DNA of 64,000 bases from Sulfuricurvum sp. (GTDB taxonomy: Bacteria > Campylobacterota > Campylobacteria > Campylobacterales > Sulfurimonadaceae), in assembly GCF_028710345.1 (NCBI RefSeq), contig NZ_JAQTUH010000003.1:62001-126000 (forward strand). The letters run 5' to 3'. Within the stretch, counting starts at the first letter, position 1; every line of letters starts with the position of its first letter. This document shows, in pieces, positions 1 through 64,000 of this stretch. Position numbers and translations under genes: made by a program. A model generated the notes under the pieces. It was not told the DNA's origin, ran no database searches, and saw only the letters and a program-made list of their open reading frames with translations.

Positions 1-1
1 T

Positions 2-400
2 GAAATCTTTTTAATCGCGATTATTGCGGTACTATTTTTAGGACCCGATAAACTCCCCTCAACAATGGTCGAAATTGCTAAATTTTTCAAAAGTGTCAAA
101 GGGACAGTTAACAGTGCCAAAGCCACACTCGAAGAAGAGATGAAATTTTCCGAAATGAAACAAGAAGCTTTATCATACAGAGATGAACTTTTAAGTGCAA
201 GCAGTGACCTAGAAAGACTTACTAACGTCACCGAAATCGGTAATGAAATTCACTCTATCAAAAATGATCTTGATTTCAACACCATTACAACAGCCCAAGC
301 TCCTATTGCACCAAAAGAGGCTGAAGTAATTACTTTCGCCCCTAAAGCAAAAGAGATTGTTCCTGCAATATCAACCGAAATTCCAAAAGAGAATGTCTAA
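2..400 (+). CDS. tatB: Sec-independent translocase protein TatB, 5' end missing
   Basis: This is the TatB subunit of the twin-arginine export system, which with TatC binds folded substrates carrying RR signal peptides. The frame is open from base 2 and starts inside the single N-terminal membrane helix (EIFLIAIIAVLFLGPDKLP), so only about ten residues and the start codon lie outside the window. The hinge GPDKLP and the following amphipathic helix (VEIAKFFKSVKGTVNSAK) are typical, and a variable acidic tail ends at base 400. The stop overlaps the tatC start (TAATG). An ATG at 65 is internal and is not the real start. TatB is preferred over TatA because of its length and because tatC follows directly. 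Confidence 0.93.
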   Translation, partial: EIFLIAIIAVLFLGPDKLPSTMVEIAKFFKSVKGTVNSAKATLEEEMKFSEMKQEALSYRDELLSASSDLERLTNVTEIGNEIHSIKNDLDFNTITTAQAPIAPKEAEVITFAPKAKEIVPAISTEIPKENV

Positions 401-1182
401 TGTTTGATGATTTAAAACCTCACATAGCCGAGCTACGTAAACGACTCGGCATCAGTGTTGCCGCTATTATTCTTTTATTTTTTGTTATGTGGAATTTCCA
501 TGATGCAATACTTGCTTGGATTACTCAGCCACTTATCACTGCATTAACCTCTGTAGGTAAAATTTCGCCGAAAGCCGCACAAGGGATGCTGGTCACTAAA
601 GAGCTCTCCGAAGCTTTTTTTGTTGCTATGAAAGTATCCTTTTTTGCTTCTATCATTGCAGCACTTCCTATCATACTTGCACAAATATGGCTTTTTATCG
701 CTCCGGGACTTTATTCGAACGAAAAAAAGATGATTATCCCCATCGTCATAGGGGGGACAGTCATGTTCCTTGTCGGCGGTGCATTCGCTTATTATCTGGT
801 AACACCGTTAGGTTTTGCTTTTTTTATTGAATTTGGTAGTGCCTCTTTTGTACCGATGTACAATATCAGTGAATACGTTGAATTTTTCACTAAAATTATT
901 TTCGGATTTGGATTAGCCTTTGAGCTTCCGGTATTTTGTTATTTTCTTGCCCTATTAGGGTTAATCGATGATCGGATGATGATCGGATTTTTTCGCTATG
1001 CCATTGTCCTTATCTTCATTATTGCCGCTATCCTCACTCCACCGGATGTTCTTAGCCAAATTATGATGGCACTCCCATTGATCCTTTTGTACGGTATCTC
1101 TATATTGATCGTCAAAGCGGTCAATCCTGCACCAAAAGAGGAAGCCTATATCGAAGAAGATGAAGAAGAGACGATTGATTAA
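400..1182 (+). CDS. tatC: Sec-independent translocase protein TatC
   Basis: TatC is the six-helix inner-membrane core of the twin-arginine translocase and the primary receptor for RR signal peptides. The protein has 260 residues. It begins with the conserved cytoplasmic segment DDLKPHIAELRKRL and shows six hydrophobic stretches, followed by a charged C-terminal tail ending EEDEEETID. The start ATG overlaps the tatB stop, and the 3' end overlaps the queA start by 23 bp, so the three genes are probably cotranscribed. A Tat substrate (the sulfite dehydrogenase at 2253) lies one gene downstream. Confidence 0.96.
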   Translation: MFDDLKPHIAELRKRLGISVAAIILLFFVMWNFHDAILAWITQPLITALTSVGKISPKAAQGMLVTKELSEAFFVAMKVSFFASIIAALPIILAQIWLFIAPGLYSNEKKMIIPIVIGGTVMFLVGGAFAYYLVTPLGFAFFIEFGSASFVPMYNISEYVEFFTKIIFGFGLAFELPVFCYFLALLGLIDDRMMIGFFRYAIVLIFIIAAILTPPDVLSQIMMALPLILLYGISILIVKAVNPAPKEEAYIEEDEEETID

Positions 1183-2200
1183 AAACCCTCTTCTCACTTC
1201 CAGTTATCACTATGAGCTCCCCGATGAGCTTATAGCAACTCATCCCATTCATCCCAGAGATCATGCACGCCTCCTCGTCTATAACCGTGCCGATAAGAGT
1301 ATCACCCATGCACGTTTTGACGCACTCGAATTGTTTCTCCCAAAAAACTGCGGAATCATCTTTAACGATACCAAAGTTATCAAAGCAAGACTCTACGGTC
1401 ATAAAGAGAGCGGTGGTGCGATAGAGTTACTTATTAACCGCCCTCACGATGCCTACACCATCAATGTTTATATCAAAGGACGGGTCAAAGTCGATACTAG
1501 GTTAGTTTTTGAAGAACAACTCAGTGTCCATGTTATTGCATTGTATGAGGATGGTTCGCGTGATGTCAATTTTTATCTTCACGATACCCTCATCCGATTC
1601 GAAGAGCTTCTTCCTATATTGGAACGTGTCGGTCATATCCCTCTTCCACCCTATTTAGGTCGTGAAGATAACTCTGAGGATGAGCGGGAGTACCAAAGCG
1701 TTTTTGCCCACTATGAGGGGGCTGTAGCCGCACCAACAGCATCACTCCATTTTACCGATGAGCTGTTTGATGCCGTATGTTCACATCATCCATATGCCTT
1801 TGTCACCCTCCATGTCGGCTCAGGCACCTTTAAGCCCGTCGAAGCAGAGATTATCACCGATCATCCGATGCACTCGGAGTATTTTGATATTAGTCCATCG
1901 GCACTAGAACTACTCCGCAGCGATATCCCCCTCCTCTCTATCGGAACAACTTCCACCCGTACGGTAGAGTATCACGCCCGTACTGAGGAGACACATGGGG
2001 AAGCAAACCTCTTTTTACACCCCAACAATCCTCCGCTACGGGTAAATCACCTTCTGACCAATTTCCATCTTCCCCAATCGACACTGCTGATGCTCGTTGC
2101 ATCGTTCATTGGTTTGGAAGAGACCCATCGAATTTATCAAGAGGCAATAAAGGAACACTACCGCTTTTTCTCCTATGGCGATGCGATGCTTATTCTTTAA
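1160..2200 (+). CDS. queA: S-adenosylmethionine:tRNA ribosyltransferase-isomerase QueA
   Basis: QueA transfers and isomerises the ribosyl moiety of SAM onto preQ1-tRNA to make epoxyqueuosine at position 34. The 346-residue length is normal. Family segments visible are YHYELPDELIATHP, RDHARLLVYNR, the FNDTKVIKARLYG block, EGAVAAPTASLHFT and VTLHVGSGTFKPV, with the C-terminal TNFHLPQSTLLMLVASF. The ATG at 1160 lies inside tatC and is preceded by GAAGAAG; an in-frame TTG at 1175 is an alternative start that would remove five basic residues. It is likely translationally coupled to tatC. Confidence 0.96.
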   Translation: MKKRRLIKNPLLTSSYHYELPDELIATHPIHPRDHARLLVYNRADKSITHARFDALELFLPKNCGIIFNDTKVIKARLYGHKESGGAIELLINRPHDAYTINVYIKGRVKVDTRLVFEEQLSVHVIALYEDGSRDVNFYLHDTLIRFEELLPILERVGHIPLPPYLGREDNSEDEREYQSVFAHYEGAVAAPTASLHFTDELFDAVCSHHPYAFVTLHVGSGTFKPVEAEIITDHPMHSEYFDISPSALELLRSDIPLLSIGTTSTRTVEYHARTEETHGEANLFLHPNNPPLRVNHLLTNFHLPQSTLLMLVASFIGLEETHRIYQEAIKEHYRFFSYGDAMLIL

Positions 2201-2252
2201 ATTATCTCAAATTATGATAAAATAGTGATAACACAACCGCAAGGCAGATTTT

Positions 2253-3479
2253 ATGAAAACTCTTAACCGCAGACATTTTTTAGGGGCAGGTTTACTCTTA
2301 GGGGCTTCAACCCTCTTAGGGAAAGAATTACCGGCTAAAGCTATAGCAATCCCACAAGAATATAAACCCCCGATTATTGCATTTCCTGAAAAAAAACCGA
2401 TGGTTGCTATTTCAGATCGTCCACCATTGCTAAAACCTGTCAATGTACGGGATGTTTTTACTAAAGCAATTACCCCTAATGATGAATTTTTCGTTCGATG
2501 GCATCTTCCTGATATTCCGACGCATATTGACCTCAATGAATTTCGTCTTGAAGTAAAAGGCTCGCTCAACACCCCTCTCTCACTCAGTGTCGATGATTTG
2601 AAATCAAAATTCGAGCCTGCTGAAATTACTGCCGTATTGCAATGCGGAGGAAATAGCCGTAAATACTACGCAGTTACAGGTCAAGCAACCCATGGTGTCC
2701 AATGGGATCATGGTGCGATGGGGTGTGCCGTTTGGAAAGGGGTACGACTCAAAGACATCCTTAATCGTGCTGGGGTCAAAGAGAGTGCTTCGTGGGTTGG
2801 GCTTAACGGTCTAGAAAAACCGGCTATGGAAGCAACTCCAGACTTTTTTCGAGAGATGGAAATTAAAGAGGCACTCGAAGGGGAGATTATTGTCGCCTAC
2901 TCTATGAACGGTGAAGATCTTCCGTATCTCAACGGATTCCCGCTCCGCCTCGTCATTCCTGGGCATTTCTCAGATAGCTGGGTAAAAATGCTCTCTGAAA
3001 TCATGGTTATGGATACTTATCGCAATAGTTTCTTTATGGATGTTGCCTATACAGTTCCTGATAACGATTGCGAATGTGTCGTATCCGGAAGCGATTTCGA
3101 ATACAAACGTAAACCAATCGCAAGCATGAAAGTTAAATCGGTTATCGGTTACCCTGCTGAAAACAGCACGATTAAAAAAGGTTCTCGTATCAAAATAGCC
3201 GGTGTTGCCTTCGATCAGGGAAAAGGGATTAAAGAGGTGATGATTTCTCTTGATGGGGGCAAAAGCTGGAGTGCTGCTAAGCTTGGTCAAGACCTTGGAA
3301 AATATGCTTTTAGAACATGGAATTTTGAATGGGAAGCAAAAAACAAAGGGGAATTTACCATTATGGCGCGTGCCATTAACCGTATCGGTAATATTCAACC
3401 GATGCCGGATGAGATCGGTTGGAATGCAGGCGGATACCAATATAACGCAGTTGATAGCGTTAATGTGAAAATCGTATAA
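2253..3479 (+). CDS. sorA: Periplasmic sulfite dehydrogenase, molybdenum subunit (SorA/SorT-like)
   Basis: This is a sulfite-oxidase family molybdoenzyme, predicted to oxidise sulfite to sulfate in the periplasm. The N-terminus NRRHFLGAG followed by a hydrophobic stretch is a Tat signal, consistent with cofactor insertion before export. The molybdopterin domain spans about residues 60-280 and contains the expected molybdenum ligand, Cys131, in VLQCGGNSR. A C-terminal Mo-co dimerisation domain (about 290-400) contains VMISLDGGKSW. No fused heme domain is present; the monoheme cytochrome gene nine bases downstream is the likely electron acceptor, as in SorAB. Substrate is inferred from family; related enzymes may act on other oxyanions or sulfonates. 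Confidence 0.86.
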   Translation: MKTLNRRHFLGAGLLLGASTLLGKELPAKAIAIPQEYKPPIIAFPEKKPMVAISDRPPLLKPVNVRDVFTKAITPNDEFFVRWHLPDIPTHIDLNEFRLEVKGSLNTPLSLSVDDLKSKFEPAEITAVLQCGGNSRKYYAVTGQATHGVQWDHGAMGCAVWKGVRLKDILNRAGVKESASWVGLNGLEKPAMEATPDFFREMEIKEALEGEIIVAYSMNGEDLPYLNGFPLRLVIPGHFSDSWVKMLSEIMVMDTYRNSFFMDVAYTVPDNDCECVVSGSDFEYKRKPIASMKVKSVIGYPAENSTIKKGSRIKIAGVAFDQGKGIKEVMISLDGGKSWSAAKLGQDLGKYAFRTWNFEWEAKNKGEFTIMARAINRIGNIQPMPDEIGWNAGGYQYNAVDSVNVKIV

Positions 3480-3488
3480 GGGGTCACA

Positions 3489-3812
3489 ATGAAAAAATTA
3501 TTATTACTTAGCCTCATTACAGCTTCTACCCTTTTTGCTCAAATGGATAAACCAATTGAAATGCCGTATGTCGAATATCCTATCGAATCAGGCGACCACG
3601 ATGAAGTGGTTCAACAATACTGTCTTATCTGTCATTCATTCGGTTATGTACTTAATCAAGGGAAAAAAAGTCGTCCGTATTGGAAAGGGACCGTACAAAA
3701 AATGGTAAATGAGTTCAAAGCACCCATCGAAAAAGAAGATCAGCAAACAATCATCAATTATCTCGTAAAACATTACGGTTATGAAGTTCAAGCAGGACAA
3801 TCAGGACACTAA
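3489..3812 (+). CDS. sorB: Monoheme cytochrome c, partner of the sulfite dehydrogenase (SorB-like)
   Basis: A small periplasmic cytochrome c of 107 residues. It has a Sec signal peptide (KKLLLLSLITASTLFAQ) and one heme-binding site, CLICH at residues 45-49; a Met in WKGTVQKMV is a candidate distal ligand. It follows the molybdoenzyme gene by nine bases with a GGGGTCAC leader, so the pair is one operon. In known SorAB enzymes the cytochrome takes electrons from the Mo centre and passes them toward a terminal oxidase; the same role is inferred here. Confidence 0.83.
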   Translation: MKKLLLLSLITASTLFAQMDKPIEMPYVEYPIESGDHDEVVQQYCLICHSFGYVLNQGKKSRPYWKGTVQKMVNEFKAPIEKEDQQTIINYLVKHYGYEVQAGQSGH

Positions 3813-3822
3813 CTCCTGATTC

Positions 3823-4611
3823 TCAGGCGACAAATACTCTCCCGTTTCGCACTTCGATAATCCCCCCTAGCTCGGCTTCAAAAATTTCACTTGGAAATTT
3901 CGCAAGAACCTCTTCATACGTCGGCATACTCCTACAATACGCTACAAATGGGGTATCATTCATCGTATTGAGAGCTGATTTACTTATCTGAGCTACAAAC
4001 AAATCAATATCTTCGATACCTTTTGCTTTGCCCTCTATCAATAACCGATGAGTCCCCTCACTTTCACGTATATGGTGCGGTAAAACATAAACCTGTTTAC
4101 CCATCTCCAAAGCAAACTCTACCGAGCGCATACTTCCACTCCCTAAATCTGCTTCACTCACAATCAATACCTCTCCCAAGGCAACTACTATCTCATTTCG
4201 AACTACAAAACTCCACTCGCGTGTCATAAAATCGGGTTCAAACTGAGAAAGAACAAGCCCTTGTCTCTCAATCGCCTCAATAAGCTTATCATTCGATTTG
4301 GGATAACGTATATTGATACCGCTGGGTAATACTGCAATCGTATTATGAACCCCTGCCCCCTGATGTGCCAACGTATCAACCCCAGCTGCTGCTCCGCTAA
4401 CAATCACCATTCCGGCAGCAGAGAGTTTTTTTGCAAGTTCCAAGGTCACTCCACGTGTATAAATACTTGGATGACGCGTTCCGACTATCGATATTTTAGG
4501 ACGAGATAGGAGCGCTAAAGAACCCTTATAGTAGAGGAGATCTGGATATTTTTTCATAGCACTGAGTTCAAGAATTGAAAATGGGACAATAGAGGACATA
4601 TCATTACTCAT
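3823..4611 (-). CDS. dprA: DNA-processing protein DprA
   Basis: DprA loads RecA onto incoming single-stranded DNA during natural transformation. The 262-residue protein shows the Rossmann-like core: VGTRHPS, VSGAAAGVDTLAHQGA, VLPSGINIRYPKSN and SEADLGSGSMRSVEFA. A short C-terminal winged-helix-like segment (PTYEEVLAKFP... RNGRVFVA) is retained. It is the last gene of the ilvC, deacetylase, dprA series, an arrangement also found in Campylobacter. A second ATG four codons downstream could be the start; neither has a strong ribosome-binding site. Confidence 0.94.
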   Translation of the reverse strand: MSNDMSSIVPFSILELSAMKKYPDLLYYKGSLALLSRPKISIVGTRHPSIYTRGVTLELAKKLSAAGMVIVSGAAAGVDTLAHQGAGVHNTIAVLPSGINIRYPKSNDKLIEAIERQGLVLSQFEPDFMTREWSFVVRNEIVVALGEVLIVSEADLGSGSMRSVEFALEMGKQVYVLPHHIRESEGTHRLLIEGKAKGIEDIDLFVAQISKSALNTMNDTPFVAYCRSMPTYEEVLAKFPSEIFEAELGGIIEVRNGRVFVA

Positions 4612-4670
4612 ATTTAATTTTCACCATCATAGTCAATCTTGGATGATGATTTAAAAAATATGGCAAATTG

Positions 4671-5708
4671 TCAGATTTTATCGATTCCTACAAGTTTTAC
4701 TTCACTCAATACATCCTTGGATTCTTTGAGTGCTTGCAGAGTGTCAGGACGAGGGTGACCTATGGCAATCGCACTCCCATTACGTTTAGCCGTAGCAACT
4801 GCTTCACGTATCTGTTTTTTGATATTCTCAACACCATCATGATGATCTAAAAATACATCTCTTCCAAGATAACGGATACCATATTTTGAATCCACCGTTT
4901 TAGCTTTACTTTGTGCTGTTGTCCGACTGTCCACAAATATTAAACCATTGGTTTTCATAACTGATATTAAGCGATCCATCGCCTCTTCATCAGCAGTAAA
5001 CTTTGAGCCGGTATGGTTGTTAATATAACGAACATTAGGATAAAGTTTTTTAATTTTTTGGATTTGTCCGTTTATCATCTCTTTCGAATCACCTACACGT
5101 AGTGTTACATCCTCTTCACTCTCAAAATCGACTGCTTCAAGAGGCAAATGAACCATATAACCATTGACATCTCGTGCTAACAATGCAGAATCACCATGAC
5201 GATGACTAGGAGGCAAAAATGACATTACCAAAGGTAGTCCTACTGAGCGTATCGACTTAACATCATGAGCATAAGAGACATCATCCATAATAATGACCAG
5301 CTTAGCATCTCCCTCTTTAGTCGGACGGGGTACTTTTGGTTCTGGTGCAGGAGGCAACGCCTTTTTATCTTTAGGAGCATATTCATGTGAAGCATTTAAC
5401 GATTGTCGATCCAATATCTCTCTCAGCTCTTTTTTCAAACGGTGAATCTCATCTTCTTGTTTTTTAGACATAACAATCGATTTATCCGTATAGTCTCCAT
5501 CTATTTTAGCAATATTTTTGATTTGTCCCATCAATAATCGCGTTTGTTCATCCTTTCGCTCAACCTCAGAACGTATTTGATGTACACCGATAAAATAGCC
5601 AACCAATACAGCGACCAATATCATAATCAACAATGCTAACAATACAGCAATATGTTTGAGAGAGAAAAAGGATTTAATGGATTGGAAAAAGGAAGAGCGC
5701 TTATGCAT
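4671..5708 (-). CDS. Divergent polysaccharide deacetylase family protein (YibQ-like)
   Basis: Membrane-anchored protein of 345 residues. One N-terminal membrane helix (about residues 18-42, IAVLLALLIMILVAVLVGYF) is followed by a charged coiled-coil-like stretch and a proline-rich linker. The C-terminal divergent polysaccharide deacetylase domain (about 130-340) contains AKLVIIMDDVSYA, VRYINNHTGSKFT and a DSRTTAQSKA segment. The conserved Asp pair (MDD) and NNHTGS match the family. It probably acts on the cell envelope, but the substrate of this family is unsettled. It lies between ilvC and dprA on the same strand. Confidence 0.85.
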   Translation of the reverse strand: MHKRSSFFQSIKSFFSLKHIAVLLALLIMILVAVLVGYFIGVHQIRSEVERKDEQTRLLMGQIKNIAKIDGDYTDKSIVMSKKQEDEIHRLKKELREILDRQSLNASHEYAPKDKKALPPAPEPKVPRPTKEGDAKLVIIMDDVSYAHDVKSIRSVGLPLVMSFLPPSHRHGDSALLARDVNGYMVHLPLEAVDFESEEDVTLRVGDSKEMINGQIQKIKKLYPNVRYINNHTGSKFTADEEAMDRLISVMKTNGLIFVDSRTTAQSKAKTVDSKYGIRYLGRDVFLDHHDGVENIKKQIREAVATAKRNGSAIAIGHPRPDTLQALKESKDVLSEVKLVGIDKI

Positions 5709-5753
5709 TTAAAACATTTATGTTAAATTTTAGAATTATGAATCGCAATTTCT

Positions 5754-5837
5754 CCCACATCCGAAAGATGTGGGTAGCTTTAGGGGGATGCAAGGGACGG
5801 TTACGTCCCTGCTACTAAATGAGCTTTGCTCATTTAG
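5754..5837 (+). repeat. Three-hairpin intergenic repeat element, copy 1
   Basis: Three perfect hairpins follow each other: CCCACATC/GATGTGGG (5754-5761 and 5767-5774), AGGGACG/CGTCCCT (5793-5799 and 5804-5810) and CTAAATGAGC/GCTCATTTAG (5815-5824 and 5828-5837). The single-stranded core GTAGCTTTAGGGGG lies between the first two. A second copy at 50250-50328 on the other strand keeps the core and hairpin order but has different outer stem sequences. It lies in the 140-bp gap between ilvC and the deacetylase gene. No T-run follows, so a simple terminator is unlikely. Confidence 0.75.
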
Positions 5838-5848
5838 TATATTTAAAA

Positions 5849-6937
<1,089 letters not shown>

Positions 6938-7040
6938 CTAAAAGAACATTAGCTACCCCTTATAGTAAAGAGGTAACTACACTTCTAAGGGTGCAAGGCG
7001 ATTCTCATGCTACAATTCATCAAAAAAACGAGGAATTTTT

Positions 7041-7679
7041 ATGAAAAAATTTAACCTTTTTAAAGAGATTATCGTCGTGACTAAAACTGATTTTTTGCAC
7101 GCAATCAACTCTTCTAAACGCTTTGCTATAAGCTATGAGGGTAAAATCGTTTATGAACCGTTTACCTCTAATCTTATCTCTATTTACGAAGGTTCTATCC
7201 CCCCTATCTCACCCCTATCTACCAATCTCTCTCGTCCGATTTCTGAAATGTTAGGAAAAGAGTACCGCATTGTCGAAGATGACGATCGCATCCTTATCAA
7301 AGCTTCAGGAGCATGGCAGAACATTATCGGCTATAACCAAAAACGGTCGGTATACGATGACACGAGCGGTGACGGTATTGCCGAATTTTCTGACAAACCA
7401 TTAGAAGATATTGGCTGGCACGCCACTGAGTTTAATATCAGCTATCGCGATATTGTCGAACAGTTTGAAGAGCACTGTGAGGGTATTTTACTCTGCATCG
7501 AGCAAGAAGAGCCGTATCAGTTTAGCGGATTGGGATTTGTATTTGATTTGGAACATGCCCGTAAAATTGGATTTGAGTATTGTGCAAAAATTATTAAAGA
7601 GAAATTAGAAAACGATGAGGATTTTGACACCCTCACGGATGATGAAGAGGAAGCAGCAGAGTTTTTTAAAGCTATTTAA
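7041..7679 (+). CDS. Hypothetical protein, unknown function
   Basis: A 212-residue soluble protein that I do not recognise. It has no signal peptide or membrane helix. The N-terminal part is mixed (KKFNLFKEIIVVTKTDFLHA); the middle contains KASGAWQNIIGYNQKRSVYDD and the C-terminus is strongly acidic (ENDEDFDTLTDDEEEAAEFF). The ATG is preceded by CGAGGAATTTTT, an acceptable ribosome-binding site. Composition resembles the neighbouring core genes, so it is probably a lineage gene rather than recent import. Its stop overlaps the 3' end of the convergent vapC-like gene by four bases. Confidence 0.7.
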   Translation: MKKFNLFKEIIVVTKTDFLHAINSSKRFAISYEGKIVYEPFTSNLISIYEGSIPPISPLSTNLSRPISEMLGKEYRIVEDDDRILIKASGAWQNIIGYNQKRSVYDDTSGDGIAEFSDKPLEDIGWHATEFNISYRDIVEQFEEHCEGILLCIEQEEPYQFSGLGFVFDLEHARKIGFEYCAKIIKEKLENDEDFDTLTDDEEEAAEFFKAI

Positions 7680-8065
7680 GGTCTGAAAACCTCTATCTCT
7701 AACTCTTTGATCACTCGGTAATGTTTATCATTGGCGGTAAGGAGTTTCATTCCATATGTCGTAGCTGTTGATGCGATCAGAGCATCGGCAAGTTCCATAC
7801 TGTGGCTCAAAAAATATTCTTCGACATAAAAAAGTGCTTTTGCGGAGATTTCTTCATTCATGTAGATCGTTTTCGTATTCCATTGTCGTAGAGTCTTTTG
7901 AAAACGTCTCAGTTCTTCTTTGTTACGCATCCCTTGTACCAGTTCGATATGAGTTACCCCAGAGATACAAAAATCCCCAATCGAATGAATCAATTTTTTA
8001 GCATTTTCATTCCCGCGCAAATACCATATCAATACATCCGTATCAACTAAAATATCGTATGCCAT
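7676..8065 (-). CDS. vapC: PIN-domain toxin, VapC family
   Basis: A 129-residue PIN-domain ribonuclease, expected to cleave tRNA or rRNA when released from its antitoxin. Acidic active-site residues are in place: Asp in DILVDTDVLIWYL, Glu in THIELVQGM, Asp in MELADALIASTA and Asp in LLTANDKHY. It follows the antitoxin gene by five bases on the minus strand, giving the usual antitoxin-first order. The catalytic residues are intact, so the toxin is probably active. Confidence 0.88.
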   Translation of the reverse strand: MAYDILVDTDVLIWYLRGNENAKKLIHSIGDFCISGVTHIELVQGMRNKEELRRFQKTLRQWNTKTIYMNEEISAKALFYVEEYFLSHSMELADALIASTATTYGMKLLTANDKHYRVIKELEIEVFRP

Positions 8066-8070
8066 AAACG

Positions 8071-8304
8071 TTAAAACTCTCTACGTTTTCGCATATTCCG
8101 CACCAATGTATCGACATCATCATTCAGGTCACTCCACATACCAAACATAGCATCGTCTTTGGGTATTTGTTGAGAGTCGTCATAAGAGATGAGTTTGGCT
8201 TTGGCTTTTCCACGATGGGTGATTGTCACATCTTCACCCTTACTCAGGACATCAAATAAAAATGAAACATTAAAACGGAGGTCTTTTGCGGTAACAGTCA
8301 TCAT
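8071..8304 (-). CDS. Phd/YefM-type antitoxin of the VapC-like toxin
   Basis: A 77-residue antitoxin. The N-terminal half (VTAKDLRFNVSFLFDVLSKG, then EDVTITHRGKAKAKLI) matches the Phd/YefM DNA-binding fold. The C-terminal part (AMFGMWSDLNDDVDTLVRNM) is the likely toxin-neutralising segment. Two consecutive ATG codons open the gene; the second has the better spacing from AAAGGA. The protein probably also represses its own operon. No operator palindrome stands out in the 100 bp upstream. Confidence 0.85.
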   Translation of the reverse strand: MMTVTAKDLRFNVSFLFDVLSKGEDVTITHRGKAKAKLISYDDSQQIPKDDAMFGMWSDLNDDVDTLVRNMRKRREF

Positions 8305-8407
8305 AAATCCTTTAACTATATACTTGAAGTATAAACTATAAAGCTTTATGAAATATTAAAAAGTGAATATTGAATCTATGACCCCTATTTTTTAACATAG
8401 CATCTTA

Positions 8408-8794
8408 TCATCCAGTAGTAGGTGGCAAATTTGGGCTATCTTTGCAATATTCATGAAGAAATTCATATAAATCTCGATAGTGCTCTCTAAATTTTTCACT
8501 TTTGAAGTACTCTTCTACTGAAGTTTCATGATGTTTTATAACTAAATTTTGAGCATTATCTTGAAATAATAACCACCATTCATGAGAAGTATGCATTTTC
8601 GCACCTTCTAAAGAACTACCATGACATTTCCTACACTCTTTTTTATAAATTACATGCCCTTGTTTAATATTGCCATACGTAGTTTCTTCATAATATGGTA
8701 ATAATTTGCATGATTCAAAAGAGCGTTCTCCATCACATGAAAACACTGATGATACAAAGATAAACAAACCTAATAGCAATTTAATCAACAGCAT
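8408..8794 (-). CDS. Small periplasmic monoheme cytochrome c-like protein
   Basis: A 128-residue exported protein with a signal peptide (LLIKLLLGLFIFVSSVFS) followed by a Cys-containing N-terminus (CDGERSFESC). One heme-binding motif, CRKCH, sits mid-protein, followed by GSSLEGAKMHTSHEWWLLF. The C-terminus contains another Cys (EYCKDSP). It resembles small class I cytochromes, but no partner enzyme is adjacent. Its start overlaps the ruvX 3' end by ten bases. Base composition is more AT-rich than the flanking core genes, consistent with an accessory gene. Confidence 0.72.
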   Translation of the reverse strand: MLLIKLLLGLFIFVSSVFSCDGERSFESCKLLPYYEETTYGNIKQGHVIYKKECRKCHGSSLEGAKMHTSHEWWLLFQDNAQNLVIKHHETSVEEYFKSEKFREHYRDLYEFLHEYCKDSPNLPPTTG

Positions 8795-9180
8795 TTCAAA
8801 TACCGCTCTAAAATAATCTTCGCCGAGAGCGAATCAATCCGGCCGTCACGCTTGTAACGGATTTCACCCTTCATAAGCTCTTCTGCTTCTTGGGAACTGT
8901 GGGATTCGTCTTGATAGGAAATTTCTCCACTAAATTCGACGAGATTCATAAAATGCGCAACACGACGGCGCATCTCATCTTCGGTCGTGCTTCCCATCGG
9001 GATACCGACCACGACTCTCTCTGCCTCGTATTCGTTTAACACTTTTTTTACATCGTTGGCGGCTTGGTTGCGATTTTTACGTTCTACTGCCGAGAGAGGT
9101 GTAACTAAACCGTTTCCGTAACTGAGGGCAAGCCCTATCCGTTTTAATCCTAAATCGATAGCGATAATAGCACCCATCAT
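8785..9180 (-). CDS. ruvX: Holliday junction resolvase-like protein RuvX (YqgF)
   Basis: YqgF/RuvX family RNase H-fold nuclease, implicated in 16S rRNA 5' maturation and proposed as a Holliday junction resolvase. Motifs: IIAIDLGLKRIGLALS (first catalytic Asp), VVVGIPMG and YQDESHSSQEAE (second acidic site), with a late Asp in RDGRIDSLSAKIILE. The start is taken at the ATG at 9180, which overlaps the mnmE stop (ATGA) and has TTTGGGGAA upstream. An upstream in-frame start inside mnmE lacks support. About 131 residues, the normal size. Confidence 0.92.
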   Translation of the reverse strand: MMGAIIAIDLGLKRIGLALSYGNGLVTPLSAVERKNRNQAANDVKKVLNEYEAERVVVGIPMGSTTEDEMRRRVAHFMNLVEFSGEISYQDESHSSQEAEELMKGEIRYKRDGRIDSLSAKIILERYLKCC

Positions 9181-10520
9181 TTCCCCAAACAAAACTGTCC
9201 GAACATCTTATCAAACATCTCATCAAGTTCATAGGGACGGGTAAGGGAGGAGAGTGAGCGGATAGCGGCATTGATATGAAATGAGAAAAATTCTAACTCA
9301 CCATCATGTAGCGGTTCATACGCCTCATCGATAGCACGTACCGTCTCTCTCGTTGCGGTGATTTGTCGTTGGGATATCAGCATCATCTCTTGCGAATCAT
9401 TATCCCTGTCCATTAATGTACTTAACGTATCGACCAGAGCTTGTGTATCTTGTTTACAGCTCAAACGAATCGGATTATAGTGTTCTATCGTTGCAGTATC
9501 AAACGACTGTGCTAAATCGGATTTGTTTAGAATAGAGATAAACGATTTTTTCTCACGGTAACGCTCGATGAGTTCAATAATAGAGCGGTCTTCCTCATCA
9601 ATAACGCGAGAAGAGTCAAACAACGCTATCACCACATCGGCATTTTCAATCGCCTCAATAGAGCGCTCAATCCCAATCCTCTCAATCTCATCGTGAGCAT
9701 CTCTAATCCCTGCCGTATCGACCAGACGGATGAGATGGGTGCCGATACGCACCTGCTCTTCTATCGTATCACGAGTAGTCCCTGCGATATCGCTCACAAT
9801 CGCCCGCTCATAATCGAGAAGTGCGTTCAATAGAGAGCTTTTGCCGACATTGGGTTTACCGATGATGGCAACACGATACCCTTGCATCAATCCGCTTCGG
9901 CGTACACTCGATTCTAAGGTTCGCGACAACTCTTGTTTGATTTTTTCAAGTTTACCAAAAATCTGTTCCACTACATCGAGTGGTAAATCCTCTTCAGCAT
10001 AATCGATGACTACTTCCGAATAGGCTAAAATCTCTAAAAGAGAATCACGAATACTCTCAATATATCCTCTCAATTCCCCTTTCATCTGACGTGCCAAAAT
10101 ACGTGCCGCATCATCGCTTCGTGCTTCAATGAGAGAAGCTATGGCTTCGGCTTGGGTGAGGTCAAGCCGTCCGTTTAAAAAAGCCCGCTTGCTAAATTCA
10201 CCCGGTTCTGCCAGACGTGCACCCGCATCTACACAAGCGCGTAATACCGAGTCGGCAACAATCATCCCACCATGACATTGAAACTCAACCACATCTTCAC
10301 CGGTAAAACTTTTCGGATTTTTAAAATAGATTACCAATGCTTCGTCAATAAGGGTATCATCTAATGCATACAAAGGGGTTAAAGTAGCGTAACGAGGAGT
10401 TAAAGATGGGCGTTGTGAGAGTTTTAATCCGATAGCATAAGCATCGGCTCCACTGAGCCGAACGATGGCGATAGAACCGACACCATGTGCTGTAGCAATA
10501 GCTACGATAGTGGGGTTCAT
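9177..10520 (-). CDS. mnmE: tRNA uridine-5-carboxymethylaminomethyl modification GTPase MnmE
   Basis: MnmE, with MnmG, installs the cmnm5 group on wobble uridines of certain tRNAs. The 447-residue protein has an N-terminal folate-binding domain (TIVAIATAHGVGSIAIVRLSG) and a central helical region. The inserted G domain shows G1 GKPNVGKSSLL, G2 TTRDTIEE, G3 DTAGI and G4 NKSD. The C-terminal motif FCLGK with its catalytic Cys is present. The start is the ATG at 10520, joined to the jag stop as TGATG. A TTG one codon upstream is possible but less likely. Confidence 0.97.
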   Translation of the reverse strand: MNPTIVAIATAHGVGSIAIVRLSGADAYAIGLKLSQRPSLTPRYATLTPLYALDDTLIDEALVIYFKNPKSFTGEDVVEFQCHGGMIVADSVLRACVDAGARLAEPGEFSKRAFLNGRLDLTQAEAIASLIEARSDDAARILARQMKGELRGYIESIRDSLLEILAYSEVVIDYAEEDLPLDVVEQIFGKLEKIKQELSRTLESSVRRSGLMQGYRVAIIGKPNVGKSSLLNALLDYERAIVSDIAGTTRDTIEEQVRIGTHLIRLVDTAGIRDAHDEIERIGIERSIEAIENADVVIALFDSSRVIDEEDRSIIELIERYREKKSFISILNKSDLAQSFDTATIEHYNPIRLSCKQDTQALVDTLSTLMDRDNDSQEMMLISQRQITATRETVRAIDEAYEPLHDGELEFFSFHINAAIRSLSSLTRPYELDEMFDKMFGQFCLGK

Positions 10521-11356
10521 CAATACTCGTGGTAACTGTTGATAATGATAAATTTACCACCATCACGTGTTGAGCGGATAGCCACATAACGATCAGGATA
10601 ACGGTTACGAAGTTGTGTGAGGGCGATTTGCACCAAAACACCATCGAGAATTTTGGTCTGTGCCCGTCCGTCACGATCTACATTTTCGTACACACCAACC
10701 AAATAACGACTGATAGACTCTTCTTGGTTTTTCAAAAATTCTGCAATCTCAAGGCGAAGTTGCAATCCATACATCGCATTAATCCAGTTAAACAACATGT
10801 ACGAGAGGGCTTTATAACGATATCCCTCTTTACCGATCATCAGTGCTGAATCGGCGCCGCTAAATTCCACTAAAAGGGTATTCTCATCATAAACACTTAC
10901 TTCGATTTCATTGAGTTCAAAGCAGGTCGATTTAAAAAGGGCATTGATTTTTGCTTTAACATCAATTGCGCACTCTTCAATCGGCATCTCATCATATGCC
11001 ATCTCCATCGCATAATCATCATAATGCTCAAGTTCCTCTTCTTCATCATCATGAACAGCAAACAGCTCTTCATTACGATGATCCAAACTCGAATCAGCTT
11101 CATCAACTACAACATCATCACAAATCTCTTCGTGAAGTTCTTCTTCCTCAATTTCATTATGAGTTTCTTGAGGATGTTTTAATGAAGAAGTTTGGGGAAG
11201 ATTGGCAATAATAATGGCCGATTTTTTAAAAAGCCCAAGCACCCCTTTAGAGGGGAATTGGATTATCTCAACTTGTAGTTGAGTAACAGAACATCCAAAT
11301 GCGCTTGCCGCTTGTGCATAAGCGAGTTCTAGAGTTTCAGCTTCAATCTTTTTCAT
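10520..11356 (-). CDS. jag: RNA-binding protein KhpB/Jag
   Basis: Jag/KhpB is an RNA-binding protein encoded beside yidC in many bacteria. From the ATG at 11356 it has 278 residues. An N-terminal Jag_N domain (KIEAETLELAYAQAASAFGC... SKGVLGLFKKSA) is followed by a long acidic linker rich in Glu, Asp and His. Next comes a KH domain with the loop MIGKEGYRY and a C-terminal R3H-like segment (YVAIRSTRDGGKFIIIN). The ATG lies 14 bases inside the yidC 3' end. An earlier start would put a non-family sequence before Jag_N and is rejected. Confidence 0.93.
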   Translation of the reverse strand: MKKIEAETLELAYAQAASAFGCSVTQLQVEIIQFPSKGVLGLFKKSAIIIANLPQTSSLKHPQETHNEIEEEELHEEICDDVVVDEADSSLDHRNEELFAVHDDEEEELEHYDDYAMEMAYDEMPIEECAIDVKAKINALFKSTCFELNEIEVSVYDENTLLVEFSGADSALMIGKEGYRYKALSYMLFNWINAMYGLQLRLEIAEFLKNQEESISRYLVGVYENVDRDGRAQTKILDGVLVQIALTQLRNRYPDRYVAIRSTRDGGKFIIINSYHEY

Positions 11357-12959
11357 GATGCTTTTCCGCAAGATGTGCTTCATGGCGAGCCATACGAGCC
11401 GCTTCAAACTGTTTGTTTACCAAATATTGCTGTGCAATAGAGAAGATGTTGTTGATAAACCAATACAACACAAGCCCTGCTGGGAATGTGAAAAAGAAAA
11501 ACGTAAAAATAATCGGTAAAAATTTAAAGATTTTCTCTTGTAACGGATCAGTAAAATTACTCGGTGTAATTTTTTGTTGGTAATACATCGTTGCACCCAT
11601 CAAAATTGGCAAGATATAGTACGGATCCATACGTGATAGATCGGTTACCCATAAAATCCACGGTGCCCCTTGAAGTTCAACCGCATTAAGTAATACACGA
11701 TAAATCGCAAAGAAAACAGGGATTTGAAGCAACAACGGTAAACACCCACCCAATGGGTTAGCACCGTGTTTTTTATACATCTCCATCACCGCTGCGTTCA
11801 TACGTTGAGGATCGCCTTTGTATTTCTCTTGTACCTCTTTAATACGAGGAGCAATCTCTTTGATTTTTTGCATAGAGACCATACCCTTTTGAGTCAAAGG
11901 ATAGAGAACCATACGGATAAGTGCAGTAAGTGCAATAATCGACCAACCCCAGTTACCAAATATACTGTGTAACCACATCAACACTTTAAAAATTGGGGCA
12001 GCAATAAAGGTAAACCATCCAAATTCGATTGCATTGACTAAAACTGGATCGATTGTTTGAAGTGTTTTATACTCTTTTGGTCCAATATACCCTTTAAAGG
12101 AAAAATCTTTTGTCCCTTCGAGATAGCTCACAGGATTGCTGTTTACATCACGCTCAACCACCACTTGGATAGATTTATCAAAACCATACAGTATCGTCGC
12201 ATAATATTGATCGAACGCAGAAACGAGATGAACGTCAATAAATGGAGTACGACCTTCTACATCACCATCTTTGAAGATAGTAGTAAGATTATCACCGGCA
12301 TAAACCATTCCACCGATAACCGTCATCATCTTGTCATTGATATTCGGATGTTGTCCAAGATACAAAAAGTATTTTTTCTCATCGGAAAGATTAACTACCG
12401 CTTCATAGTGTCCATCGGCAAAGAATGTTACTTTTTTACTAATTGTCAAATTTGGTAATGACTGTGTAAAAACAACCTCTGCTTTTCCGTTTTCACCCAG
12501 AACAACATCATCATGATTACTTTCATACGGTGTTTTTTGGGCAATTTCATCTAACGAAGAATCAGCAAAACGGATTTGTAACGGCTTAGCACCCTCTAAA
12601 GGGATTAAATCCGCTAGCTTTCCATCTTTGCTATCATGTTTGGCATTTTTGAGAACAAATGAAGCAATACGCCCAAGGGTATCAATTTTAAGGGTAAATT
12701 CTTTTGAATTAATAGTAGTAAGTGTATCACTGCTAACGGTTTTAACCGTTGAAATATCACTTTGATTGGTTTCGACAGGTGAAACAGAACTTTTTTGAGC
12801 TACTTCTGTGGCAACCGAAGGGGTTGTTTTAACTGTATTGTTTACATCTACACTTTTAGACGCTTTAGGAGGAAAGAGTGTCGTATAGCCGATAAAGAAA
12901 GCAAACGAGAGTGCAACGGCAAGCAACAATCGCTGATTGGAAGACAATTTTTCTAACAC
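11343..12959 (-). CDS. yidC: Membrane protein insertase YidC
   Basis: YidC inserts and folds inner-membrane proteins alone or with SecYEG. The 538-residue protein has an N-terminal membrane helix (LLLAVALSFAFFIGYTTLF) and a large periplasmic domain (about 60-320). The C-terminal insertase core has five helices and includes GWSIIALTALIRMVLYPLT, with the conserved Arg, and KHGANPLGGCLPLLLQIP. The start is a GTG at 12959 preceded by AAAGGTTCTAT; it overlaps the yidD stop. The gene sits in the usual rpmH-rnpA-yidD-yidC-jag-mnmE order. Confidence 0.97.
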   Translation of the reverse strand: MLEKLSSNQRLLLAVALSFAFFIGYTTLFPPKASKSVDVNNTVKTTPSVATEVAQKSSVSPVETNQSDISTVKTVSSDTLTTINSKEFTLKIDTLGRIASFVLKNAKHDSKDGKLADLIPLEGAKPLQIRFADSSLDEIAQKTPYESNHDDVVLGENGKAEVVFTQSLPNLTISKKVTFFADGHYEAVVNLSDEKKYFLYLGQHPNINDKMMTVIGGMVYAGDNLTTIFKDGDVEGRTPFIDVHLVSAFDQYYATILYGFDKSIQVVVERDVNSNPVSYLEGTKDFSFKGYIGPKEYKTLQTIDPVLVNAIEFGWFTFIAAPIFKVLMWLHSIFGNWGWSIIALTALIRMVLYPLTQKGMVSMQKIKEIAPRIKEVQEKYKGDPQRMNAAVMEMYKKHGANPLGGCLPLLLQIPVFFAIYRVLLNAVELQGAPWILWVTDLSRMDPYYILPILMGATMYYQQKITPSNFTDPLQEKIFKFLPIIFTFFFFTFPAGLVLYWFINNIFSIAQQYLVNKQFEAARMARHEAHLAEKHHEKD

Positions 12960-13285
12960 ATAGAACCTTTATACTTAAAATTTTTAATCAGAAAATATTT
13001 CTGTTTACTAGGAATGAACCAATATTTTACCGTAAATAGTGTCAGATTGGATGGTTTTAATATCGGTTTGTTGATTAGTGGGTAATCAATCCCCCCAGGA
13101 AAGAGTTGATTGCATTTACAAATTCGTAAAAAAGTTGCACCAAAAGCTGTAGGAAGGGAGTTGTTTTCAAATTGCCATAGGGCGTATTCAGAGCATGAAG
13201 GGTAGTGACGGCATGAACCGCGCGTCACTAAAGAGAAAGAGTGGCGATAGAGCCACAGGAGTTTAAGAAAAAATTTTCTTATCAT
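12953..13285 (-). CDS. yidD: Membrane protein insertion efficiency factor YidD
   Basis: YidD is a small amphipathic protein that assists YidC-dependent insertion. It has about 110 residues. The family signature GSCRHYPSCSEYALW is clear, followed by LRICKCNQLFPGGIDYP. The ATG at 13285 (MIRKFFLKLLWLYR) is chosen because the N-terminus fits the family and GGTGAG lies just upstream. A GTG three codons earlier overlaps the rnpA stop and cannot be excluded. The C-terminal 35 residues are longer than in E. coli and rich in Lys and aromatic residues. Confidence 0.92.
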   Translation of the reverse strand: MIRKFFLKLLWLYRHSFSLVTRGSCRHYPSCSEYALWQFENNSLPTAFGATFLRICKCNQLFPGGIDYPLINKPILKPSNLTLFTVKYWFIPSKQKYFLIKNFKYKGSMC

Positions 13286-13286
13286 A

Positions 13287-13607
13287 TTACTCACCGGAAA
13301 TGGCGCCTGTTCGCTTCAAAATATATCTAAAGTCTCGTTTAACATCCTCAAATTCGTTTGAATTCAAAGGCCCTTTTGCCACCCAAACATACCATCCATG
13401 ACAAAGCTGATCGGAGTGTTCTCTAAAAAGTGCCCGTAACCGTCTTTTACAATGGTTACGAACGACGGCATTTCCCACTTTTTTACTGGCGGTGTAGCCT
13501 ACTTTTACTTCCCCCTCTAACGGGAGATAAAATAACGCGATTGAAGTGCTATGCGCACTACGCCCCCGTTTATAAACTCGCTGAAACTCTGAGTTGAGCT
13601 TCAACAT
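13287..13607 (-). CDS. rnpA: Ribonuclease P protein component
   Basis: RnpA is the protein subunit of RNase P, which matures tRNA 5' ends. The 106-residue protein shows the RNR signature as VGNAVVRNHCKRRLRALFRE, with the preceding VGYTASKKVGNA. It lies 11 bases after rpmH on the same strand, the standard order. The ATG at 13607 follows the rpmH stop closely, and coupling with rpmH is likely. Confidence 0.96.
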   Translation of the reverse strand: MLKLNSEFQRVYKRGRSAHSTSIALFYLPLEGEVKVGYTASKKVGNAVVRNHCKRRLRALFREHSDQLCHGWYVWVAKGPLNSNEFEDVKRDFRYILKRTGAISGE

Positions 13608-13618
13608 TGAGTGACTGC

Positions 13619-13753
13619 TTAGACAGCCAATCTTTTTCTACCTTTAGCACGACGAGCATTCAAAACTCGACGACCATTTTTTGTAGCCATACGTGCACGG
13701 AAACCATGCGTACGTTTACGTGGCGTATTATGCGGTTGGTATGTTCTTTTCAT
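13619..13753 (-). CDS. rpmH: 50S ribosomal protein L34
   Basis: This 44-codon gene encodes L34: it opens [17 protein letters not shown] and closes [12 protein letters not shown], both hallmarks of the family. The start is the second ATG of ATGGCTATG, because AAGGGGA lies seven bases before it and only one base before the first. It heads the rpmH-rnpA-yidD-yidC-jag-mnmE-ruvX series. No dnaA gene and no obvious cluster of DnaA boxes were seen next to it. Confidence 0.98.
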
Positions 13754-13851
13754 AGCCATTCCCCTTGTGTATTTTTAGCTCGCAATGTTATCTGATTCTT
13801 ACTTAAACTGCTATTAAGCTTCAAATAAGTTTATTAAACTCTCTCTAAAAT

Positions 13852-13879
13852 TTGTCGATATAGTTACTACATATACAAT
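13852..13879 (+). promoter_or_regulatory. Possible promoter of the 13894 gene
   Basis: TTGTCG (13852-13857) and TACAAT (13874-13879) are separated by 16 bp, just upstream of AAGGAG and the ATG at 13894. Both hexamers deviate from consensus, so this is a plausible but weak call. Confidence 0.38.
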
Positions 13880-13893
13880 ATAAGGAGTCATCT

Positions 13894-14418
13894 ATGGTTT
13901 CGAGCAGCTCATTAGATGCTTATCGCTCTCACGAACTTTCAATCTCGATGAAAACCAGTAGCGGAGATACACTTTCACTTAATTTTGAAAATACACAATC
14001 ACTCTCATTAAATGATAAAACAACCTCTAATAGTAAAGAGCAATCGTTCTCTTTTTCTTCTTTACAAGCTTTTTCTTTTAATATAGATAGTAATGGAATC
14101 ACGGAACAAGACCAAAAAGAGATTAACGCTTTTATGAAAAAAGCACAACCCTATATCGATAAGTTTATGAAAGAACTCACTGATCAAAATCAAACTTCAC
14201 CAATCAATAAAATTGCATCCGATGTTACTAAGCTGATCGGAAACCTCAAAAACAGTGATGAGAATGTCAAAAATAGTGCAAAAAAAGGGGTAGTAGATCT
14301 TTTCGACAATGCCGTTCAAAATGTAAAATCACATCAAGAGATGCTCGATGAAGCTCAAAAATTGATGCAAAAAATCATCGACGGGTTTAATAAAGCTTTT
14401 GAGCCGATTTACGCTTAA
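13894..14418 (+). CDS. Hypothetical protein, Ser/Asn/Gln-rich with helical C-terminus
   Basis: A 174-residue protein without signal peptide or membrane helix; I do not recognise the family. The first 60 residues are rich in Ser, Thr and Asn (VSSSSLDAYRSHELSISMKT). The rest is predicted helical with acidic and basic residues (EINAFMKKAQPYIDKFMKEL and IASDVTKLIGNLKNSDENVK). A strong AAGGAG precedes the ATG. The pattern resembles other small Ser-rich cytoplasmic or secreted proteins of the phylum, such as the EF-hand protein at 59645, but no EF-hand loop is complete here. It converges on the tetraheme cytochrome gene with a four-base overlap. Confidence 0.65.
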   Translation: MVSSSSLDAYRSHELSISMKTSSGDTLSLNFENTQSLSLNDKTTSNSKEQSFSFSSLQAFSFNIDSNGITEQDQKEINAFMKKAQPYIDKFMKELTDQNQTSPINKIASDVTKLIGNLKNSDENVKNSAKKGVVDLFDNAVQNVKSHQEMLDEAQKLMQKIIDGFNKAFEPIYA

Positions 14419-14768
14419 GGTTTCAAATAATCTCGCAATGTCGGCACCAACGACTGCCCTTTCGGAGAAACATCGAGTTCTACTTTGGTCTTGAGTTTCA
14501 TGTGACAATCTCGACATTCACGAATAACTGTATGTTCCGCTACCTTAGCCCCCTCGATTTTAGTAATCGAATGACACGCAAAACAGTCACTTCCACAATC
14601 TCCCATTTTAGCGGGATCAGCACTGTGACATTTGATACAGGTCAACATCGGTTTATGACGTTGATCCGTATCGATGGTTTTCAGTAATGCGGGATGACAG
14701 GTCATGCAGTCTCCTGTGCATCCCCACAGCGGTAATAATAATATAAAGAGTAGTGCAATTGTTTTCAT
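14415..14768 (-). CDS. Tetraheme cytochrome c, probable lipoprotein
   Basis: A 117-residue exported cytochrome with four heme-binding motifs: CMTCH, CIKCH, CFACH and CRDCH. The N-terminus KTIALLFILLLPLWGC looks like a lipoprotein signal with Cys at the cleavage site, so the protein is probably membrane-anchored in the periplasm. Spacing and size suggest a small NapC/NrfH-like or c3-like electron carrier, but the family is not certain. The ATG at 14768 is used; an upstream GTG at 14786 overlaps the stop of the GGDEF-EAL gene and would disrupt the signal peptide. Confidence 0.82.
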   Translation of the reverse strand: MKTIALLFILLLPLWGCTGDCMTCHPALLKTIDTDQRHKPMLTCIKCHSADPAKMGDCGSDCFACHSITKIEGAKVAEHTVIRECRDCHMKLKTKVELDVSPKGQSLVPTLRDYLKP

Positions 14769-14785
14769 AAATGCGATTATATCCA

Positions 14786-17410
14786 CTAATTGACTAATGA
14801 GTTACGGAGGCGATTCTCCATATCTGTTGCACTGATCGGGCGGGCATAAAAATAGCCCTGAATATTCAGACATCCATTTTCAACTAAAAACTCTTTTTGC
14901 TCCAGTGTTTCAACGCCCTCAGCGATGACACGCATCCCCATACTCTTTACTAATGCGATAATCGAGCGTACGATGGCAATGTCCTCATTATTATCAGGGA
15001 GACCACGGATGAAAGATTGATCTATTTTCAAAATATCCAGTGGGAGACGTTTAAGATAGGAGAGAGATGAATATCCTGTTCCAAAATCATCAATTGCCAG
15101 TGTAATCCCTAAATCATGGAGTTGTTTTAGAATACCAATCGCTTTTTCAGGATTTTTCATCATTTCACCTTCGGTCACCTCTAGCTCAATCCACTCTGCT
15201 CTACATCCGCTCTTTTCCAACATCCCTTGAAGTGTTTGCGCAAAATTTTCTTGCCATAATTGCTTCATTGCTAGATTTAAAGATAATACTCCTGGATTTA
15301 GCCCCTCGCTATACCACTGCGATATTTGTTTCATCGCCTCTTCCATCACAAACGTATCAATTGCCAAAACCAACCCTGTCTCTTCCGCTAAGGGGATAAA
15401 ATTAGCAGGTGAAACGAGACCCATTTCAGGATGTTCCCATCGCACCAATGCTTCCATACCGATCAGTTGATCCGTTGATCCGTTCGTTTGTGCTTGATAA
15501 TAAACAACAAACTCACGATTTGCAATCGCACGACGTAAACTCGATTCTAAAGAGACTCTCTCAAAAGCACGCTGAGTCAACTCTGTCGTATAGTACTGAT
15601 AACTGTTGCGCCCTTCCTCTTTTGCCTTGTACATCGCCGAATCGGCATTTCGCAAAAGACTTTGGGGGTTATCTCCATCCAATGGGTAAAGACTGATACC
15701 GATACTGATTGTTACGTAAAGTTGATGTTCTTGAATATACATTGGTTCTTGCAGCGTTGAGAGGAGTTTTAATGCAATCGTATTCACTTTTTGGATATCA
15801 TCAACATCTTCCACAATCAATGTAAACTCATCCCCTCCCAAACGGGCAATGGTATCGATATCACGTAGATGTTCTCGGAGACGATCCGCAACCTCTATCA
15901 AAACGGCATCTCCCATCGCATGACCCAGCGAATCATTGATCTCTTTAAAACGATCCAAATCGATGAAAAGCACTGCAAGCATTTTTTTCTGTCGTTTCGC
16001 TTTATTTATCGAATGTTCCAATCGATCTAAAAAAAGTGTCCGATTGGATAGATGTGTTAATTCATCATGGTGGGCTTTATAGTCTAACGTATGTTCAACT
16101 TTTTTCCGCTTATCGATTTCAAACGTGAGAGCTAACGCATTGGATATCGTGATTGTAAATTCTTTCTCCTCCGGTGCCCAGTGGCGTATCGAGCTGATAT
16201 GTTCATGACAAATGACCCCTATCACCTTGCCATCGACCGTTATGGGCATATCCAACATAGAAAAAATCATAATGGGTTTGAGATATCCTTCTGAGAATTC
16301 AGCTGTTTGTGGATCATTCTGCGCATCATCCGCAGCAATAATCCCCCCTTTATCAATCGACTCGAAGTAGTGGGGATAATCACTTCGGTATAAAAACATA
16401 CCGCTTTCATGGTGTCCGTTTGAAGCGGTGTAGAGATCATGACAGACCAGAGCCGAATTTTCACTGTTTAAAAGCCATAGACTCACACGCTCAATTTTTA
16501 GGGTGTGTGCTGAAATTTCCATAGCATTTCGAATAGCGATTTCAGGATTGCCATATTCAATTTTAGACCATTGAAAGAGCGCATTTTGGTACCGTTCACT
16601 TTGTTCAAACCGTTTACGTTCCAATACCTCAGATGCTTTAACCTGAAAAAGCATCGCTTCAAGTTCATTCACCTGTTTGTGTATCGAATCTATCATCAGG
16701 CTAAAGGCACGCCCCATCTGAGATAGTTCATCCTTACCGCTAAAAGGGGGAAGAGTTATATCGTAATTTTGTCGTGCCACTTGTGAAGCAGCCTCCGAGA
16801 GAAGAGTTAAACGTCCCGTCAAATTGCGAACAATCAACCATGCAATCAAAGCACCGCTGGAAATAGCTAAAACAAGGTACAAAAGTCCTTTATTTCGAAG
16901 CGACGCAATCTGAAGATCGATAGTATCGGCGGAGGAGATCATACGGACATATCCGACGGTTCTTTTTTCGATACGGATAGGAACGCACGTATCGATTACC
17001 CCATCATGCTCTTGTTGAATCCCATCTTTTTGAGTCGAAGTAAGCTCTTTTTGGATTTTCTGACTCCAGCTATCCATTGCCATACGATTAAAATAGGATG
17101 AGTCGTTGGAAGCGCGAATGATGAAATTATGATCCATAATAAAAACGGTTTCGATATCTGGCACCTCTTTCATCTGATTGACCAGTTCACTGAGCGCGAC
17201 AATATCATTATTTAAAATCCCTAACGCCGAATTCGATGCGATGAGCTTACTTAACCCGCTAGATTTGACCAGCATCTCTTTGTGTATAAATTGATGTTCT
17301 CTATGGACAATATCGTAAATAAATATCCCCATTAATAGCGCATGTAAAGCGATTACCCCGACAAAAAGCTGCCATTTCAGTGAACTAAAAAGAGTTCTAA
17401 AGAGTTTCAT
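14786..17410 (-). CDS. Membrane-bound sensor with HAMP, GAF, GGDEF and EAL domains
   Basis: An 874-residue cyclic di-GMP enzyme. An N-terminal helix (about residues 12-34), a periplasmic sensor region (about 35-170) and a second helix (LVLAISSGALIAWLIV) precede HAMP. A GAF domain follows (about 270-440), then GGDEF (about 455-620) with RLGGDEF and an RDID inhibitory site. The EAL domain (about 630-870) has EALVRW, NLAMKQL, DDFGTGYSSL and KIDQSF. Both catalytic motifs look intact, so it could make and/or break c-di-GMP. Its ATG overlaps the stop of the PhnD-like lipoprotein gene (ATGA), suggesting that the binding protein feeds signals to this sensor. Confidence 0.92.
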   Translation of the reverse strand: MKLFRTLFSSLKWQLFVGVIALHALLMGIFIYDIVHREHQFIHKEMLVKSSGLSKLIASNSALGILNNDIVALSELVNQMKEVPDIETVFIMDHNFIIRASNDSSYFNRMAMDSWSQKIQKELTSTQKDGIQQEHDGVIDTCVPIRIEKRTVGYVRMISSADTIDLQIASLRNKGLLYLVLAISSGALIAWLIVRNLTGRLTLLSEAASQVARQNYDITLPPFSGKDELSQMGRAFSLMIDSIHKQVNELEAMLFQVKASEVLERKRFEQSERYQNALFQWSKIEYGNPEIAIRNAMEISAHTLKIERVSLWLLNSENSALVCHDLYTASNGHHESGMFLYRSDYPHYFESIDKGGIIAADDAQNDPQTAEFSEGYLKPIMIFSMLDMPITVDGKVIGVICHEHISSIRHWAPEEKEFTITISNALALTFEIDKRKKVEHTLDYKAHHDELTHLSNRTLFLDRLEHSINKAKRQKKMLAVLFIDLDRFKEINDSLGHAMGDAVLIEVADRLREHLRDIDTIARLGGDEFTLIVEDVDDIQKVNTIALKLLSTLQEPMYIQEHQLYVTISIGISLYPLDGDNPQSLLRNADSAMYKAKEEGRNSYQYYTTELTQRAFERVSLESSLRRAIANREFVVYYQAQTNGSTDQLIGMEALVRWEHPEMGLVSPANFIPLAEETGLVLAIDTFVMEEAMKQISQWYSEGLNPGVLSLNLAMKQLWQENFAQTLQGMLEKSGCRAEWIELEVTEGEMMKNPEKAIGILKQLHDLGITLAIDDFGTGYSSLSYLKRLPLDILKIDQSFIRGLPDNNEDIAIVRSIIALVKSMGMRVIAEGVETLEQKEFLVENGCLNIQGYFYARPISATDMENRLRNSLVN

Positions 17411-18315
17411 TTCGGTAACCCTAATGTACGGTCATATTGTTTTAAAAATGCTTCAACCGGAATATAGGTTTTAGCCGATGCTTTTTCAAACCCATCGAAT
17501 CCTGCATCCTTCAAAAGCTTTTTCCCCTCAGCAGATGTGTCTAATGCGCACAACAATGTCACAATTTTTTCGGAAAGATTGTGATCGATATTGGAGCGGA
17601 TAACGAATCCGTTGTTAACAAGCGACGGAGTCTCCCAGATTAACTCCATCTCTTGGGCTTTTTGGGGATTCTCTTTTTGCCAAGTAATCCATGGTGTTGG
17701 CCACGTTGCCGCGGCAATGGTGTCTTTACTGTAGGCATTCATAATCGATGAGTATTGGGATCCGACATAACGTGGCATTGCATCTTTGTCCACATTGAGC
17801 CCTTTTTCGTATAAAAACATTTTCGGCATCAAGGTAGCAGCCAATGCGGTCGAAGCAGGAAAACTGATTGGTTTATGTCGAAGTTGTTCAACAGAATGGA
17901 TATGATTCTCTTTGCGCGAAACAATCACACCTCTAAACACACTATCAGGTTTCATTTTGGCTACGATACGATATCCATGCTTTGTTGATTCTAGGGTTTG
18001 AAGAGGATTAGGAAGGGCAAGATCAAAATGTCCTGCATAGAGTTTTCGCTCATAATCACCATAATCGAGCGAAGTTTCCAACGTAAAATGGGCTAAGGGG
18101 ATATTTTTTTCTAAATAACGGATAATAGGTTCATACGCCAAAAATGTTTTTTGTGTATTAAGGTAGGGATGAATACCTACAATTAGCTCATATTTTTGTG
18201 TCGGCATAGTTGTGGGTTTATATTCGTTTGCTTCATGATCTTCCAGCATACAGCCGGAAAAAATGAAAAACATTGGAAAAAGAAAAAAGATTAATTTTAC
18301 AATACCGTATTTCAT
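17407..18315 (-). CDS. PhnD-like phosphonate/phosphite-type substrate-binding lipoprotein
   Basis: A 302-residue solute-binding protein of the PhnD/SsuA-like superfamily. The signal KLIFFLFPMFFIFSGC ends in a lipobox Cys, so it is anchored on the periplasmic face. The fold is recognisable from KYELIVGIHPYLNTQKTFLA, YAGHFDLALPNP, AATWPTPWI and SLVNNGFVIRSNID. No ABC permease or ATPase genes are adjacent. It is instead fused by an ATGA overlap to a periplasmic-sensing GGDEF-EAL gene, so a role as ligand-sensing input rather than transport is inferred. The ligand cannot be told from sequence. Confidence 0.83.
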   Translation of the reverse strand: MKYGIVKLIFFLFPMFFIFSGCMLEDHEANEYKPTTMPTQKYELIVGIHPYLNTQKTFLAYEPIIRYLEKNIPLAHFTLETSLDYGDYERKLYAGHFDLALPNPLQTLESTKHGYRIVAKMKPDSVFRGVIVSRKENHIHSVEQLRHKPISFPASTALAATLMPKMFLYEKGLNVDKDAMPRYVGSQYSSIMNAYSKDTIAAATWPTPWITWQKENPQKAQEMELIWETPSLVNNGFVIRSNIDHNLSEKIVTLLCALDTSAEGKKLLKDAGFDGFEKASAKTYIPVEAFLKQYDRTLGLPK

Positions 18316-18343
18316 TTAGATATTGTATCAAATAAAAGAGTAA

Positions 18344-20923
18344 TCACCCTACTTGAACGGTAATCTCATCTCCAACGGCATCAAATATCACTTTAGATCC
18401 TTCATCGACCTCTCCGCCGAGGATCAAGTCCGCTAAACGATCTTCAACGATCTCATAAAGTGCCCGTTTAAGAGGACGTGCGCCGTATACCGGATCGAAT
18501 CCCGCGCTCGCGATATAGCGTTTCGCACTGTCAGTGAGGGTGAGGGTAATGTCACGCTCTTCCACTTTTGCCGCAATGTCTCTAAAGAAGAGATCGACAA
18601 TACTGAGAATCTGCGCTTCACCCAGCGGATTAAAGACCACTACATCATCCAAACGGTTTAAAAATTCGGGTTTAAAGTGCTGTTTTAATGCACCAAGCAC
18701 CATAGCTTGCAATCCCTCATCACCGTGATGCGCCATGATCTTATCACTTGCGATATTCGAGGTCAAAATGATGATGGTATTGGTAAAATCGACCACCACC
18801 CCTTTGTTATCAGTCAAACGTCCATCATCGAGCACTTGTAAGAGGACATTGAACACATCGGGGTGCGCTTTTTCGACCTCATCGAACAAGATAACGCTAT
18901 AAGGCTTACGGCGCACCGCTTCGGTGAGTTGTCCCCCATCATCAAACCCGACGTACCCAGGAGGGGCACCGACGAGTCGTGATACGGCATGTTTCTCCAT
19001 GTACTCCGACATATCGATACGGATCATGGACTCGCTACTGTCAAAGAGAAATTTAGCGAGTGTTTTCGCTGTCTGCGTTTTCCCGACTCCCGTAGGTCCA
19101 AGGAACAAGAATGATCCGATAGGACGGCTCTTATCGGAGAGTCCTGCTTTGTTTCGTTTAATCGCACGGGCTACGGCATGGGTCGCTTCTACTTGCCCAA
19201 CAACATCACGGTTGAGTTCCTCTTCGATATGAAGGATTTTCTCTTTTTCGCCTTGGAGCATTTTGTTTACCGGAATTTTTGTCCAACGGCTCACGATTCC
19301 TGCGATAGAGGCTTCATCGACACTGTTTTTTAGCAGTGTCCCCTCTGCAACCATCCCTTTCCATTTCTCTTGGAGTGCTTTTTCTTCCTCGAAAAGTTTC
19401 GGGATTTGACCGTATTCAATCTCTGCCGCTTTGTTAAAATCGGCCGCTTGTTTCGCGCCTTCCGCTTCACGGCGTTTGGCTTCGATTTCGGCTTTGATTT
19501 TCGCTACCCGTTCAAACACCTCTTTTTCATGAGCGAACTGCGATTCTAAACTTCGTCGCTCTTCTCCCGCATCGGCTAACTCACGTGCAATCTCTTCGAG
19601 CCGTTTAGTATTCGCCACCGATGATTCCATTTTAAGAGCCTCTTTTTCGACTTCTAAATTAGTTAATGTACGCTTCACACTCGCCAATGCATTCGGTTCT
19701 GATTCGATTTGCATACGCAACTCTGCCGCCGCTTCGTCAATCAAATCGATTGCTTTATCCGGCAAAAATCGATCATTAATATAACGGTCAGAGAGTTTTG
19801 CCGCCGCTACTAATGCCGAATCGGCAATATTAATACTGTGATGCGCTTCGAGACGCTCTTTAAGTCCACGTAAAATTTGTAAAGTTTGATTAACACTCGG
19901 CTCATCCACATTGACTGGTTGAAAACGTCGTTGGAGTGCCGCATCTTTTTCGAAATACTTACGATACTCTTTGAGCGTCGTCGCCCCGATGGTGTGTAAC
20001 TCTCCCCGAGCCAGTGCGGGTTTGAGGATATTCGCCGCATCCATCGACCCCTCTGATGCACCTGCCCCAACGATAGTATGAATCTCATCGATAAAGAGAA
20101 TAATATTAGCCGATTTCTTTACCTCATCGATCACCGCCTTGAGACGATCTTCAAACTCACCGCGATATTTTGCACCCGCAATCAGTGCACTCATATCCAG
20201 TGTAATTACCCGCTTGTTTTGAAGACTTAAAGGCACTTCTTTGTTATAGATACGCTGTGCCAGCCCCTCGACCAATGCCGTTTTACCGACTCCCGGTTCA
20301 CCGAGGAGGATTGGATTGTTTTTTGTTTTACGAATCAAAATCTGCATCATACGACCGATCTCTTCATCTCGACCAATTACCGGAGAGAGTTTCCCCTCTG
20401 CAGCTTCTTTGGTTAAATCAATCCCGTATTTAGCAAGTGATTCGAGATTTTCATCTGCTGTTTGACTTTCGATCTTTTGTCCTGCACGAGACGCTTCGAA
20501 CGTTTTAGCCAATTCTCGCAAATCGACATATTTTCCTAAAATCGCTTTAAACGGATCATTTTGAAGATTCGCAATGATATAGGTATCAATCGCTAAAAAG
20601 CTGTCACCGCTTTTTGCCATCTCCCCAGAACTTACTTCGAGTGAATGGGCAAAATTACGGGAGAGTCGAATACTTTCCTTGGTTACCGATGAGACACTTG
20701 GAAGTTTAGAGGCTACACTTTTGACATCGAGTTCAATCGCTATTTTATCAATACTCATCTTGTTGAGCATTTGATTTAACGGGGAGTTGCTGTTGGCGAG
20801 CAATGCCCATAAAAAATGGATTGGTTCAACTTCGCTGTTTTTGTTGTGTAGTGCTAAAGAAATCGAGGATTCGATCATCTCGGTCATTTGGTGAGTAAGT
20901 TTTTCAAAAATATTAGATGCCAT
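18344..20923 (-). CDS. clpB: ATP-dependent disaggregase ClpB
   Basis: ClpB threads aggregated proteins through a hexameric double AAA+ ring together with DnaK. The 859-residue protein has a Clp N-domain (1-145) and a first AAA+ domain with [13 protein letters not shown] and [14 protein letters not shown] middle coiled-coil domain (about 400-520, rich in Glu, Lys and Ala) separates it from the second AAA+ domain, which has [12 protein letters not shown] and [14 protein letters not shown]. The coiled-coil insert distinguishes ClpB from ClpA/ClpC. AGGAGAATTTT precedes the ATG. Upstream there is a consensus promoter overlapping an HspR-type operator, indicating heat-shock control. Confidence 0.98.
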
Positions 20924-20949
20924 AAAATTCTCCTAGTTGAGTTATTCGA

Positions 20950-20980
20950 ATTATAATACTTTGAGTCACTTGTTGTCAAG
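20950..20980 (-). promoter_or_regulatory. clpB promoter with overlapping HAIR-like (HspR) operator
   Basis: On the minus strand, TTGACA (20974-20979) and TATAAT (20950-20955) are separated by 18 bp, a near-perfect sigma-70 promoter 27 bp before the clpB ATG. On the plus strand, TTTGAGT-N7-TGTCAAG (20960-20980) covers the -35 and spacer. It matches the HspR inverted repeat CTTGAGT-N7-ACTCAAG at 11 of 14 positions. HspR represses clpB in Helicobacter and Campylobacter. No CIRCE element was found. Confidence 0.72.
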
Positions 20981-21008
20981 TCTTTTAAATAATTTTATTT
21001 AGAAGTTT

Positions 21009-21092
21009 GTCATCCTCGGGCTCACGTGCCCTATAGGGTATGACCCGGGGATCCATCCCAAAAGCTGGATTCCCGCCTTCGCGGGAATGACG
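21009..21092. repeat. REP-like palindromic repeat cluster
   Basis: Contains GTCATCCTCGGGCT, GACCCGGGGATCCATCCC and the perfect hairpin ATTCCCGC-CTTC-GCGGGAAT (21070-21089), followed by GACGG. The same modules recur at 58106-58206 and in part at 24395-24422. Such palindromes are dispersed between genes of many proteobacteria. It occupies most of the gap between clpB and the DUF445 gene. Confidence 0.8.
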
Positions 21093-21096
21093 GAAA

Positions 21097-21798
21097 CTAA
21101 ATTAAAAATACAGATATTAACCCAATCACCCCTCCAAACACACCGCCCCAAACCACAAGCCATCCCAAATGCTCTTTCATTAACGTATGCAGCATCTCTT
21201 TTATCATTATCGGAGTAAGCTCTGCCAGACGTGCTTCGACAATCCCTTCAATCGATTCACTCAAATGCGTTCCCCCTTGGTGCAGATGGGTATTGAGCGC
21301 ATTCATAAACGATTCGCTCTGAGAAATCTCTATTGTGGAGGCTTTGATTTTTTCCAAAAACGGCTCTTTGAGTTTACCGATAATCGCTTCTCCGCCAAAC
21401 ATACCGAGCATACCTCCCAAACTTGACTCCATAACACTTTTTAGCAAGGCATTGTAGGCAGGGGTAAAATCGGTTTGCTCAATTATCGGGCTCAAATCGA
21501 TGGTGCGTTCTTGAGAGAGTACAAAGTTTTCGATTTTTTCAGGGGTAAAAAACTGCTCCATAATCAATTTTTTCAGTGCTTCACGTATCGATTCGAACCG
21601 ATCGATGATAATCCCCGAACCGTAAAGATAGGGAACTTTTTCGAAAAGCATATGGATTGCGAGCTGGTTGGTCACCGCCCCCGAGAGTGCAAACAATCCC
21701 GCACTTCGCAATGCCGTACCCATCATCCCTTCCACAGTATAAGATAGTCCGACTAAGCCTAATGAAACAAAATTTGTCATCCATCCTTTATCAAACAT
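21097..21798 (-). CDS. DUF445 family membrane protein
   Basis: A 233-residue member of the DUF445 family. An N-terminal hydrophobic segment includes GLFALSGAVTNQLAIHMLFE, the family signature with the NxLAIxMLF core, and is followed by VPYLYGSGIIIDRFESIREA. A C-terminal membrane helix (LVVWGGVFGGVIGLISVFL) closes the protein. The biochemical role of the family is not established. CAAGGAGATTGT precedes the ATG. It stands alone, divergent from the unknown gene pair at 21869. Confidence 0.82.
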   Translation of the reverse strand: MFDKGWMTNFVSLGLVGLSYTVEGMMGTALRSAGLFALSGAVTNQLAIHMLFEKVPYLYGSGIIIDRFESIREALKKLIMEQFFTPEKIENFVLSQERTIDLSPIIEQTDFTPAYNALLKSVMESSLGGMLGMFGGEAIIGKLKEPFLEKIKASTIEISQSESFMNALNTHLHQGGTHLSESIEGIVEARLAELTPIMIKEMLHTLMKEHLGWLVVWGGVFGGVIGLISVFLI

Positions 21799-21868
21799 AC
21801 AATCTCCTTGAGTTAATACCTGTATTATACAAAAAAGGTTAAAGTTACACCCAAAAAAGGAGCATTAG

Positions 21869-22348
21869 ATGGTTTTACACTCTATGGAAACACTGCTTGC
21901 ATCAGGTGAATCGTCCGCTATTCTCTCAGCGGTTTCAATAGCATTGGAGCGAAGCGATGAAGTTCCTATGTGGAAACAAAAAACACTCCCCTATGTCGAA
22001 GCGATTTTAAGTGTACTTATCCCCCTACGAGACCAAAATTTACTCTTTGATCCTGAGGGAAATCCTCACAATACCCTAACAACACCCCTCTTTTTACGCT
22101 GGTGCGATTTGATGAGTCTCAAAACACTTGCCTTTACCCTCGCTAAAAGCAATGAAGCTACTCAATTGGTGCGAACTAAAATTACCCAAACCGACTACAC
22201 CCCAATAGAACTCGAAATACTCGGAAAATATCTCAGTAGTTACAGCGTTAATCTCGAAGATGAGTGGCAAGATTTTCCGATTACAAACTATAATCTCCAT
22301 ATCGGAATCACTGCATTAATCGAAAAAATTCTCACAGGAGGTCGCTAA
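21869..22348 (+). CDS. Hypothetical protein, first gene of an unknown pair
   Basis: A 159-residue soluble, mostly helical protein that I do not recognise. Segments such as LPYVEAILSVLIPLRDQNLLF and LRWCDLMSLKTLAFTLAKSN look folded rather than spurious. AAAGGAGCATTAG gives a strong ribosome-binding site. Its stop overlaps the start of the next gene (TAATG), so the two are translationally coupled and probably act together. No signal peptide or catalytic motif is evident. Confidence 0.65.
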   Translation: MVLHSMETLLASGESSAILSAVSIALERSDEVPMWKQKTLPYVEAILSVLIPLRDQNLLFDPEGNPHNTLTTPLFLRWCDLMSLKTLAFTLAKSNEATQLVRTKITQTDYTPIELEILGKYLSSYSVNLEDEWQDFPITNYNLHIGITALIEKILTGGR

Positions 22349-22782
22349 TGGAGCCGTTCGAAGCCAAACCTCTCAACATCACCACCTATCTCTCTCGCAA
22401 CGAGATTGAAGAGCATTTAGCCAATGTTGACTATATCCTCATGGCTGCCCCATCGATGATGGCACCACCAGAGTTGCCACTCCATTTTAGTATCTTTTTA
22501 AACACTTCTAATCCTATCCCCGATGAGATTAAACCTCAAATTCTTGACAAATTTTGCTCACAACTTGGTATTTCCAAAACCCGTTATGTCCTCAGTGATC
22601 TCGTCCGTGTTGCCTTTGCCATTACGCCACAAGAGACCCCTATGCCCCGTCACCTCCTCGATGAAGCCGAAGCCAATACCATCCCATGGGTCACCATGCA
22701 TATTATCGATTTTCTAGGGGATGCAGAAGGGTTTAAAGAGGCGAAAGACGGATTAAACGGGTGGAGTTATAGTTATAATTAG
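22348..22782 (+). CDS. Hypothetical protein whose 3' end is duplicated beyond HicAB
   Basis: A 144-residue protein of unknown family (KPLNITTYLSRNEIEEHLAN at the N-terminus, HIIDFLGDAEGFKEAKDG near the C-terminus). It is translationally coupled to the preceding gene. Its last 204 bases (22579-22782) are repeated at 23441-23641 at about 88 percent identity, on the far side of the HicAB cassette. The repeated part encodes the final 67 residues including WSYSYN. The gene itself looks intact. Confidence 0.68.
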   Translation: MEPFEAKPLNITTYLSRNEIEEHLANVDYILMAAPSMMAPPELPLHFSIFLNTSNPIPDEIKPQILDKFCSQLGISKTRYVLSDLVRVAFAITPQETPMPRHLLDEAEANTIPWVTMHIIDFLGDAEGFKEAKDGLNGWSYSYN

Positions 22783-22793
22783 GTTAGGGAAAT

Positions 22794-23150
22794 TTAAATC
22801 CCTATCTCTCTCATCGCTGCTTTTTGTAAAAAAGCTGAACGACTTAAATGCAACGGCTCGATATAGCTGTCGATTTTTTTCACCAAATTCTCAGGCATCG
22901 AGATATTGATTCGTAAACTTTTTTCATTAGTATGTGGTTCGGGTATACTATCTCCCTGAGTAAGAGAGACTTCTACAAAAGCCGAAAAAGCGCTCTGAGC
23001 TGACTCTATCGCCTCTATCGCACTCTCTCCATCACCCATCACCCCTTTAAAATCTTTATAATAGGCAAACCATCCATCACCATCTTCGAGACTCACTTTT
23101 TTGATAACAATCTCATAATCAAGATTCATATAATACTCTAGATTTTTCAT
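22794..23150 (-). CDS. hicB: HicB-type antitoxin
   Basis: A 118-residue antitoxin. The N-terminal half is the partial RNase H-like HicB domain (DGDGWFAYYKDFKGVMGDGE). The C-terminal half is a ribbon-helix-helix DNA-binding segment (RINISMPENLVKKIDSYIEP then LSRSAFLQKAA). The RHH form suggests direct repression of the operon. Its ATG overlaps the hicA stop (ATGA), giving the toxin-first order common for hicAB. The cassette lies between two copies of the 3' end of the upstream unknown gene. Confidence 0.9.
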   Translation of the reverse strand: MKNLEYYMNLDYEIVIKKVSLEDGDGWFAYYKDFKGVMGDGESAIEAIESAQSAFSAFVEVSLTQGDSIPEPHTNEKSLRINISMPENLVKKIDSYIEPLHLSRSAFLQKAAMREIGI

Positions 23151-23377
23151 TTGGTTTCTCCCAAAATTTCTAATACGTGTTTGACATAAATAGCTTTGAT
23201 AGGCTTATGATACGGTATTACAATAGTTGTCGTATTCTCTTTACGAAAAACAAAGTGACTTCCACCGCTGTTGTGACAAACATATCCATAATCTTCCAAA
23301 AGTTTTTTAATATCCTCAAAAAGGATATTTTTTGGATTATTTTTCATGGCTTTGATTAGTTTGTCTTTTTTACTCAT
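23147..23377 (-). CDS. hicA: HicA mRNA interferase toxin
   Basis: A 76-residue HicA toxin with the dsRNA-binding-like fold. The catalytic His is in NSGGSHFVFRKE; VIPYHKPIKAIYVKHVLEIL is the typical C-terminal block. AAAGGTGGCATA precedes the ATG. It is expected to cleave mRNA and tmRNA unless bound by HicB, encoded by the next gene. All key residues look intact. Confidence 0.9.
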   Translation of the reverse strand: MSKKDKLIKAMKNNPKNILFEDIKKLLEDYGYVCHNSGGSHFVFRKENTTTIVIPYHKPIKAIYVKHVLEILGETK

Positions 23378-23440
23378 TATGCCACCTTTAATTACACAAT
23401 CTTACACAATGAAATATTAAACAGATATTAGAAATCACAA

Positions 23441-23641
23441 ACCCGTTACATCCTCAGTGACCTCGTCCGTGTTACCTTCACCATTATACCTCATGAGACG
23501 CCTACCCGTCACCTCCTCGATGAAGTCGAAGCCAATACCATCCCATGGACAACAATGCATATTATCGATTTTCTAGGGGACGCAGAAGGGTTTAAAGAGG
23601 TGAAAGATGGATTGATCGGATGGAGTTATAGTTATAATTAA
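23441..23641 (+). pseudogene. Free-standing copy of the 3' end of the 22348-22782 gene
   Basis: These 201 bases align with 22579-22782 over their whole length with about 24 substitutions and one missing codon, and end at a TAA in place of TAG. The reading frame is open throughout (TRYILSDLVRVTFTIIPHET ... IGWSYSYN), but a TAG lies four codons upstream and no start codon is available. Homology stops abruptly at 23441. It lies immediately beyond hicA and before the HEPN gene. It is a remnant or target duplication, not a functional gene. Confidence 0.9.
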
Positions 23642-23686
23642 GGCTCTTCACCCTAAAATCACTCCAGTATATTTTCAAGGAAACCG

Positions 23687-24106
23687 ATGGCACTTGTCCT
23701 CACCAATTTTTTAAAAGCAATCGAAGCACTGGAGAGATCACTCCAAGCGGATGAAGATGCTTCGACCCTCGCCCTATCCAATGACATACGTGAAAGTATC
23801 CGCGCAGGGGTAATCCAAAATTTCGAAGTGTGCTATGAGCAATCATGGAAAATGATGAAACGGTGGATCGAAAATCATGTGGGAAGTACCTATGTAGACG
23901 GGGTAACGCGCCGTGAGCTATTTCGTGTTGCCGCGGAAAATCGTCTGATTTGCGATGTCGAGCTATGGATGGGATTTCACTCTTCCCGCAACGAAACTTC
24001 GCACACTTACGACCAAGCAACCGCGAACGAAGTGTTTACCGATGCCAAACCATTTTTAATCGAAGTAAAATCTCTTTTTGATACCATCCAATCGCGCAAT
24101 GATTGA
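23687..24106 (+). CDS. HEPN-domain toxin (HI0074-like) of a HEPN-MNT module
   Basis: A 139-residue protein of the HI0074 nucleotidyltransferase-substrate-binding family, part of the HEPN superfamily. The helical fold includes VIQNFEVCYEQSWKMMKRWI and the HEPN catalytic motif R-x4-H as RNETSH (residues 101-106). In characterised HEPN-MNT pairs this subunit is the RNase toxin and the MNT partner is the antitoxin that modifies it. Its stop overlaps the MNT start (ATGATTGA). It directly follows the gene-end remnant at 23641. Confidence 0.88.
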   Translation: MALVLTNFLKAIEALERSLQADEDASTLALSNDIRESIRAGVIQNFEVCYEQSWKMMKRWIENHVGSTYVDGVTRRELFRVAAENRLICDVELWMGFHSSRNETSHTYDQATANEVFTDAKPFLIEVKSLFDTIQSRND

Positions 24107-24389
24107 TCTCTCACCTGATAATCTCGCCCTTTTAAAACAACTCATTACCGAGCATCTTAGCGAATGCGAAATCCGTGTATTCGGATCACGTATTCACGGA
24201 ACGGCAAAACCTTACTCCGACATCGACATCGCCCTTAAATGTAGCTCACCGATTGATCGACGAACGATGAGCCGTCTAAAAGAGGCGTTACAAGAATCCA
24301 CTCTTCCGATACGAGTCGATGTATTGGACTGGAATGCTATTTCGGAGGAGTTTAGAGGGGTGATTGAAGAGGGGTATGAGGTTTTGTAG
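24099..24389 (+). CDS. MNT-type minimal nucleotidyltransferase antitoxin
   Basis: A 96-residue DNA polymerase beta-like nucleotidyltransferase. The motif GSRIHG (29-34) and the metal-binding pair D41-x-D43 in YSDIDIAL are intact, and a third acidic residue lies in IRVDVLDW. In HEPN-MNT systems this enzyme AMPylates the HEPN toxin. The ATG at 24099 is used because it forms the overlap with the HEPN stop and gives the family N-terminus; an upstream in-frame ATG at 24078 lies inside the HEPN gene. Confidence 0.88.
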   Translation: MIDLSPDNLALLKQLITEHLSECEIRVFGSRIHGTAKPYSDIDIALKCSSPIDRRTMSRLKEALQESTLPIRVDVLDWNAISEEFRGVIEEGYEVL

Positions 24390-24394
24390 TTTTT

Positions 24395-24422
24395 GTCATT
24401 CCCGATCAAGTCGGGAATCCAG
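24395..24422. repeat. REP-like palindrome
   Basis: GTCATTCCCGATCAAGTCGGGAATCCAG forms ATTCCCGA-TCAAG-TCGGGAAT. The same hairpin occurs at 58181-58201. It lies directly after the MNT gene and before the convergent HEPN-like gene. Confidence 0.8.
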
Positions 24423-24434
24423 CTCTCTTATCAT

Positions 24435-24944
24435 TTAAAGATTATTTGTTGAAAAAGTATCTTCAGCAAAAATAGATACAAGTTCTTTTATTTTCTCTTT
24501 TGTTTTTAGATTTTTATTATTTCTTTCTAACCATGTAGAAACACCCGTACATATTTCTTGACAAAAAGCTGGTAAGTCTAATTGTAGAACAGAATTGATT
24601 TGACGTAAATGAGGATGTCCTATTGTAAAGAAAAAATTTTTATGTACTTTTTGAGCAGACTGTGTACTTATATCTAAACTTCCTTCATGTAATACTGCAC
24701 ATCTCAATGCATATAAATCATCTCCTGTTAAAAAAACATGCTCTGTTTTTTCACTACCTATTTTATGTTTATAGGTTTCTGCAAGATAGGTATTAAACCA
24801 ATCTATATATTGTTGTTTAGAAGTTTTATTATTAGCCGAATCTATCCGTGCACAAATATCTGGAAGTGTTAAAGATAAATATAAAGCTGAAATATAATTT
24901 TCATTTTCAAGAGATTTTTTCACTGCCTCAATCAGATGATTCAT
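24435..24944 (-). CDS. Hypothetical protein with a HEPN-like R-x4-H motif
   Basis: A 169-residue soluble helical protein of an unnamed but probably widespread family. Recognisable segments are YLSLTLPDICARID, a YIDWFNTYL block and FLTGDDLYALRCAVLHEGS. The last contains R81-x4-H86 (RCAVLH), which fits the HEPN RNase motif. GAGGAAAG precedes the ATG. It lies beside HEPN-MNT and HicAB, which supports a toxin or defence-related role, but this is an inference. It is AT-rich compared with the neighbouring pepP. Confidence 0.62.
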   Translation of the reverse strand: MNHLIEAVKKSLENENYISALYLSLTLPDICARIDSANNKTSKQQYIDWFNTYLAETYKHKIGSEKTEHVFLTGDDLYALRCAVLHEGSLDISTQSAQKVHKNFFFTIGHPHLRQINSVLQLDLPAFCQEICTGVSTWLERNNKNLKTKEKIKELVSIFAEDTFSTNNL

Positions 24945-24997
24945 TTTACTTTCCTCGTATAAGATTTGACTTCACTATCACTTCGCGGAAATGACGG

Positions 24998-26302
24998 TCA
25001 ACGCCGACACATCCCCTCTATCTCCTCCACACTCTTAGCAATCATCACCGAAAGGTTCTCATACCCCTCTTCGGTAACGAGGATATTATCCTCGATACGG
25101 ATACCGATACCGCGATAGCGTTCAGGTACACTCTCATCATCGACGCGGAAATAGAGCCCCGGCTCAATCGTCATCACCATCCCCGCCATAAACGCTAACG
25201 ACTCACCCTCTTCGTCCACATATGGACATGGGTCATGAACATCCAACCCCATCCAGTGACCTATTCCATGCGGTGCGTATTTTTTGTGCTCTTTAGCTTC
25301 CATGAGCGTTTTGCGTTCACCGCTCAAAATCCCCAGTTCAATCAGGGCATCACACAGTAACTCTTCACTATAGTTTTGTAGCCAATCGCGTTTAACACCC
25401 ACTCGTATCGCTTCGATGACACGGAGCTGAACATCAAGGACTGCATTGTACACCTCTCGCTGGGCATCGCTAAATTTTCCGTTAATCGGAAAGGTGCGGG
25501 TGATATCGCTCGCATAAAGTTCCCATTCACACGCGGCATCGATGAGGACTAAATCGCCGTCGCGAAGTTCATCACGGTTATCGACGTAATGGAGGGTATT
25601 CGCATTATTCCCCCCTGCGACTATCGCACCATAGGCTTCACTCGACGCGCCGTTGTTTAAAAAAATATAGTTCATTTCGGCTTGAAGCTGATACTCTCTC
25701 ATCCCTGCACGGCACTTTTCCATCGCACTATGGTGCGCCTCGGCGGTAATAGCAATCGCTTTCTTTATCGACTCTATCTCTTCAGATGACTTTATAAGTC
25801 GTAAGGTTCGGATGAGATAAGTGACATCACGGATGGAGCGGATATGGCGTTTAACACCACGCGTAGAGTGAAGCGACTGAGCCGCTGTTTTGGCTTCAGA
25901 GAGTCTCGATGAATCACTGTATAAATCGATGTAGAGGTTGATATGCTCATGTAAAAGCTCTTTAATCATACCACCGAATTGAGCAATGTCGTGTACTTCA
26001 TCGACGCTAAATTTCTCGCGTGCCCCATCGATACCCATACGTGCACCGTTCCAAAGAGCGTGCTCGGCATTATGAGCTTCGACAAATAGAATCGTTTTTG
26101 ATGAATTGGGAGTTTTAATCAATACTAAAACAGAGTTGTCTTCATTAAACCCACAAAGGTAATAAAAATCGCTGTTTTGACGGTAAGGGTACTCGGTATC
26201 GTTGGAACGAGTTTGAGGTGGTGCGGAGGTGATAATCGCTAAGCCCTCCTCCATCATATCAAGGAGTTTGGAGCGGCGGTTTAAAAAGTGTGTTTCATTC
26301 AT
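24998..26302 (-). CDS. pepP: Xaa-Pro aminopeptidase (PepP family)
   Basis: A creatinase/aminopeptidase P family M24 metallopeptidase of about 434 residues that removes N-terminal residues preceding proline. The N-terminal aminopeptidase P domain (FLNRRSKLLDMMEEGLAI, then YPYRQNSDFYYLCGF) is followed by the pita-bread domain. The dimetal ligands are in LVLIDAACEW, YASDITRTFP, HGIGHWMGLDVHD, TIEPGLYF and GIRIEDN. The ATG at 26302 (MNETHFLNRR) is preferred; the open frame runs 16 codons further into the REP-like palindrome. Confidence 0.92.
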   Translation of the reverse strand: MNETHFLNRRSKLLDMMEEGLAIITSAPPQTRSNDTEYPYRQNSDFYYLCGFNEDNSVLVLIKTPNSSKTILFVEAHNAEHALWNGARMGIDGAREKFSVDEVHDIAQFGGMIKELLHEHINLYIDLYSDSSRLSEAKTAAQSLHSTRGVKRHIRSIRDVTYLIRTLRLIKSSEEIESIKKAIAITAEAHHSAMEKCRAGMREYQLQAEMNYIFLNNGASSEAYGAIVAGGNNANTLHYVDNRDELRDGDLVLIDAACEWELYASDITRTFPINGKFSDAQREVYNAVLDVQLRVIEAIRVGVKRDWLQNYSEELLCDALIELGILSGERKTLMEAKEHKKYAPHGIGHWMGLDVHDPCPYVDEEGESLAFMAGMVMTIEPGLYFRVDDESVPERYRGIGIRIEDNILVTEEGYENLSVMIAKSVEEIEGMCRR

Positions 26303-26330
26303 GGCGATATTGTGCCATATTTTACGCGTC

Positions 26331-26377
26331 ATTGCGGACTCGATCCGCAATCTTAGATCCTGAATCGAGTTCAGGAT
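26331..26377. repeat. Pair of REP-like palindromes
   Basis: Two perfect hairpins stand side by side: ATTGCGGA-CTCGA-TCCGCAAT (26331-26351) and ATCCTGAA-TCGAG-TTCAGGAT (26357-26377). They lie between cheW and pepP on the minus strand and could act as a transcript-stabilising or weak termination structure, but no T-run follows. Confidence 0.75.
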
Positions 26378-26386
26378 GACAAAATA

Positions 26387-26881
26387 TTAGAAATTTCTCT
26401 CTAATAATTTATGTACTTTGAGAATAGTAATGATACGATCCGCTTGTTTACCGACTCCATCAATCATCGTCTCTTGTTCACTAATCGTATCGGGTGCCGG
26501 TCCGATATCACGTTTTGGCATACGTATCGCTTCAGTAAGGCGGTCAATCACGAAGCCTGCAACATCATCGCCGTTTTTCATCACAATAAAACGGGTCTCT
26601 TCTGTATGTTTTTGTGTCTCTAAGCCAAAACGTGAACGTAAATCGATCAACGGTATAACTGAACCGCGCAGGTTAAAAACACCCAAGATATAGGCTGGAG
26701 TTTGCGGTACGCGTGTCCAACCGATCGGCTTGATGATCTCTTGGATACTTAAAATAGGTATTGAGAATTCCTCTTCTCCTACGATAAATCCGACCAATTG
26801 AATCACTTCATCGATTTTTTGATCCTCACCGGAGAGGGCTTTATTTTGTTTACTGATAATTTGTTGCAATTTTTCACTCAT
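26387..26881 (-). CDS. cheW: Chemotaxis coupling protein CheW
   Basis: CheW links methyl-accepting chemoreceptors to CheA. The 164-residue protein is a single CheW domain: LVGFIVGEEEFSIPILSIQE, then YILGVFNLRGSVIPLIDLRS, and ending in DRIITILKVHKLL. GAGGGG lies about eight bases before the ATG, two bases after the cheA stop. It is the last gene of cheV-cheA-cheW. Confidence 0.95.
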   Translation of the reverse strand: MSEKLQQIISKQNKALSGEDQKIDEVIQLVGFIVGEEEFSIPILSIQEIIKPIGWTRVPQTPAYILGVFNLRGSVIPLIDLRSRFGLETQKHTEETRFIVMKNGDDVAGFVIDRLTEAIRMPKRDIGPAPDTISEQETMIDGVGKQADRIITILKVHKLLERNF

Positions 26882-26883
26882 AA

Positions 26884-29331
26884 TTATAACCCCTCATTGA
26901 ATTTAACATTGCGTTTGACAACATTCATCAAATAATCAGGTGAATACGGTTTGGTAATATACTCAACCATTCCCGATTCTACCCCACGCATACGGTCTGC
27001 TTTTCCAGAGCGCGATGTAACAGCGATCAATGGGAGATTTTTATATTTGTTGTATTTTTTAATCTCTGCTGCTAACGTATAGCCATCCATACGCGGCATT
27101 TCGATATCGATCAGCATAGCATCAAAGAAATGATCTCCCTGCTTGAGGATATTAAGTGCTTCAATACCGTCATTAGCTTCAACAAGGGTAATTCCCATCG
27201 GTTCAAGTGATTTACGCATAATCGTTCGGTCAGTTTTGGAGTCATCTACAATCATGACACAATAATCGCTTGCACTGTTTTTAGCTCCTAACTTTTTAGC
27301 TTCTCCACTCTCAGATCCAACTGTTGATTTTACCGATTTTGCCATTTGCATTAATGCCGCAACATCAACGATCAAGGTTACGCCACCATCGCCACGAATG
27401 GTTGCACCCGCAATCCCCTCGATACCTTTGAGATATTCTCCAAGAGATTTAATAACGATCTCTTCTTGACCGATGAGCGTATCAACGATAAGTCCGATTT
27501 TACTCTCAGCCAGTCCAAGAACAACAACATACGCATGTTCACTGCTGTCAAAAACACGTTCAACTTCAAAGATATCACCAATATGTACAAGAGAGAGGAC
27601 ATCATCACGTAAACGCATAACGGAACGATTTTCTACTGTATAAATCTCATCTTTGCTAATACGTACTGTCTCAAGAACCGACGCAAGAGGAATAGCATAA
27701 TACTCTTCTTGGACACCAACAAGCAACGCTTGAATAATCGCCAATGTCAATGGTATTTTGAGTTTCATCGACGTCCCTTGACCCACTTCAGAGTCAATAT
27801 CGATCATACCGTTAAGTTTTTCAATGTTGGTTTTTACCACGTCCATACCGACACCGCGACCTGAAACACTGGTCACTTGCGCAGCAGTTGAGAAGCCTGG
27901 ACGAAAAATAAGCCCGAATGCCTCTTTCTCAGACATGGTATCAGACTCTTTTTCAGTGATGATCCCTTTCTCAACCGATTTTTGTTTGAGCATTTCCGCA
28001 TTGAGCCCTTTACCGTCATCAATGATTTGGATAACGATATGGTTCCCCTCATGATATGCTTTAAGCTGAATTGTCCCTACTTCCGGTTTTCCGTTTGCTA
28101 TACGAGTATCACTTACTTCGATACCATGATCACACGAGTTACGGATAATGTGAACCAACGGATCACCGATCTCTTCGACAATCGATTTATCCAATTCAGT
28201 ATCTTCACCGGTGATTTCTAGCTCTATTTTTTTATTAAGCTCACGAGAAAGGTCACGGATCATGCGAGGAAATTTATTAAATACTTTTCCAATCGGAAGC
28301 ATACGGGTTTTCATAACGGCGATTTGTAAATCGGTCGTAACCAACGAAACTATCGAGACGACTTGGTTGAGTTCTTCGAGGAATGCTTCCCCCTCATAAC
28401 GCTCTTCAACATCATCATTGATTTTAATCAGACGGTTTTTACCAAGGACAAGTTCCCCGATTAAGTTCATCAAATGATCCAGACGTTTAACATCTACCCG
28501 AATCGTTTGTTCAACCCCTGAACCACCTTTGTTTTCACTCTCCTCTTTTGGTTCAGCACGTCGAGGTGCAGCCGCCGCTGCAGGTTTGGCTACAGGAGCA
28601 ATTTCTGCTTTAACCACTGGCGCTTGAGGCTCAGGTGTTGCATGAGAGTGTTCACTTTTAGAGGCACGTTTTGCCGAATCTTCTGCTTGTTTTTTTGCTA
28701 ACAATCGTTCAATCTCAGCTTCAACCTCTTCTTCACTCATATTTGAATAATCAGGTTCAGCTTCTTGCTTTTCCGAAGGGGTACTAGTAGCATGTTTTGC
28801 TTTTGCTTCAGCTTGTTTTTCAGCGAGTAAACGCTCTATTTCCGCTTCTACCTCTGCTTCACTCATATCAGAATAATCGGGTTCAGGTTCCGGAGCAACA
28901 GGTTCAGGAGTATGGTCAACTGCTACTGGTTCTTCTACATTCGTTCCACCGTTAGCGACAATATCCAATCGTGCAACACATCCAGATACATCAAGACCGG
29001 AATCTTCACTGCTATCTCGAATACGGACTAACAACGCTTTCATTAAATCGATTGACTCTAAAATGACATCCATAACATTCGGATCAATGACCAAATCACC
29101 GTGACGCGCCATGTTAAGTAAATTTTCCATATGGTGTGTCAAATGGGTTAATACATCAAAATTCAAAAAGGAGCTTGCCCCTTTGATCGTATGAGCAACC
29201 CGAAAGATGCGGTTTAATAAATCCAAATCATCGGGACGTGTCTCTAACTCAACCAAATCTTGGTCAAGCTGTTCGATCAACTCAAATGATTCAACCAAAA
29301 AGTCCTGTAATATTTCTTCAAATTCATCCAT
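26884..29331 (-). CDS. cheA: Chemotaxis histidine kinase CheA with C-terminal receiver domain
   Basis: An 815-residue hybrid CheA (CheAY type, as in Campylobacter and Helicobacter). The HPt domain has His47 in RVAHTIKGASSF. An acidic linker holds two direct repeats of PDYS-D/N-MSE-A/E-EVEAEIERLLA. The dimerisation, ATPase and CheW-like domains follow (LGKNRLIKIND, HIIRNSCDHGIE, GRGVGMDVVK, TLAIIQALLVGV). A receiver domain ends the protein (VMIVDDSKTDRTIMRKS, LIDIEMPRMDGY, ITKPYSP), probably a phosphate sink or feedback element. GGGGTGGAAC precedes the ATG. Confidence 0.97.
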   Translation of the reverse strand: MDEFEEILQDFLVESFELIEQLDQDLVELETRPDDLDLLNRIFRVAHTIKGASSFLNFDVLTHLTHHMENLLNMARHGDLVIDPNVMDVILESIDLMKALLVRIRDSSEDSGLDVSGCVARLDIVANGGTNVEEPVAVDHTPEPVAPEPEPDYSDMSEAEVEAEIERLLAEKQAEAKAKHATSTPSEKQEAEPDYSNMSEEEVEAEIERLLAKKQAEDSAKRASKSEHSHATPEPQAPVVKAEIAPVAKPAAAAAPRRAEPKEESENKGGSGVEQTIRVDVKRLDHLMNLIGELVLGKNRLIKINDDVEERYEGEAFLEELNQVVSIVSLVTTDLQIAVMKTRMLPIGKVFNKFPRMIRDLSRELNKKIELEITGEDTELDKSIVEEIGDPLVHIIRNSCDHGIEVSDTRIANGKPEVGTIQLKAYHEGNHIVIQIIDDGKGLNAEMLKQKSVEKGIITEKESDTMSEKEAFGLIFRPGFSTAAQVTSVSGRGVGMDVVKTNIEKLNGMIDIDSEVGQGTSMKLKIPLTLAIIQALLVGVQEEYYAIPLASVLETVRISKDEIYTVENRSVMRLRDDVLSLVHIGDIFEVERVFDSSEHAYVVVLGLAESKIGLIVDTLIGQEEIVIKSLGEYLKGIEGIAGATIRGDGGVTLIVDVAALMQMAKSVKSTVGSESGEAKKLGAKNSASDYCVMIVDDSKTDRTIMRKSLEPMGITLVEANDGIEALNILKQGDHFFDAMLIDIEMPRMDGYTLAAEIKKYNKYKNLPLIAVTSRSGKADRMRGVESGMVEYITKPYSPDYLMNVVKRNVKFNEGL

Positions 29332-29340
29332 GTTCCACCC

Positions 29341-30279
29341 CTACTGAATATGTGCTTGCACAACACGTGCAACTTCATCATAAAATATATTTTCATCGAA
29401 CTTGACCAAATAGGCCTCTGCCCCTGCTTCTTTACCGCGCAGTTCACTAAAGTGATCGCTGATTGAGGAGTTAAAGACGATAGGTATCATTTTAAACCGT
29501 GCATCATCTTTTACCCTTGCCGCAAAATGGAATCCATCCATACGCGGCATTTCAATATCCGAAGCAATTAAACGAAGTTTGTTTGGTAGATCGTTACCAT
29601 GTGCTAAATAGAGATCTTCCAATATTTTGAGCCCTTGCTCACCATCACTCCCCTCGATAACATGAAAGCCCATTTTTTCGAACGCATCTTTAATAATACG
29701 TCGTGCGGTATGACTATCGTCGAGAAGCAATACATAACCGTCAAAGTGAAGGTGATGAGAATTCATTGTCGCCTGATTAGGTTGATAAAGTCCCAGTTCT
29801 TGAACGACGCTCTCCAAATCTAAAATAAGCAATACACTCTCATCTTCGATACGAGTTACTCCAGTAATCTTAGATCCATCAATACTGCTATCAACAAACG
29901 AAGCTGGCTCAATATCTTTCCAGTTAATACGACGAATACGTTTCGCTTCATGGACGACGAATCCAATCAAAACATTATTAAATTCGGTAATAATAACACG
30001 GGAACTTTGTTCAATGTTTGCTGGGGCTTCGATGCCCATCCACTTAGCGAGATTGACAACAGGGATAACAACCCCTCGAAGATCAAATATCCCCTCTATA
30101 AATGGTGGAGTTCCCGGTAATTCAGTAAGCATAGGGAGCCGGATAATTTCGCGTACTTTAGCGACATTTATCCCGTATATCCCCTCATAAACTTCATCAC
30201 CTTCTTGCTTAAAAATCCGAAAATCAACCAATTCCATCTCATTGGTTCCAACTTTTAAGACCTCTTTTTGTCCCTTCAT
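29341..30279 (-). CDS. cheV: Chemotaxis protein CheV
   Basis: CheV combines a CheW-like coupling domain (about residues 10-165: YGINVAKVREIIRLPML, FDLRGVVIPVVNLAKW) with a receiver domain (about 180-305: VLLLDDSHTARRIIKDAF, ASDIEMPRMDGF, AYLVKFD). The phosphorylatable Asp is in SDIEMP. It fits the first position of the cheV-cheA-cheW operon. Its ATG overlaps the stop of the preceding phosphoesterase gene (ATGA). The GGGGCTCC leader gives a ribosome-binding site. Confidence 0.95.
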   Translation of the reverse strand: MKGQKEVLKVGTNEMELVDFRIFKQEGDEVYEGIYGINVAKVREIIRLPMLTELPGTPPFIEGIFDLRGVVIPVVNLAKWMGIEAPANIEQSSRVIITEFNNVLIGFVVHEAKRIRRINWKDIEPASFVDSSIDGSKITGVTRIEDESVLLILDLESVVQELGLYQPNQATMNSHHLHFDGYVLLLDDSHTARRIIKDAFEKMGFHVIEGSDGEQGLKILEDLYLAHGNDLPNKLRLIASDIEMPRMDGFHFAARVKDDARFKMIPIVFNSSISDHFSELRGKEAGAEAYLVKFDENIFYDEVARVVQAHIQ

Positions 30280-31019
30280 CGGGGCTCCTTCTGAAAGATC
30301 ACTTCTTCCAAATTAATTTGGCTCTGTGAAGATTTTACAACATAAATTCTTTCATTGCAAGCAAAAGCGCCCAAATTAATATAATTGTATTTTTCAAAAT
30401 GAAATTGACGATTTTGATGGTAGTGACCTTCGATAATCATATCGCACTCTTCTAGCCACATTTCACCCTCGAATCGTTGTGCAATGTGTTCAAAATTTTC
30501 GATTTTTTTGCAATGACGCTTTCGTTGCATCTGCTCACAAAGCCAATGGATAATCACCCCACCTAAGAGGGTGTCTATAAGATTTAAGAGGGCAAGTATT
30601 GAACTATTACGGATTAATGCAGTATAGATTCTATATCCCAAAGGGACAATAATATCTCCGTGCAGCAGTGCTATTTGTTTCCCTTGGAACTCTACAAAAA
30701 AAGGTTGTCGTTTAAGCGGGATAACACGAATATGGGGGAAAAGAGAGGTAAGCCTGAAATCATGATTACCTTCAAAATACCAAATCTCTATTTTTTGAGA
30801 AAGTCGATTCAAGAGGTTCAATCCCTCTTCATTCAGTGTGTGCGTTGAGGGTATCGGGCCAAAAAGAAGATCAAAATTATCCCCCATCAAAATGAGCTGA
30901 GGGGTTTGTATCTCTCCAAGATCTAGCGCATGCAAAAAATCGATAAATTGGGTTCTCCATGGAGCAGCATGAGAATCGGCGATTAAAATCGCCCCCTCTT
31001 GGAGTCTATTAAGGTACAT
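30276..31019 (-). CDS. LpxH-like UDP-2,3-diacylglucosamine pyrophosphatase / metallophosphoesterase
   Basis: A 247-residue calcineurin-like metallophosphoesterase. Metal-binding motifs are complete: D-x-H in LIADSHAAPW, GDNFDLLFG, EGNHDFRL, LLHGDI and EGHYHQN. The closest function is LpxH, which hydrolyses UDP-2,3-diacylglucosamine in lipid A synthesis, but GNHD instead of GNRD leaves room for a related phosphoesterase. The start overlaps the argC stop, and the stop overlaps cheV, so it is transcribed with both. Confidence 0.8.
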   Translation of the reverse strand: MYLNRLQEGAILIADSHAAPWRTQFIDFLHALDLGEIQTPQLILMGDNFDLLFGPIPSTHTLNEEGLNLLNRLSQKIEIWYFEGNHDFRLTSLFPHIRVIPLKRQPFFVEFQGKQIALLHGDIIVPLGYRIYTALIRNSSILALLNLIDTLLGGVIIHWLCEQMQRKRHCKKIENFEHIAQRFEGEMWLEECDMIIEGHYHQNRQFHFEKYNYINLGAFACNERIYVVKSSQSQINLEEVIFQKEPR

Positions 31020-32022
31020 AAGAGATTTTCGGAATACCGAGAGACTCGTCTAATCCCATCATAATATTGGCATTAACGAGGGCTTGAGAGCTTGCGCCGC
31101 GCATTAGATTATCGATAGCGCACATGGCGACTAATGCATTACCGTGACGAATGGCATATACATCGGCGAAGTTCGTCCCTGAGGTCATTTTCGTATGGGG
31201 CGGTGCAGTGCGTAGACGAACAAAAGGTTTATTCGCATAAAACTTCTCCATTACATCCACAGGATTACAATCATCTTTTAACGTTGCATAAACACATGCA
31301 AGCATCCCCCGTGTCATCGGGACGAGCGAAGGGATAAACGTAACTTTTACTTCATCAGAACATAAAGCCGATGCATGTTGTTCGATTTCGGTTGCATGGC
31401 GGTGTTTGATAATATTATAACAGTTGATATTATCATTGACACTCACGTAATGCACTGTCGGGCTCGGTGATTTACCCGCACCTGATACCCCCGTTTTGGA
31501 GTCAATAAAAATCGGCTGTGAGAGATTGATATGATCTAAAAACGGTGCTAATGCCAACAACGATGCGGTGACATGACACCCCGGATTGGCGATAAGTCGA
31601 GCACCTTTAGCGACGTCCCCGTGAAGTTCAGGGATGGAATAGATAGCATGAGAGAGGTTATCCAAATCTTCGTGTTCACAATAAAAAGCTTCGTAATTTT
31701 CAGCAGAAAGGCGATAATCGGCAGAGAGATCGACCACTTTTATCCCCCGTTCCAACAGTCCTTTAGCCGTTTGCATTGCCGTTTTATGGGGAAGTGCTAA
31801 AAAAATCAGCTCACACGATTGCGCGGCATGTTCTATATTTACTTTTTCGACGCCCAAATCTGTAACACCCAAAAGTGAGGGGTGAAGTTCCGCCAAAGTT
31901 GCCGCACCTTCGGTATTGGCACAATAGACGAGATTAAAAATCGGATGTTCCAGCAACATTTTTACAAGCTCTAAGCCTGTATAACCGCTGACACCGATGA
32001 TTCCGACATTAATGGGATTCAA
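31009..32022 (-). CDS. argC: N-acetyl-gamma-glutamyl-phosphate reductase
   Basis: ArgC reduces N-acetylglutamyl phosphate to the semialdehyde in arginine biosynthesis. The 337-residue protein shows GIIGVSGYTGLELVKMLL (NADP-binding), the catalytic Cys in IANPGCHVTAS, and KTGVSGAGKSP. The start is a TTG at 32022, supported by AGGAGATCGTTT upstream and by the family N-terminus NVGIIGVSGYTG. It overlaps the greA 3' end by 14 bases. Confidence 0.96.
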   Translation of the reverse strand: MNPINVGIIGVSGYTGLELVKMLLEHPIFNLVYCANTEGAATLAELHPSLLGVTDLGVEKVNIEHAAQSCELIFLALPHKTAMQTAKGLLERGIKVVDLSADYRLSAENYEAFYCEHEDLDNLSHAIYSIPELHGDVAKGARLIANPGCHVTASLLALAPFLDHINLSQPIFIDSKTGVSGAGKSPSPTVHYVSVNDNINCYNIIKHRHATEIEQHASALCSDEVKVTFIPSLVPMTRGMLACVYATLKDDCNPVDVMEKFYANKPFVRLRTAPPHTKMTSGTNFADVYAIRHGNALVAMCAIDNLMRGASSQALVNANIMMGLDESLGIPKISYVP

Positions 32023-32506
32023 AAACGATCTCCTGATATTTCACTTCAAGCACTTCAAAATTTTTAACTCCACCGGGGAGTTTTGCACTAAATTCATCCC
32101 CCTCCTCGTGACCCAAAAGCTGTTTAGCTAACGGAGAATTAAAGGAGATAAGTCCGCGATCAGGGTTGCTCTCGCACCCGCCTACGATAGTATACGTCAC
32201 TTCATTATCGGTATCCAAATCGGATAATACTACCGTAGAGCCAAAACTGACACGGGCATGTTCTAGCTCACTGGGATCGACAATCTGAGCACGGGAAATC
32301 ACCTCACCAAGTTCAGCAATACGGGTTCCGATAAACGCCTGTTTTTCACGTGCGGCATGGTATTCGGAATTCTCTTTTAAATCACCGTACTCTTTTGCAC
32401 GATCAATCTCTACATTGACCTCAGGTAAATCGATATTTTTAAGGGTATTCAGCTCGTTTGATAAACGCTGAAACCCGTATTTTGTCATGGGTTCTTTTTG
32501 CTCCAC
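32009..32506 (-). CDS. greA: Transcription elongation factor GreA
   Basis: GreA enters the RNA polymerase secondary channel and stimulates cleavage of backtracked RNA. About 165 residues: the N-terminal coiled coil (LPEVNVEIDRAKEYGDLKEN, SEYHAAREKQ) carries the acidic tip (E-Y-G-D-L-K-E-N). The C-terminal FKBP-like domain (VSFGSTVVLSDLD) follows. The GTG at 32506 is chosen as start: GGAG lies seven bases upstream and it yields MEQKEPMTKYG, like other Campylobacterota GreA. A TTG at 32518 and an ATG at 32488 are alternatives. Confidence 0.95.
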   Translation of the reverse strand: MEQKEPMTKYGFQRLSNELNTLKNIDLPEVNVEIDRAKEYGDLKENSEYHAAREKQAFIGTRIAELGEVISRAQIVDPSELEHARVSFGSTVVLSDLDTDNEVTYTIVGGCESNPDRGLISFNSPLAKQLLGHEEGDEFSAKLPGGVKNFEVLEVKYQEIVFESH

Positions 32507-32551
32507 TGTATTCTCCAAAAATAATTATGAAGCATTATACCAAAGGGAAGA

Positions 32552-33196
32552 CTAATTACCAATCCGTCGTAATGCCAGCGAACACATCGCCAGACCAAAT
32601 GCACCCGTTACTCCGACAAAACTCCCTTTTTCTTTGATAAGGGGGAGTTCGGAGGAGCAGATACAGATGAAATCGCCTTTGAATTTTCGCTTGCGAAGTT
32701 CATTACGAATTTTGGAGGCGAACGGATCACCCTCCGTTTTCCAGATGGAGCGCACTTCGATCTTCGTCGGATCGAGTCGTTTGGCGGAACCGACGGAGGA
32801 GATGAGTTTCGGATAACATTTTTGAATGAGTGCAAGTTTGGCACGCATATCATCGATAGCGTCGAGGATCAGATCGTATGGCTCAAAATCAAACTCTTCG
32901 ACCCATTCGGGGGTAATCTTATCGCTGATAGCTATCACTTCGGGATAATGTGTTTTCAGCGCTTCGACTTTGAGTTCTCCCTCATGAGATTCTGAGTGCA
33001 TCTGGCGGTTTTGGTTGCTTACATCGTATCGGTCAAAATCGATAATGGTAATGTCACGCACACCGGAGCGATAAAGACAGTCTAAACAAAAGCTCCCCAC
33101 TCCGCCGACACCGAGAAGAAGGATTTTAGCATTACTAAGTTTGTCGAAGTTCTCTTCGCCGAAAACCAGTTTTGTCCGAACGTTTCTCAAAGCCAC
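32552..33196 (-). CDS. tcdA: ThiF-family tRNA threonylcarbamoyladenosine dehydratase-like protein (TcdA/CsdL)
   Basis: A 214-residue E1-like adenylating enzyme. The ATP-binding fold is LLLGVGGVGSFCLDCLYRSG, followed by ITIIDFDRYDVSNQNRQ and LILDAIDDMRAKLALI. The N-terminus LVFGEENFDKL matches TcdA/CsdL, which cyclises t6A to ct6A in tRNA. The GTG start at 33196 overlaps the surE stop. MoeB/ThiF cofactor roles are less likely because the zinc-binding CxxC pairs are absent. Confidence 0.86.
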   Translation of the reverse strand: MALRNVRTKLVFGEENFDKLSNAKILLLGVGGVGSFCLDCLYRSGVRDITIIDFDRYDVSNQNRQMHSESHEGELKVEALKTHYPEVIAISDKITPEWVEEFDFEPYDLILDAIDDMRAKLALIQKCYPKLISSVGSAKRLDPTKIEVRSIWKTEGDPFASKIRNELRKRKFKGDFICICSSELPLIKEKGSFVGVTGAFGLAMCSLALRRIGN

Positions 33197-33954
33197 TCCC
33201 GTAATTGTTCCATCGATTTATAGGCACTCATATCGAGTTTAATCGGAGTCAATGAAACTTTCCCTGCCTCAATCGCTTCAAAATCACACAAAGCTTTACG
33301 ATTCTCTCTAGGTTTAAACTCCAGAGGATGAAGCCCTAACCAGTAGTACTCCATCCCTCGTGGGTTTCGATGGAGGTGTGCATCATTGGCATAATAGCGA
33401 TACCCCGCATAGGTGACGGCGAACTCTAGCTCTTCTGTATCATAAGGGATATTAACGTTTAGAAATTCCCGCTCTCGTAGAGGAAACTCTCCCTCTAAAA
33501 CTTTTTGTACCAAATGGCGAATTGCATTTTTTGCCAACGCAAAATCTCCGACGGGTTGGGTAAAATCCATCACTTGCGATATTGCGATAGCAGGAACATC
33601 GTGCAATACCGCTTCCATCGCCGCCGCCGCTGTCCCTGAGTAGGTAATATCTTCTCCCATGTTAGAGCCTTTGTTAATCCCGCTAATAAGCAAATCGGGC
33701 TTACGCTCCTCAAAAATCGAATGGAGTGCAAGGTAAACACAATCGCTCGGCGTACCGTCATCAAGTTTGTAAAAATCATCCCCAACACTGATAAAGCTCA
33801 AAGGTCGATTAAGAGTTAAAGAGTGTCCGCATGCTGATTTCTCCGTAGAAGGGGCTACTATCGTGATATGCCCTAGTCCTTCCAATGCTTCAATGAGTGC
33901 TAGCAACCCCTCTGACTCATACCCATCATCGTTGGTAATCAATATCTCTTTCAT
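33187..33954 (-). CDS. surE: 5'/3'-nucleotidase SurE
   Basis: SurE is a metal-dependent nucleotidase acting on 5' and 3' nucleoside monophosphates. The 255-residue protein has the signature ILITNDDGYESEGLLALIE (metal-binding DD) and VAPSTEKSACGHSLT, then SGINKGSNMGEDITYSGTAA. All catalytic residues look intact. The gene lies between the sensor kinase and tcdA, with overlaps at its 3' end. Confidence 0.96.
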   Translation of the reverse strand: MKEILITNDDGYESEGLLALIEALEGLGHITIVAPSTEKSACGHSLTLNRPLSFISVGDDFYKLDDGTPSDCVYLALHSIFEERKPDLLISGINKGSNMGEDITYSGTAAAAMEAVLHDVPAIAISQVMDFTQPVGDFALAKNAIRHLVQKVLEGEFPLREREFLNVNIPYDTEELEFAVTYAGYRYYANDAHLHRNPRGMEYYWLGLHPLEFKPRENRKALCDFEAIEAGKVSLTPIKLDMSAYKSMEQLREWL

Positions 33955-33957
33955 CTA

Positions 33958-35250
33958 TTATCTCCTTTTCGATTTTTTCGGGGCAAAAATAAAACAATTC
34001 ATCTCTCCACGCCGTTCATAGAGCAAATCAAAATCATGTTCATTCAAAATCGCGTCAACAATATAAAGCCCCAATCCAAAGCTGTCTCGTGTCGGAGAAT
34101 CTTTTGTAAATGGTTGAATATAGTGCGTTAGCGGTTGAAGCAACTCTCGTCCTTCATTCATAAAAACGATATTCTCATTCTCTAAACGGATTTTCATACT
34201 CCCCGAAGAAGAGTATTTAATCGCATTATCAATCATATTTTTTATTGCTGTAGTAAAAAGACGATAATCCACATTCAGTTTTATTGACCCCACTACCGCG
34301 TTATCAACCGCATCATAATCAACCATCGCCATATCGATTGCCCCATCAATCAAATCAAGCACTCTATACTCTTTTTTTTGAATATACTGAGAACCTGAAG
34401 TAATCTCTTCGATGAGGGCAAATTCCACAATCAGCCCCTCAAGCCGTTCAAATATACCGGCAAATCGGCTTTGCTGTTTCTCATTTTCCAACATCGTTGC
34501 CGCAATTCTCCCTTTAGCAATAGGGGTTTTTAGTTCATGCATAATATTACGCAAGAAAAGGGTACGTGATTCGATAAGGGAACGAATTTTCTCCTGAGCC
34601 GTTTCCATTTCGTTGGCAATCAATGCAATCTCATCTTCTCCCTTTGTCCGAAATCGTACCGCCATATTTCCTTCTCCGAAACGAGCAATTTGACGACGCA
34701 AACGACGAAGGGGATTAAGTCTATAGATAATCAATGCGAATGAGAATAGAAGCATCATCAAAATCGTGATGTAAGCATATATCAATGTTGAGGGGGAATA
34801 TCCGCTTACTTTGCGATCTTCAAGCAACATAGAGTGGTGATTTGATTGAATCCAAAAATAAATTTTCCCATCATTTTGAAGCATCCGCGCATGTATCTGA
34901 CTAACAATAAATTCATTATAAGGGGCATCATAAGCAATATGAGGTGATATTTTTTCCCCATCCTCTTTTAAAACAGTTGATTGAGAGGTAATATCATCGT
35001 ATTCAGCAGTGTTATTGATAACATAGAGGTCATATACTGCGAGATTGGCTTCCAACATCGGAAGTGATATTTGTTTGAGCAAAAAACTGTTGTAAATCTG
35101 AGAAATGAGAGAGTATTTGGTAAAAAGGTTGTCAATGTGTTTAGTACGATTGGTTTCATACAGCTGATAAAACGTATAACTGACGCTCAGAACCGTAACG
35201 CTCAGAGCAAAAAGAACAGTAACTAAAACTGCATTGCGTTTAAAAATCAT
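33958..35250 (-). CDS. ArsS-like sensor histidine kinase
   Basis: A 430-residue two-component kinase. An N-terminal helix (AVLVTVLFALSVTVLSVSYTF) and a second helix (about residues 155-177) enclose a periplasmic sensor region; a HAMP segment follows (RLNPLRRLRRQIARFGEGNM). The H-box LRNIMHELKTPIAKGRI is characteristic of the ArsS group of Campylobacterota, which in H. pylori responds to acid. The ATPase region shows IKNMIDNAIKYS and DSFGLGLYIV. Its ATG overlaps the stop of the response regulator gene. The stimulus in this organism is unknown. Confidence 0.88.
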   Translation of the reverse strand: MIFKRNAVLVTVLFALSVTVLSVSYTFYQLYETNRTKHIDNLFTKYSLISQIYNSFLLKQISLPMLEANLAVYDLYVINNTAEYDDITSQSTVLKEDGEKISPHIAYDAPYNEFIVSQIHARMLQNDGKIYFWIQSNHHSMLLEDRKVSGYSPSTLIYAYITILMMLLFSFALIIYRLNPLRRLRRQIARFGEGNMAVRFRTKGEDEIALIANEMETAQEKIRSLIESRTLFLRNIMHELKTPIAKGRIAATMLENEKQQSRFAGIFERLEGLIVEFALIEEITSGSQYIQKKEYRVLDLIDGAIDMAMVDYDAVDNAVVGSIKLNVDYRLFTTAIKNMIDNAIKYSSSGSMKIRLENENIVFMNEGRELLQPLTHYIQPFTKDSPTRDSFGLGLYIVDAILNEHDFDLLYERRGEMNCFIFAPKKSKRR

Positions 35251-35909
35251 TTGAGCAGTTTGTAGCCGATACCGCGAATCGATTCGATCAATGCTTTATC
35301 CCCTAGTTTGTTACGGATACGCCCCATCATAACATCGATACTTTTGTTGGAGGAGTCTTCATTAATCGCAGAAACATTGTGAATCAAATCTTCGCGCGAT
35401 ACCACCATCCCTTGTTTTTTAATCATGTAGGCGAGAATCCCATACTCTGCATTGGTTAACTCCAACGCTCTGTTTTTATAGTTGATTTGCATGGCAGATT
35501 CATTCAGTCGAAAATCACTTTCGTTCTCCGCCGCTGCTTGAGATACTGCATCATATCGACGCAATACCGAATGGATACGGGCTTCAAGCTCTCTGGGGTC
35601 ATACGGTTTTGGGAGATAATCATCCGCTCCTAATTCAAGCGCATTAATCTTATCGGTTACATCCGAGCGTGCCGAAGAGATAATGATAGGGATGTTTTGA
35701 CGCATCCGTATCGCCTCACACACCTCTAACCCATCCATACCCGGTAACGTCAAATCCAATATGACCACATCAAATTTTTCCAATTTCAGGATGCTCAAGG
35801 CTTTAAACGGATCATCTTCCGTCACCACTTGAAAATCGTACTGTTCTAAAAATTCGCTCAATATCTCGGCGAGTTCGAGATCATCTTCAATCATTAATAT
35901 TTTACTCAT
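35247..35909 (-). CDS. OmpR-family response regulator paired with the ArsS-like kinase
   Basis: A 220-residue regulator. The receiver domain has the acidic pair in MIEDDLELAEIL, the phospho-acceptor Asp in VVILDLTLPGMDG and Lys in LPKPYDPREL. The winged-helix DNA-binding domain ends MMGRIRNKLGDKALIESIRG followed by IGYKLLK. It is the first gene of a regulator-kinase-surE-tcdA series and overlaps the kinase gene. ArsR-like by partner, but the regulon is not inferable. Confidence 0.9.
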   Translation of the reverse strand: MSKILMIEDDLELAEILSEFLEQYDFQVVTEDDPFKALSILKLEKFDVVILDLTLPGMDGLEVCEAIRMRQNIPIIISSARSDVTDKINALELGADDYLPKPYDPRELEARIHSVLRRYDAVSQAAAENESDFRLNESAMQINYKNRALELTNAEYGILAYMIKKQGMVVSREDLIHNVSAINEDSSNKSIDVMMGRIRNKLGDKALIESIRGIGYKLLK

Positions 35910-36015
35910 GGTGATATTGTAACGCAGGGAGGGTTAATAGTTTCCAAATGGTTTTTACTCTCTAAGTAATTATGTGATAAAATATTTTCATTATTTAACA
36001 AAGGAGACGATCATC

Positions 36016-36438
36016 TTGAAATCAGCAGTTTTAATGTTCCTCTTAACCTTTTATGCTTTTGGTGCCGAATCGGTGGCCTTTATCAAAAGCATCTCCGGTG
36101 AAGCTTCCGTAATGCGGAATAATCTCACTCACCCTCTGCAACAAGGGGAAGAGCTTTTTAGCAAAGATGAACTCATTACAGGTAAAAACAGTACTGTAGG
36201 TCTCTCTTTTGATGATGGAACCCGTATTTCCATTGGCGCTAACACCCATTTTAAAATCGATGATTTCCTCTTTGCTCCGGCGCAACAAGATTTTAAATTT
36301 AATGTGAGTCTCCCAAAAGGGTCACTCGTATTTGAATCGGGAAAAATCGGGAAACTTGCCCCTGAAAAAGTAGGAATTAAAGTCCCTCAGGGGATTATCG
36401 GTATTCGTGGAACCAAATTTATCGTGGAGGCTGAATAA
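36016..36438 (+). CDS. FecR-domain periplasmic protein
   Basis: A 140-residue exported protein with a FecR domain. From the TTG at 36016, preceded by AAGGAGACGATCATC, the N-terminus LKSAVLMFLLTFYAFG is a signal peptide. The domain reads FIKSISGEASVMRNN, FSKDELITGKNSTVGLSFDD, GTRISIGANTHFKID and PQGIIGIRGTKFIVEAE. An upstream ATG at 35974 would place 14 polar residues before the signal and is rejected. It lacks the anti-sigma part of true FecR and is the first gene of a FecR, OmpA, CHASE2-kinase operon. Confidence 0.86.
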   Translation: MKSAVLMFLLTFYAFGAESVAFIKSISGEASVMRNNLTHPLQQGEELFSKDELITGKNSTVGLSFDDGTRISIGANTHFKIDDFLFAPAQQDFKFNVSLPKGSLVFESGKIGKLAPEKVGIKVPQGIIGIRGTKFIVEAE

Positions 36439-36440
36439 TC

Positions 36441-37040
36441 ATGGGAGCGTTTTTTGTACTATGCAGTGCTATTATTTTATCCTTTCCGATGTTCTCACAC
36501 TCACCGAAAACTACTCTGATTTTATTAGAGAACAACAGCTCCCACAATGCCGTTGTTGTCTCTACCAATGAGGGGAATCTCACCGTAGATAAACCTTATA
36601 GTTATACTACCTTACAATCAGCCGATAAAGCACCATCCCCTATTCAAGAGGGAAATCGTGAAGAAATCGAGCAAAAATATGCACAACAACTCACAAGCTT
36701 ACCTACAGCACCGGTCTCAATGCTGTTTCATTTCGAACCCGGAACCGCCGATCTTACTGAATCGTCTAAAAACCAAGTAGAAGAGTTGATTCAGATTATC
36801 GCTTCTCGCGCCCCTGCTTCTATCGATATTATCGGTCATTCTGACCGTGAGGGTGAGGCTCAACAAAACTATCTCTTGGCATTAGAGCGTGCCAAATCAG
36901 TAGAAACGTACCTCTTGTCTCGTCAAGTAAAATTGGAAAAAAGCACCATTACCTCTTATGGTGAAAGTGATCCTATTGTTCCTACAGAAGATGGGGTTTC
37001 CGAACCTCAAAATCGCCGAGTAGAAGTTATCGTTCGCTAA
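36441..37040 (+). CDS. OmpA-family peptidoglycan-binding protein
   Basis: A 199-residue envelope protein. The N-terminus FFVLCSAIILSFPMFSHS is a membrane anchor or signal. The C-terminal OmpA-like domain (about residues 90-199) has MLFHFEPGTADLTESSKNQV and IIGHSDREGEAQQNYLLALE, ending in EPQNRRVEVIV. The Asp and Arg that bind diaminopimelate (HSDREG and NRRVEV) are present. It follows the FecR gene by two bases and precedes the CHASE2 kinase by three, so the three are an operon and may form one envelope-sensing complex. Confidence 0.87.
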   Translation: MGAFFVLCSAIILSFPMFSHSPKTTLILLENNSSHNAVVVSTNEGNLTVDKPYSYTTLQSADKAPSPIQEGNREEIEQKYAQQLTSLPTAPVSMLFHFEPGTADLTESSKNQVEELIQIIASRAPASIDIIGHSDREGEAQQNYLLALERAKSVETYLLSRQVKLEKSTITSYGESDPIVPTEDGVSEPQNRRVEVIVR

Positions 37041-37043
37041 TTA

Positions 37044-39122
37044 ATGAAAAAAAACACTCTATTGATTGTGAGCTCTTTGGGTCTCACAATCCTGTTGTAT
37101 TTTTTTTGGTGGAATACCCCGCTACTCTCTTATCTCGATTATAAACTGTATGATTTTACCGATCATGCCACCCCCTCAACCCATTTCCCATCATCAACCG
37201 TTGTTGTCGAGATCGATGATAACAGTCTAAAACAGTTGGGACAATGGCCGTGGCCACGAATCATCACCGCAAAATTGATTGAAAAGATTGCAGAAGCCGA
37301 CCCCTTGGCAATCTCACTGGATATGGTATTTTCTGAAAACGACCGAACATCCCCCGCAACGCTAAAAACATTTTACCACACCCTACTAGGTGTCGATATC
37401 TCCATTAACGGACTCCCTCAATCGCTCGAAGACAACGATGCCGTATTATCCTCTATCATGACAAAATCCCCTATGGTTTTGCCCCTCTTTTCCAACACCG
37501 CACGACAAAGCGGTGTATGTATTTTGCCCGATACCGTAACGTATAATCATCTGCTCCAAAAAAATGATTTGCTTCCGTTAAATGATTTAGTGTGTAATCA
37601 GCCCCGTTTTCAGAACCACTCCCGTGCCATAGGGCATATCCATGCCGCAGCCGATGGGGATGGAATCCTCCGACGCCTCTCACTGGGGATGACACATGAG
37701 GATATTTGGATTCCGACATTAGGAGTAGCCACTATTGCCTCCGTCTCTCCTAAAATCCATTTTGATACCGCATCTCCCTTGGTCGGCGGAATAAATCTTA
37801 CTATGGCACACCACCATTTTTATGCAGATCGTCATGCCCAAGCACTGTTGCATTTCTATCCCTTTGAGCACTACGAAAAAATTTCAGCGGTCGATATTCT
37901 CAGCGGTGCAGTTTCTCCCGATCGTCTCAAAGGAAAATACATCTTTATCGGTTCCACCGCACTGGGGCTAGATCGAACCTATACAATGAGTGACGGTTCT
38001 GTCCGCTCAGGGGTCTATATCCATGCTACACTGGTTGAAAATATTTTAAACAACGATGTATCCGTTCAGCCTACCCTCTATCCACCTCTCAACCTCATTA
38101 TTGGATTTTTTCTCAGTTTGCTCTTGCTTGTACAAATGCTCCGTAAACACTATCTCAGCGTCCTTGCTATTTTCACCCTAATCATTGTTGTGAGTGCAGT
38201 AATAACGTATGGGGCATGGCAAAAACATATTTACATCTCTATAGGGTATCTGTTGATACCGTTGGGTAGTTATTTGTTTATTCTGGCTCTTTTGATGTTT
38301 ATTATCGATTACCGAAATAAAAAACGCTTTATTGATGAGCTAAACCTCTCCACCAAACAAAAACAAGAGTTACAAATGGCACTGTATGAAAGTGAAAGTG
38401 AAATAGAGTATCAAAAAGCGATGATATTTCAACAATCCAAACTCGCGGCGATGGGCGAGATGATCGATAACATCGCGCATCAATGGCGCCAACCGCTTAA
38501 TCTTCTAGGAGCGATTGTCCAAAATTCTGAGTTTGCATTTGCCAAAGGGAGAGTGGATTCAGCCTATCTCAAAAAAATGAGTGCTGACTCAATGGAGCAG
38601 ATTTTATTTATGTCCCAAACCATCGAAGATTTTCGTAATTTCGTCAAACCTGACCGCAAAAATTCCCCATTTGACATCGCTCAACCGCTCGAAGAGTCTC
38701 TCCGTTTGGTAGAAAAGATGTTTAATGCTAACGGCATCACCATCGGCGTAGAGTATGGCAATGCACCGCTTATCGTTATGGGTTCTCCCAGTGAATTTAA
38801 ACAAGTGATTATCAATCTTTTGCACAATGCCCGCGATGCCCTTTTGGAAAATCGTATCCAAACACCCTATATCCGTCTCCAGCTCTCATCGACTAAGACG
38901 GATGCACTCATCACTATTACCGACAACGGGGGTGGGATTCCCGCAGAAATTATAGATCAAATTTTTAATCCCTATTTCTCTACCAAACACGACAAAGGGG
39001 GGAGCGGTATCGGATTGTATATCTGTGATGCAATTATACGGACCAAAATGGGGGGTTCTATCACGGCTTCAACAACAGAGGATGGTACTATTTTTACGAT
39101 TCGTTTGCCTCTCAAACACTAG
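37044..39122 (+). CDS. CHASE2-domain sensor histidine kinase
   Basis: A 692-residue kinase. After one N-terminal helix (LLIVSSLGLTILLYFFWW) comes a periplasmic CHASE2 domain (about 30-330: VVVEIDDNSLKQLGQWPWPR, ISLDMVFSENDR, GKYIFIGSTALG). Three closely spaced helices (about 348-420) and a coiled coil follow. The HisKA box has His479 in NIAHQWRQPLNLLG, a form common in Campylobacterota. The ATPase has HNARDALLENR, TDNGGGIP and GGSGIGLYIC. The gene overlaps the convergent response regulator by 11 bases at their 3' ends. Confidence 0.93.
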   Translation: MKKNTLLIVSSLGLTILLYFFWWNTPLLSYLDYKLYDFTDHATPSTHFPSSTVVVEIDDNSLKQLGQWPWPRIITAKLIEKIAEADPLAISLDMVFSENDRTSPATLKTFYHTLLGVDISINGLPQSLEDNDAVLSSIMTKSPMVLPLFSNTARQSGVCILPDTVTYNHLLQKNDLLPLNDLVCNQPRFQNHSRAIGHIHAAADGDGILRRLSLGMTHEDIWIPTLGVATIASVSPKIHFDTASPLVGGINLTMAHHHFYADRHAQALLHFYPFEHYEKISAVDILSGAVSPDRLKGKYIFIGSTALGLDRTYTMSDGSVRSGVYIHATLVENILNNDVSVQPTLYPPLNLIIGFFLSLLLLVQMLRKHYLSVLAIFTLIIVVSAVITYGAWQKHIYISIGYLLIPLGSYLFILALLMFIIDYRNKKRFIDELNLSTKQKQELQMALYESESEIEYQKAMIFQQSKLAAMGEMIDNIAHQWRQPLNLLGAIVQNSEFAFAKGRVDSAYLKKMSADSMEQILFMSQTIEDFRNFVKPDRKNSPFDIAQPLEESLRLVEKMFNANGITIGVEYGNAPLIVMGSPSEFKQVIINLLHNARDALLENRIQTPYIRLQLSSTKTDALITITDNGGGIPAEIIDQIFNPYFSTKHDKGGSGIGLYICDAIIRTKMGGSITASTTEDGTIFTIRLPLKH

Positions 39123-39849
39123 AGAGACGATACCCTAATCCATAAACACTACCAAGAGCATTTTCGGGAAGTTTTTTTCGTAATCGCATCATCATCCCCC
39201 GTAAACTCTCTGAGCTAATGTCAAGATCGTGAAGATAAAAATGGTTCACAATCTCATCACTGCTGCACACCTGTTCAAATTTTGCGCTTAGCACTTTCAT
39301 AAGATAGATCTCATATTTCGTCAGAGAGACAGAGTTTCCATCGTTCAAAAGTAAAGAGCTCTCCATATCCCACACCATTGTGTCACTGATAGTGATAAGA
39401 GGGGAAGGTTTACTCGGAAGATTTACCGAAGCGGTATTAATCTTGTGCGCAACATGGTATAACACATCCAGCATCTTGGTGTACTCAATCGGCTTGGTCA
39501 CAAATTGGGCAACACCAAGATTGATAAGGGCCAATAGATAGTCTGTTTCCGTATGTGCGGAGAGGATGATAATAGGCTGATCGTTACGCAACGCATAGAG
39601 TTCACGTGTTAGTTCCACCCCATCCATCCGTGGCATTTGAATATCAGAGATGACAATATCAAAATAGCTCCCTTTACGATTATAATACTCTTTGTATTTC
39701 TCCAACGCATCCACACCGTCTTCAGCGATTTCGAGTCGATAGAAACAATCTTCGAGCATCTCTGCCGTCCGTTCTCGCAACTGTGGATCATCTTCTACAA
39801 ACAGTACATTCATCCGTCGTGTTTGTTCATAAATTTTTTCTAGATTCAT
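39112..39849 (-). CDS. OmpR-family response regulator, probable partner of the CHASE2 kinase
   Basis: A 245-residue regulator. The receiver has VLFVEDDPQLRERTAEMLED, the phospho-acceptor Asp in DIVISDIQMPRMDG and Lys in FVTKPIEYT. The C-terminal winged helix ends SLRGMMMRLRKKLPENALGS. It is transcribed toward the CHASE2 kinase with overlapping 3' ends, an unusual arrangement for a pair but common in Campylobacterota orphan-style regulators. Pairing is inferred from adjacency. Confidence 0.88.
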   Translation of the reverse strand: MNLEKIYEQTRRMNVLFVEDDPQLRERTAEMLEDCFYRLEIAEDGVDALEKYKEYYNRKGSYFDIVISDIQMPRMDGVELTRELYALRNDQPIIILSAHTETDYLLALINLGVAQFVTKPIEYTKMLDVLYHVAHKINTASVNLPSKPSPLITISDTMVWDMESSLLLNDGNSVSLTKYEIYLMKVLSAKFEQVCSSDEIVNHFYLHDLDISSESLRGMMMRLRKKLPENALGSVYGLGYRLSSV

Positions 39850-39924
39850 TATTTTTTTGCTACCCTATTTTGTTCACTTAAACACACTATTTTAACGCTC
39901 TTATCTTAAGAACTATCTCATTCT

Positions 39925-40425
39925 TTATGAAAAAGTTAAAAGAACATCATCTTTTTGCATTACTAAACTCGCTTCCAACACTTCTAGCGATTCGAGTAAT
40001 ACTGTAGATATTTTCACCATTTGATGATAATAGTGGAGAGCTTCTTGTTGTTTTTTTGGGGTAACCTCTTTACGAGATTGTGTTACTAAATTCATTATCC
40101 AAGAGCGTTTTGTTTCTAAAAAATAAATTTTATAGATACGCAAATAGGTATCATGAAGATTGCGGTGTTCTAGTTCGATTTTATGCAAAATATCTGACAA
40201 CTTTGCAATATTTTTATATTTCATTCCATTTCCGTAAAGCCATTGTCCAAACTGACACTCCGTCGAATCCACCGGAATCATTTTTTCATCTACGGGGAGA
40301 TTCTCAACGAGATGTTTTGCTCGGCGTACCCATTTTTCATGGGCAACATACGCATCACGGATCTCTTTTACAATTTGCTTTCGAATACTGTTTCCGTATA
40401 CAAAATTTTGTGGAACTGTCATCAT
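39925..40425 (-). CDS. Stand-alone CZB (chemoreceptor zinc-binding) domain protein
   Basis: A 166-residue cytoplasmic protein with a CZB four-helix fold. Likely zinc ligands are His in DAYVAHEKWVRRAKHL, Cys in STECQFGQWLYGNG and two His in KIELEHRNLHDTYL. CZB domains sense zinc in chemoreceptors and in the diguanylate cyclase DgcZ; here the domain has no fused output. A paralogue lies at 62141. The start could be either of two adjacent ATG codons. Confidence 0.82.
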   Translation of the reverse strand: MMTVPQNFVYGNSIRKQIVKEIRDAYVAHEKWVRRAKHLVENLPVDEKMIPVDSTECQFGQWLYGNGMKYKNIAKLSDILHKIELEHRNLHDTYLRIYKIYFLETKRSWIMNLVTQSRKEVTPKKQQEALHYYHQMVKISTVLLESLEVLEASLVMQKDDVLLTFS

Positions 40426-40506
40426 TTATCCTAATTTACTATCATATTTTACGAAAGTTTACTAGGAGAATGTGAGCCAATTGTTATAAGAATAATATAT
40501 AGTGTG

Positions 40507-42618
40507 TTAGCTAAGCCACAACACCAAACGATACGTGATAAATGCAAGCGAATACGCTACTATCGTCGTAAATACAAACAGATAAACGAAATATTTTATC
40601 CCCCCCGCCTCACGGGTAAAGACGACCGACGCTGCTAAACAGGGCAAGTAGGTCATAATCACGACGATAAACGCCACTGCTGATGCAAACGGTATTTGTA
40701 ACCTGATAGTATTGATAAGGGAGTGATCTGCTTCGGTAGTATCGCTTCCGAGTGAATAGAGAACCCCCATCGTCGAGACAACGACCTCTTTGGCGGCAAG
40801 TCCTGTTTGGAGAGCAACCGCCATTTTCCAATCAAATCCGAGCGGAGTAAATGCCGGCTCGATGAGATGTCCGATTTGCCCTAAAAAACTTTGCTCTAAT
40901 TGCGCTTCCGCAAGTTGATTTTCGAGCCCTTTTTTTGCTTCATCCGACATTGCTGCTTCGATTTTTGCCCCATAGAGTTTATCGAGAGAGCCATCTTTAG
41001 GATAGGTACTCAAAAACCATACGAGCAGTGACGCAAGAGCAATAAATGTCCCCGCTTTTTTCATATACATCATTGTTTTGGTCACAACGGTATGCCAAAT
41101 CAGTTTCACCGAAGGGAGACGATATTTGGGCATCTCCATAACAAACGGCTCATCAACTCCTTTAAACGCAGTTAGTTTGAGAATTTTTGCCGCCACTAGA
41201 CCTATCATCGCACCGAGAATGTAAATACCAAATAGTACATTTCCCGCCATTTCAGGAGAAAAGAAAGCGCCCGTAAAGAGGACATATACAGGTAGTCGTG
41301 CGCCGCAACTCATAAATCCGATGACAAACAGCGTCAATAAACGGTCACGGTCATTTTTTAAAATCCTCGCCGACATATACGCAGGGATAGAACACCCAAA
41401 TCCCGATACGAGGGGGATAAACGACTGCCCGTGAAGTCCGAATTTATGGAAAAAACCATCGAGTAAAAATGCAACCCGTGACATATACCCCGTCGATTCG
41501 AGCAGTGCAATCCCAACAAACAAAATAACGATATTAGGGATAAAAAGGACCACTGCCCCAACTCCGCTAATCACCCCATCAACAATCAACGACCGTACAT
41601 CATCATTCGAAATGGTATTTCCGACAATCTTACCGAACCATCCGAAAAATGCATCAATCCAATCCATCGGGATAGAACCGATTTCAAAAGTGAGCTGAAA
41701 CAGTGACCACATAAAGAAAAGAAAAATCGGAATCCCTAAAATCGGATGGATTAACACACTATCAATCTTTTCCGTTGTTGTTTTCTTTTGCGGAAGTTTA
41801 GCCTTTATCTTTACCGATTCGGCGATGATACCTCGGTTAAACGAAAAATACTCTTCCGCTAACGCCTCTTTCATATCATCGGTATCGTGGTGAAGAAGTA
41901 CATGTCGATCTGCTTCAATCAACATCGGTTGTAACTCCGTCCAAAGGGGATTATCATGGAGCACACGGTATGTTTTTTTCTCTTTTTGCAAAAGGTTAAT
42001 AGCGATATTGCGATTACTGATTGAGGCTTTAAACTTATGACGATTCAGATAATCAGCGATTAAATTAATCTCCTCTTCCACCGCTTCACTAAAAACCAAT
42101 TTTTGCTCTTGATACGAAAGTTTATGCGTTTTGATAACCGCCGCCATCAATTCATCAAGCCCCGTTTTTGCCGCCGCAGATACACGAATACACGGAATTC
42201 CCAACAGAGCAGAGAGATAAGGTGCGTTAATCTCGATTCCCTCTTTATCCGCTTCGTCGCTCATATTGAGTGCAATAACCATTTTTTTACTCATGGTCAT
42301 GAGTTCAGCGGTCAGTTGTAGATTTTTCTCCATATTGGTCGAGTCCAATACGTTGATTATAAGATCGTACTGCTCTTGGGTCAAATAATCGTGCGTTACC
42401 CGCTCTTCGATGGAATAGTCGGTAAACGCATAGGTTCCTGGGAGATCCACAACACTAAATTCATACCCGTCATGTTCGAACGTAACAACCGTTTTTTCAA
42501 CCGTCACCCCAGTAAAATTCCCGACCTGCAACCGAGCGTTCCCGATGGAGTTGATGAGCATACTTTTACCGACATTAGGTTGACCTACAAGGGCGACAGT
42601 TATTTTTTTATCGGACAT
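40507..42618 (-). CDS. feoB: Ferrous iron transporter FeoB
   Basis: FeoB is the inner-membrane Fe2+ transporter with a cytoplasmic GTPase domain. The 703-residue protein shows G1 GQPNVGKSMLINSIG, the G2/G3 region (VTVEKTVV, VVDLPGTYAF) and G4 ALNMSDE. The membrane part contains FIPLVSGFGCSIPAYMSAR and the second gate LPCLAAS. FeoC is absent. The start overlaps the feoA stop. The operon porin-feoA-feoB is preceded by a Fur box at 44095. Confidence 0.97.
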   Translation of the reverse strand: MSDKKITVALVGQPNVGKSMLINSIGNARLQVGNFTGVTVEKTVVTFEHDGYEFSVVDLPGTYAFTDYSIEERVTHDYLTQEQYDLIINVLDSTNMEKNLQLTAELMTMSKKMVIALNMSDEADKEGIEINAPYLSALLGIPCIRVSAAAKTGLDELMAAVIKTHKLSYQEQKLVFSEAVEEEINLIADYLNRHKFKASISNRNIAINLLQKEKKTYRVLHDNPLWTELQPMLIEADRHVLLHHDTDDMKEALAEEYFSFNRGIIAESVKIKAKLPQKKTTTEKIDSVLIHPILGIPIFLFFMWSLFQLTFEIGSIPMDWIDAFFGWFGKIVGNTISNDDVRSLIVDGVISGVGAVVLFIPNIVILFVGIALLESTGYMSRVAFLLDGFFHKFGLHGQSFIPLVSGFGCSIPAYMSARILKNDRDRLLTLFVIGFMSCGARLPVYVLFTGAFFSPEMAGNVLFGIYILGAMIGLVAAKILKLTAFKGVDEPFVMEMPKYRLPSVKLIWHTVVTKTMMYMKKAGTFIALASLLVWFLSTYPKDGSLDKLYGAKIEAAMSDEAKKGLENQLAEAQLEQSFLGQIGHLIEPAFTPLGFDWKMAVALQTGLAAKEVVVSTMGVLYSLGSDTTEADHSLINTIRLQIPFASAVAFIVVIMTYLPCLAASVVFTREAGGIKYFVYLFVFTTIVAYSLAFITYRLVLWLS

Positions 42619-42847
42619 TACATACCTCGATTAATTCAGCCTCTTCACGTCGCAGTGCGAGATTGACATTGCCGACTTTGATTTCAAACGTACTTTTCGT
42701 TAAACCGCATTCGAGCATCATAATATCGACACCCTTCATCAACCCAAACGATATTAACCGCTGTTTGAGAGCACCTGTCGCATTAATCTTGACCACGGTG
42801 GCAATCCCACCTTTGGTACAGGCACTTAACAGTGTCATTGTATTCAT
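42608..42847 (-). CDS. feoA: Ferrous iron transport protein FeoA
   Basis: A 79-residue SH3-like cytoplasmic accessory of FeoB. The sequence runs TKGGIATVVKINATGALKQR, LISFGLMKGVDIMML, and ends in the strand NVNLALRREEAELIEV. AAGGATTTTGA precedes the ATG. It lies between the porin gene and feoB, with an 11-base overlap at the feoB start. Confidence 0.95.
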   Translation of the reverse strand: MNTMTLLSACTKGGIATVVKINATGALKQRLISFGLMKGVDIMMLECGLTKSTFEIKVGNVNLALRREEAELIEVCNVR

Positions 42848-42856
42848 TCAAAATCC

Positions 42857-44053
42857 TTAAAAGTTATAACTCAACCGCACCAAGAGTCGGTCATACCCGC
42901 CATCATCCGGTGTTCCGTTATTGTCAAACGTATTTTTGTTTTTATCATTCACCATCGCATAGCTCATTTCTGCACTCAGAGCTTCATTGATAGCATAGGT
43001 AGCGATAAAGTCAACCTCTTTAACTTTGATATCCATTGGGGTACTTTTAAACGTGCCGTATTGTCCACTCAATTTTAATCCCTCTATCCCCGCATCGGCT
43101 AAATCGAGTTCAGCACTCAACTGGCAGGCTTTTGCATCTTCATATCCATCGATAGTCATCTCTTCCATAGAGGTGAAATAAGGTCCTCCGCCGAAACCGT
43201 TAGAGATTACTTTTCCATTATCGCTGGAGGATGTGTTGTATGCCGCGCTGAGTCTCAATGCACTGTAATTGAATGCTGTAGCGATTCCATAGACGTTACC
43301 GTCTAAACCGCTTCCACTCTTTTCAGAAAAGTTAGCTGCTTGAGCGCTCAGTTCTAATCCCATTGTTTCACTCAATGGTAGTGAATAGATAGCATCGGCA
43401 TAAATTGCATTTGCCATATTATCGATTCCATACATCCACCCTTGGGCTTTGAAGTTTTCGATACTCTCATTCATAATACCAAGAACCGTTACACCTTTAC
43501 TGTCAAACCCATCGAATCTTTTGAATTTAGAGATATCATCTCCTGAGTCGTATCCTGCGAACCGTTTGACGTAACCGCCTATGAGGGTTGTTTTATCCCA
43601 TCCGCTGTAAGTAGCGATTGCCGCTTCAAAGGTGTTCGGGTGCATACGAATATCATCAGTTTGTGCGAATGGAGTATCGAGTAGTTGACGACCGATTTTA
43701 AGATTTAAATCACCCATGGTGTAATCTGCATACGCTTCACCGACATAGGCGTATGATTGAGCGTTATTAGCAAACAAGTCATTATTGGCTTTTGCTTCAT
43801 CTCCGGTTGCAAATCCAACTTTTTGGGAGATGTATGCTGCGACACCCAATTTCAATCCGTTCCACTCTCCGCTCTCGTATTTCAAAATACCTCCGAGTGA
43901 GGTTCCGTAGGTATCGGTATCGATCGCGTTATCTTGGCTTAGGTATACGGTACGAAGTTGTCCGCTCGCTTTTCCTGACTTAAACGCCTCATCGATATTG
44001 GCTCCGTTGAGTGCAATAACGGTTATTATGCTTAGTGTTAGGGTTTTTCTCAT
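42857..44053 (-). CDS. OprD/Opr-family outer-membrane porin, iron-regulated
   Basis: A 398-residue beta-barrel protein. A short signal peptide (LTLSIITVIALNGAN) is followed by FKSGKASGQLRTVYLSQDN, the typical start of Campylobacterota Opr porins. Repeated amphipathic strands follow, and the C-terminus RLLVRLSYNF ends in the aromatic residue required for barrel assembly. It stands first in a Fur-preceded operon with feoA and feoB, so it is probably the outer-membrane entry route for ferrous iron; that role is inferred from context only. AAGGAA precedes the ATG. Confidence 0.85.
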   Translation of the reverse strand: MRKTLTLSIITVIALNGANIDEAFKSGKASGQLRTVYLSQDNAIDTDTYGTSLGGILKYESGEWNGLKLGVAAYISQKVGFATGDEAKANNDLFANNAQSYAYVGEAYADYTMGDLNLKIGRQLLDTPFAQTDDIRMHPNTFEAAIATYSGWDKTTLIGGYVKRFAGYDSGDDISKFKRFDGFDSKGVTVLGIMNESIENFKAQGWMYGIDNMANAIYADAIYSLPLSETMGLELSAQAANFSEKSGSGLDGNVYGIATAFNYSALRLSAAYNTSSSDNGKVISNGFGGGPYFTSMEEMTIDGYEDAKACQLSAELDLADAGIEGLKLSGQYGTFKSTPMDIKVKEVDFIATYAINEALSAEMSYAMVNDKNKNTFDNNGTPDDGGYDRLLVRLSYNF

Positions 44054-44094
44054 TCTATTGTTCCTTGTAACAACAATGCACCTTTAAATTATTT

Positions 44095-44113
44095 GGTAAT
44101 GATAATAACTATC
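44095..44113. promoter_or_regulatory. Fur box upstream of porin-feoA-feoB
   Basis: GGTAATGATAATAACTATC matches the 19-bp consensus GATAATGATAATCATTATC at 16 positions. It lies 42 bp upstream of the porin ATG and 100 bp upstream of the divergent pssA. Fe2+-Fur repression of ferrous iron uptake is the expected function. Confidence 0.85.
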
Positions 44114-44213
44114 ATCTTTTATACGGCTTAATCTTGATAATTGTTTTCAATTAGAGCTATTTTTCCTGCTTTAGCTATAATTCTAAACCAAATCATACCT
44201 TATTAGGACTTTT

Positions 44214-44774
44214 ATGCAATTTCTTTGGCGTTCAACCAGTCATTTCAACCTTGCCAATCTCATTACGATGGCGAACATTACCTGCGGACTTCTCGCTACC
44301 TATTTTATTACCCAAAATCATTTTATGATTGCTGCTATCTTAGCATGGATGGGTGGAGCATTTGATATATTTGACGGTAAAGTTGCCCGAAAATACGGAT
44401 TATCCAACGAATTTGGGATTCAACTCGATTCATTCGCTGATTTTCTCAGCTTTGTCCTCGTCCCGACTTTCTTTATTTTTCAATCGGTTTACAATCACCT
44501 CAGCGGAATACCCCTTATCGTCGCTTCAATCGTCTCTATCTATTACGTCATCAGCGGTCTACGCCGTCTAATCCAGTTTAACATCAACGCCGATGCGGGA
44601 GAAGTTGCGAAATATTTTACGGGTGTTCCAACACCACTTGGGGCAATTTTATTGTGGATTGTATGGCTTGTTTGGTTGGGGCTAAACGTTTCGTTTGGCT
44701 GGATGGGGGTCCTCGCGATGATGATACTCATCGGAGCATTGCTGAATTCAAAAGTAAAAATTCCGCATCTATAA
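44214..44774 (+). CDS. pssA: CDP-diacylglycerol-serine O-phosphatidyltransferase
   Basis: A 186-residue integral membrane CDP-alcohol phosphatidyltransferase. The family motif is complete: DGKVARKYGLSNEFGIQLD followed by SFAD, with the two metal-binding Asp pairs. RRLIQFNINADAGEVAKYF and FTGVPTPLGA match phosphatidylserine synthase rather than PgsA. The enzyme makes phosphatidylserine for phosphatidylethanolamine synthesis. It converges on rmuC with a six-base overlap. Confidence 0.9.
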   Translation: MQFLWRSTSHFNLANLITMANITCGLLATYFITQNHFMIAAILAWMGGAFDIFDGKVARKYGLSNEFGIQLDSFADFLSFVLVPTFFIFQSVYNHLSGIPLIVASIVSIYYVISGLRRLIQFNINADAGEVAKYFTGVPTPLGAILLWIVWLVWLGLNVSFGWMGVLAMMILIGALLNSKVKIPHL

Positions 44775-46079
44775 CAGAGTTTCGTCCTCGTCCGCTTCCA
44801 TCAATGATGAGGGAAGCATCTTCTTCGGCTTCAATCCCAATTTTCGCATCGACTCGACACGTCGGATCAAATTACCTTTTCCACTGCTAAGCTTATTCAT
44901 CGCCCCCTCGTAACTCTTTTGGGTACGTCCGATCTGCTCGCCGATTTTCTCCATATCCTCCACAAACGCTACCAGTTTTTCGTACAGCGCTTCGGCAGAC
45001 TCAGCAATCGCTTTAGCATTGCGTTCTTGATACTCACTTCGCCAAATATGCTCGATGGTACGAAGAGTTACGAGCAGTGTCGAAGGGGAAACGACGACGA
45101 TGTTTTGTTCATACGCTGTTTTAAAAAAGGTGTTGTCCTGCTCCAACGCGAGGAGAAATGCCCCCTCGATAGGCATAAAGAGCAACACAAAATCAAGCGT
45201 TCGTACCCCGCTGAGCTGTTCGTACCGTTTGTTGCTCAATCCTTTGATATGAGAGTGTATCGAGAGGAGATGTTGTTTGAGAGCATGAGTCCTATCTTCG
45301 TCGGTTTCGGCACGGATAAAGGCATCGTACGCAACGAGTGAGACTTTGGAATCGATGATAATGTCTTTGTTCTGAGGGAGATGGACGATCATATCGGGAC
45401 GGAACTTTTTCCCCTCCTCATCACTCAGTGTGCTTTGGATGTCGTACTCATGCCCCTCACGTAGCCCCGATTCTTCGAGTATTCGCTCTAGCACTATCTC
45501 TCCCCAGTTTCCTTGGGTTTTGTTCTCACCTTTGAGTGCTTGGGTTAGATTAATCGCATCTTGGCTGAGCCGTTCATTGAGGGTTTTGAGGCGGAGAATT
45601 TCGTCTTTGATACTTTGACGCTCTTTCGCATCGTGGATAAACTGCTCTTTGCTCTGGGTTGAGAATTGAGCTATCTGCTCACGAAACGGTTTTAGGAGCA
45701 AATCGAGCCCTTTAGTATGGGCTTCATCAAACGTTTTAGATTTTTGCTCAAATATCTGCGCCGCGAGTTGTTCAAACTGCACTTTCATCTGTACTTTGGC
45801 TTCGTCCAAAAGACGGATTTTTTCCTCAAAAGAGCGTGAGGACTCTTCGTGACGGGTATGGAGCACCGCGTAATCGCGTTCTAATGCATGATACTCGCTC
45901 TGGGTAGTATCAAGATGGGCTTGGATTTTTGATTTGAGAGTTTGTTCCTGAGTGTAGAGTTCTTGGAGTTGTAGTGCACGCGCTTCGAGGAGCGCGTAGT
46001 GTTGTCGGGATTGATTCCACATCCATGCGAGTGTTCCGGTGGCGATAAAGCCTATAAGGGTTGTTATTTCGTACATCAT
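44769..46079 (-). CDS. rmuC: DNA recombination protein RmuC
   Basis: A 436-residue RmuC protein. An N-terminal helix (EITTLIGFIATGTLAWMW) is followed by a long coiled coil (about residues 30-165). The RmuC nuclease-like domain (about 170-390) contains KGENKTQGNWGEIVLERILE, FRPDMIVHLPQNKDIIIDSK and ATPSTLL-like VVSPSTLLVTLRTIEHIW. It is thought to limit inversions at short repeats. Two ATG codons at the start are equivalent. Confidence 0.94.
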   Translation of the reverse strand: MMYEITTLIGFIATGTLAWMWNQSRQHYALLEARALQLQELYTQEQTLKSKIQAHLDTTQSEYHALERDYAVLHTRHEESSRSFEEKIRLLDEAKVQMKVQFEQLAAQIFEQKSKTFDEAHTKGLDLLLKPFREQIAQFSTQSKEQFIHDAKERQSIKDEILRLKTLNERLSQDAINLTQALKGENKTQGNWGEIVLERILEESGLREGHEYDIQSTLSDEEGKKFRPDMIVHLPQNKDIIIDSKVSLVAYDAFIRAETDEDRTHALKQHLLSIHSHIKGLSNKRYEQLSGVRTLDFVLLFMPIEGAFLLALEQDNTFFKTAYEQNIVVVSPSTLLVTLRTIEHIWRSEYQERNAKAIAESAEALYEKLVAFVEDMEKIGEQIGRTQKSYEGAMNKLSSGKGNLIRRVESMRKLGLKPKKMLPSSLMEADEDETLL

Positions 46080-46133
46080 AAGGGTGATTATAGCCCATCA
46101 CCCCTAAGAGGGTAAAAAATATGACAAATTGCC

Positions 46134-47051
46134 CTATTTTTTCTCACCCAATGCCGTTCCCAAATATCCTAATGATCCTACTGCACCCGCAAGACTTTGT
46201 TGCCAATCGGCAGGCATAAAAACCACTTTGGAGTTTGCCGACTCACTCAAATTTTTAACACTGTCGATATAGCGTTGCGCAAGGAGATAGTGAGGAGAAG
46301 CTTCGCCCCCAGCAAATCCTTGTGCCACAACAACCATCGATTTACGATCCCCTTCAGCGAGTTCCACTTTTGCCTGAGCTTCGAGTTTCGCCGCTTCGAG
46401 TCGCCCTTCTGCTTGTAAAATAACCGACTGTTTTTGCCCCTCCGCTTGAGCAATAGCGGCTCGTCTTTGACCGTCTGCTATTAAAATAGCCGCTTCACGT
46501 TCACGATCTGCCGCCGCTTGACGCTCCATCGCCTCTTGGAGATTTTGGCTCGGACGGATATCTTGGACTTCCAGATTCCCTAAAGTTAGACCCCATCCGC
46601 TGAGAGAATCACGAATCTTCCCTGCAACTTCCGCTTTAATCACATCCCGTTGAGAGAGCGATTCATTCAGTGTCATCCCCCCGATTACTGCACGAAGTGT
46701 CGTCATCGTCATATTGGCAACCGCACTCTCGAAATTGCTAATCGAGTAGGATGCTTTCCCCGGATCGGTAACACGGTAAAAGACGACCGCGCTGATGATG
46801 ACGACCGCGTTATCTTTGGTAATAACCTCTTGTTCGCGCGTTTGTTGAATCAGCTCTTTGGTAACAATTTTATACGCAACAATATCCACAATCGGAATCA
46901 GTAAATGAAGCCCCGGCAAAAGGGTCGTATGGTATTTACCCAACCGCTCGATAACCCACTCCTCCCCCTGAGGGACAATACGCACCATTTGCGACAGTGT
47001 ATACACCACCGCGACCATTAAGACTAAGGGAAAAAGGATACTTATATCCAT
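46134..47051 (-). CDS. SPFH/band 7 membrane scaffold protein (QmcA/stomatin-like)
   Basis: A 305-residue membrane-anchored SPFH protein. One N-terminal helix (ILFPLVLMVAVVYTLSQMV) is followed by the band 7 domain: VPQGEEWVIERLGKYHTTL, PGLHLLIPIVD, VITKDNAVVIISAVVFYRV. An Ala/Glu/Gln-rich coiled coil (RQAAADREREAAILIADGQR) follows. Family members form large membrane rings with NfeD partners. The nfeD-like gene lies directly upstream. AAAGGAGCGTGTT precedes the ATG. Confidence 0.92.
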   Translation of the reverse strand: MDISILFPLVLMVAVVYTLSQMVRIVPQGEEWVIERLGKYHTTLLPGLHLLIPIVDIVAYKIVTKELIQQTREQEVITKDNAVVIISAVVFYRVTDPGKASYSISNFESAVANMTMTTLRAVIGGMTLNESLSQRDVIKAEVAGKIRDSLSGWGLTLGNLEVQDIRPSQNLQEAMERQAAADREREAAILIADGQRRAAIAQAEGQKQSVILQAEGRLEAAKLEAQAKVELAEGDRKSMVVVAQGFAGGEASPHYLLAQRYIDSVKNLSESANSKVVFMPADWQQSLAGAVGSLGYLGTALGEKK

Positions 47052-47062
47052 AACACGCTCCT

Positions 47063-47497
47063 TTAAATTTTTTCGACGATAAGGGTATTACCGCTCAATT
47101 TCACAATCCGAATCTCTGCATTAGGCTCAATCGTCCCCTCAACACTCACCGCTGGCCAATGACGTGCCCCGACCACCGGTTCATAGAGAGAAACTTCCCC
47201 CTCTTGATGAGCAGAGAGTTCACTCAACGCTCTACCATTGATTCCAACGAATTCATTGTGCGTTCCCACCGAATCACGTTCATCATCACCAATATGTCTT
47301 TTTTTAAAAACAACAGCACCAATTATCATAAATACCGAAGCAACCATCAACTGCACACTCAGCGATTCAGGCATAAAAAATGAGACAGCGGCGGCCGCAA
47401 AAAATCCCACCCCCGCGAACAGAGCAAAAAATGTCGGAAGCATCATCTCCACAACAAATGCGACAACACCAAAAATAAGCCAAAGATAGTATGACAT
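47063..47497 (-). CDS. NfeD family membrane protein
   Basis: A 144-residue short NfeD. Several hydrophobic helices (LWLIFGVVAFVVEMMLPTFF and two more) precede a C-terminal OB-fold domain (VGINGRALSELSAHQEGEVS, then GTIEPNAEIRIVKLSGNTLI). It forms an operon with the SPFH gene 11 bases downstream, the usual pairing for membrane microdomain or quality-control complexes. AAGGGATTTTA precedes the ATG. Confidence 0.9.
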   Translation of the reverse strand: MSYYLWLIFGVVAFVVEMMLPTFFALFAGVGFFAAAAVSFFMPESLSVQLMVASVFMIIGAVVFKKRHIGDDERDSVGTHNEFVGINGRALSELSAHQEGEVSLYEPVVGARHWPAVSVEGTIEPNAEIRIVKLSGNTLIVEKI

Positions 47498-47577
47498 TAA
47501 AATCCCTTTGATAATTTATACACAGCATACACCTTCAATACTTACGCTATAATAAACCAAAAAAAACGAACTATACT

Positions 47578-47970
47578 ATGAAAATATCCTCTAATGCCCT
47601 CTGCCCTTGTCACAGTGGTAAAAAGTACAAACAATGTTGTCTCCCCTACCACAAAGGGAGCCTTCCATCCACTGCCCTCAAACTTATGCGTTCCCGCTAT
47701 AGTGCTTATGTTTTGCACTTAGCAGACTATATTATCCATACTACCCATCCCAATAATCCTGATTATACCAATGAAACAGCCATCTGGAAAGAAAGCATTT
47801 TGGAATTTTCTCAAAACACTCAGTTTTTAGGATTGAAAATTCTTGAATTTATCGATGGGGAATACGAATCGTATGTGTCATTTGAAGCACTATTAGACAG
47901 CGGTGTTCTCAAAGAAAAAAGCCGATTTTTAAAAATCGAGGGGAAATGGCTTTATGAGAGCATGGTGTAA
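47578..47970 (+). CDS. YchJ-like protein with N-terminal SEC-C metal-binding motif
   Basis: A 130-residue YchJ/UPF0225-type protein. The N-terminal SEC-C motif CPCHSGKKYKQCC is the zinc-binding module also found at the SecA C-terminus. The remainder (STALKLMRSRYSAYVLHLAD, YIIHTTHP, FLKIEGKWLYES) is the NTF2-like YchJ domain. Function is unknown. It is transcribed toward rho but is separated from it by a strong promoter. Confidence 0.88.
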   Translation: MKISSNALCPCHSGKKYKQCCLPYHKGSLPSTALKLMRSRYSAYVLHLADYIIHTTHPNNPDYTNETAIWKESILEFSQNTQFLGLKILEFIDGEYESYVSFEALLDSGVLKEKSRFLKIEGKWLYESMV

Positions 47971-47988
47971 TCAGGTTTGACCCGAAAC

Positions 47989-48017
47989 TTGACAACCAAA
48001 TCTGCATTGATTATAAT
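47989..48017 (+). promoter_or_regulatory. Consensus sigma-70 promoter of rho
   Basis: TTGACA (47989-47994) and TATAAT (48012-48017) are separated by exactly 17 bp. Transcription would begin near 48024, leaving an untranslated leader of about 85 bases before the rho ATG. Rho autoregulation through its leader is known in other bacteria and would fit, but no specific element is visible here. Confidence 0.85.
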
Positions 48018-48108
48018 GTCATCAACAAACAATGACTCTCGTGAACACTAACAACACCAAATTCTTCTGTTCACTCAAAATCTACACTACCTTAAGGCTT
48101 CTTTCCTA

Positions 48109-49440
48109 ATGAGCGATAACGCAAAAACCCCTACTCCTCGAAATAATTCTAAAAATCGTACCCATACCCCAGTTGATGGCTTCACTGTTGAAGCACTTCG
48201 TGCTAAAAAACTCGAAGATCTTTTAGAGATTGCAACTGAATTAAAAGTTGAAGACCCTAATGAGCTTAAACGCCAAGATTTGATTTTTGAAATCTTGAAG
48301 ACCCAAGTTCAACAAGGGGGATTCATCCTCTTTACGGGAATTTTGGAGATTATGCAAGACGGTTACGGCTTTTTACGCGCAGTTGACCAAGGTTTTAGCG
48401 ACTCAATGCACGATGCGTATGTATCGAGCACTCAAATTCGCCGTTTTGCCCTCCGTAATGGGGATATCGTCACAGGACAAGTACGCGCACCAAAAGACCA
48501 AGAGCGCTATTACGCCCTCCTCAAAGTCGAAGCAATCAACTATCTCCCACCTGAAGAGTCTAAAAAACGTCCTCTCTTTGAAAACTTGACTCCATTGTAC
48601 GCTCTTGAGCAACTCAAACTCGAATACCAACCGACCCGCCTTACGGGACGTATGATGGATTTGTTCTGTCCCATCGGTAAAGGGCAACGGGGTCTCGTCG
48701 TCGCACCTCCTCGCTCAGGTAAAACAGAGCTTATGAAAGAGATTGCTCATGGGGTAACCAACAACCACCCTGAAGTTGAGCTCATGGTTCTCCTCGTCGA
48801 TGAACGCCCTGAAGAGGTAACCGATATGGAACGTTCCGTCAAAGGGGAAGTGTACAGCTCTACTTTTGATGAACCTGCAAAAAACCACGTCAAAGTAGCC
48901 GAAATGGTAATCGAACGGGCGAAACGACGCGTTGAGCTTGGTAAAGATGTCGTGATTCTCTTAGACTCTATCACCCGTCTAGCACGTGCGTACAACACCG
49001 TCACACCAAGTTCGGGAAAAGTGCTCTCAGGGGGAGTTGATGCCAATGCTCTCCATAAACCGAAACGTTTCTTCGGTGCAGCGCGTAACATCGAAAACGG
49101 CGGAAGTTTGACCATCATCGCTACTGCACTCGTCGAAACGGGAAGTAAAATGGATGAGGTCATTTTCGAAGAGTTCAAAGGGACTGGGAACTCCGAAGTA
49201 GTCCTCAGCCGTAAAATCTCTGACCGTCGTATTTACCCTGCTATCGATATCCTCAAATCAGGAACTCGTAAAGAAGAGCTCCTTATCGGTGCCGATATCT
49301 TGCAAAAAGTGTTTGTATTGCGCTCCATGCTCCACAAACAAGAGGACGAAGTGGAAGCACTCCGATTCCTCTACAACACCATGCTCAAAAGCAAATCAAA
49401 CGTTGAATTTCTCGATAGCATGAACGGGGATAGTAAATAA
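48109..49440 (+). CDS. rho: Transcription termination factor Rho
   Basis: Rho is the hexameric RNA helicase that terminates transcription. The 443-residue protein has an N-terminal RHO-N helical part, a cold-shock-like RNA-binding domain ([20 protein letters not shown]) and a RecA-type ATPase. The ATPase shows [19 protein letters not shown] (P-loop), [13 protein letters not shown] and [13 protein letters not shown]. The Q-loop and R-loop region is in [20 protein letters not shown]. The N-terminal Ser/Thr/Asn-rich extension of about 20 residues is short. murI follows after six bases. Confidence 0.98.
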
Positions 49441-49446
49441 CCGACT

Positions 49447-50253
49447 ATGAGAATCGGTGTTTTTGACTCTGGTTTAGGCGGTCTTACCATCGTCTCTACC
49501 ATGCTCCATCGTCTCCATGGAGTCGAGATAATCTATCTCGCCGATACTGCCAATGCCCCCTACGGTGAAAAATCGAAACATGAAATTTTAGACTTCTCTA
49601 TCTCCATCACCGAATACTTTTTAAAACACTACTCGATAGATGCCCTCGTCGTTGCGTGTAATACCGCCACCTCCGCCGCCATTAACGAGCTTCGAGAACA
49701 ATACCCCAATCTCATCATCGTCGGAACCGAACCGGGGCTAAAACCTGCATTTTCTCATACCCACACTAAAAAGGTGGGGATTCTCGCCACCCCTGCGACA
49801 CTAAATGGGGAAAAATACAAACAATTAGTCACCTCTCTCAAATCCCAATACCACGTCGAAGTATATGAGCAAGCGTGTCACGGATTGGTTGAGCAAATCG
49901 AAGCGGGTGAGACATCAACACCCAAAACCCTCTCGATGCTCGAAGCGTGGTTGAAACCTATGCGTGAAGCTCATGTCGATACTATTGTCTTAGGATGCAC
50001 CCACTATCCCCTGATTGCCCATGAAATTCAAAACATTATGGATACCCCCCTCACTCTGGTTCAAACCGCCGATGCCGTCTCCAATAGGACACTCCATTTG
50101 CTAGAGCAAAAAGGGCATATCAATCAGGGAGAAAATTCTCTGACACTCTTAAGCACAGGTCCTCTCAATTCCACGATGATTAAGACTATTTTAGGTCAAA
50201 ATTTTAGGGTAGATACGGTAAAATTAAATCAATTAACTGATGTTACGCACTAA
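49447..50253 (+). CDS. murI: Glutamate racemase
   Basis: MurI makes D-glutamate for peptidoglycan. The 268-residue protein shows GVFDSGLGGLTIV (catalytic Asp), YLADTANAPYGEKS, the first catalytic Cys in VVACNTATSAA and the second in LGCTHYPLI. It follows rho closely. The TAA stop falls within the first hairpin of the three-hairpin repeat at 50250. Confidence 0.96.
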   Translation: MRIGVFDSGLGGLTIVSTMLHRLHGVEIIYLADTANAPYGEKSKHEILDFSISITEYFLKHYSIDALVVACNTATSAAINELREQYPNLIIVGTEPGLKPAFSHTHTKKVGILATPATLNGEKYKQLVTSLKSQYHVEVYEQACHGLVEQIEAGETSTPKTLSMLEAWLKPMREAHVDTIVLGCTHYPLIAHEIQNIMDTPLTLVQTADAVSNRTLHLLEQKGHINQGENSLTLLSTGPLNSTMIKTILGQNFRVDTVKLNQLTDVTH

Positions 50254-50328
50254 AACGAATGCATCCGTTTTAGCGGCAGGGACAAATTGTCCCTTGCAAC
50301 CCCCTAAAGCTACAAAAACTACGTTTTT
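50250..50328 (-). repeat. Three-hairpin intergenic repeat element, copy 2
   Basis: Read on the minus strand, this copy has AAAAAC/GTTTTT, the core GTAGCTTTAGGGGG, then the hairpin TGTCCCT with AGGGACA, and last CTAAAACG/CGTTTTAG. Order, core and central AGGGAC/GTCCCT stem match copy 1 at 5754, while the outer stems have changed on both sides so that pairing is kept. It fills the gap between murI and dnaX. Confidence 0.75.
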
Positions 50329-50379
50329 GAGAATTTAAGAGGTATTTATACATCAACAAATACTATAAGGCTCTCAAAT

Positions 50380-52059
50380 ATGGCAATTTCAGAAGTATTA
50401 GCACTAAAATACCGTCCACGTCGATTTGAAGAGCTTATCGGGCAAGAGAGTATTTCCCAAACTCTCTCCCTCGCCCTCGACTCTAAACGTCTCTCCCACG
50501 CCTATCTCTTCTCAGGTCTACGGGGATCAGGAAAAACCTCTACCGCACGTATTTTTGCCAAATCGCTTATTTGTGAAAACGGTCCTACTTCGGCACCGTG
50601 TGACGTCTGTAGCCACTGTGTTATGGCAAACGAGGGGCGACATATCGATATCATCGAGATGGACGCGGCATCGAGTCGTAAAATCGACGATATCCGCGAT
50701 CTTATAGAACATACCAAATACCGTCCAGCCAGCGGTGCTTTTAAAATCTTTATCATCGATGAAGTACACATGCTCACCAAAGAGGCACATAATGCCCTCC
50801 TTAAAACGCTCGAAGAGCCACCCGAATACGTTAAATTCATCCTCGCGACCACCGATCCGCTAAAACTTCCGCCGACCATCCTCAGCCGTACGCAACATTT
50901 TCGGTTTAAACGGATCAGCCATCCTAATATCGTCCATCATCTGAGCCACATCCTCCATTTGGAGAACATCGAATACCAAGCCGAAGCGCTCGACATCCTC
51001 GCCCGTAGCGGTTCAGGCTCTCTGCGTGACACCCTCACCCTCATGGATCAAGCAATCATCTACTCCAAAGGGTTTGTCGATGTCAAAACCGTTGCCGATA
51101 TGCTCGGGCTCCTCGATCCAAACTATATCGATACCCTCTTTGAAGCGATTTTTACCAAAGACCGCCCTCGCCTGATCCCGATGATTAAAGAGCTCGAATC
51201 GTATGAAGCTGAGATGGTCGTCGATGAACTTATCGCCTATCTCAAAGATAAACTCTACGAGGGAGACCACCATTTTACCCCTTTGGTAATTGAGCGATTT
51301 TTCCGAATCCTCAGTGATGCGAAAACCCTTTTTGCCATCAATGCCGATGGGGGATTTGTCATCGGACTCATCCTCTTTAAAATGATTGAAGCACTCAAGA
51401 TCAAAGAGATTGATGAGATGATTGAATCTCTCGAATCACGTACCCAAATCAGTGCCATCCCCTCAGGAATTTCACTAGCCCCAACCGAAACGGCTCCGAT
51501 CACCAAACCGCAACCCCCTACTAAATCACTGTTTGACCAACTGTGCGACAAGATAAAAGATCGTGATGAAAAACTTTTCTATTGTTTTGAAAAAAATATT
51601 TCGTTTGTCTCTTTTGCAGAAGATACTTTGACATGGGAAAGTTGCGCCGAGGGGGATGAAAAAGAGCTTCTCAAACACGGCTATGCCATCATCCGTCAAT
51701 TCGTCCGTGAAGTCTACGGTATCGACACCCAAATCAAATCACAACCGTGTTCTCAAGCGCCATCTCAAGCACCCATAGTAGAAGCACCGATAGTTGAAAT
51801 GCCTCTATCAGAAGCACCTAAAGCTGAACTATCCTCAGACCCGTTCACCATTACCGAAGTAGACGCTCACCCAGAGGAGAGCGTTGAACCCACTTCAATG
51901 ATTGAAGATTCTGAAATCGGTGTCGGTAGCTGTGTCAGCCAATGCGATGAGACCAGTGTCAAAGAGTTTGACGGCTCCGATGTCCTCAAAGAACCGATGA
52001 TTCAAAAAGCGGCAACCCTCTTCGAGGCGACCAAAATCACCGTACAGTCAAAAGTTTAA
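50380..52059 (+). CDS. dnaX: DNA polymerase III subunit gamma/tau
   Basis: DnaX is the clamp-loader ATPase. The 559-residue protein has YRPRRFEELIGQESI, Walker A in LFSGLRGSGKTSTARIFAK, the zinc cluster CDVCSHCVM, Walker B IIDEVHML and the sensor TTDPLKLPPTILSR. Domain III follows. The tail (about 450-520) is low in complexity, with short repeats such as SQAPSQAPIVEAPIVE. An A-AAA-AAT run at 51591-51597 could permit -1 slippage. The ATG at 50380 is followed by the family N-terminus ISEVLALKYRP. Confidence 0.96.
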   Translation: MAISEVLALKYRPRRFEELIGQESISQTLSLALDSKRLSHAYLFSGLRGSGKTSTARIFAKSLICENGPTSAPCDVCSHCVMANEGRHIDIIEMDAASSRKIDDIRDLIEHTKYRPASGAFKIFIIDEVHMLTKEAHNALLKTLEEPPEYVKFILATTDPLKLPPTILSRTQHFRFKRISHPNIVHHLSHILHLENIEYQAEALDILARSGSGSLRDTLTLMDQAIIYSKGFVDVKTVADMLGLLDPNYIDTLFEAIFTKDRPRLIPMIKELESYEAEMVVDELIAYLKDKLYEGDHHFTPLVIERFFRILSDAKTLFAINADGGFVIGLILFKMIEALKIKEIDEMIESLESRTQISAIPSGISLAPTETAPITKPQPPTKSLFDQLCDKIKDRDEKLFYCFEKNISFVSFAEDTLTWESCAEGDEKELLKHGYAIIRQFVREVYGIDTQIKSQPCSQAPSQAPIVEAPIVEMPLSEAPKAELSSDPFTITEVDAHPEESVEPTSMIEDSEIGVGSCVSQCDETSVKEFDGSDVLKEPMIQKAATLFEATKITVQSKV

Positions 52060-52068
52060 TTATAATCA

Positions 52069-52097
52069 TTGCTTTTTAGCATTTTTTCAGCTATACT
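52069..52097 (+). promoter_or_regulatory. Probable promoter of the cold-shock gene
   Basis: TTGCTT (52069-52074) and TATACT (52092-52097) are separated by 17 bp. Transcription from here would give a leader of about 145 bases, long for this genome and typical of cold-shock mRNAs. A stem AAAGATGA/TCATCTTT (52108-52115 and 52125-52132) lies at the start of the leader. Confidence 0.5.
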
Positions 52098-52247
52098 TCA
52101 GCTATTGAAAGATGATTTAGAGTTTCATCTTTAGCTAGCTCTCTATTGAAGACCTTTTGTTAACAGTACGGCCCGCTCTAAGAACACTCCACTTTATATT
52201 TTCGACCACCACGGCAACGGGGTGTATTTTTAACAAAAAGGCTCATT

Positions 52248-52466
52248 ATGGCAGATCTACAAAACGGAACAGTAAAATGGTTCAATGGTGAAAAAGGTTT
52301 TGGATTTATCCAACAAGATAGCGGAGACAAAGATCTTTTCGTTCATTTCCGTCAAGTAAACCGCACTGGTTACGGACGTGTTAACCTTGAAGAAGGTCAA
52401 AAAGTAACTTATACTGTTGGTCAAGGCGAAAAAGGCCCACAAGCAGAAAACGTTACTGCGCTGTAA
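52248..52466 (+). CDS. Cold-shock domain protein (CspA family)
   Basis: A 72-residue single-domain nucleic-acid chaperone. RNP1 is KGFGFIQQ and RNP2 is [20 protein letters not shown] is the family N-terminus. AAAAAGGCTCATT precedes the ATG. It is a monocistronic gene with its own promoter, a long leader and a hairpin after the stop. Confidence 0.96.
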
Positions 52467-52475
52467 CTTCTCCTC

Positions 52476-52491
52476 GCGGGCTTTAGCCCGC
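52476..52491 (+). terminator. Possible terminator after the cold-shock gene
   Basis: GCGGGC-TTTA-GCCCGC is a stable hairpin ten bases after the stop codon. The T-run (CAATTTTTT) lies about 20 bases beyond, so it is an imperfect intrinsic terminator. Confidence 0.4.
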
Positions 52492-52596
52492 ATCTAAGCT
52501 CCACCTCAATTTTTTACTTCGATTTTATTTACTTCAGAATTTATTCTACTAAGACACCAAATATGTGTTTTAAAGAGCCAATTTAAGGATAGTACC

Positions 52597-52782
52597 ATGG
52601 AAAGCAGAGAAGCCGTTTTAGACGCCCTTGCACAAGGAAAAAAACTTACCAGTAATGTAACCGGACTACAATACCATCTTGTAGATGGAAAACTTCATGC
52701 CCGTCATGGCGAAAAAAGCGATTGGCACGAGAGTGAACTTTGTTTTGACAATCCCCCTTCATGGCTCAATCTTCGCGATTAA
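52597..52782 (+). CDS. Small hypothetical protein
   Basis: A 61-residue protein that I do not recognise: ESREAVLDALAQGKKLTSNV at the N-terminus and WHESELCFDNPPSWLNLRD at the end. AAGGATAGTACC precedes the ATG. The protein is soluble and folded-looking. It stands alone between the cold-shock gene and the GGDEF gene. Confidence 0.6.
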   Translation: MESREAVLDALAQGKKLTSNVTGLQYHLVDGKLHARHGEKSDWHESELCFDNPPSWLNLRD

Positions 52783-52888
52783 TCTATCGCGCGGAGATTT
52801 ATACTAAGATATTAAGATACTTTTCACTACACTTCCATAAACAAATTATTTTTTATTATATAACGATTCCCATGATAAAGAAAAAAGT

Positions 52889-54058
52889 ATGCTAAAACGT
52901 CTTCTCCCTAAACCTGCTAATCCTGCTGTAAGAGCTGAACAAATACGTTTACTATTTCTTCAAAACCGAAGCGTTCAAGTTCTTGGTATGATAACCGCGA
53001 TTGTCACCGCAATAACGCTTTGGAAAGTTGCCGATCACACGTTACTTAGCGGATGGTTAATACTCATGATAATTGCTTATTCTATGAGATTTGTCACTAC
53101 TATCCTCTTCTTTCGTACCCACATCAGCGATCAAATGACAGAAATATGGGTACGTCGATATATTATATGTACATTTTTTGCAGGTGTTATATGGGGAAGT
53201 TTGGCATTTTTACTAGACCCATCGTGGCCTGCGGCTTATCAAGTCGTCCTCTTTGTCGTCTATACCGGTCTTATTGCCGGAGCATTTAGTGCCAATTCAT
53301 CTGTTTTTGTTGCGTTCCCCTCTTTTTATCTGCCGATGGTCGTAGCACTAATGATTGTTATGTTACAAATGAAAGACGAAGCATTTAATGCACTTGCCTT
53401 ACTCTTTATGATCTACATTGCGCTTATGTATATCTCCTCTCTCAAATTTTACAATCAGCTCACCTATACCCTTCAACTCCGTTTTGACAACGAAAAATTA
53501 GTTCAAGAATTAGCCGAATCTAACGAAAAACTAGTCCATCTCGCCGACATAGACGGATTGACCCAAATCTATAATCGTCGTTCACTCGATAGATTCTTAA
53601 ATGCTGAATGGAATCGACACTATCGAAATCAAAAACCTATATCTTTCCTCTTTATTGATATAGACTACTTCAAACAGTACAATGACACCTATGGACATGA
53701 AGCGGGAGATAACTGCTTAATAGAAATATCACGTATTCTCAAATGCAATGCCAAGCGTGCTAGCGATATTACAGCACGATATGGTGGAGAAGAGTTCGCC
53801 GTTATATTTCCGGAAACAGATGAAGCAAAAGCCTTTGAAATAGCACAAAGAATGATTACTCATTTACATGATTCATCTATTGAGCATTCCACTTCTTTGG
53901 TTTCTGAGTATGTTACGATGAGTATCGGTGTCTCCACCATCATCCCGCAAAATCCAAACAACAGTGAATGGTTACTTACATCTGCCGATAAAGCGCTGTA
54001 TGAAGCCAAAAATAGCGGTAGAAATCAAGTGGTGCAAACCTCTTCGTTAGAGGTCTAA
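52889..54058 (+). CDS. Membrane-bound diguanylate cyclase
   Basis: A 389-residue GGDEF protein. The first half has six or so hydrophobic helices (about residues 30-200), suggesting a MASE-type membrane sensor. A short coiled coil (NEKLVQELAESNEKLVHLAD) leads to the GGDEF domain with DGLTQIYNRRSLDRFL, FIDIDYFKQYND and ARYGGEEFAVIFPE. The RASD inhibitory site lies five residues before GGEEF, so product feedback is expected. The 3' end overlaps the convergent vanZ-like gene by 12 bases. Confidence 0.92.
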   Translation: MLKRLLPKPANPAVRAEQIRLLFLQNRSVQVLGMITAIVTAITLWKVADHTLLSGWLILMIIAYSMRFVTTILFFRTHISDQMTEIWVRRYIICTFFAGVIWGSLAFLLDPSWPAAYQVVLFVVYTGLIAGAFSANSSVFVAFPSFYLPMVVALMIVMLQMKDEAFNALALLFMIYIALMYISSLKFYNQLTYTLQLRFDNEKLVQELAESNEKLVHLADIDGLTQIYNRRSLDRFLNAEWNRHYRNQKPISFLFIDIDYFKQYNDTYGHEAGDNCLIEISRILKCNAKRASDITARYGGEEFAVIFPETDEAKAFEIAQRMITHLHDSSIEHSTSLVSEYVTMSIGVSTIIPQNPNNSEWLLTSADKALYEAKNSGRNQVVQTSSLEV

Positions 54059-54391
54059 TAATTTTTTTAAAACATATCGATGGATTACATACCCTATTGC
54101 AATCCCGATACTATCAGCCACAACATCCAGCGTTGAGGCAAATCTCCCCGGAATAAAAGCTTGCGTCAGTTCAATCTGTACACCGATCAATAATAAAATT
54201 GCGATTCTTTTCTGTAGTGAAAAATGTTTATACGCAACACTGAGTAAAATATACAGTACAAAAAAAGCAGCAAAATGATTTTGTTTATCCCACAAACCAT
54301 CAAGCACTTCAATATGCTGAGGGGTTAATGCCAGATATTCAATAACTCCAAAAGTAATAAAAAAAGAGGTTTTAAAAAAAGTAGTTTTCAT
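54047..54391 (-). CDS. VanZ-like family membrane protein
   Basis: A 114-residue integral membrane protein of the VanZ-like family. It includes LDGLWDKQNHFAAFFVLYIL, with the conserved D-K-x-x-H-F start of the domain, and IGVQIELTQAFIPGRFASTL followed by DVVADSIGIAIGY. The E-x-x-Q and R-x-x-x-x-x-D residues of the family are present. Function is not established. It lies convergent to the diguanylate cyclase. Confidence 0.85.
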   Translation of the reverse strand: MKTTFFKTSFFITFGVIEYLALTPQHIEVLDGLWDKQNHFAAFFVLYILLSVAYKHFSLQKRIAILLLIGVQIELTQAFIPGRFASTLDVVADSIGIAIGYVIHRYVLKKLLDL

Positions 54392-54426
54392 CGGGTGGAT
54401 TATAACACACCCTAGAAATCAAAATA

Positions 54427-55023
54427 TCAACTCTTACGAAATCCAAACAGTTCTAACGAACTTTTGGTCGCTCGTGCGATGATACTTTGCTCAGGTCTGA
54501 GCATTGCATCCGAAATCACTTTTACTGCACTCGTAATCCCTTCAAATCCATACTTAGGATAGGTGCTTTGTAATACGATTCGATCCATACTCATTTTATT
54601 GAGAGATTCGATATCAAACATCCCGACATTACCCATACCTATTGCGAGTAAAAAGTTTGGCAATGAGGGATATTCTTGTGTCGCATTGAGGATAATCCCT
54701 CGATATTCGCCCAATGAGGCGATAAGACTCTCGGTCAACATCGATTCGTCAATCATGATGGGTTTATCACCCATCAGCAACACTATCTCCTTCTCATCTT
54801 TTATCGAATAAGCAACACAATGGCTATCTGCTTCACTCCGTAAATGTAACGGCACAGAGTAAAAGATGCTCTCGTACTCATCCGCAAGCTCTTTAATCTC
54901 ATTGATTTCCAAAACCGATGAGGGGTGAAGAATAAACATCTGCACCATAGTATCCTCGATAATCTCATCGATATTATCGATAAACTCCTTATCTGCACGG
55001 TATAGATTGACATCGATCGTCAT
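54427..55023 (-). CDS. TatD-like protein lacking the metal-binding residues
   Basis: A 198-residue protein that can be laid along the TatD nuclease family from end to end, although it lacks the catalytic positions. The N-terminal TIDVNLYRADKEFIDNIDEI replaces the HxH motif by VNLY. The central LLAIGMGNVGMF follows. The C-terminal MDRIVLQSTYPKYGFEGITS replaces the usual ETDSP by QSTYP, and SIIARATKSSLELFGF ends the family pattern. This alignment is by eye. If right, it is a catalytically inactive paralogue. AAGGGGAATC precedes the ATG. Confidence 0.55.
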   Translation of the reverse strand: MTIDVNLYRADKEFIDNIDEIIEDTMVQMFILHPSSVLEINEIKELADEYESIFYSVPLHLRSEADSHCVAYSIKDEKEIVLLMGDKPIMIDESMLTESLIASLGEYRGIILNATQEYPSLPNFLLAIGMGNVGMFDIESLNKMSMDRIVLQSTYPKYGFEGITSAVKVISDAMLRPEQSIIARATKSSLELFGFRKS

Positions 55024-55147
55024 GATTCCCCTTTTGCATAATATTATTTTTGGTATGCAACTGTAGTTCTATATTAATGTCTTAACTGTGCCTATCTTTG
55101 TATAATAGATATAGTGTAGAAATCTTTATCTAGGTACAATTGCACTT

Positions 55148-55780
55148 ATGAAAACACAGATACTTTTTGACAATGACGGTGTCCTCGTCGATACTGAACA
55201 CTGGTACTATACCGCCAGCGCTGAGATACTCCATTCCCAAGGATTTTATCTAAGCGAGGAGAGATACCGCGATATTATGATTGCAGGGGAGAGTGCCTTT
55301 TTAATCGCCGAAGAGATGGGAATCCCCATGATAGAAACCGATAAATGGCGCGCACAGCGAAACGAACTCTACCAACACTACCTCCGTACCGAAGACATAG
55401 CGATTCACGGTGTCAAAGAGGTATTAGAACACCTCTCACACCGCTATCGTATGGGTATCGTCACCTCAGCTCTACGATGCGATTTCGAACTCATCCACGC
55501 CTCACGGGGGATTGTTGATTATATGGATTTCGTCCTTTGTAGCGGGGAATATCCTCGTGCCAAACCCTACCCCGATCCATACCTAATGGGATTAGAGCGA
55601 CTGGGAGGCGAGAAACACGAGACAATCATCATCGAGGATTCAGAACGTGGTCTACGCTCGGCAGTTGCCTCAGGGATAGAGTGTGTCATCGTCCACAACC
55701 GCTTTACCGAAAATCACGATTTCACCAAAGCAACTTATCGGATTAAAACACTCGATGAATTACTAACACTACTCACATAA
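55148..55780 (+). CDS. HAD-superfamily hydrolase, phosphoglucomutase/phosphatase-like
   Basis: A 210-residue haloacid dehalogenase family enzyme of the beta-phosphoglucomutase-like subgroup. Motif I is FDNDGVLVDTE (Asp8 and Asp10), motif II lies in GIVTSALRC, motif III in RAKPYPDPYLMGL and motif IV in IIIEDSERGLRSA. A helical cap domain lies between motif I and II. The substrate is not predictable. TATAAT at 55101-55106 may be its -10 element. ywbE follows after 11 bases. Confidence 0.87.
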   Translation: MKTQILFDNDGVLVDTEHWYYTASAEILHSQGFYLSEERYRDIMIAGESAFLIAEEMGIPMIETDKWRAQRNELYQHYLRTEDIAIHGVKEVLEHLSHRYRMGIVTSALRCDFELIHASRGIVDYMDFVLCSGEYPRAKPYPDPYLMGLERLGGEKHETIIIEDSERGLRSAVASGIECVIVHNRFTENHDFTKATYRIKTLDELLTLLT

Positions 55781-55791
55781 AAGGGATACAA

Positions 55792-55983
55792 ATGGACGGC
55801 AAAGAACGAAAAAATATCATGTCAGGCAAACGGGTGAGCATCGTCCTCAAAGAAGATCAAAGTACGGGGAGATTGACCGAGGGGGTTGTTCGTGACATCC
55901 TCACCAAATCACCGAGCCATCCGCATGGGATAAAAGTACGGTTGATGAGCGGGGAAGTGGGACGAGTTAAAGAGGTGTTTTGA
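55792..55983 (+). CDS. ywbE: YwbE family protein
   Basis: A 63-residue conserved protein of unknown function. The sequence GKRVSIVLKEDQSTGRLTEG and PHGIKVRLMSGEVGRVKEV matches the DUF2196/YwbE family, a small beta-barrel-like fold. AAAAGGGATACAA precedes the ATG. It follows the HAD gene closely and is probably cotranscribed. Confidence 0.88.
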   Translation: MDGKERKNIMSGKRVSIVLKEDQSTGRLTEGVVRDILTKSPSHPHGIKVRLMSGEVGRVKEVF

Positions 55984-55989
55984 ATATAT

Positions 55990-56391
55990 CTATCTATGTG
56001 AATAAATATAAAACATTACTGCATAGAATAATAATGTCGAACAAAAAACAAAAAATACAAATATCGTCATTCTTAGTAAGACACAGTTAATACATTTTTC
56101 TCGTGTTTTAAGAATAAAACATTTTTGAGATAGCATCGCAATAATATAAATCTGAAAAAATATTCCAAACGATAATCCAAAAAGATAAATATTTCCACTC
56201 CCAAATAAATAAACAAAGCCCTTGCTTACAATCCAAGCACCCGGTAAAAATGGAAAAGTAACAAAATTTCCGATTGTGGCAATCATACCACCAAATAAAT
56301 ATGTCACAGGAAATAAAAAAGAGTAAACTAATGCCCACAAAACGATTTTTTTGGGTAATCCTATCGAATTAATGCTGTCTTGTATGTACAT
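55990..56391 (-). CDS. Hypothetical membrane protein
   Basis: A 133-residue protein with three or four hydrophobic helices (VLWALVYSFLFPVTYLFG, YLFGLSFGIFFQIYIIAML, MTIFVFFVFCSTLLFYAVMF); I do not recognise it. The ATG at 56391 has AAAGAG six bases upstream; a TTG two codons earlier is an alternative. The gene is AT-rich and overlaps the 3' end of the gene upstream, so the two form an accessory pair next to the BrnTA locus. Confidence 0.6.
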   Translation of the reverse strand: MYIQDSINSIGLPKKIVLWALVYSFLFPVTYLFGGMIATIGNFVTFPFLPGAWIVSKGFVYLFGSGNIYLFGLSFGIFFQIYIIAMLSQKCFILKTREKCINCVLLRMTIFVFFVFCSTLLFYAVMFYIYSHR

Positions 56392-56740
56392 TTTCAACTC
56401 TTTCTGAACTGTCCAAATGAATTATAATACTATTATAATCAGCCATACTGCAAAAACCCAAAGAATAATCCATCTCATATTTCATATCATTTTGACTGAT
56501 TCCATCAGGCTCACCTAATAGATTGATTACTTCTTGTTTCGTCATATCTTGAGTAATCAAACGATTACTCAGATCATTTGCTAATGCACCTCTATAACAG
56601 GTAGAATCCATTTCATTCGATACTTTTACAAACCAAATATCAGGGTCAAACCGTTCTATTCCTTGATATCCAATAATCATAAAATGATTCAATATAGAAA
56701 TAAAAAAAATCAAAACTATATAGCCAAACTTCAAAATCAA
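56369..56740 (-). CDS. Membrane-anchored protein with a SmpA/BamE-like segment
   Basis: A protein of about 123 residues. The N-terminus KFGYIVLIFFISILNHFMI is a membrane anchor. Later, RLITQDMTKQEVINLLGEPD resembles the SmpA/OmlA (BamE-like) helix-turn-strand that precedes GxP-type strands, but the match is short. Start assignment is uncertain: TTG at 56740 or 56734 are the only upstream options, both with weak ribosome-binding sites. AT-rich and probably cotranscribed with the membrane protein gene. Confidence 0.58.
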   Translation of the reverse strand: MILKFGYIVLIFFISILNHFMIIGYQGIERFDPDIWFVKVSNEMDSTCYRGALANDLSNRLITQDMTKQEVINLLGEPDGISQNDMKYEMDYSLGFCSMADYNSIIIHLDSSERVENVHTRQH

Positions 56741-56782
56741 AACCTAAAATATTATTTATTAAATAATATCATTTTTTGATTA

Positions 56783-56870
56783 TCATATAGATAAAGCAAT
56801 AATATCCACCACTTTTCCCTTACTATTCCCCTTCACATACTCCACAATCATCCCATGAAACCGTGCAAAC
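56783..56870 (-). pseudogene. Free-standing copy of the magIII 3' end
   Basis: On the minus strand this fragment reads FARFHGMIVEYVKGNSKG, then KVVDIIALSI and a TGA. Bases 56804-56869 match 57440-57505, the 3' part of magIII, with three mismatches in 66. Below 56804 the sequences differ: here the frame ends DIIALSI, in magIII it ends NVERINSTI. An AT-rich hairpin (ATATTATT/AATAATAT) lies just beyond the stop. It has no start and no upstream part, so it is a gene-end remnant beyond the BrnTA cassette. Confidence 0.9.
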
Positions 56871-56891
56871 ACTACGAGAAACCGAGACATC

Positions 56892-56920
56892 TTGACAAAT
56901 CATGATATTATCATTATAGT
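56892..56920 (+). promoter_or_regulatory. brnTA promoter with operator palindrome
   Basis: TTGACA (56892-56897) and TATAGT (56915-56920) are separated by 17 bp. The spacer contains the perfect inverted repeat ATGATA-T-TATCAT (56902-56914). BrnA dimers autoregulate brnTA in Brucella, so this is the likely operator. Translation starts only six bases after the -10 element, so the mRNA may be nearly leaderless. Confidence 0.75.
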
Positions 56921-56926
56921 ATCTAT

Positions 56927-57220
56927 ATGAAATCGTTAAAATTTGAATGGGACGATACAAAAGCATCGTCAAATATCACCAAACACGGCGTATCGTTTGA
57001 AGAAGCCAAAACGGTATTTGATGATGATTTTGCCCGTATGATTCCCGATCCCGATCACTCGGAACAAGAAGAACGATTTATCCTGTTGGGGATGAGCTAT
57101 ACGCTGAAAATTTTAGCGGTAGTCCATTGTTACAAAGATCAAGAGGGGATAATTCGGATCATCTCCGCCCGACGATCCACCAAAAACGAAGAACGCCAAT
57201 ACAAGGAGCTATTACCATGA
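56927..57220 (+). CDS. brnT: BrnT toxin
   Basis: A 97-residue BrnT ribonuclease toxin (RelE-like fold). The family signature FEWDDTKASSNITKHGVSFE is complete, followed by EEAKTVFDDDFARMIPDPDH and ILAVVHCYKDQ, ending with IRIISARRSTKNEERQY. It overlaps brnA by four bases (ATGA). There is no ribosome-binding site upstream, fitting initiation close to the transcript 5' end. The cassette lies between two copies of the magIII 3' end. Confidence 0.93.
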   Translation: MKSLKFEWDDTKASSNITKHGVSFEEAKTVFDDDFARMIPDPDHSEQEERFILLGMSYTLKILAVVHCYKDQEGIIRIISARRSTKNEERQYKELLP

Positions 57221-57429
57221 GAGAAGAATACGATTTTTCACAATCCGTCCAAAATCCCTATGCCAAAACGGCAAAAAAACAGATTTCACTCAATGTAGAA
57301 GTGGACACAATAGAATATTTCAAACAACTCGCCCTCAAAACGGGATTGCCGTATCAAACGCTGATGAATTCGTATCTCACCGACTGTGCCATCCGACACG
57401 TCGAACCGCAGGTTAAATGGTCGAGTTAA
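57217..57429 (+). CDS. brnA: BrnA antitoxin
   Basis: A 70-residue antitoxin with a ribbon-helix-helix C-terminal part (KQISLNVEVDTIEYFKQLAL, then TGLPYQTLMNSYLTDCA). The ATG at 57217 has CAAGGAGCTATTACC upstream and overlaps the brnT stop; a longer frame starting at 57127 is rejected. The last codons overlap the 3' end of magIII on the other strand by 17 bases. Confidence 0.93.
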   Translation: MREEYDFSQSVQNPYAKTAKKQISLNVEVDTIEYFKQLALKTGLPYQTLMNSYLTDCAIRHVEPQVKWSS

Positions 57430-58063
57430 TCCTCTCGACATTCACCACTTTCCCCTTACTATTCCCCTTCACATACTCCACAATCATCCCATGAAACCGC
57501 GCAAATGTCTGTTGCAGGGTTGATGCATCGAAGTGCTCACGAATCCCCGCTTCACACCATTCCTGAAGCTCATCATACCCCTCGAACTCATACCCGAATG
57601 CTCGCAGCAGTCGTGCGGTGTAACTGTCTACTACCATCGCATCTCGCAAGCACGCATAACACAGTATCGCATCGGCACTCTCTGGACCGATCCCCTTTTG
57701 CGCCAATAACCATTCTCGATCAACCTCTAAAGCGAACGCTTCAAACGAACCGAAACTTTCCGTAATGGCGTTACAGAGTAAAATGATATTTTTGGCTTTT
57801 GCTTTTATCAGTCCGCTGGGGCGAATTAGCTCCATCAGCGTTTCGGGGTCTATGTGGCACAGTGCTTCTAAGCTAAGGTATCCTGAGTGTGAGAGGTTCT
57901 CTAACGAGGTAACGACTCTGCTCCATTGGGTGTTTTGGGTCAATATCGCACCCACGACCACTTCAAAAGTGCCGTGTTTCGGCCACCAAAGAGGTTGTGT
58001 GTTTTCGAGGAGGTTGAGGCGCTCTAGGGCGGTGTAGAGTTCATAGGAGTCGGTTAAATGCAC
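57413..58063 (-). CDS. magIII: 3-methyladenine DNA glycosylase, MagIII-like (endonuclease III superfamily)
   Basis: A 216-residue helix-hairpin-helix DNA glycosylase. WWPKHGTFEVVVGAILTQNT and LIRPSGLIKAKAKNI match H. pylori MagIII. The HhH is LLAQKGIGPESADAILCY and the catalytic Asp is in MVVDSYTARLL. The four-Cys iron-sulfur cluster of endonuclease III is absent, as in MagIII. The GTG at 58063 has AAAGGATACAT upstream. The C-terminal tail (NVERINSTI) is encoded partly antisense to brnA and differs from the tail on the free copy at 56783, so it seems to be cassette-derived. Confidence 0.88.
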   Translation of the reverse strand: MHLTDSYELYTALERLNLLENTQPLWWPKHGTFEVVVGAILTQNTQWSRVVTSLENLSHSGYLSLEALCHIDPETLMELIRPSGLIKAKAKNIILLCNAITESFGSFEAFALEVDREWLLAQKGIGPESADAILCYACLRDAMVVDSYTARLLRAFGYEFEGYDELQEWCEAGIREHFDASTLQQTFARFHGMIVEYVKGNSKGKVVNVERINSTI

Positions 58064-58105
58064 ATGTATCCTTTGTAGCTGGATTTACCCACAGGGGGCA
58101 CAATG

Positions 58106-58206
58106 CCTGCCTTCGCGGGAATGACGGGATTCGTCATCCTCGGGCTTGACCCGGGGATCCATCCCCTATTGAACAACTGGATTCCCGATCAAGTCGGGAA
58201 TGACGA
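58106..58206. repeat. REP-like palindromic repeat cluster
   Basis: Contains CCTGCCTTCGCGGGAATGAC, GTCATCCTCGGGCTTGACCC, CGGGGATCCATCCC and ATTCCCGATCAAGTCGGGAAT followed by GACG. Modules are shared with 21009-21092 and 24395-24422. It fills most of the gap between magIII and ymdB. Confidence 0.8.
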
Positions 58207-58209
58207 TGG

Positions 58210-59019
58210 TTATTCTTCCACCCACGCATCGGTTCGAAATACACGCCCGTCATCGAAGATTTTGAGTTTAAATGCTTCGGTGCATTTTCCCTCTTCGAGT
58301 GTCATGATAGCGATTTGGAGGATTTTACGGCACTTCTCAGGGACTTCGAACCGTCCCGATACTCCCGTCAAAAATCGCTCCATCGGAACGGATGCTTCCA
58401 TTCCGATAACGTTGTCACGGCAACCCGTCAGTCCGATATCAGTCATGTATGCCGTACCGCGCGCGATCTGGAAATCATCGCTCCCCACATGGGTATGGGT
58501 TCCGATGATGCCGCTCACTTGGGATTGTAACATCATCAGCATCGCCCGTTTTTCACTCGAAGCCTCAGCGTGAAAATCGATAAAGATATGCTCTATTCCC
58601 TCATTTTTGAGACTCGCCACAGTGTCGCGGGCGCACCTGAAGGCGTTATCGACGTAGGGCATACCGTAATGCCCCATGATATTGAGGATGGCAAGCTTCT
58701 CTCCCGCGACCTCAAACACTCGACACCCCGTCCCTTTTACCCCCGCAGGGTAATTGTGAGGACGGAGCATCGGGAGCGATTCGAGGAGTGGGAGGACATC
58801 TTTTTTATCCCACGTATGGTTTCCGCCACTCATCACATCGATCCCCGCGCTTAATAACTCTTGGGCATTTTTGAGGGTGATTCCAAAACCGTGAGAGGCG
58901 TTTTCGTAGTTCGCGATTACAAAATCAAGAGAATATTGGCTCCGAAGCTTTTTCAAATGCTCTTTTATCATACTCCGACCCGGACGACCGACAACGTCCC
59001 CTATAAATGCTATTTTCAC
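58210..59019 (-). CDS. YmdB-like metallophosphoesterase (TIGR00282 family)
   Basis: A 269-residue dimetal phosphoesterase. Motifs: AFIGDVVGRPGRSM (DxD/H type site), DFVIANYENASHG, MSGGNHTWDKKD, IDFHAEASSEKRAM and IGTHTHVGSDD. B. subtilis YmdB hydrolyses cyclic AMP and affects sporulation and biofilm genes; the role in Proteobacteria is unclear. The start is a GTG at 59019, matching the family N-terminus KIAFIGDVVGR. Confidence 0.9.
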   Translation of the reverse strand: MKIAFIGDVVGRPGRSMIKEHLKKLRSQYSLDFVIANYENASHGFGITLKNAQELLSAGIDVMSGGNHTWDKKDVLPLLESLPMLRPHNYPAGVKGTGCRVFEVAGEKLAILNIMGHYGMPYVDNAFRCARDTVASLKNEGIEHIFIDFHAEASSEKRAMLMMLQSQVSGIIGTHTHVGSDDFQIARGTAYMTDIGLTGCRDNVIGMEASVPMERFLTGVSGRFEVPEKCRKILQIAIMTLEEGKCTEAFKLKIFDDGRVFRTDAWVEE

Positions 59020-59062
59020 GCTCGAACCCTATTGTTTAATTCCTGAAAGTGTATCATTAGAT

Positions 59063-59560
59063 ATGTTAAAGTACATCAACGGTTATAATCCCACCATCAA
59101 AGCGCAAATAGAAGCACTCATCCATCAAAACAAGCTGGGGGAGTATTTACTCAACAAATACCCCGACACCCACACCTATACCACCGATAAAAGTCTCTAT
59201 GAGTATGTGATGGAGATAAAAAATACCCATCTACGCAACGCATCGCCTATCTCCAAAGTGCTCTATGATACCAAAATACGGGATTTGCAATCGGCTCTTG
59301 GGACGCACACCTTCGTCTCGCGGGTACAAGGGGGAAAACTCAAAGCGAAAAATGAGATTCGGATTTCAAACCTTTTTAAAAATGCCCCCGAACCTTTTTT
59401 GCGGATGATCGTCACCCATGAACTCGCCCATCTCAAAGAGAAAGAGCACAACAAAGCGTTTTATAAACTCTGCACCCATATCCTCCCCGCCTATCATCAA
59501 CTGGAGTTTGATGTGCGGTTGTATTTGACACAGCTCGATTCTCACGGGGATATTTATTAA
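59063..59560 (+). CDS. YgjP-like metallopeptidase domain protein
   Basis: A 165-residue protein with a DUF45/YgjP zinc-metallopeptidase domain. The active site is MIVTHELAHLKEKEHNKAF (HExxH variant HELAH, with a third His in KEHNKAF). A preceding N-terminal helical part (YNPTIKAQIEALIHQNKLGE) is specific to this group. The biological substrate is unknown. It lies downstream of and divergent from ymdB. Confidence 0.83.
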   Translation: MLKYINGYNPTIKAQIEALIHQNKLGEYLLNKYPDTHTYTTDKSLYEYVMEIKNTHLRNASPISKVLYDTKIRDLQSALGTHTFVSRVQGGKLKAKNEIRISNLFKNAPEPFLRMIVTHELAHLKEKEHNKAFYKLCTHILPAYHQLEFDVRLYLTQLDSHGDIY

Positions 59561-59644
59561 CAGAATTATAATGAACCCTTATTTAGGTATGATTTTTGCT
59601 TATTGTTTTTGTGCTAAAAACACACATGTTCACAGGAGGTACAA

Positions 59645-60160
59645 ATGACAATCAATAGCAACTCTATGATGGCATCCCAAATGTATGCCAACAGAAATGT
59701 TCAAGCCCAAAGCGGTGCTAGCGGTTATGCGTCACAAGGTACGGATGCGACTTTAAGTTTCGATGCAATTGCTCAACAACTTATGTCGACTTTAGATACT
59801 AACAAAAACGGAACAATCGATAAAACAGAATTTTCTCAAGCAGCGCAAGCATTAGCTCAAAATTCTACTGCCAACACTAACAACGTAGATAGTGCTTTTG
59901 GAAAACTCGATAAAAATGGTGATAGCAGTATCAGCGCTGATGAATTGATGAATGCTCTCAAACAAACACTCAACGAAACACAAAAGAAACATCATCACCA
60001 AGCAAGTACCACAAATACAACTTCTCCAGCAACTTCATCTAACGAATCAGCAACCTCTGCTTCCACCAATGATATGCAAAAAGTTTTATTTAACAAAATA
60101 ATGGCAGCCTATAGCAGTACACCAACTGTTTCCGGTTCGACGACCAATCTCACAGCATAA
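59645..60160 (+). CDS. EF-hand domain protein
   Basis: A 171-residue protein with two complete EF-hand loops: DTNKNGTIDKTE (residues 51-62) and DKNGDSSISADE (89-100). Calcium binding is expected. The N-terminus is Ser/Asn/Gln-rich with no Sec signal, and the C-terminal third is low in complexity (Ser, Thr, Ala, Asn) with KKHHHQ. A strong AGGAGG precedes the ATG. It is followed 11 bases later by the ApbE gene, so the pair may be cotranscribed. Confidence 0.85.
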   Translation: MTINSNSMMASQMYANRNVQAQSGASGYASQGTDATLSFDAIAQQLMSTLDTNKNGTIDKTEFSQAAQALAQNSTANTNNVDSAFGKLDKNGDSSISADELMNALKQTLNETQKKHHHQASTTNTTSPATSSNESATSASTNDMQKVLFNKIMAAYSSTPTVSGSTTNLTA

Positions 60161-60170
60161 AGAGTGTGCG

Positions 60171-61001
60171 TTGTATTTGTATACTTTTAACGCATTTACA
60201 ACGCCTTGTGAGCTGCATATTGACGCTCAAAATCAGTCAATTGCAGATGAGATTGCCCAAAACATTATCCATAAGACGAAAGAGTTAGAGTTTCGCTTTA
60301 GCTATTTTCGAGAAGATTCTGAACTCTATCTCCTCAATCATCGCACTTACAATACCCACAACATCAGTGATGAACTTGCTCAATTTATACAAATATCTCT
60401 CTTTTATACCACGATGACTCAAGGTGCTTTTGACATTGCTTTGGCGGGAACCCTTAAAGAGATTTCCAAAGCACCTACATGGGGGGATTATCAGCTACGT
60501 AAACAGGAATTAGCCCCATATGCCTCTTCACACCATCTCGAACTCGATGGCAATACCCTCACCTTTTCCAACAGTGTGACGAAGATTGATTTAGGTGGGT
60601 TGGTAAAAGAGTATGCCGTAGATCAAGCCGTTTTGTATCTTCAATCGATGGGGGTAACGTCTGCTTTGGTGAATTTCGGGGGAGATTTAGCCGCTTTCGG
60701 AGAGTGTCATAACCTCCCATGGAGAGTCGGTATCCAAAATCCTGATGCGTCTCATGAAAATCTACGTGAAATAGAACTTCACAATGCTTCCTTATGCACA
60801 TCGGGTCATTCCAAACGTTTTAGTGAGATTGAGGCACAAAAGGTTAGCCATATCATACGCTCAAACGCGGTAGAGGAAAAATATACACAAGTAAGTATTA
60901 TGGCACCGACAACCATCGATGCAGGTATTTGGAGTACGGCATTACTTGTCAATCCTCAACTCGCACTACCCTCGCATGTTCAACTTGTTCATGCACTCTA
61001 G
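60171..61001 (+). CDS. ApbE-family FAD:protein FMN transferase
   Basis: A 276-residue ApbE-type flavin transferase. Signature segments are EFRFSYFREDSELYLLNH, AFDIALAGTLKEI, IDLGGLVKEYAVDQAVLYL, SALVNFGGDLAAFGE and DAGIWSTALLV. ApbE covalently attaches FMN to threonines of target proteins such as Nqr/Rnf subunits. The start is a TTG at 60171 following AAAGAG. No signal peptide or lipobox is seen, unlike most ApbE, so it may be cytoplasmic or act on an unusual target. Confidence 0.82.
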   Translation: MYLYTFNAFTTPCELHIDAQNQSIADEIAQNIIHKTKELEFRFSYFREDSELYLLNHRTYNTHNISDELAQFIQISLFYTTMTQGAFDIALAGTLKEISKAPTWGDYQLRKQELAPYASSHHLELDGNTLTFSNSVTKIDLGGLVKEYAVDQAVLYLQSMGVTSALVNFGGDLAAFGECHNLPWRVGIQNPDASHENLREIELHNASLCTSGHSKRFSEIEAQKVSHIIRSNAVEEKYTQVSIMAPTTIDAGIWSTALLVNPQLALPSHVQLVHAL

Positions 61002-61012
61002 AAACAATAGCG

Positions 61013-62131
61013 TTAGTTTTTTACCAACTCTACCAATGTCTCAAAATGAGCCGTATGGGGAAACATATCAAACAGTTGAACCCGATTTACACGGTATCCA
61101 CTGAGATTTTCAAGATCTTTTGCCAAACTCTGCGCGTTACAGCTCGAATAGAGGATTCGCTCACTTCCGACACGTTCCAACCATTTGCACAACTGCTCAC
61201 CCAATCCGCGCCTTGGAGGATTGACGATAATCACGTCGGCACGTTCCCCTGATTCGGCACCGAAACTCGCTGCATCCAATGCTTTGAATGTCAGATTCTC
61301 AAATCCAATCCGTTTAGCGGATTCTTGAGCACACGCTATTGCTTCAGCCTCTATCTCGATTCCCACAATATGGCGCTCAGGTGTGGCACAATGCAGAGCA
61401 AATCCCCCTACCCCGCAAAAGAGATCCCAGATTATTTTCGGCTTCGATTCACCTGCCCACTCTGATGCTGTTTTATAGAGCTTTGTAGCAATGTCTGTAT
61501 TGGTCTGAAAAAAACTTTTAGGACGGATAAAGAGGGGGATGGAGTTTAGATTCTCTTCGAGTCGGGTTTGGTCGGTGAGAAAAATCTCCTCCTCACCCTC
61601 TAAAATCGCCATGTGTATCGGTTGAATATTGACGGTAATAACAGTGAGTTTAGGAACACGTGCCACTAAATCATCGAGACCATTTTTGAGTCGTCCGATG
61701 ATACCGTGAGAGCGGAGGACGAAACGGAGCATCATCGTGCCGTTATGAGCACTTCGGGTAAGGAGGACGTATTTAAGCTCCCCTTTTTTAACACGTACAT
61801 CATAGGCTTGTATTTTTAGTTCACGCAGCCATGTTTGTATCTGCCCTAGCGCATGTTGCATGCTCACGTCGTACAAAGGGCATTGGATTAGGCTTGATTC
61901 TTCTGAGAGCCCTAGCACTATCCCATCACGACTTGGGATAGCCACCATTTTGGCTTTATTACGAAACCCTTTTAGCTGACTCGGGGAGGGTTTAAGCCAC
62001 TGCTTTGGCTCAAAAGGGTGTAAAAGTTTATGGAGTAATGCACCTTTTTCATTGAGCTGCTCACCGTAAAAAAGGTCGATCATACTGCATGATCTGCACG
62101 CATCCGTGTCGTAAAAACTGCAAAAACTCAT
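61013..62131 (-). CDS. rlmC: 23S rRNA (uracil(747)-C(5))-methyltransferase RlmC
   Basis: RlmC (RumB) methylates U747 in 23S rRNA. The 372-residue protein carries the four iron-sulfur cluster Cys (C4, C12, C15 and C84). It has the SAM domain IWDLFCGVGGFALHCATPER and the catalytic Cys in ILYSSCNAQSLAKD. DMFPHTAHFETLVELV ends the protein. Close similarity to the E. coli enzyme is recognisable throughout, which separates it from RlmD and TrmA. AAAAGGTTGAA precedes the ATG. It lies convergent to the ApbE gene. Confidence 0.94.
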   Translation of the reverse strand: MSFCSFYDTDACRSCSMIDLFYGEQLNEKGALLHKLLHPFEPKQWLKPSPSQLKGFRNKAKMVAIPSRDGIVLGLSEESSLIQCPLYDVSMQHALGQIQTWLRELKIQAYDVRVKKGELKYVLLTRSAHNGTMMLRFVLRSHGIIGRLKNGLDDLVARVPKLTVITVNIQPIHMAILEGEEEIFLTDQTRLEENLNSIPLFIRPKSFFQTNTDIATKLYKTASEWAGESKPKIIWDLFCGVGGFALHCATPERHIVGIEIEAEAIACAQESAKRIGFENLTFKALDAASFGAESGERADVIIVNPPRRGLGEQLCKWLERVGSERILYSSCNAQSLAKDLENLSGYRVNRVQLFDMFPHTAHFETLVELVKN

Positions 62132-62140
62132 TTCAACCTT

Positions 62141-62608
62141 TTATATTCCGGTTGTACTTGCGTCAAAAGAGCTTTGAGGGATCGCGTATAGCCGTCTCTC
62201 AAGTCGTCCTATGTGGGAGAGCACCTCATCTGAAGCAGCTTGAAGTTTAATAAAATACTCTTTTGCAAGCTCTTTCTCATGATCACTTAACTTTTTTTTA
62301 GAACTAAATAATTTTGAAAAGAACGAACGGTCATTATCGGCAAAATAGATTTTAAAGATTTTCATATACTCATCGTGCAAGGCGAAATGGGCCTTTTCAA
62401 TCTCTCCCAAACAATCCATATTACCCAATGCATTGAGTTTTTGCCCTTCGCTGTAGAACCACTGACCGAAATTACAATCAGTACCACTCAAAGGGATTGC
62501 CCCCTCGTCAATCGGTAATCCCTCGATCAATAATTTAGCTCTCTGAACCCATCGCAGATGGGCTGTTTTTGCATCACCCAAAAGTTGCAGTGTAACAGCC
62601 TTGTCCAT
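62141..62608 (-). CDS. Stand-alone CZB domain protein, paralogue of the 39925 gene
   Basis: A 155-residue CZB-fold protein. Likely zinc ligands are His in KTAHLRWVQRAKLL, Cys in GTDCNFGQWFYSEG, and two His in EIEKAHFALHDEYM. The order and spacing match the protein at 39925, with which it also shares the following KIFKIYF-like segment. The C-terminal part is helical and charged. No output domain is fused. It is the first of two genes (CZB, rlmC) on the minus strand, nine bases apart. Confidence 0.82.
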   Translation of the reverse strand: MDKAVTLQLLGDAKTAHLRWVQRAKLLIEGLPIDEGAIPLSGTDCNFGQWFYSEGQKLNALGNMDCLGEIEKAHFALHDEYMKIFKIYFADNDRSFFSKLFSSKKKLSDHEKELAKEYFIKLQAASDEVLSHIGRLERRLYAIPQSSFDASTTGI

Positions 62609-62710
62609 ATTTAACCCTCATTTCGTTATTAATAACGAATTATACAGAATTAACGTTACAAAGATATAATGGTTAAATGTTTAATTTTTAGCCACATATT
62701 TTGCATTCGC

Positions 62711-64000
62711 TCATAATACCTTCGGTTTTGCGTTACGAACATAGTGCAATACGCTCGCAATAATATCGTCGTCATCTTTACTTTTACTTTGCAACGTCTC
62801 TTTGACCCCGTTTGTGTACTCGATGGCAATGTTTTGGTTATAGTTGCTCACTGTTTTGATTTTTTTCTCGATACAGAGTACTTTAATCACCATCACCTCA
62901 AAAAACTGTTTGGTCGGAGTATCGGCTTTGCCGAAGCGGTCTTCTACCTCTTCGAGAATCTCGTAAATCTCACTCGGCGATTCACAATGACTGAGCCGTC
63001 GATAGAGTTCCAAACGCAACCTATCTTCACCCACTACCTCATCACTGATAAAGGCACTGATGGTGAGTTTGATATCGACTTTGGCTTTTACCGCAGTGGT
63101 TTGATTGGTGAGGATTTTGATAGCATCTTCGAGCATTCGTAGATAAAGTGAATATCCGATGTTTTTGATATGACCGCTTTGGGCATCGCCAACGAGATTT
63201 CCCCCTCCACGAATTTCGAGGTCGTGATAGGCGAGCATCGATCCGCTTCCCAAAAAGGAGTTCGATTCTAATGCTACGAGCCGTTTTTTCGCCTCCTCGG
63301 TGAGGTGGTCTTTATCATCGACAATAAAGTAGGCATACCCCTCGATATGCCCCCGTCCGACACGACCGCGAAGTTGATGCAAATCCGCCATCCCGAACCG
63401 ATCTGCCCCGTCGATAATCATCGTGTTGACCGTCGGCATGTGGATACCCGATTCGATAATTGAGGTGGCTAGCAATACATCGTATTCGCGACCCGCGAAT
63501 TTGGCGAGTTCTTCTTCGGTTTGGGTTGCACTGATTTGGGAGTGGAGGATGAGGATGCGCAACTCCGGCAAAATCGCCTTCAACTCTCCTGATTTGATAA
63601 TCATCGAGTCAATCGAGTTGTGTACATAGAACACTTGACCGCCACGGCGAAGCTCCCTCAAAATCACCTCTTTAATCAGTTTTTCATCGTAATTTTTGAC
63701 AAACGTCCGTACCCCTAAACGCTCACTTGGAGGTGTAAGAAGTTCGGACATTGTTTTAATCGAACTCATTGCCTGATTCAAACTACGCGGAATCGGTGTC
63801 GCACTCATAGAGAGGAGGTGGACATTTTCATAGAGATTTTTGAGTTTCTCTTTTTGTTTTACCCCAAATTTGTGCTCTTCATCGATGATAACGAGTCCCA
63901 GCTTCGAGCAAGTAACTCCGAAAAGAGCGTGCGTTCCGACAACACAATCAATCTCACCGCTGGCAAGCCCTTTTAGGGTAGCCGTTTTCTCTTTGGTGGT
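62711..64000 (-). CDS. mfd: Transcription-repair coupling factor Mfd, 5' part outside the window
   Basis: This is the C-terminal 429 residues of Mfd, open to the window edge. The translocase motor shows VVGTHALFGVTCSKL, LVIIDEEHKFGVKQKEKL (DEEH box), LLSMSATPIPRSL, ATSIIESGIHMPTVNT and DLHQLRGRVGRG. The C-terminal regulatory domain follows (RLELYRRLSHCESPSEI). The N-terminal UvrB-like and RNA-polymerase-binding parts lie beyond base 64000. RecG is excluded by the combination of motifs and C-terminal domain. Confidence 0.95.
   Translation of the reverse strand, partial: TTKEKTATLKGLASGEIDCVVGTHALFGVTCSKLGLVIIDEEHKFGVKQKEKLKNLYENVHLLSMSATPIPRSLNQAMSSIKTMSELLTPPSERLGVRTFVKNYDEKLIKEVILRELRRGGQVFYVHNSIDSMIIKSGELKAILPELRILILHSQISATQTEEELAKFAGREYDVLLATSIIESGIHMPTVNTMIIDGADRFGMADLHQLRGRVGRGHIEGYAYFIVDDKDHLTEEAKKRLVALESNSFLGSGSMLAYHDLEIRGGGNLVGDAQSGHIKNIGYSLYLRMLEDAIKILTNQTTAVKAKVDIKLTISAFISDEVVGEDRLRLELYRRLSHCESPSEIYEILEEVEDRFGKADTPTKQFFEVMVIKVLCIEKKIKTVSNYNQNIAIEYTNGVKETLQSKSKDDDDIIASVLHYVRNAKPKVL

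Follow-up and report, generated by a model that had tools for sequence, protein, structure and literature searches.

The window, a 64,000-nucleotide stretch of the 3.01-Mb genome of a Sulfuricurvum species (G000 among the 41 species-level Sulfuricurvum genomes that we compared), contains a BrnT-BrnA toxin-antitoxin (TA) module next to the 3' end of magIII. The magIII gene, which encodes an HhH-GPD DNA glycosylase, is the host gene and is intact (57413..58063, minus strand; Pfam HhH-GPD, 2.6e-14, and window-wise identity). The toxin gene brnT (56927..57220, plus strand; BrnT_toxin PF04365, 3.6e-28) is followed, with a 4-bp overlap, by the antitoxin gene brnA (57217..57429, plus strand; BrnA PF14384, 1.4e-06), whose product ends in KWSS. 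This is the gene order of the BrnTA family, in which the toxin is expected to be an RNase that the partner neutralizes. brnA and magIII are convergent, with a tail-to-tail overlap of 17 bp, and their junction sits in 6–8 bp of microhomology. The promoter and operator region of brnTA (56892..56926, plus strand) is the left edge of the conserved cassette and includes a promoter-like sigma-70 site (TTGACA-17-TATAGT) at 56892–56920. As the original prediction had it, no recombinase, integrase, or transposase lies beside the cassette among the neighboring genes that we scanned with Pfam.

A repeat search of the window found that 66 nt of the intact magIII (57440..57505, minus strand; codons 187–208) recur on the other side of brnTA, on the same strand, at 56804..56869, with 63/66 identical (95%) and a spacing of 636. 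The three mismatches agree with the original prediction, which described two copies of the magIII 3' end. The 66-nt match bears this out, but the left (free) copy does not have the intact gene's ending, ...NVERINSTI*; instead, it continues in frame to its own ending and stop, ...GKVVDIIALSI* (the tail ...IIALSI* is at 56783..56803, minus strand, from the sequence and its translation). Similarly, the 570 bp between the repeats had been said to be exactly the promoter, operator, and genes of brnTA. These 570 bp do hold the promoter-like site and both genes, but they also include the last 27 bp of the intact magIII (57413..57439, minus strand), which are its final codons and stop and include the 17-bp overlap with brnA.

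Just four families of direct repeats of 66 nt or more are present in the whole window; the magIII pair is one, and pieces of a repeat around hicAB are two. (Separately, 28659–28890 holds two adjacent 106-nt copies that are 76% alike, with 126 bp from start to start.) The hicAB repeat (22577–22781 and 23439–23640) is the sole comparable bracketed case in the window, and it has the same architecture, as had been predicted. An intact gene for a 144-aa protein (22348..22782, plus strand) is followed by hicB (22794–23150) and hicA (23147–23377), which together occupy 22794..23377 on the minus strand (Pfam HicB, 1.7e-14; HicA, 7e-11). Beyond them is a free 3' end of the 144-aa gene (23439..23640, plus strand), which is 88% identical to 22577–22781, and then a pair of genes for an NTase_sub_bind (HI0074-type) protein and a nucleotidyltransferase (23687..24389, plus strand). 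In G026 and G002, which lack hicAB, the nucleotidyltransferase pair is all that follows the 144-aa gene; it comes directly after it, with a spacer of about 46 bp, the same as the spacer after the free copy in G000.

Across the genus, magIII is present in 36 of the 41 genomes, and brnTA is found at the same magIII 3' end, convergent and with the same overlap, in four species (G000, G001, G028, and G006). The same architecture in the independent assemblies of G001 and G028 rules out an assembly artefact. Each of the other three species has a second magIII end: 70 bp at 93% identity in G028, about 95–98 bp in G001, and, in the corresponding place in G006, a copy that has decayed. (For the decayed copy, 2 of 500 shuffles scored as high with the G001 query and 10 of 500 with its own.) The free copies in G000 and G028 stay in frame up to a stop at a natural distance. 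The free copy in G001 runs into 35 bp of the tail of brnA, as expected from a second insertion, or from tandem recombination, at a site that was already occupied. In a search of all 41 genomes, clear second copies of the 66-bp repeat were confined to genomes with brnTA, and every brnTA-free genome with a match has a single magIII 3' end. The original prediction would have been undermined by relatives with an empty site that still carried both repeats, or by absence of the pattern from related genomes; instead, just one copy of the gene end is present in the empty-site relatives, and the pattern recurs in Sulfuricurvum.

BrnT is 89–98% identical (amino acids) among the magIII-linked species, with 97–98% in G001 and G028, and the MagIII proteins of these species are about 70% identical. 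(BrnA relatives encoded by unlinked brnTA modules at other places end in KWTS, not KWSS.) At the nucleotide level, comparison of G000 to G001 and G028 gives 94–99% identity for brnTA, versus at most about 79% for the neighboring YmdB and about 60–70% for the bodies of magIII. This difference in identity shows that the brnTA cassette has moved between species. For the presence of brnTA at magIII in four species, homologous recombination between species is a better explanation than four targeted insertions.

We also considered whether the jump in identity at the magIII tail proves that this tail was transferred along with brnTA. This argument is weakened by the conservation of the tail across the genus and by the mixed affinities of G000. 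At magIII codons 187–205 (57449–57505 of the window), codon identity across the genus is 0.62–0.71, as compared to about 0.45 elsewhere, and synonymous positions in the tail are conserved even in genomes without brnTA. Because the magIII tail is so unusually conserved in DNA across the genus, transfer arguments that are based on identity are weakened. A conserved tail would, however, be a good anchor for recombination. As for G000, window-wise identity shows that the body of its magIII resembles one group within the genus, while the tail, from about nt 559, resembles another; in a tree of YmdB, G000 falls with this second group, so its affinity is mixed. Both magIII repeat copies in G000 also resemble this second group, so they do not mark the free copy there as native. 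The bracketed block in G000 may already have been present in a donor and have been acquired from it as a whole.

Several other features of these loci are worth recording. HEPN-nucleotidyltransferase pairs lie downstream of magIII in several species, G003 and G033 among them (loci with such pairs include L021:2932–3634 and L012:2341–3022), so the magIII end gathers other TA-like modules too. Genes for DUF2196 proteins (L021:2675–2935, with similar genes in L017, L025, and L034) have an N-terminal extension that resembles the start of BrnA (MRDEYDFSQS...); the extension may be what is left of an earlier brnTA insertion that became fused to a neighboring gene. In G022 (L043), brnA is intact, while the first part of brnT has been replaced and is interrupted by stops, so that the toxin was lost and the antitoxin was kept. 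Finally, we considered a plasmid or phage as the vehicle for brnTA, but in plasmid and phage collections no relative of BrnT reaches 60% identity.

Close relatives of the hicAB module (85–94% amino acid identity) occur in eight places with different flanks, and the extent of the module is nearly constant, from the stop of hicB to about 60 bp before hicA. The module lies at three different genes in three species, with the local gene's 3' end duplicated beside it in every case (46–205 bp): 205 bp of the 144-aa gene in G000, 46 bp of pepP in G010, and 117 bp of a 135-aa gene in G027. We did not find a clear flanking repeat at the other five of the eight close hicAB insertions, nor at nearly all of the close but unlinked brnTA modules. 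The 144-aa gene and pepP are convergent and abut each other in about 18 species. In G018 their junction holds DUF4160/DUF2442 genes, and in G024 it holds genes for nucleotidyltransferase-like and winged-helix-like proteins (a weak annotation). More broadly, the junction is a hotspot (L187, L189, L200, L186, L196, and L199; 22783–24389 in the window), with various small modules depending on the species. Given these other modules, TA modules seem to collect at the 144-aa/pepP and magIII junctions.

To quantify the association, we compared TA loci in the genus to control gaps. Bracketing repeats were found at 11 of 68 TA loci versus 2 of 327 control gaps, which were random and not matched for accessory-gene context (p = 1e-7). 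(Five control gaps had matches initially, but three of them, from L199, were themselves the hicAB locus and were removed.) By family, 4/29 brnT loci, 5/14 HicA loci, and 2/25 ParE-type loci were bracketed. In some of the eleven, the repeats are not gene ends but intergenic (L212, L218, and L059), and the repeat at L252 was left unclassified. Among brnT loci from many phyla in GTDB, 14 of 74 testable loci were tightly bracketed, versus 11 of 644 matched gaps (p = 8e-9). Some of these GTDB loci are bracketed by attC-like repeats or a terminator, and others by duplicated ends of neighboring genes, two of them 5' ends. (Distant brnTA modules lie between integron attC-like repeats at L113, L117, L140, L147, and L169, with several copies in some of these loci.) The original prediction proposed a general process that places TA modules at gene 3' ends. 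Recurrence is far above chance, with brnTA at magIII in four species, hicAB at three genes in three species, and a ParE-type module at a further gene. But 57 of the 68 TA loci in the genus have no repeat, and outside the genus some cases are at 5' ends or between attC-like repeats.

If the repeats arose by copying in place, then the differences between the copies should reflect decay alone. Across all of the bracketed gene ends, the intact and free copies mostly differ by 5–15%, with 31 synonymous and 19 non-synonymous differences. Copying in place followed by decay predicts that 45% of differences would be synonymous (with transitions weighted), but we observed 62% (p = 0.010). This excess moderately favors copies that came from different lineages, and it disfavors simple duplication in place.

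Only one locus, a cytochrome gene upstream of rnpA in G006, allows the two tails to be told apart cleanly. Here, a ParE-type module (parDE) is followed by an 81-bp second end of the cytochrome gene. The free stop is 242 bp from rnpA, which is the spacing between the cytochrome gene and rnpA at the empty sites in G004, G037, and G011, and the sequence past the free stop is 94–97% identical to those sites. The body of the cytochrome gene in G006 is closest to that of G004 (0.94). Between the free copy and G004, identity is 0.953, and the two agree throughout the last 33 bp, including the TGA. The intact gene, on the other hand, ends in GGGATTTTTTAAAGCCTTAG, which is the type found in G021, and G021 carries the same ParE module at its cytochrome site. 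Because the free copy matches the native end in G004 and the intact end is of the G021 type, the native tail was displaced downstream, and the working gene has a tail that came with the TA pair. So the host gene is not destroyed, as predicted, but in G006 its last 30 bp or so were replaced by a donor-type tail. Likewise, the predicted free gene end is present beyond the module, but in G006 it is the displaced native end and not a simple duplicate that was made in place.

We propose that Sulfuricurvum gained several TA modules, brnTA at magIII among them, by recombination through the end of a neighboring gene, and we give this proposal a probability of about two-thirds. It draws on the recurrence of the pattern, the empty sites, the horizontal transfer, and the donor-type tail in G006, all of which the sequences show. 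A small foreign fragment would arrive with a TA pair still joined to a gene's 3' end, the gene being one that is also present in the recipient. The fragment would recombine with the recipient's gene inside this shared 3' end and would be added, not swapped. The recipient's gene would be completed by the donor's tail, followed by the TA pair, and the native tail would end up downstream, in a truncated copy. The shared stretch of the gene end would form the direct repeat. The most economical route would be for the fragment to be circularized and then to enter by a single crossover of the RecA type, with both the circle and the role of RecA being presumed. A single crossover should leave a donor-type tail on the intact copy and a native tail on the free copy, as seen for the cytochrome gene and parDE in G006; in G000, both magIII copies resemble one group. 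The pepP locus of G010 runs against the expected direction, as the intact tail looks ordinary and the free tail is odd.

Once in place, a cassette that is flanked by repeats could pass between species by ordinary recombination at the conserved gene end, and this kind of secondary spread seems to account for brnTA in G000, G001, G028, and G006. The DNA might enter by natural transformation, and G000 encodes a ComEC-family protein. Inserts that are flanked by direct repeats should be unstable, but loss of a TA pair by recombination would presumably be punished. We suggest that TA pairs are the inserts that are still seen between repeats because the cells depend on the antitoxin. More speculatively, TA modules within Campylobacterota, and possibly beyond this phylum, might spread as transposase-free cassettes for which any joined gene end serves as a homology arm; they would enter by a single crossover, provide the host gene with a new tail, and be retained through the toxin. 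On this view, restriction-modification systems with their "long target duplication" would move by that process too, and what remains visible of a general, mostly transient insertion route would be the addictive systems. We hold this wider view tentatively and think it somewhat more probably wrong than right.

A close alternative to our proposal requires no circle: on one side, a linear fragment would cross over homologously within the gene's 3' end, and on the other it would be joined illegitimately upstream of the native stop. Such homology-facilitated illegitimate recombination would explain the donor tail on the intact gene, the repeats of 46–205 bp, and the differing spacers at the outer junctions, and it could account for the 6–8 bp of microhomology between magIII and brnA. 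In published cases, however, it mostly deletes recipient DNA, and partial duplications come from recircularized molecules (PMC3240628), so we consider this alternative to be a real contender but unlikely. Transposition-like insertion by some enzyme that acts on the TA cassette, with the target being copied upon insertion, is less plausible still. Such an enzyme would fit the nearly constant ends of hicAB in eight places with different flanks, and the literature on restriction-modification systems speaks of insertion with a long target duplication (PMC3874152; PMC3031569). But the copies mostly differ by 5–15% with a synonymous bias, the intact tail in G006 is of the donor type, repeat lengths vary, and no recombinase gene was seen near the cassette among the scanned neighbors. 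A classical transposon or insertion sequence, with a short, fixed target duplication and a transposase, does not fit either, as repeat length varies from 46 to 205 bp and the scanned neighbors include no transposase.

Attachment sites might also produce such repeats, if the cassette were a mini-element that is moved by a tyrosine integrase in trans (with attL and attR as the repeats), or an integron cassette. Insertion at a gene 3' end, with the end restored, is common among integrases and would suit these loci, and several distant brnTA modules do lie between attC-like repeats. But nearly identical hicAB modules at three unrelated gene ends imply that there is no common attachment site, the repeats are plain coding sequence, and a second magIII 3' end was seen in no genome without brnTA, so we consider this explanation very improbable. 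In particular, site-specific insertion targeted to magIII is rejected, since the 3' end fragment is doubled only with brnTA and hicAB uses unrelated genes. An integron cassette at this locus is rejected as well: the repeats are magIII coding sequence, which is single-copy in genomes without this brnTA, and we saw no attC and no integrase among the scanned neighbors. Finally, a brnTA-magIII segment might have been duplicated in tandem in one lineage and then shared by descent. The 35 bp of brnA tail in the free copy of G001 would fit, and tandem duplication may apply to G001 alone. But it fails for hicAB and ParE-type modules at other genes, for empty sites in near relatives, and for 94–99% identity of brnTA among species whose magIII genes are 60–70% identical. 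The other loci exclude it as a general explanation, and we consider it very improbable.

It has long been asked how chromosomal TA modules pass from one genome to another when no mobile-element genes accompany them. Here, several insertions can be set against matching empty sites, and one of them clearly records both the native and the arrived tail, which makes a concrete mechanism testable; also, host genes can gain new C-termini as a by-product of TA insertion. Partial precedents are available. The TA islet ccdO157 (cited in PMC2654758) is likewise a lone chromosomal TA pair in a variable place with no mobile-element genes, but the account of it in PMC2654758 does not describe a flanking duplication of a gene end. 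In integron cassettes, too, repeats enclose a TA pair that has its own promoter, but those are attC repeats and an integrase is involved, whereas here the repeats are the coding ends of host genes and no attC was seen. As for the mechanism, incoming DNA that recircularizes and integrates by a single crossover gives a foreign insert with partial duplications of 109–950 bp, and duplication products are the majority outcome for linear DNA with one homologous end that enters E. coli (Amarir-Bouhram et al. 2011, PMC3240628). As in our loci, the insert is flanked by a partial duplication of the homologous segment, but that system is laboratory conjugation in E. coli with engineered homology, with no TA modules and no natural spread (PMC3240628).

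The closest known phenomenon is the insertion of restriction-modification systems with long, variable target duplications, including in Helicobacter (Nobusato et al. 2000 and Furuta et al. 2010, as related in PMC3874152 and PMC3031569). Our literature search, with most subscription journals outside its reach, found no earlier report of long target duplication for TA modules at gene ends. According to these reviews, those insertions, like the ones here, are of an addictive module without its own transposase, have variable duplications on the order of 100 bp, and are known from genome comparisons; Helicobacter is in the same phylum as Sulfuricurvum. Long, variable repeats and single-copy empty sites are found in both, but the inserts here are type II TA pairs (brnTA, hicAB, and ParE-type, by Pfam) instead of restriction-modification systems, and they are often at gene 3' ends. 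Relative to what the reviews relate, the Sulfuricurvum loci also add a case with a donor-type tail on the intact gene and the native end in the free copy. Our results thus tie the mobility of TA modules to what has been reported for restriction-modification systems.
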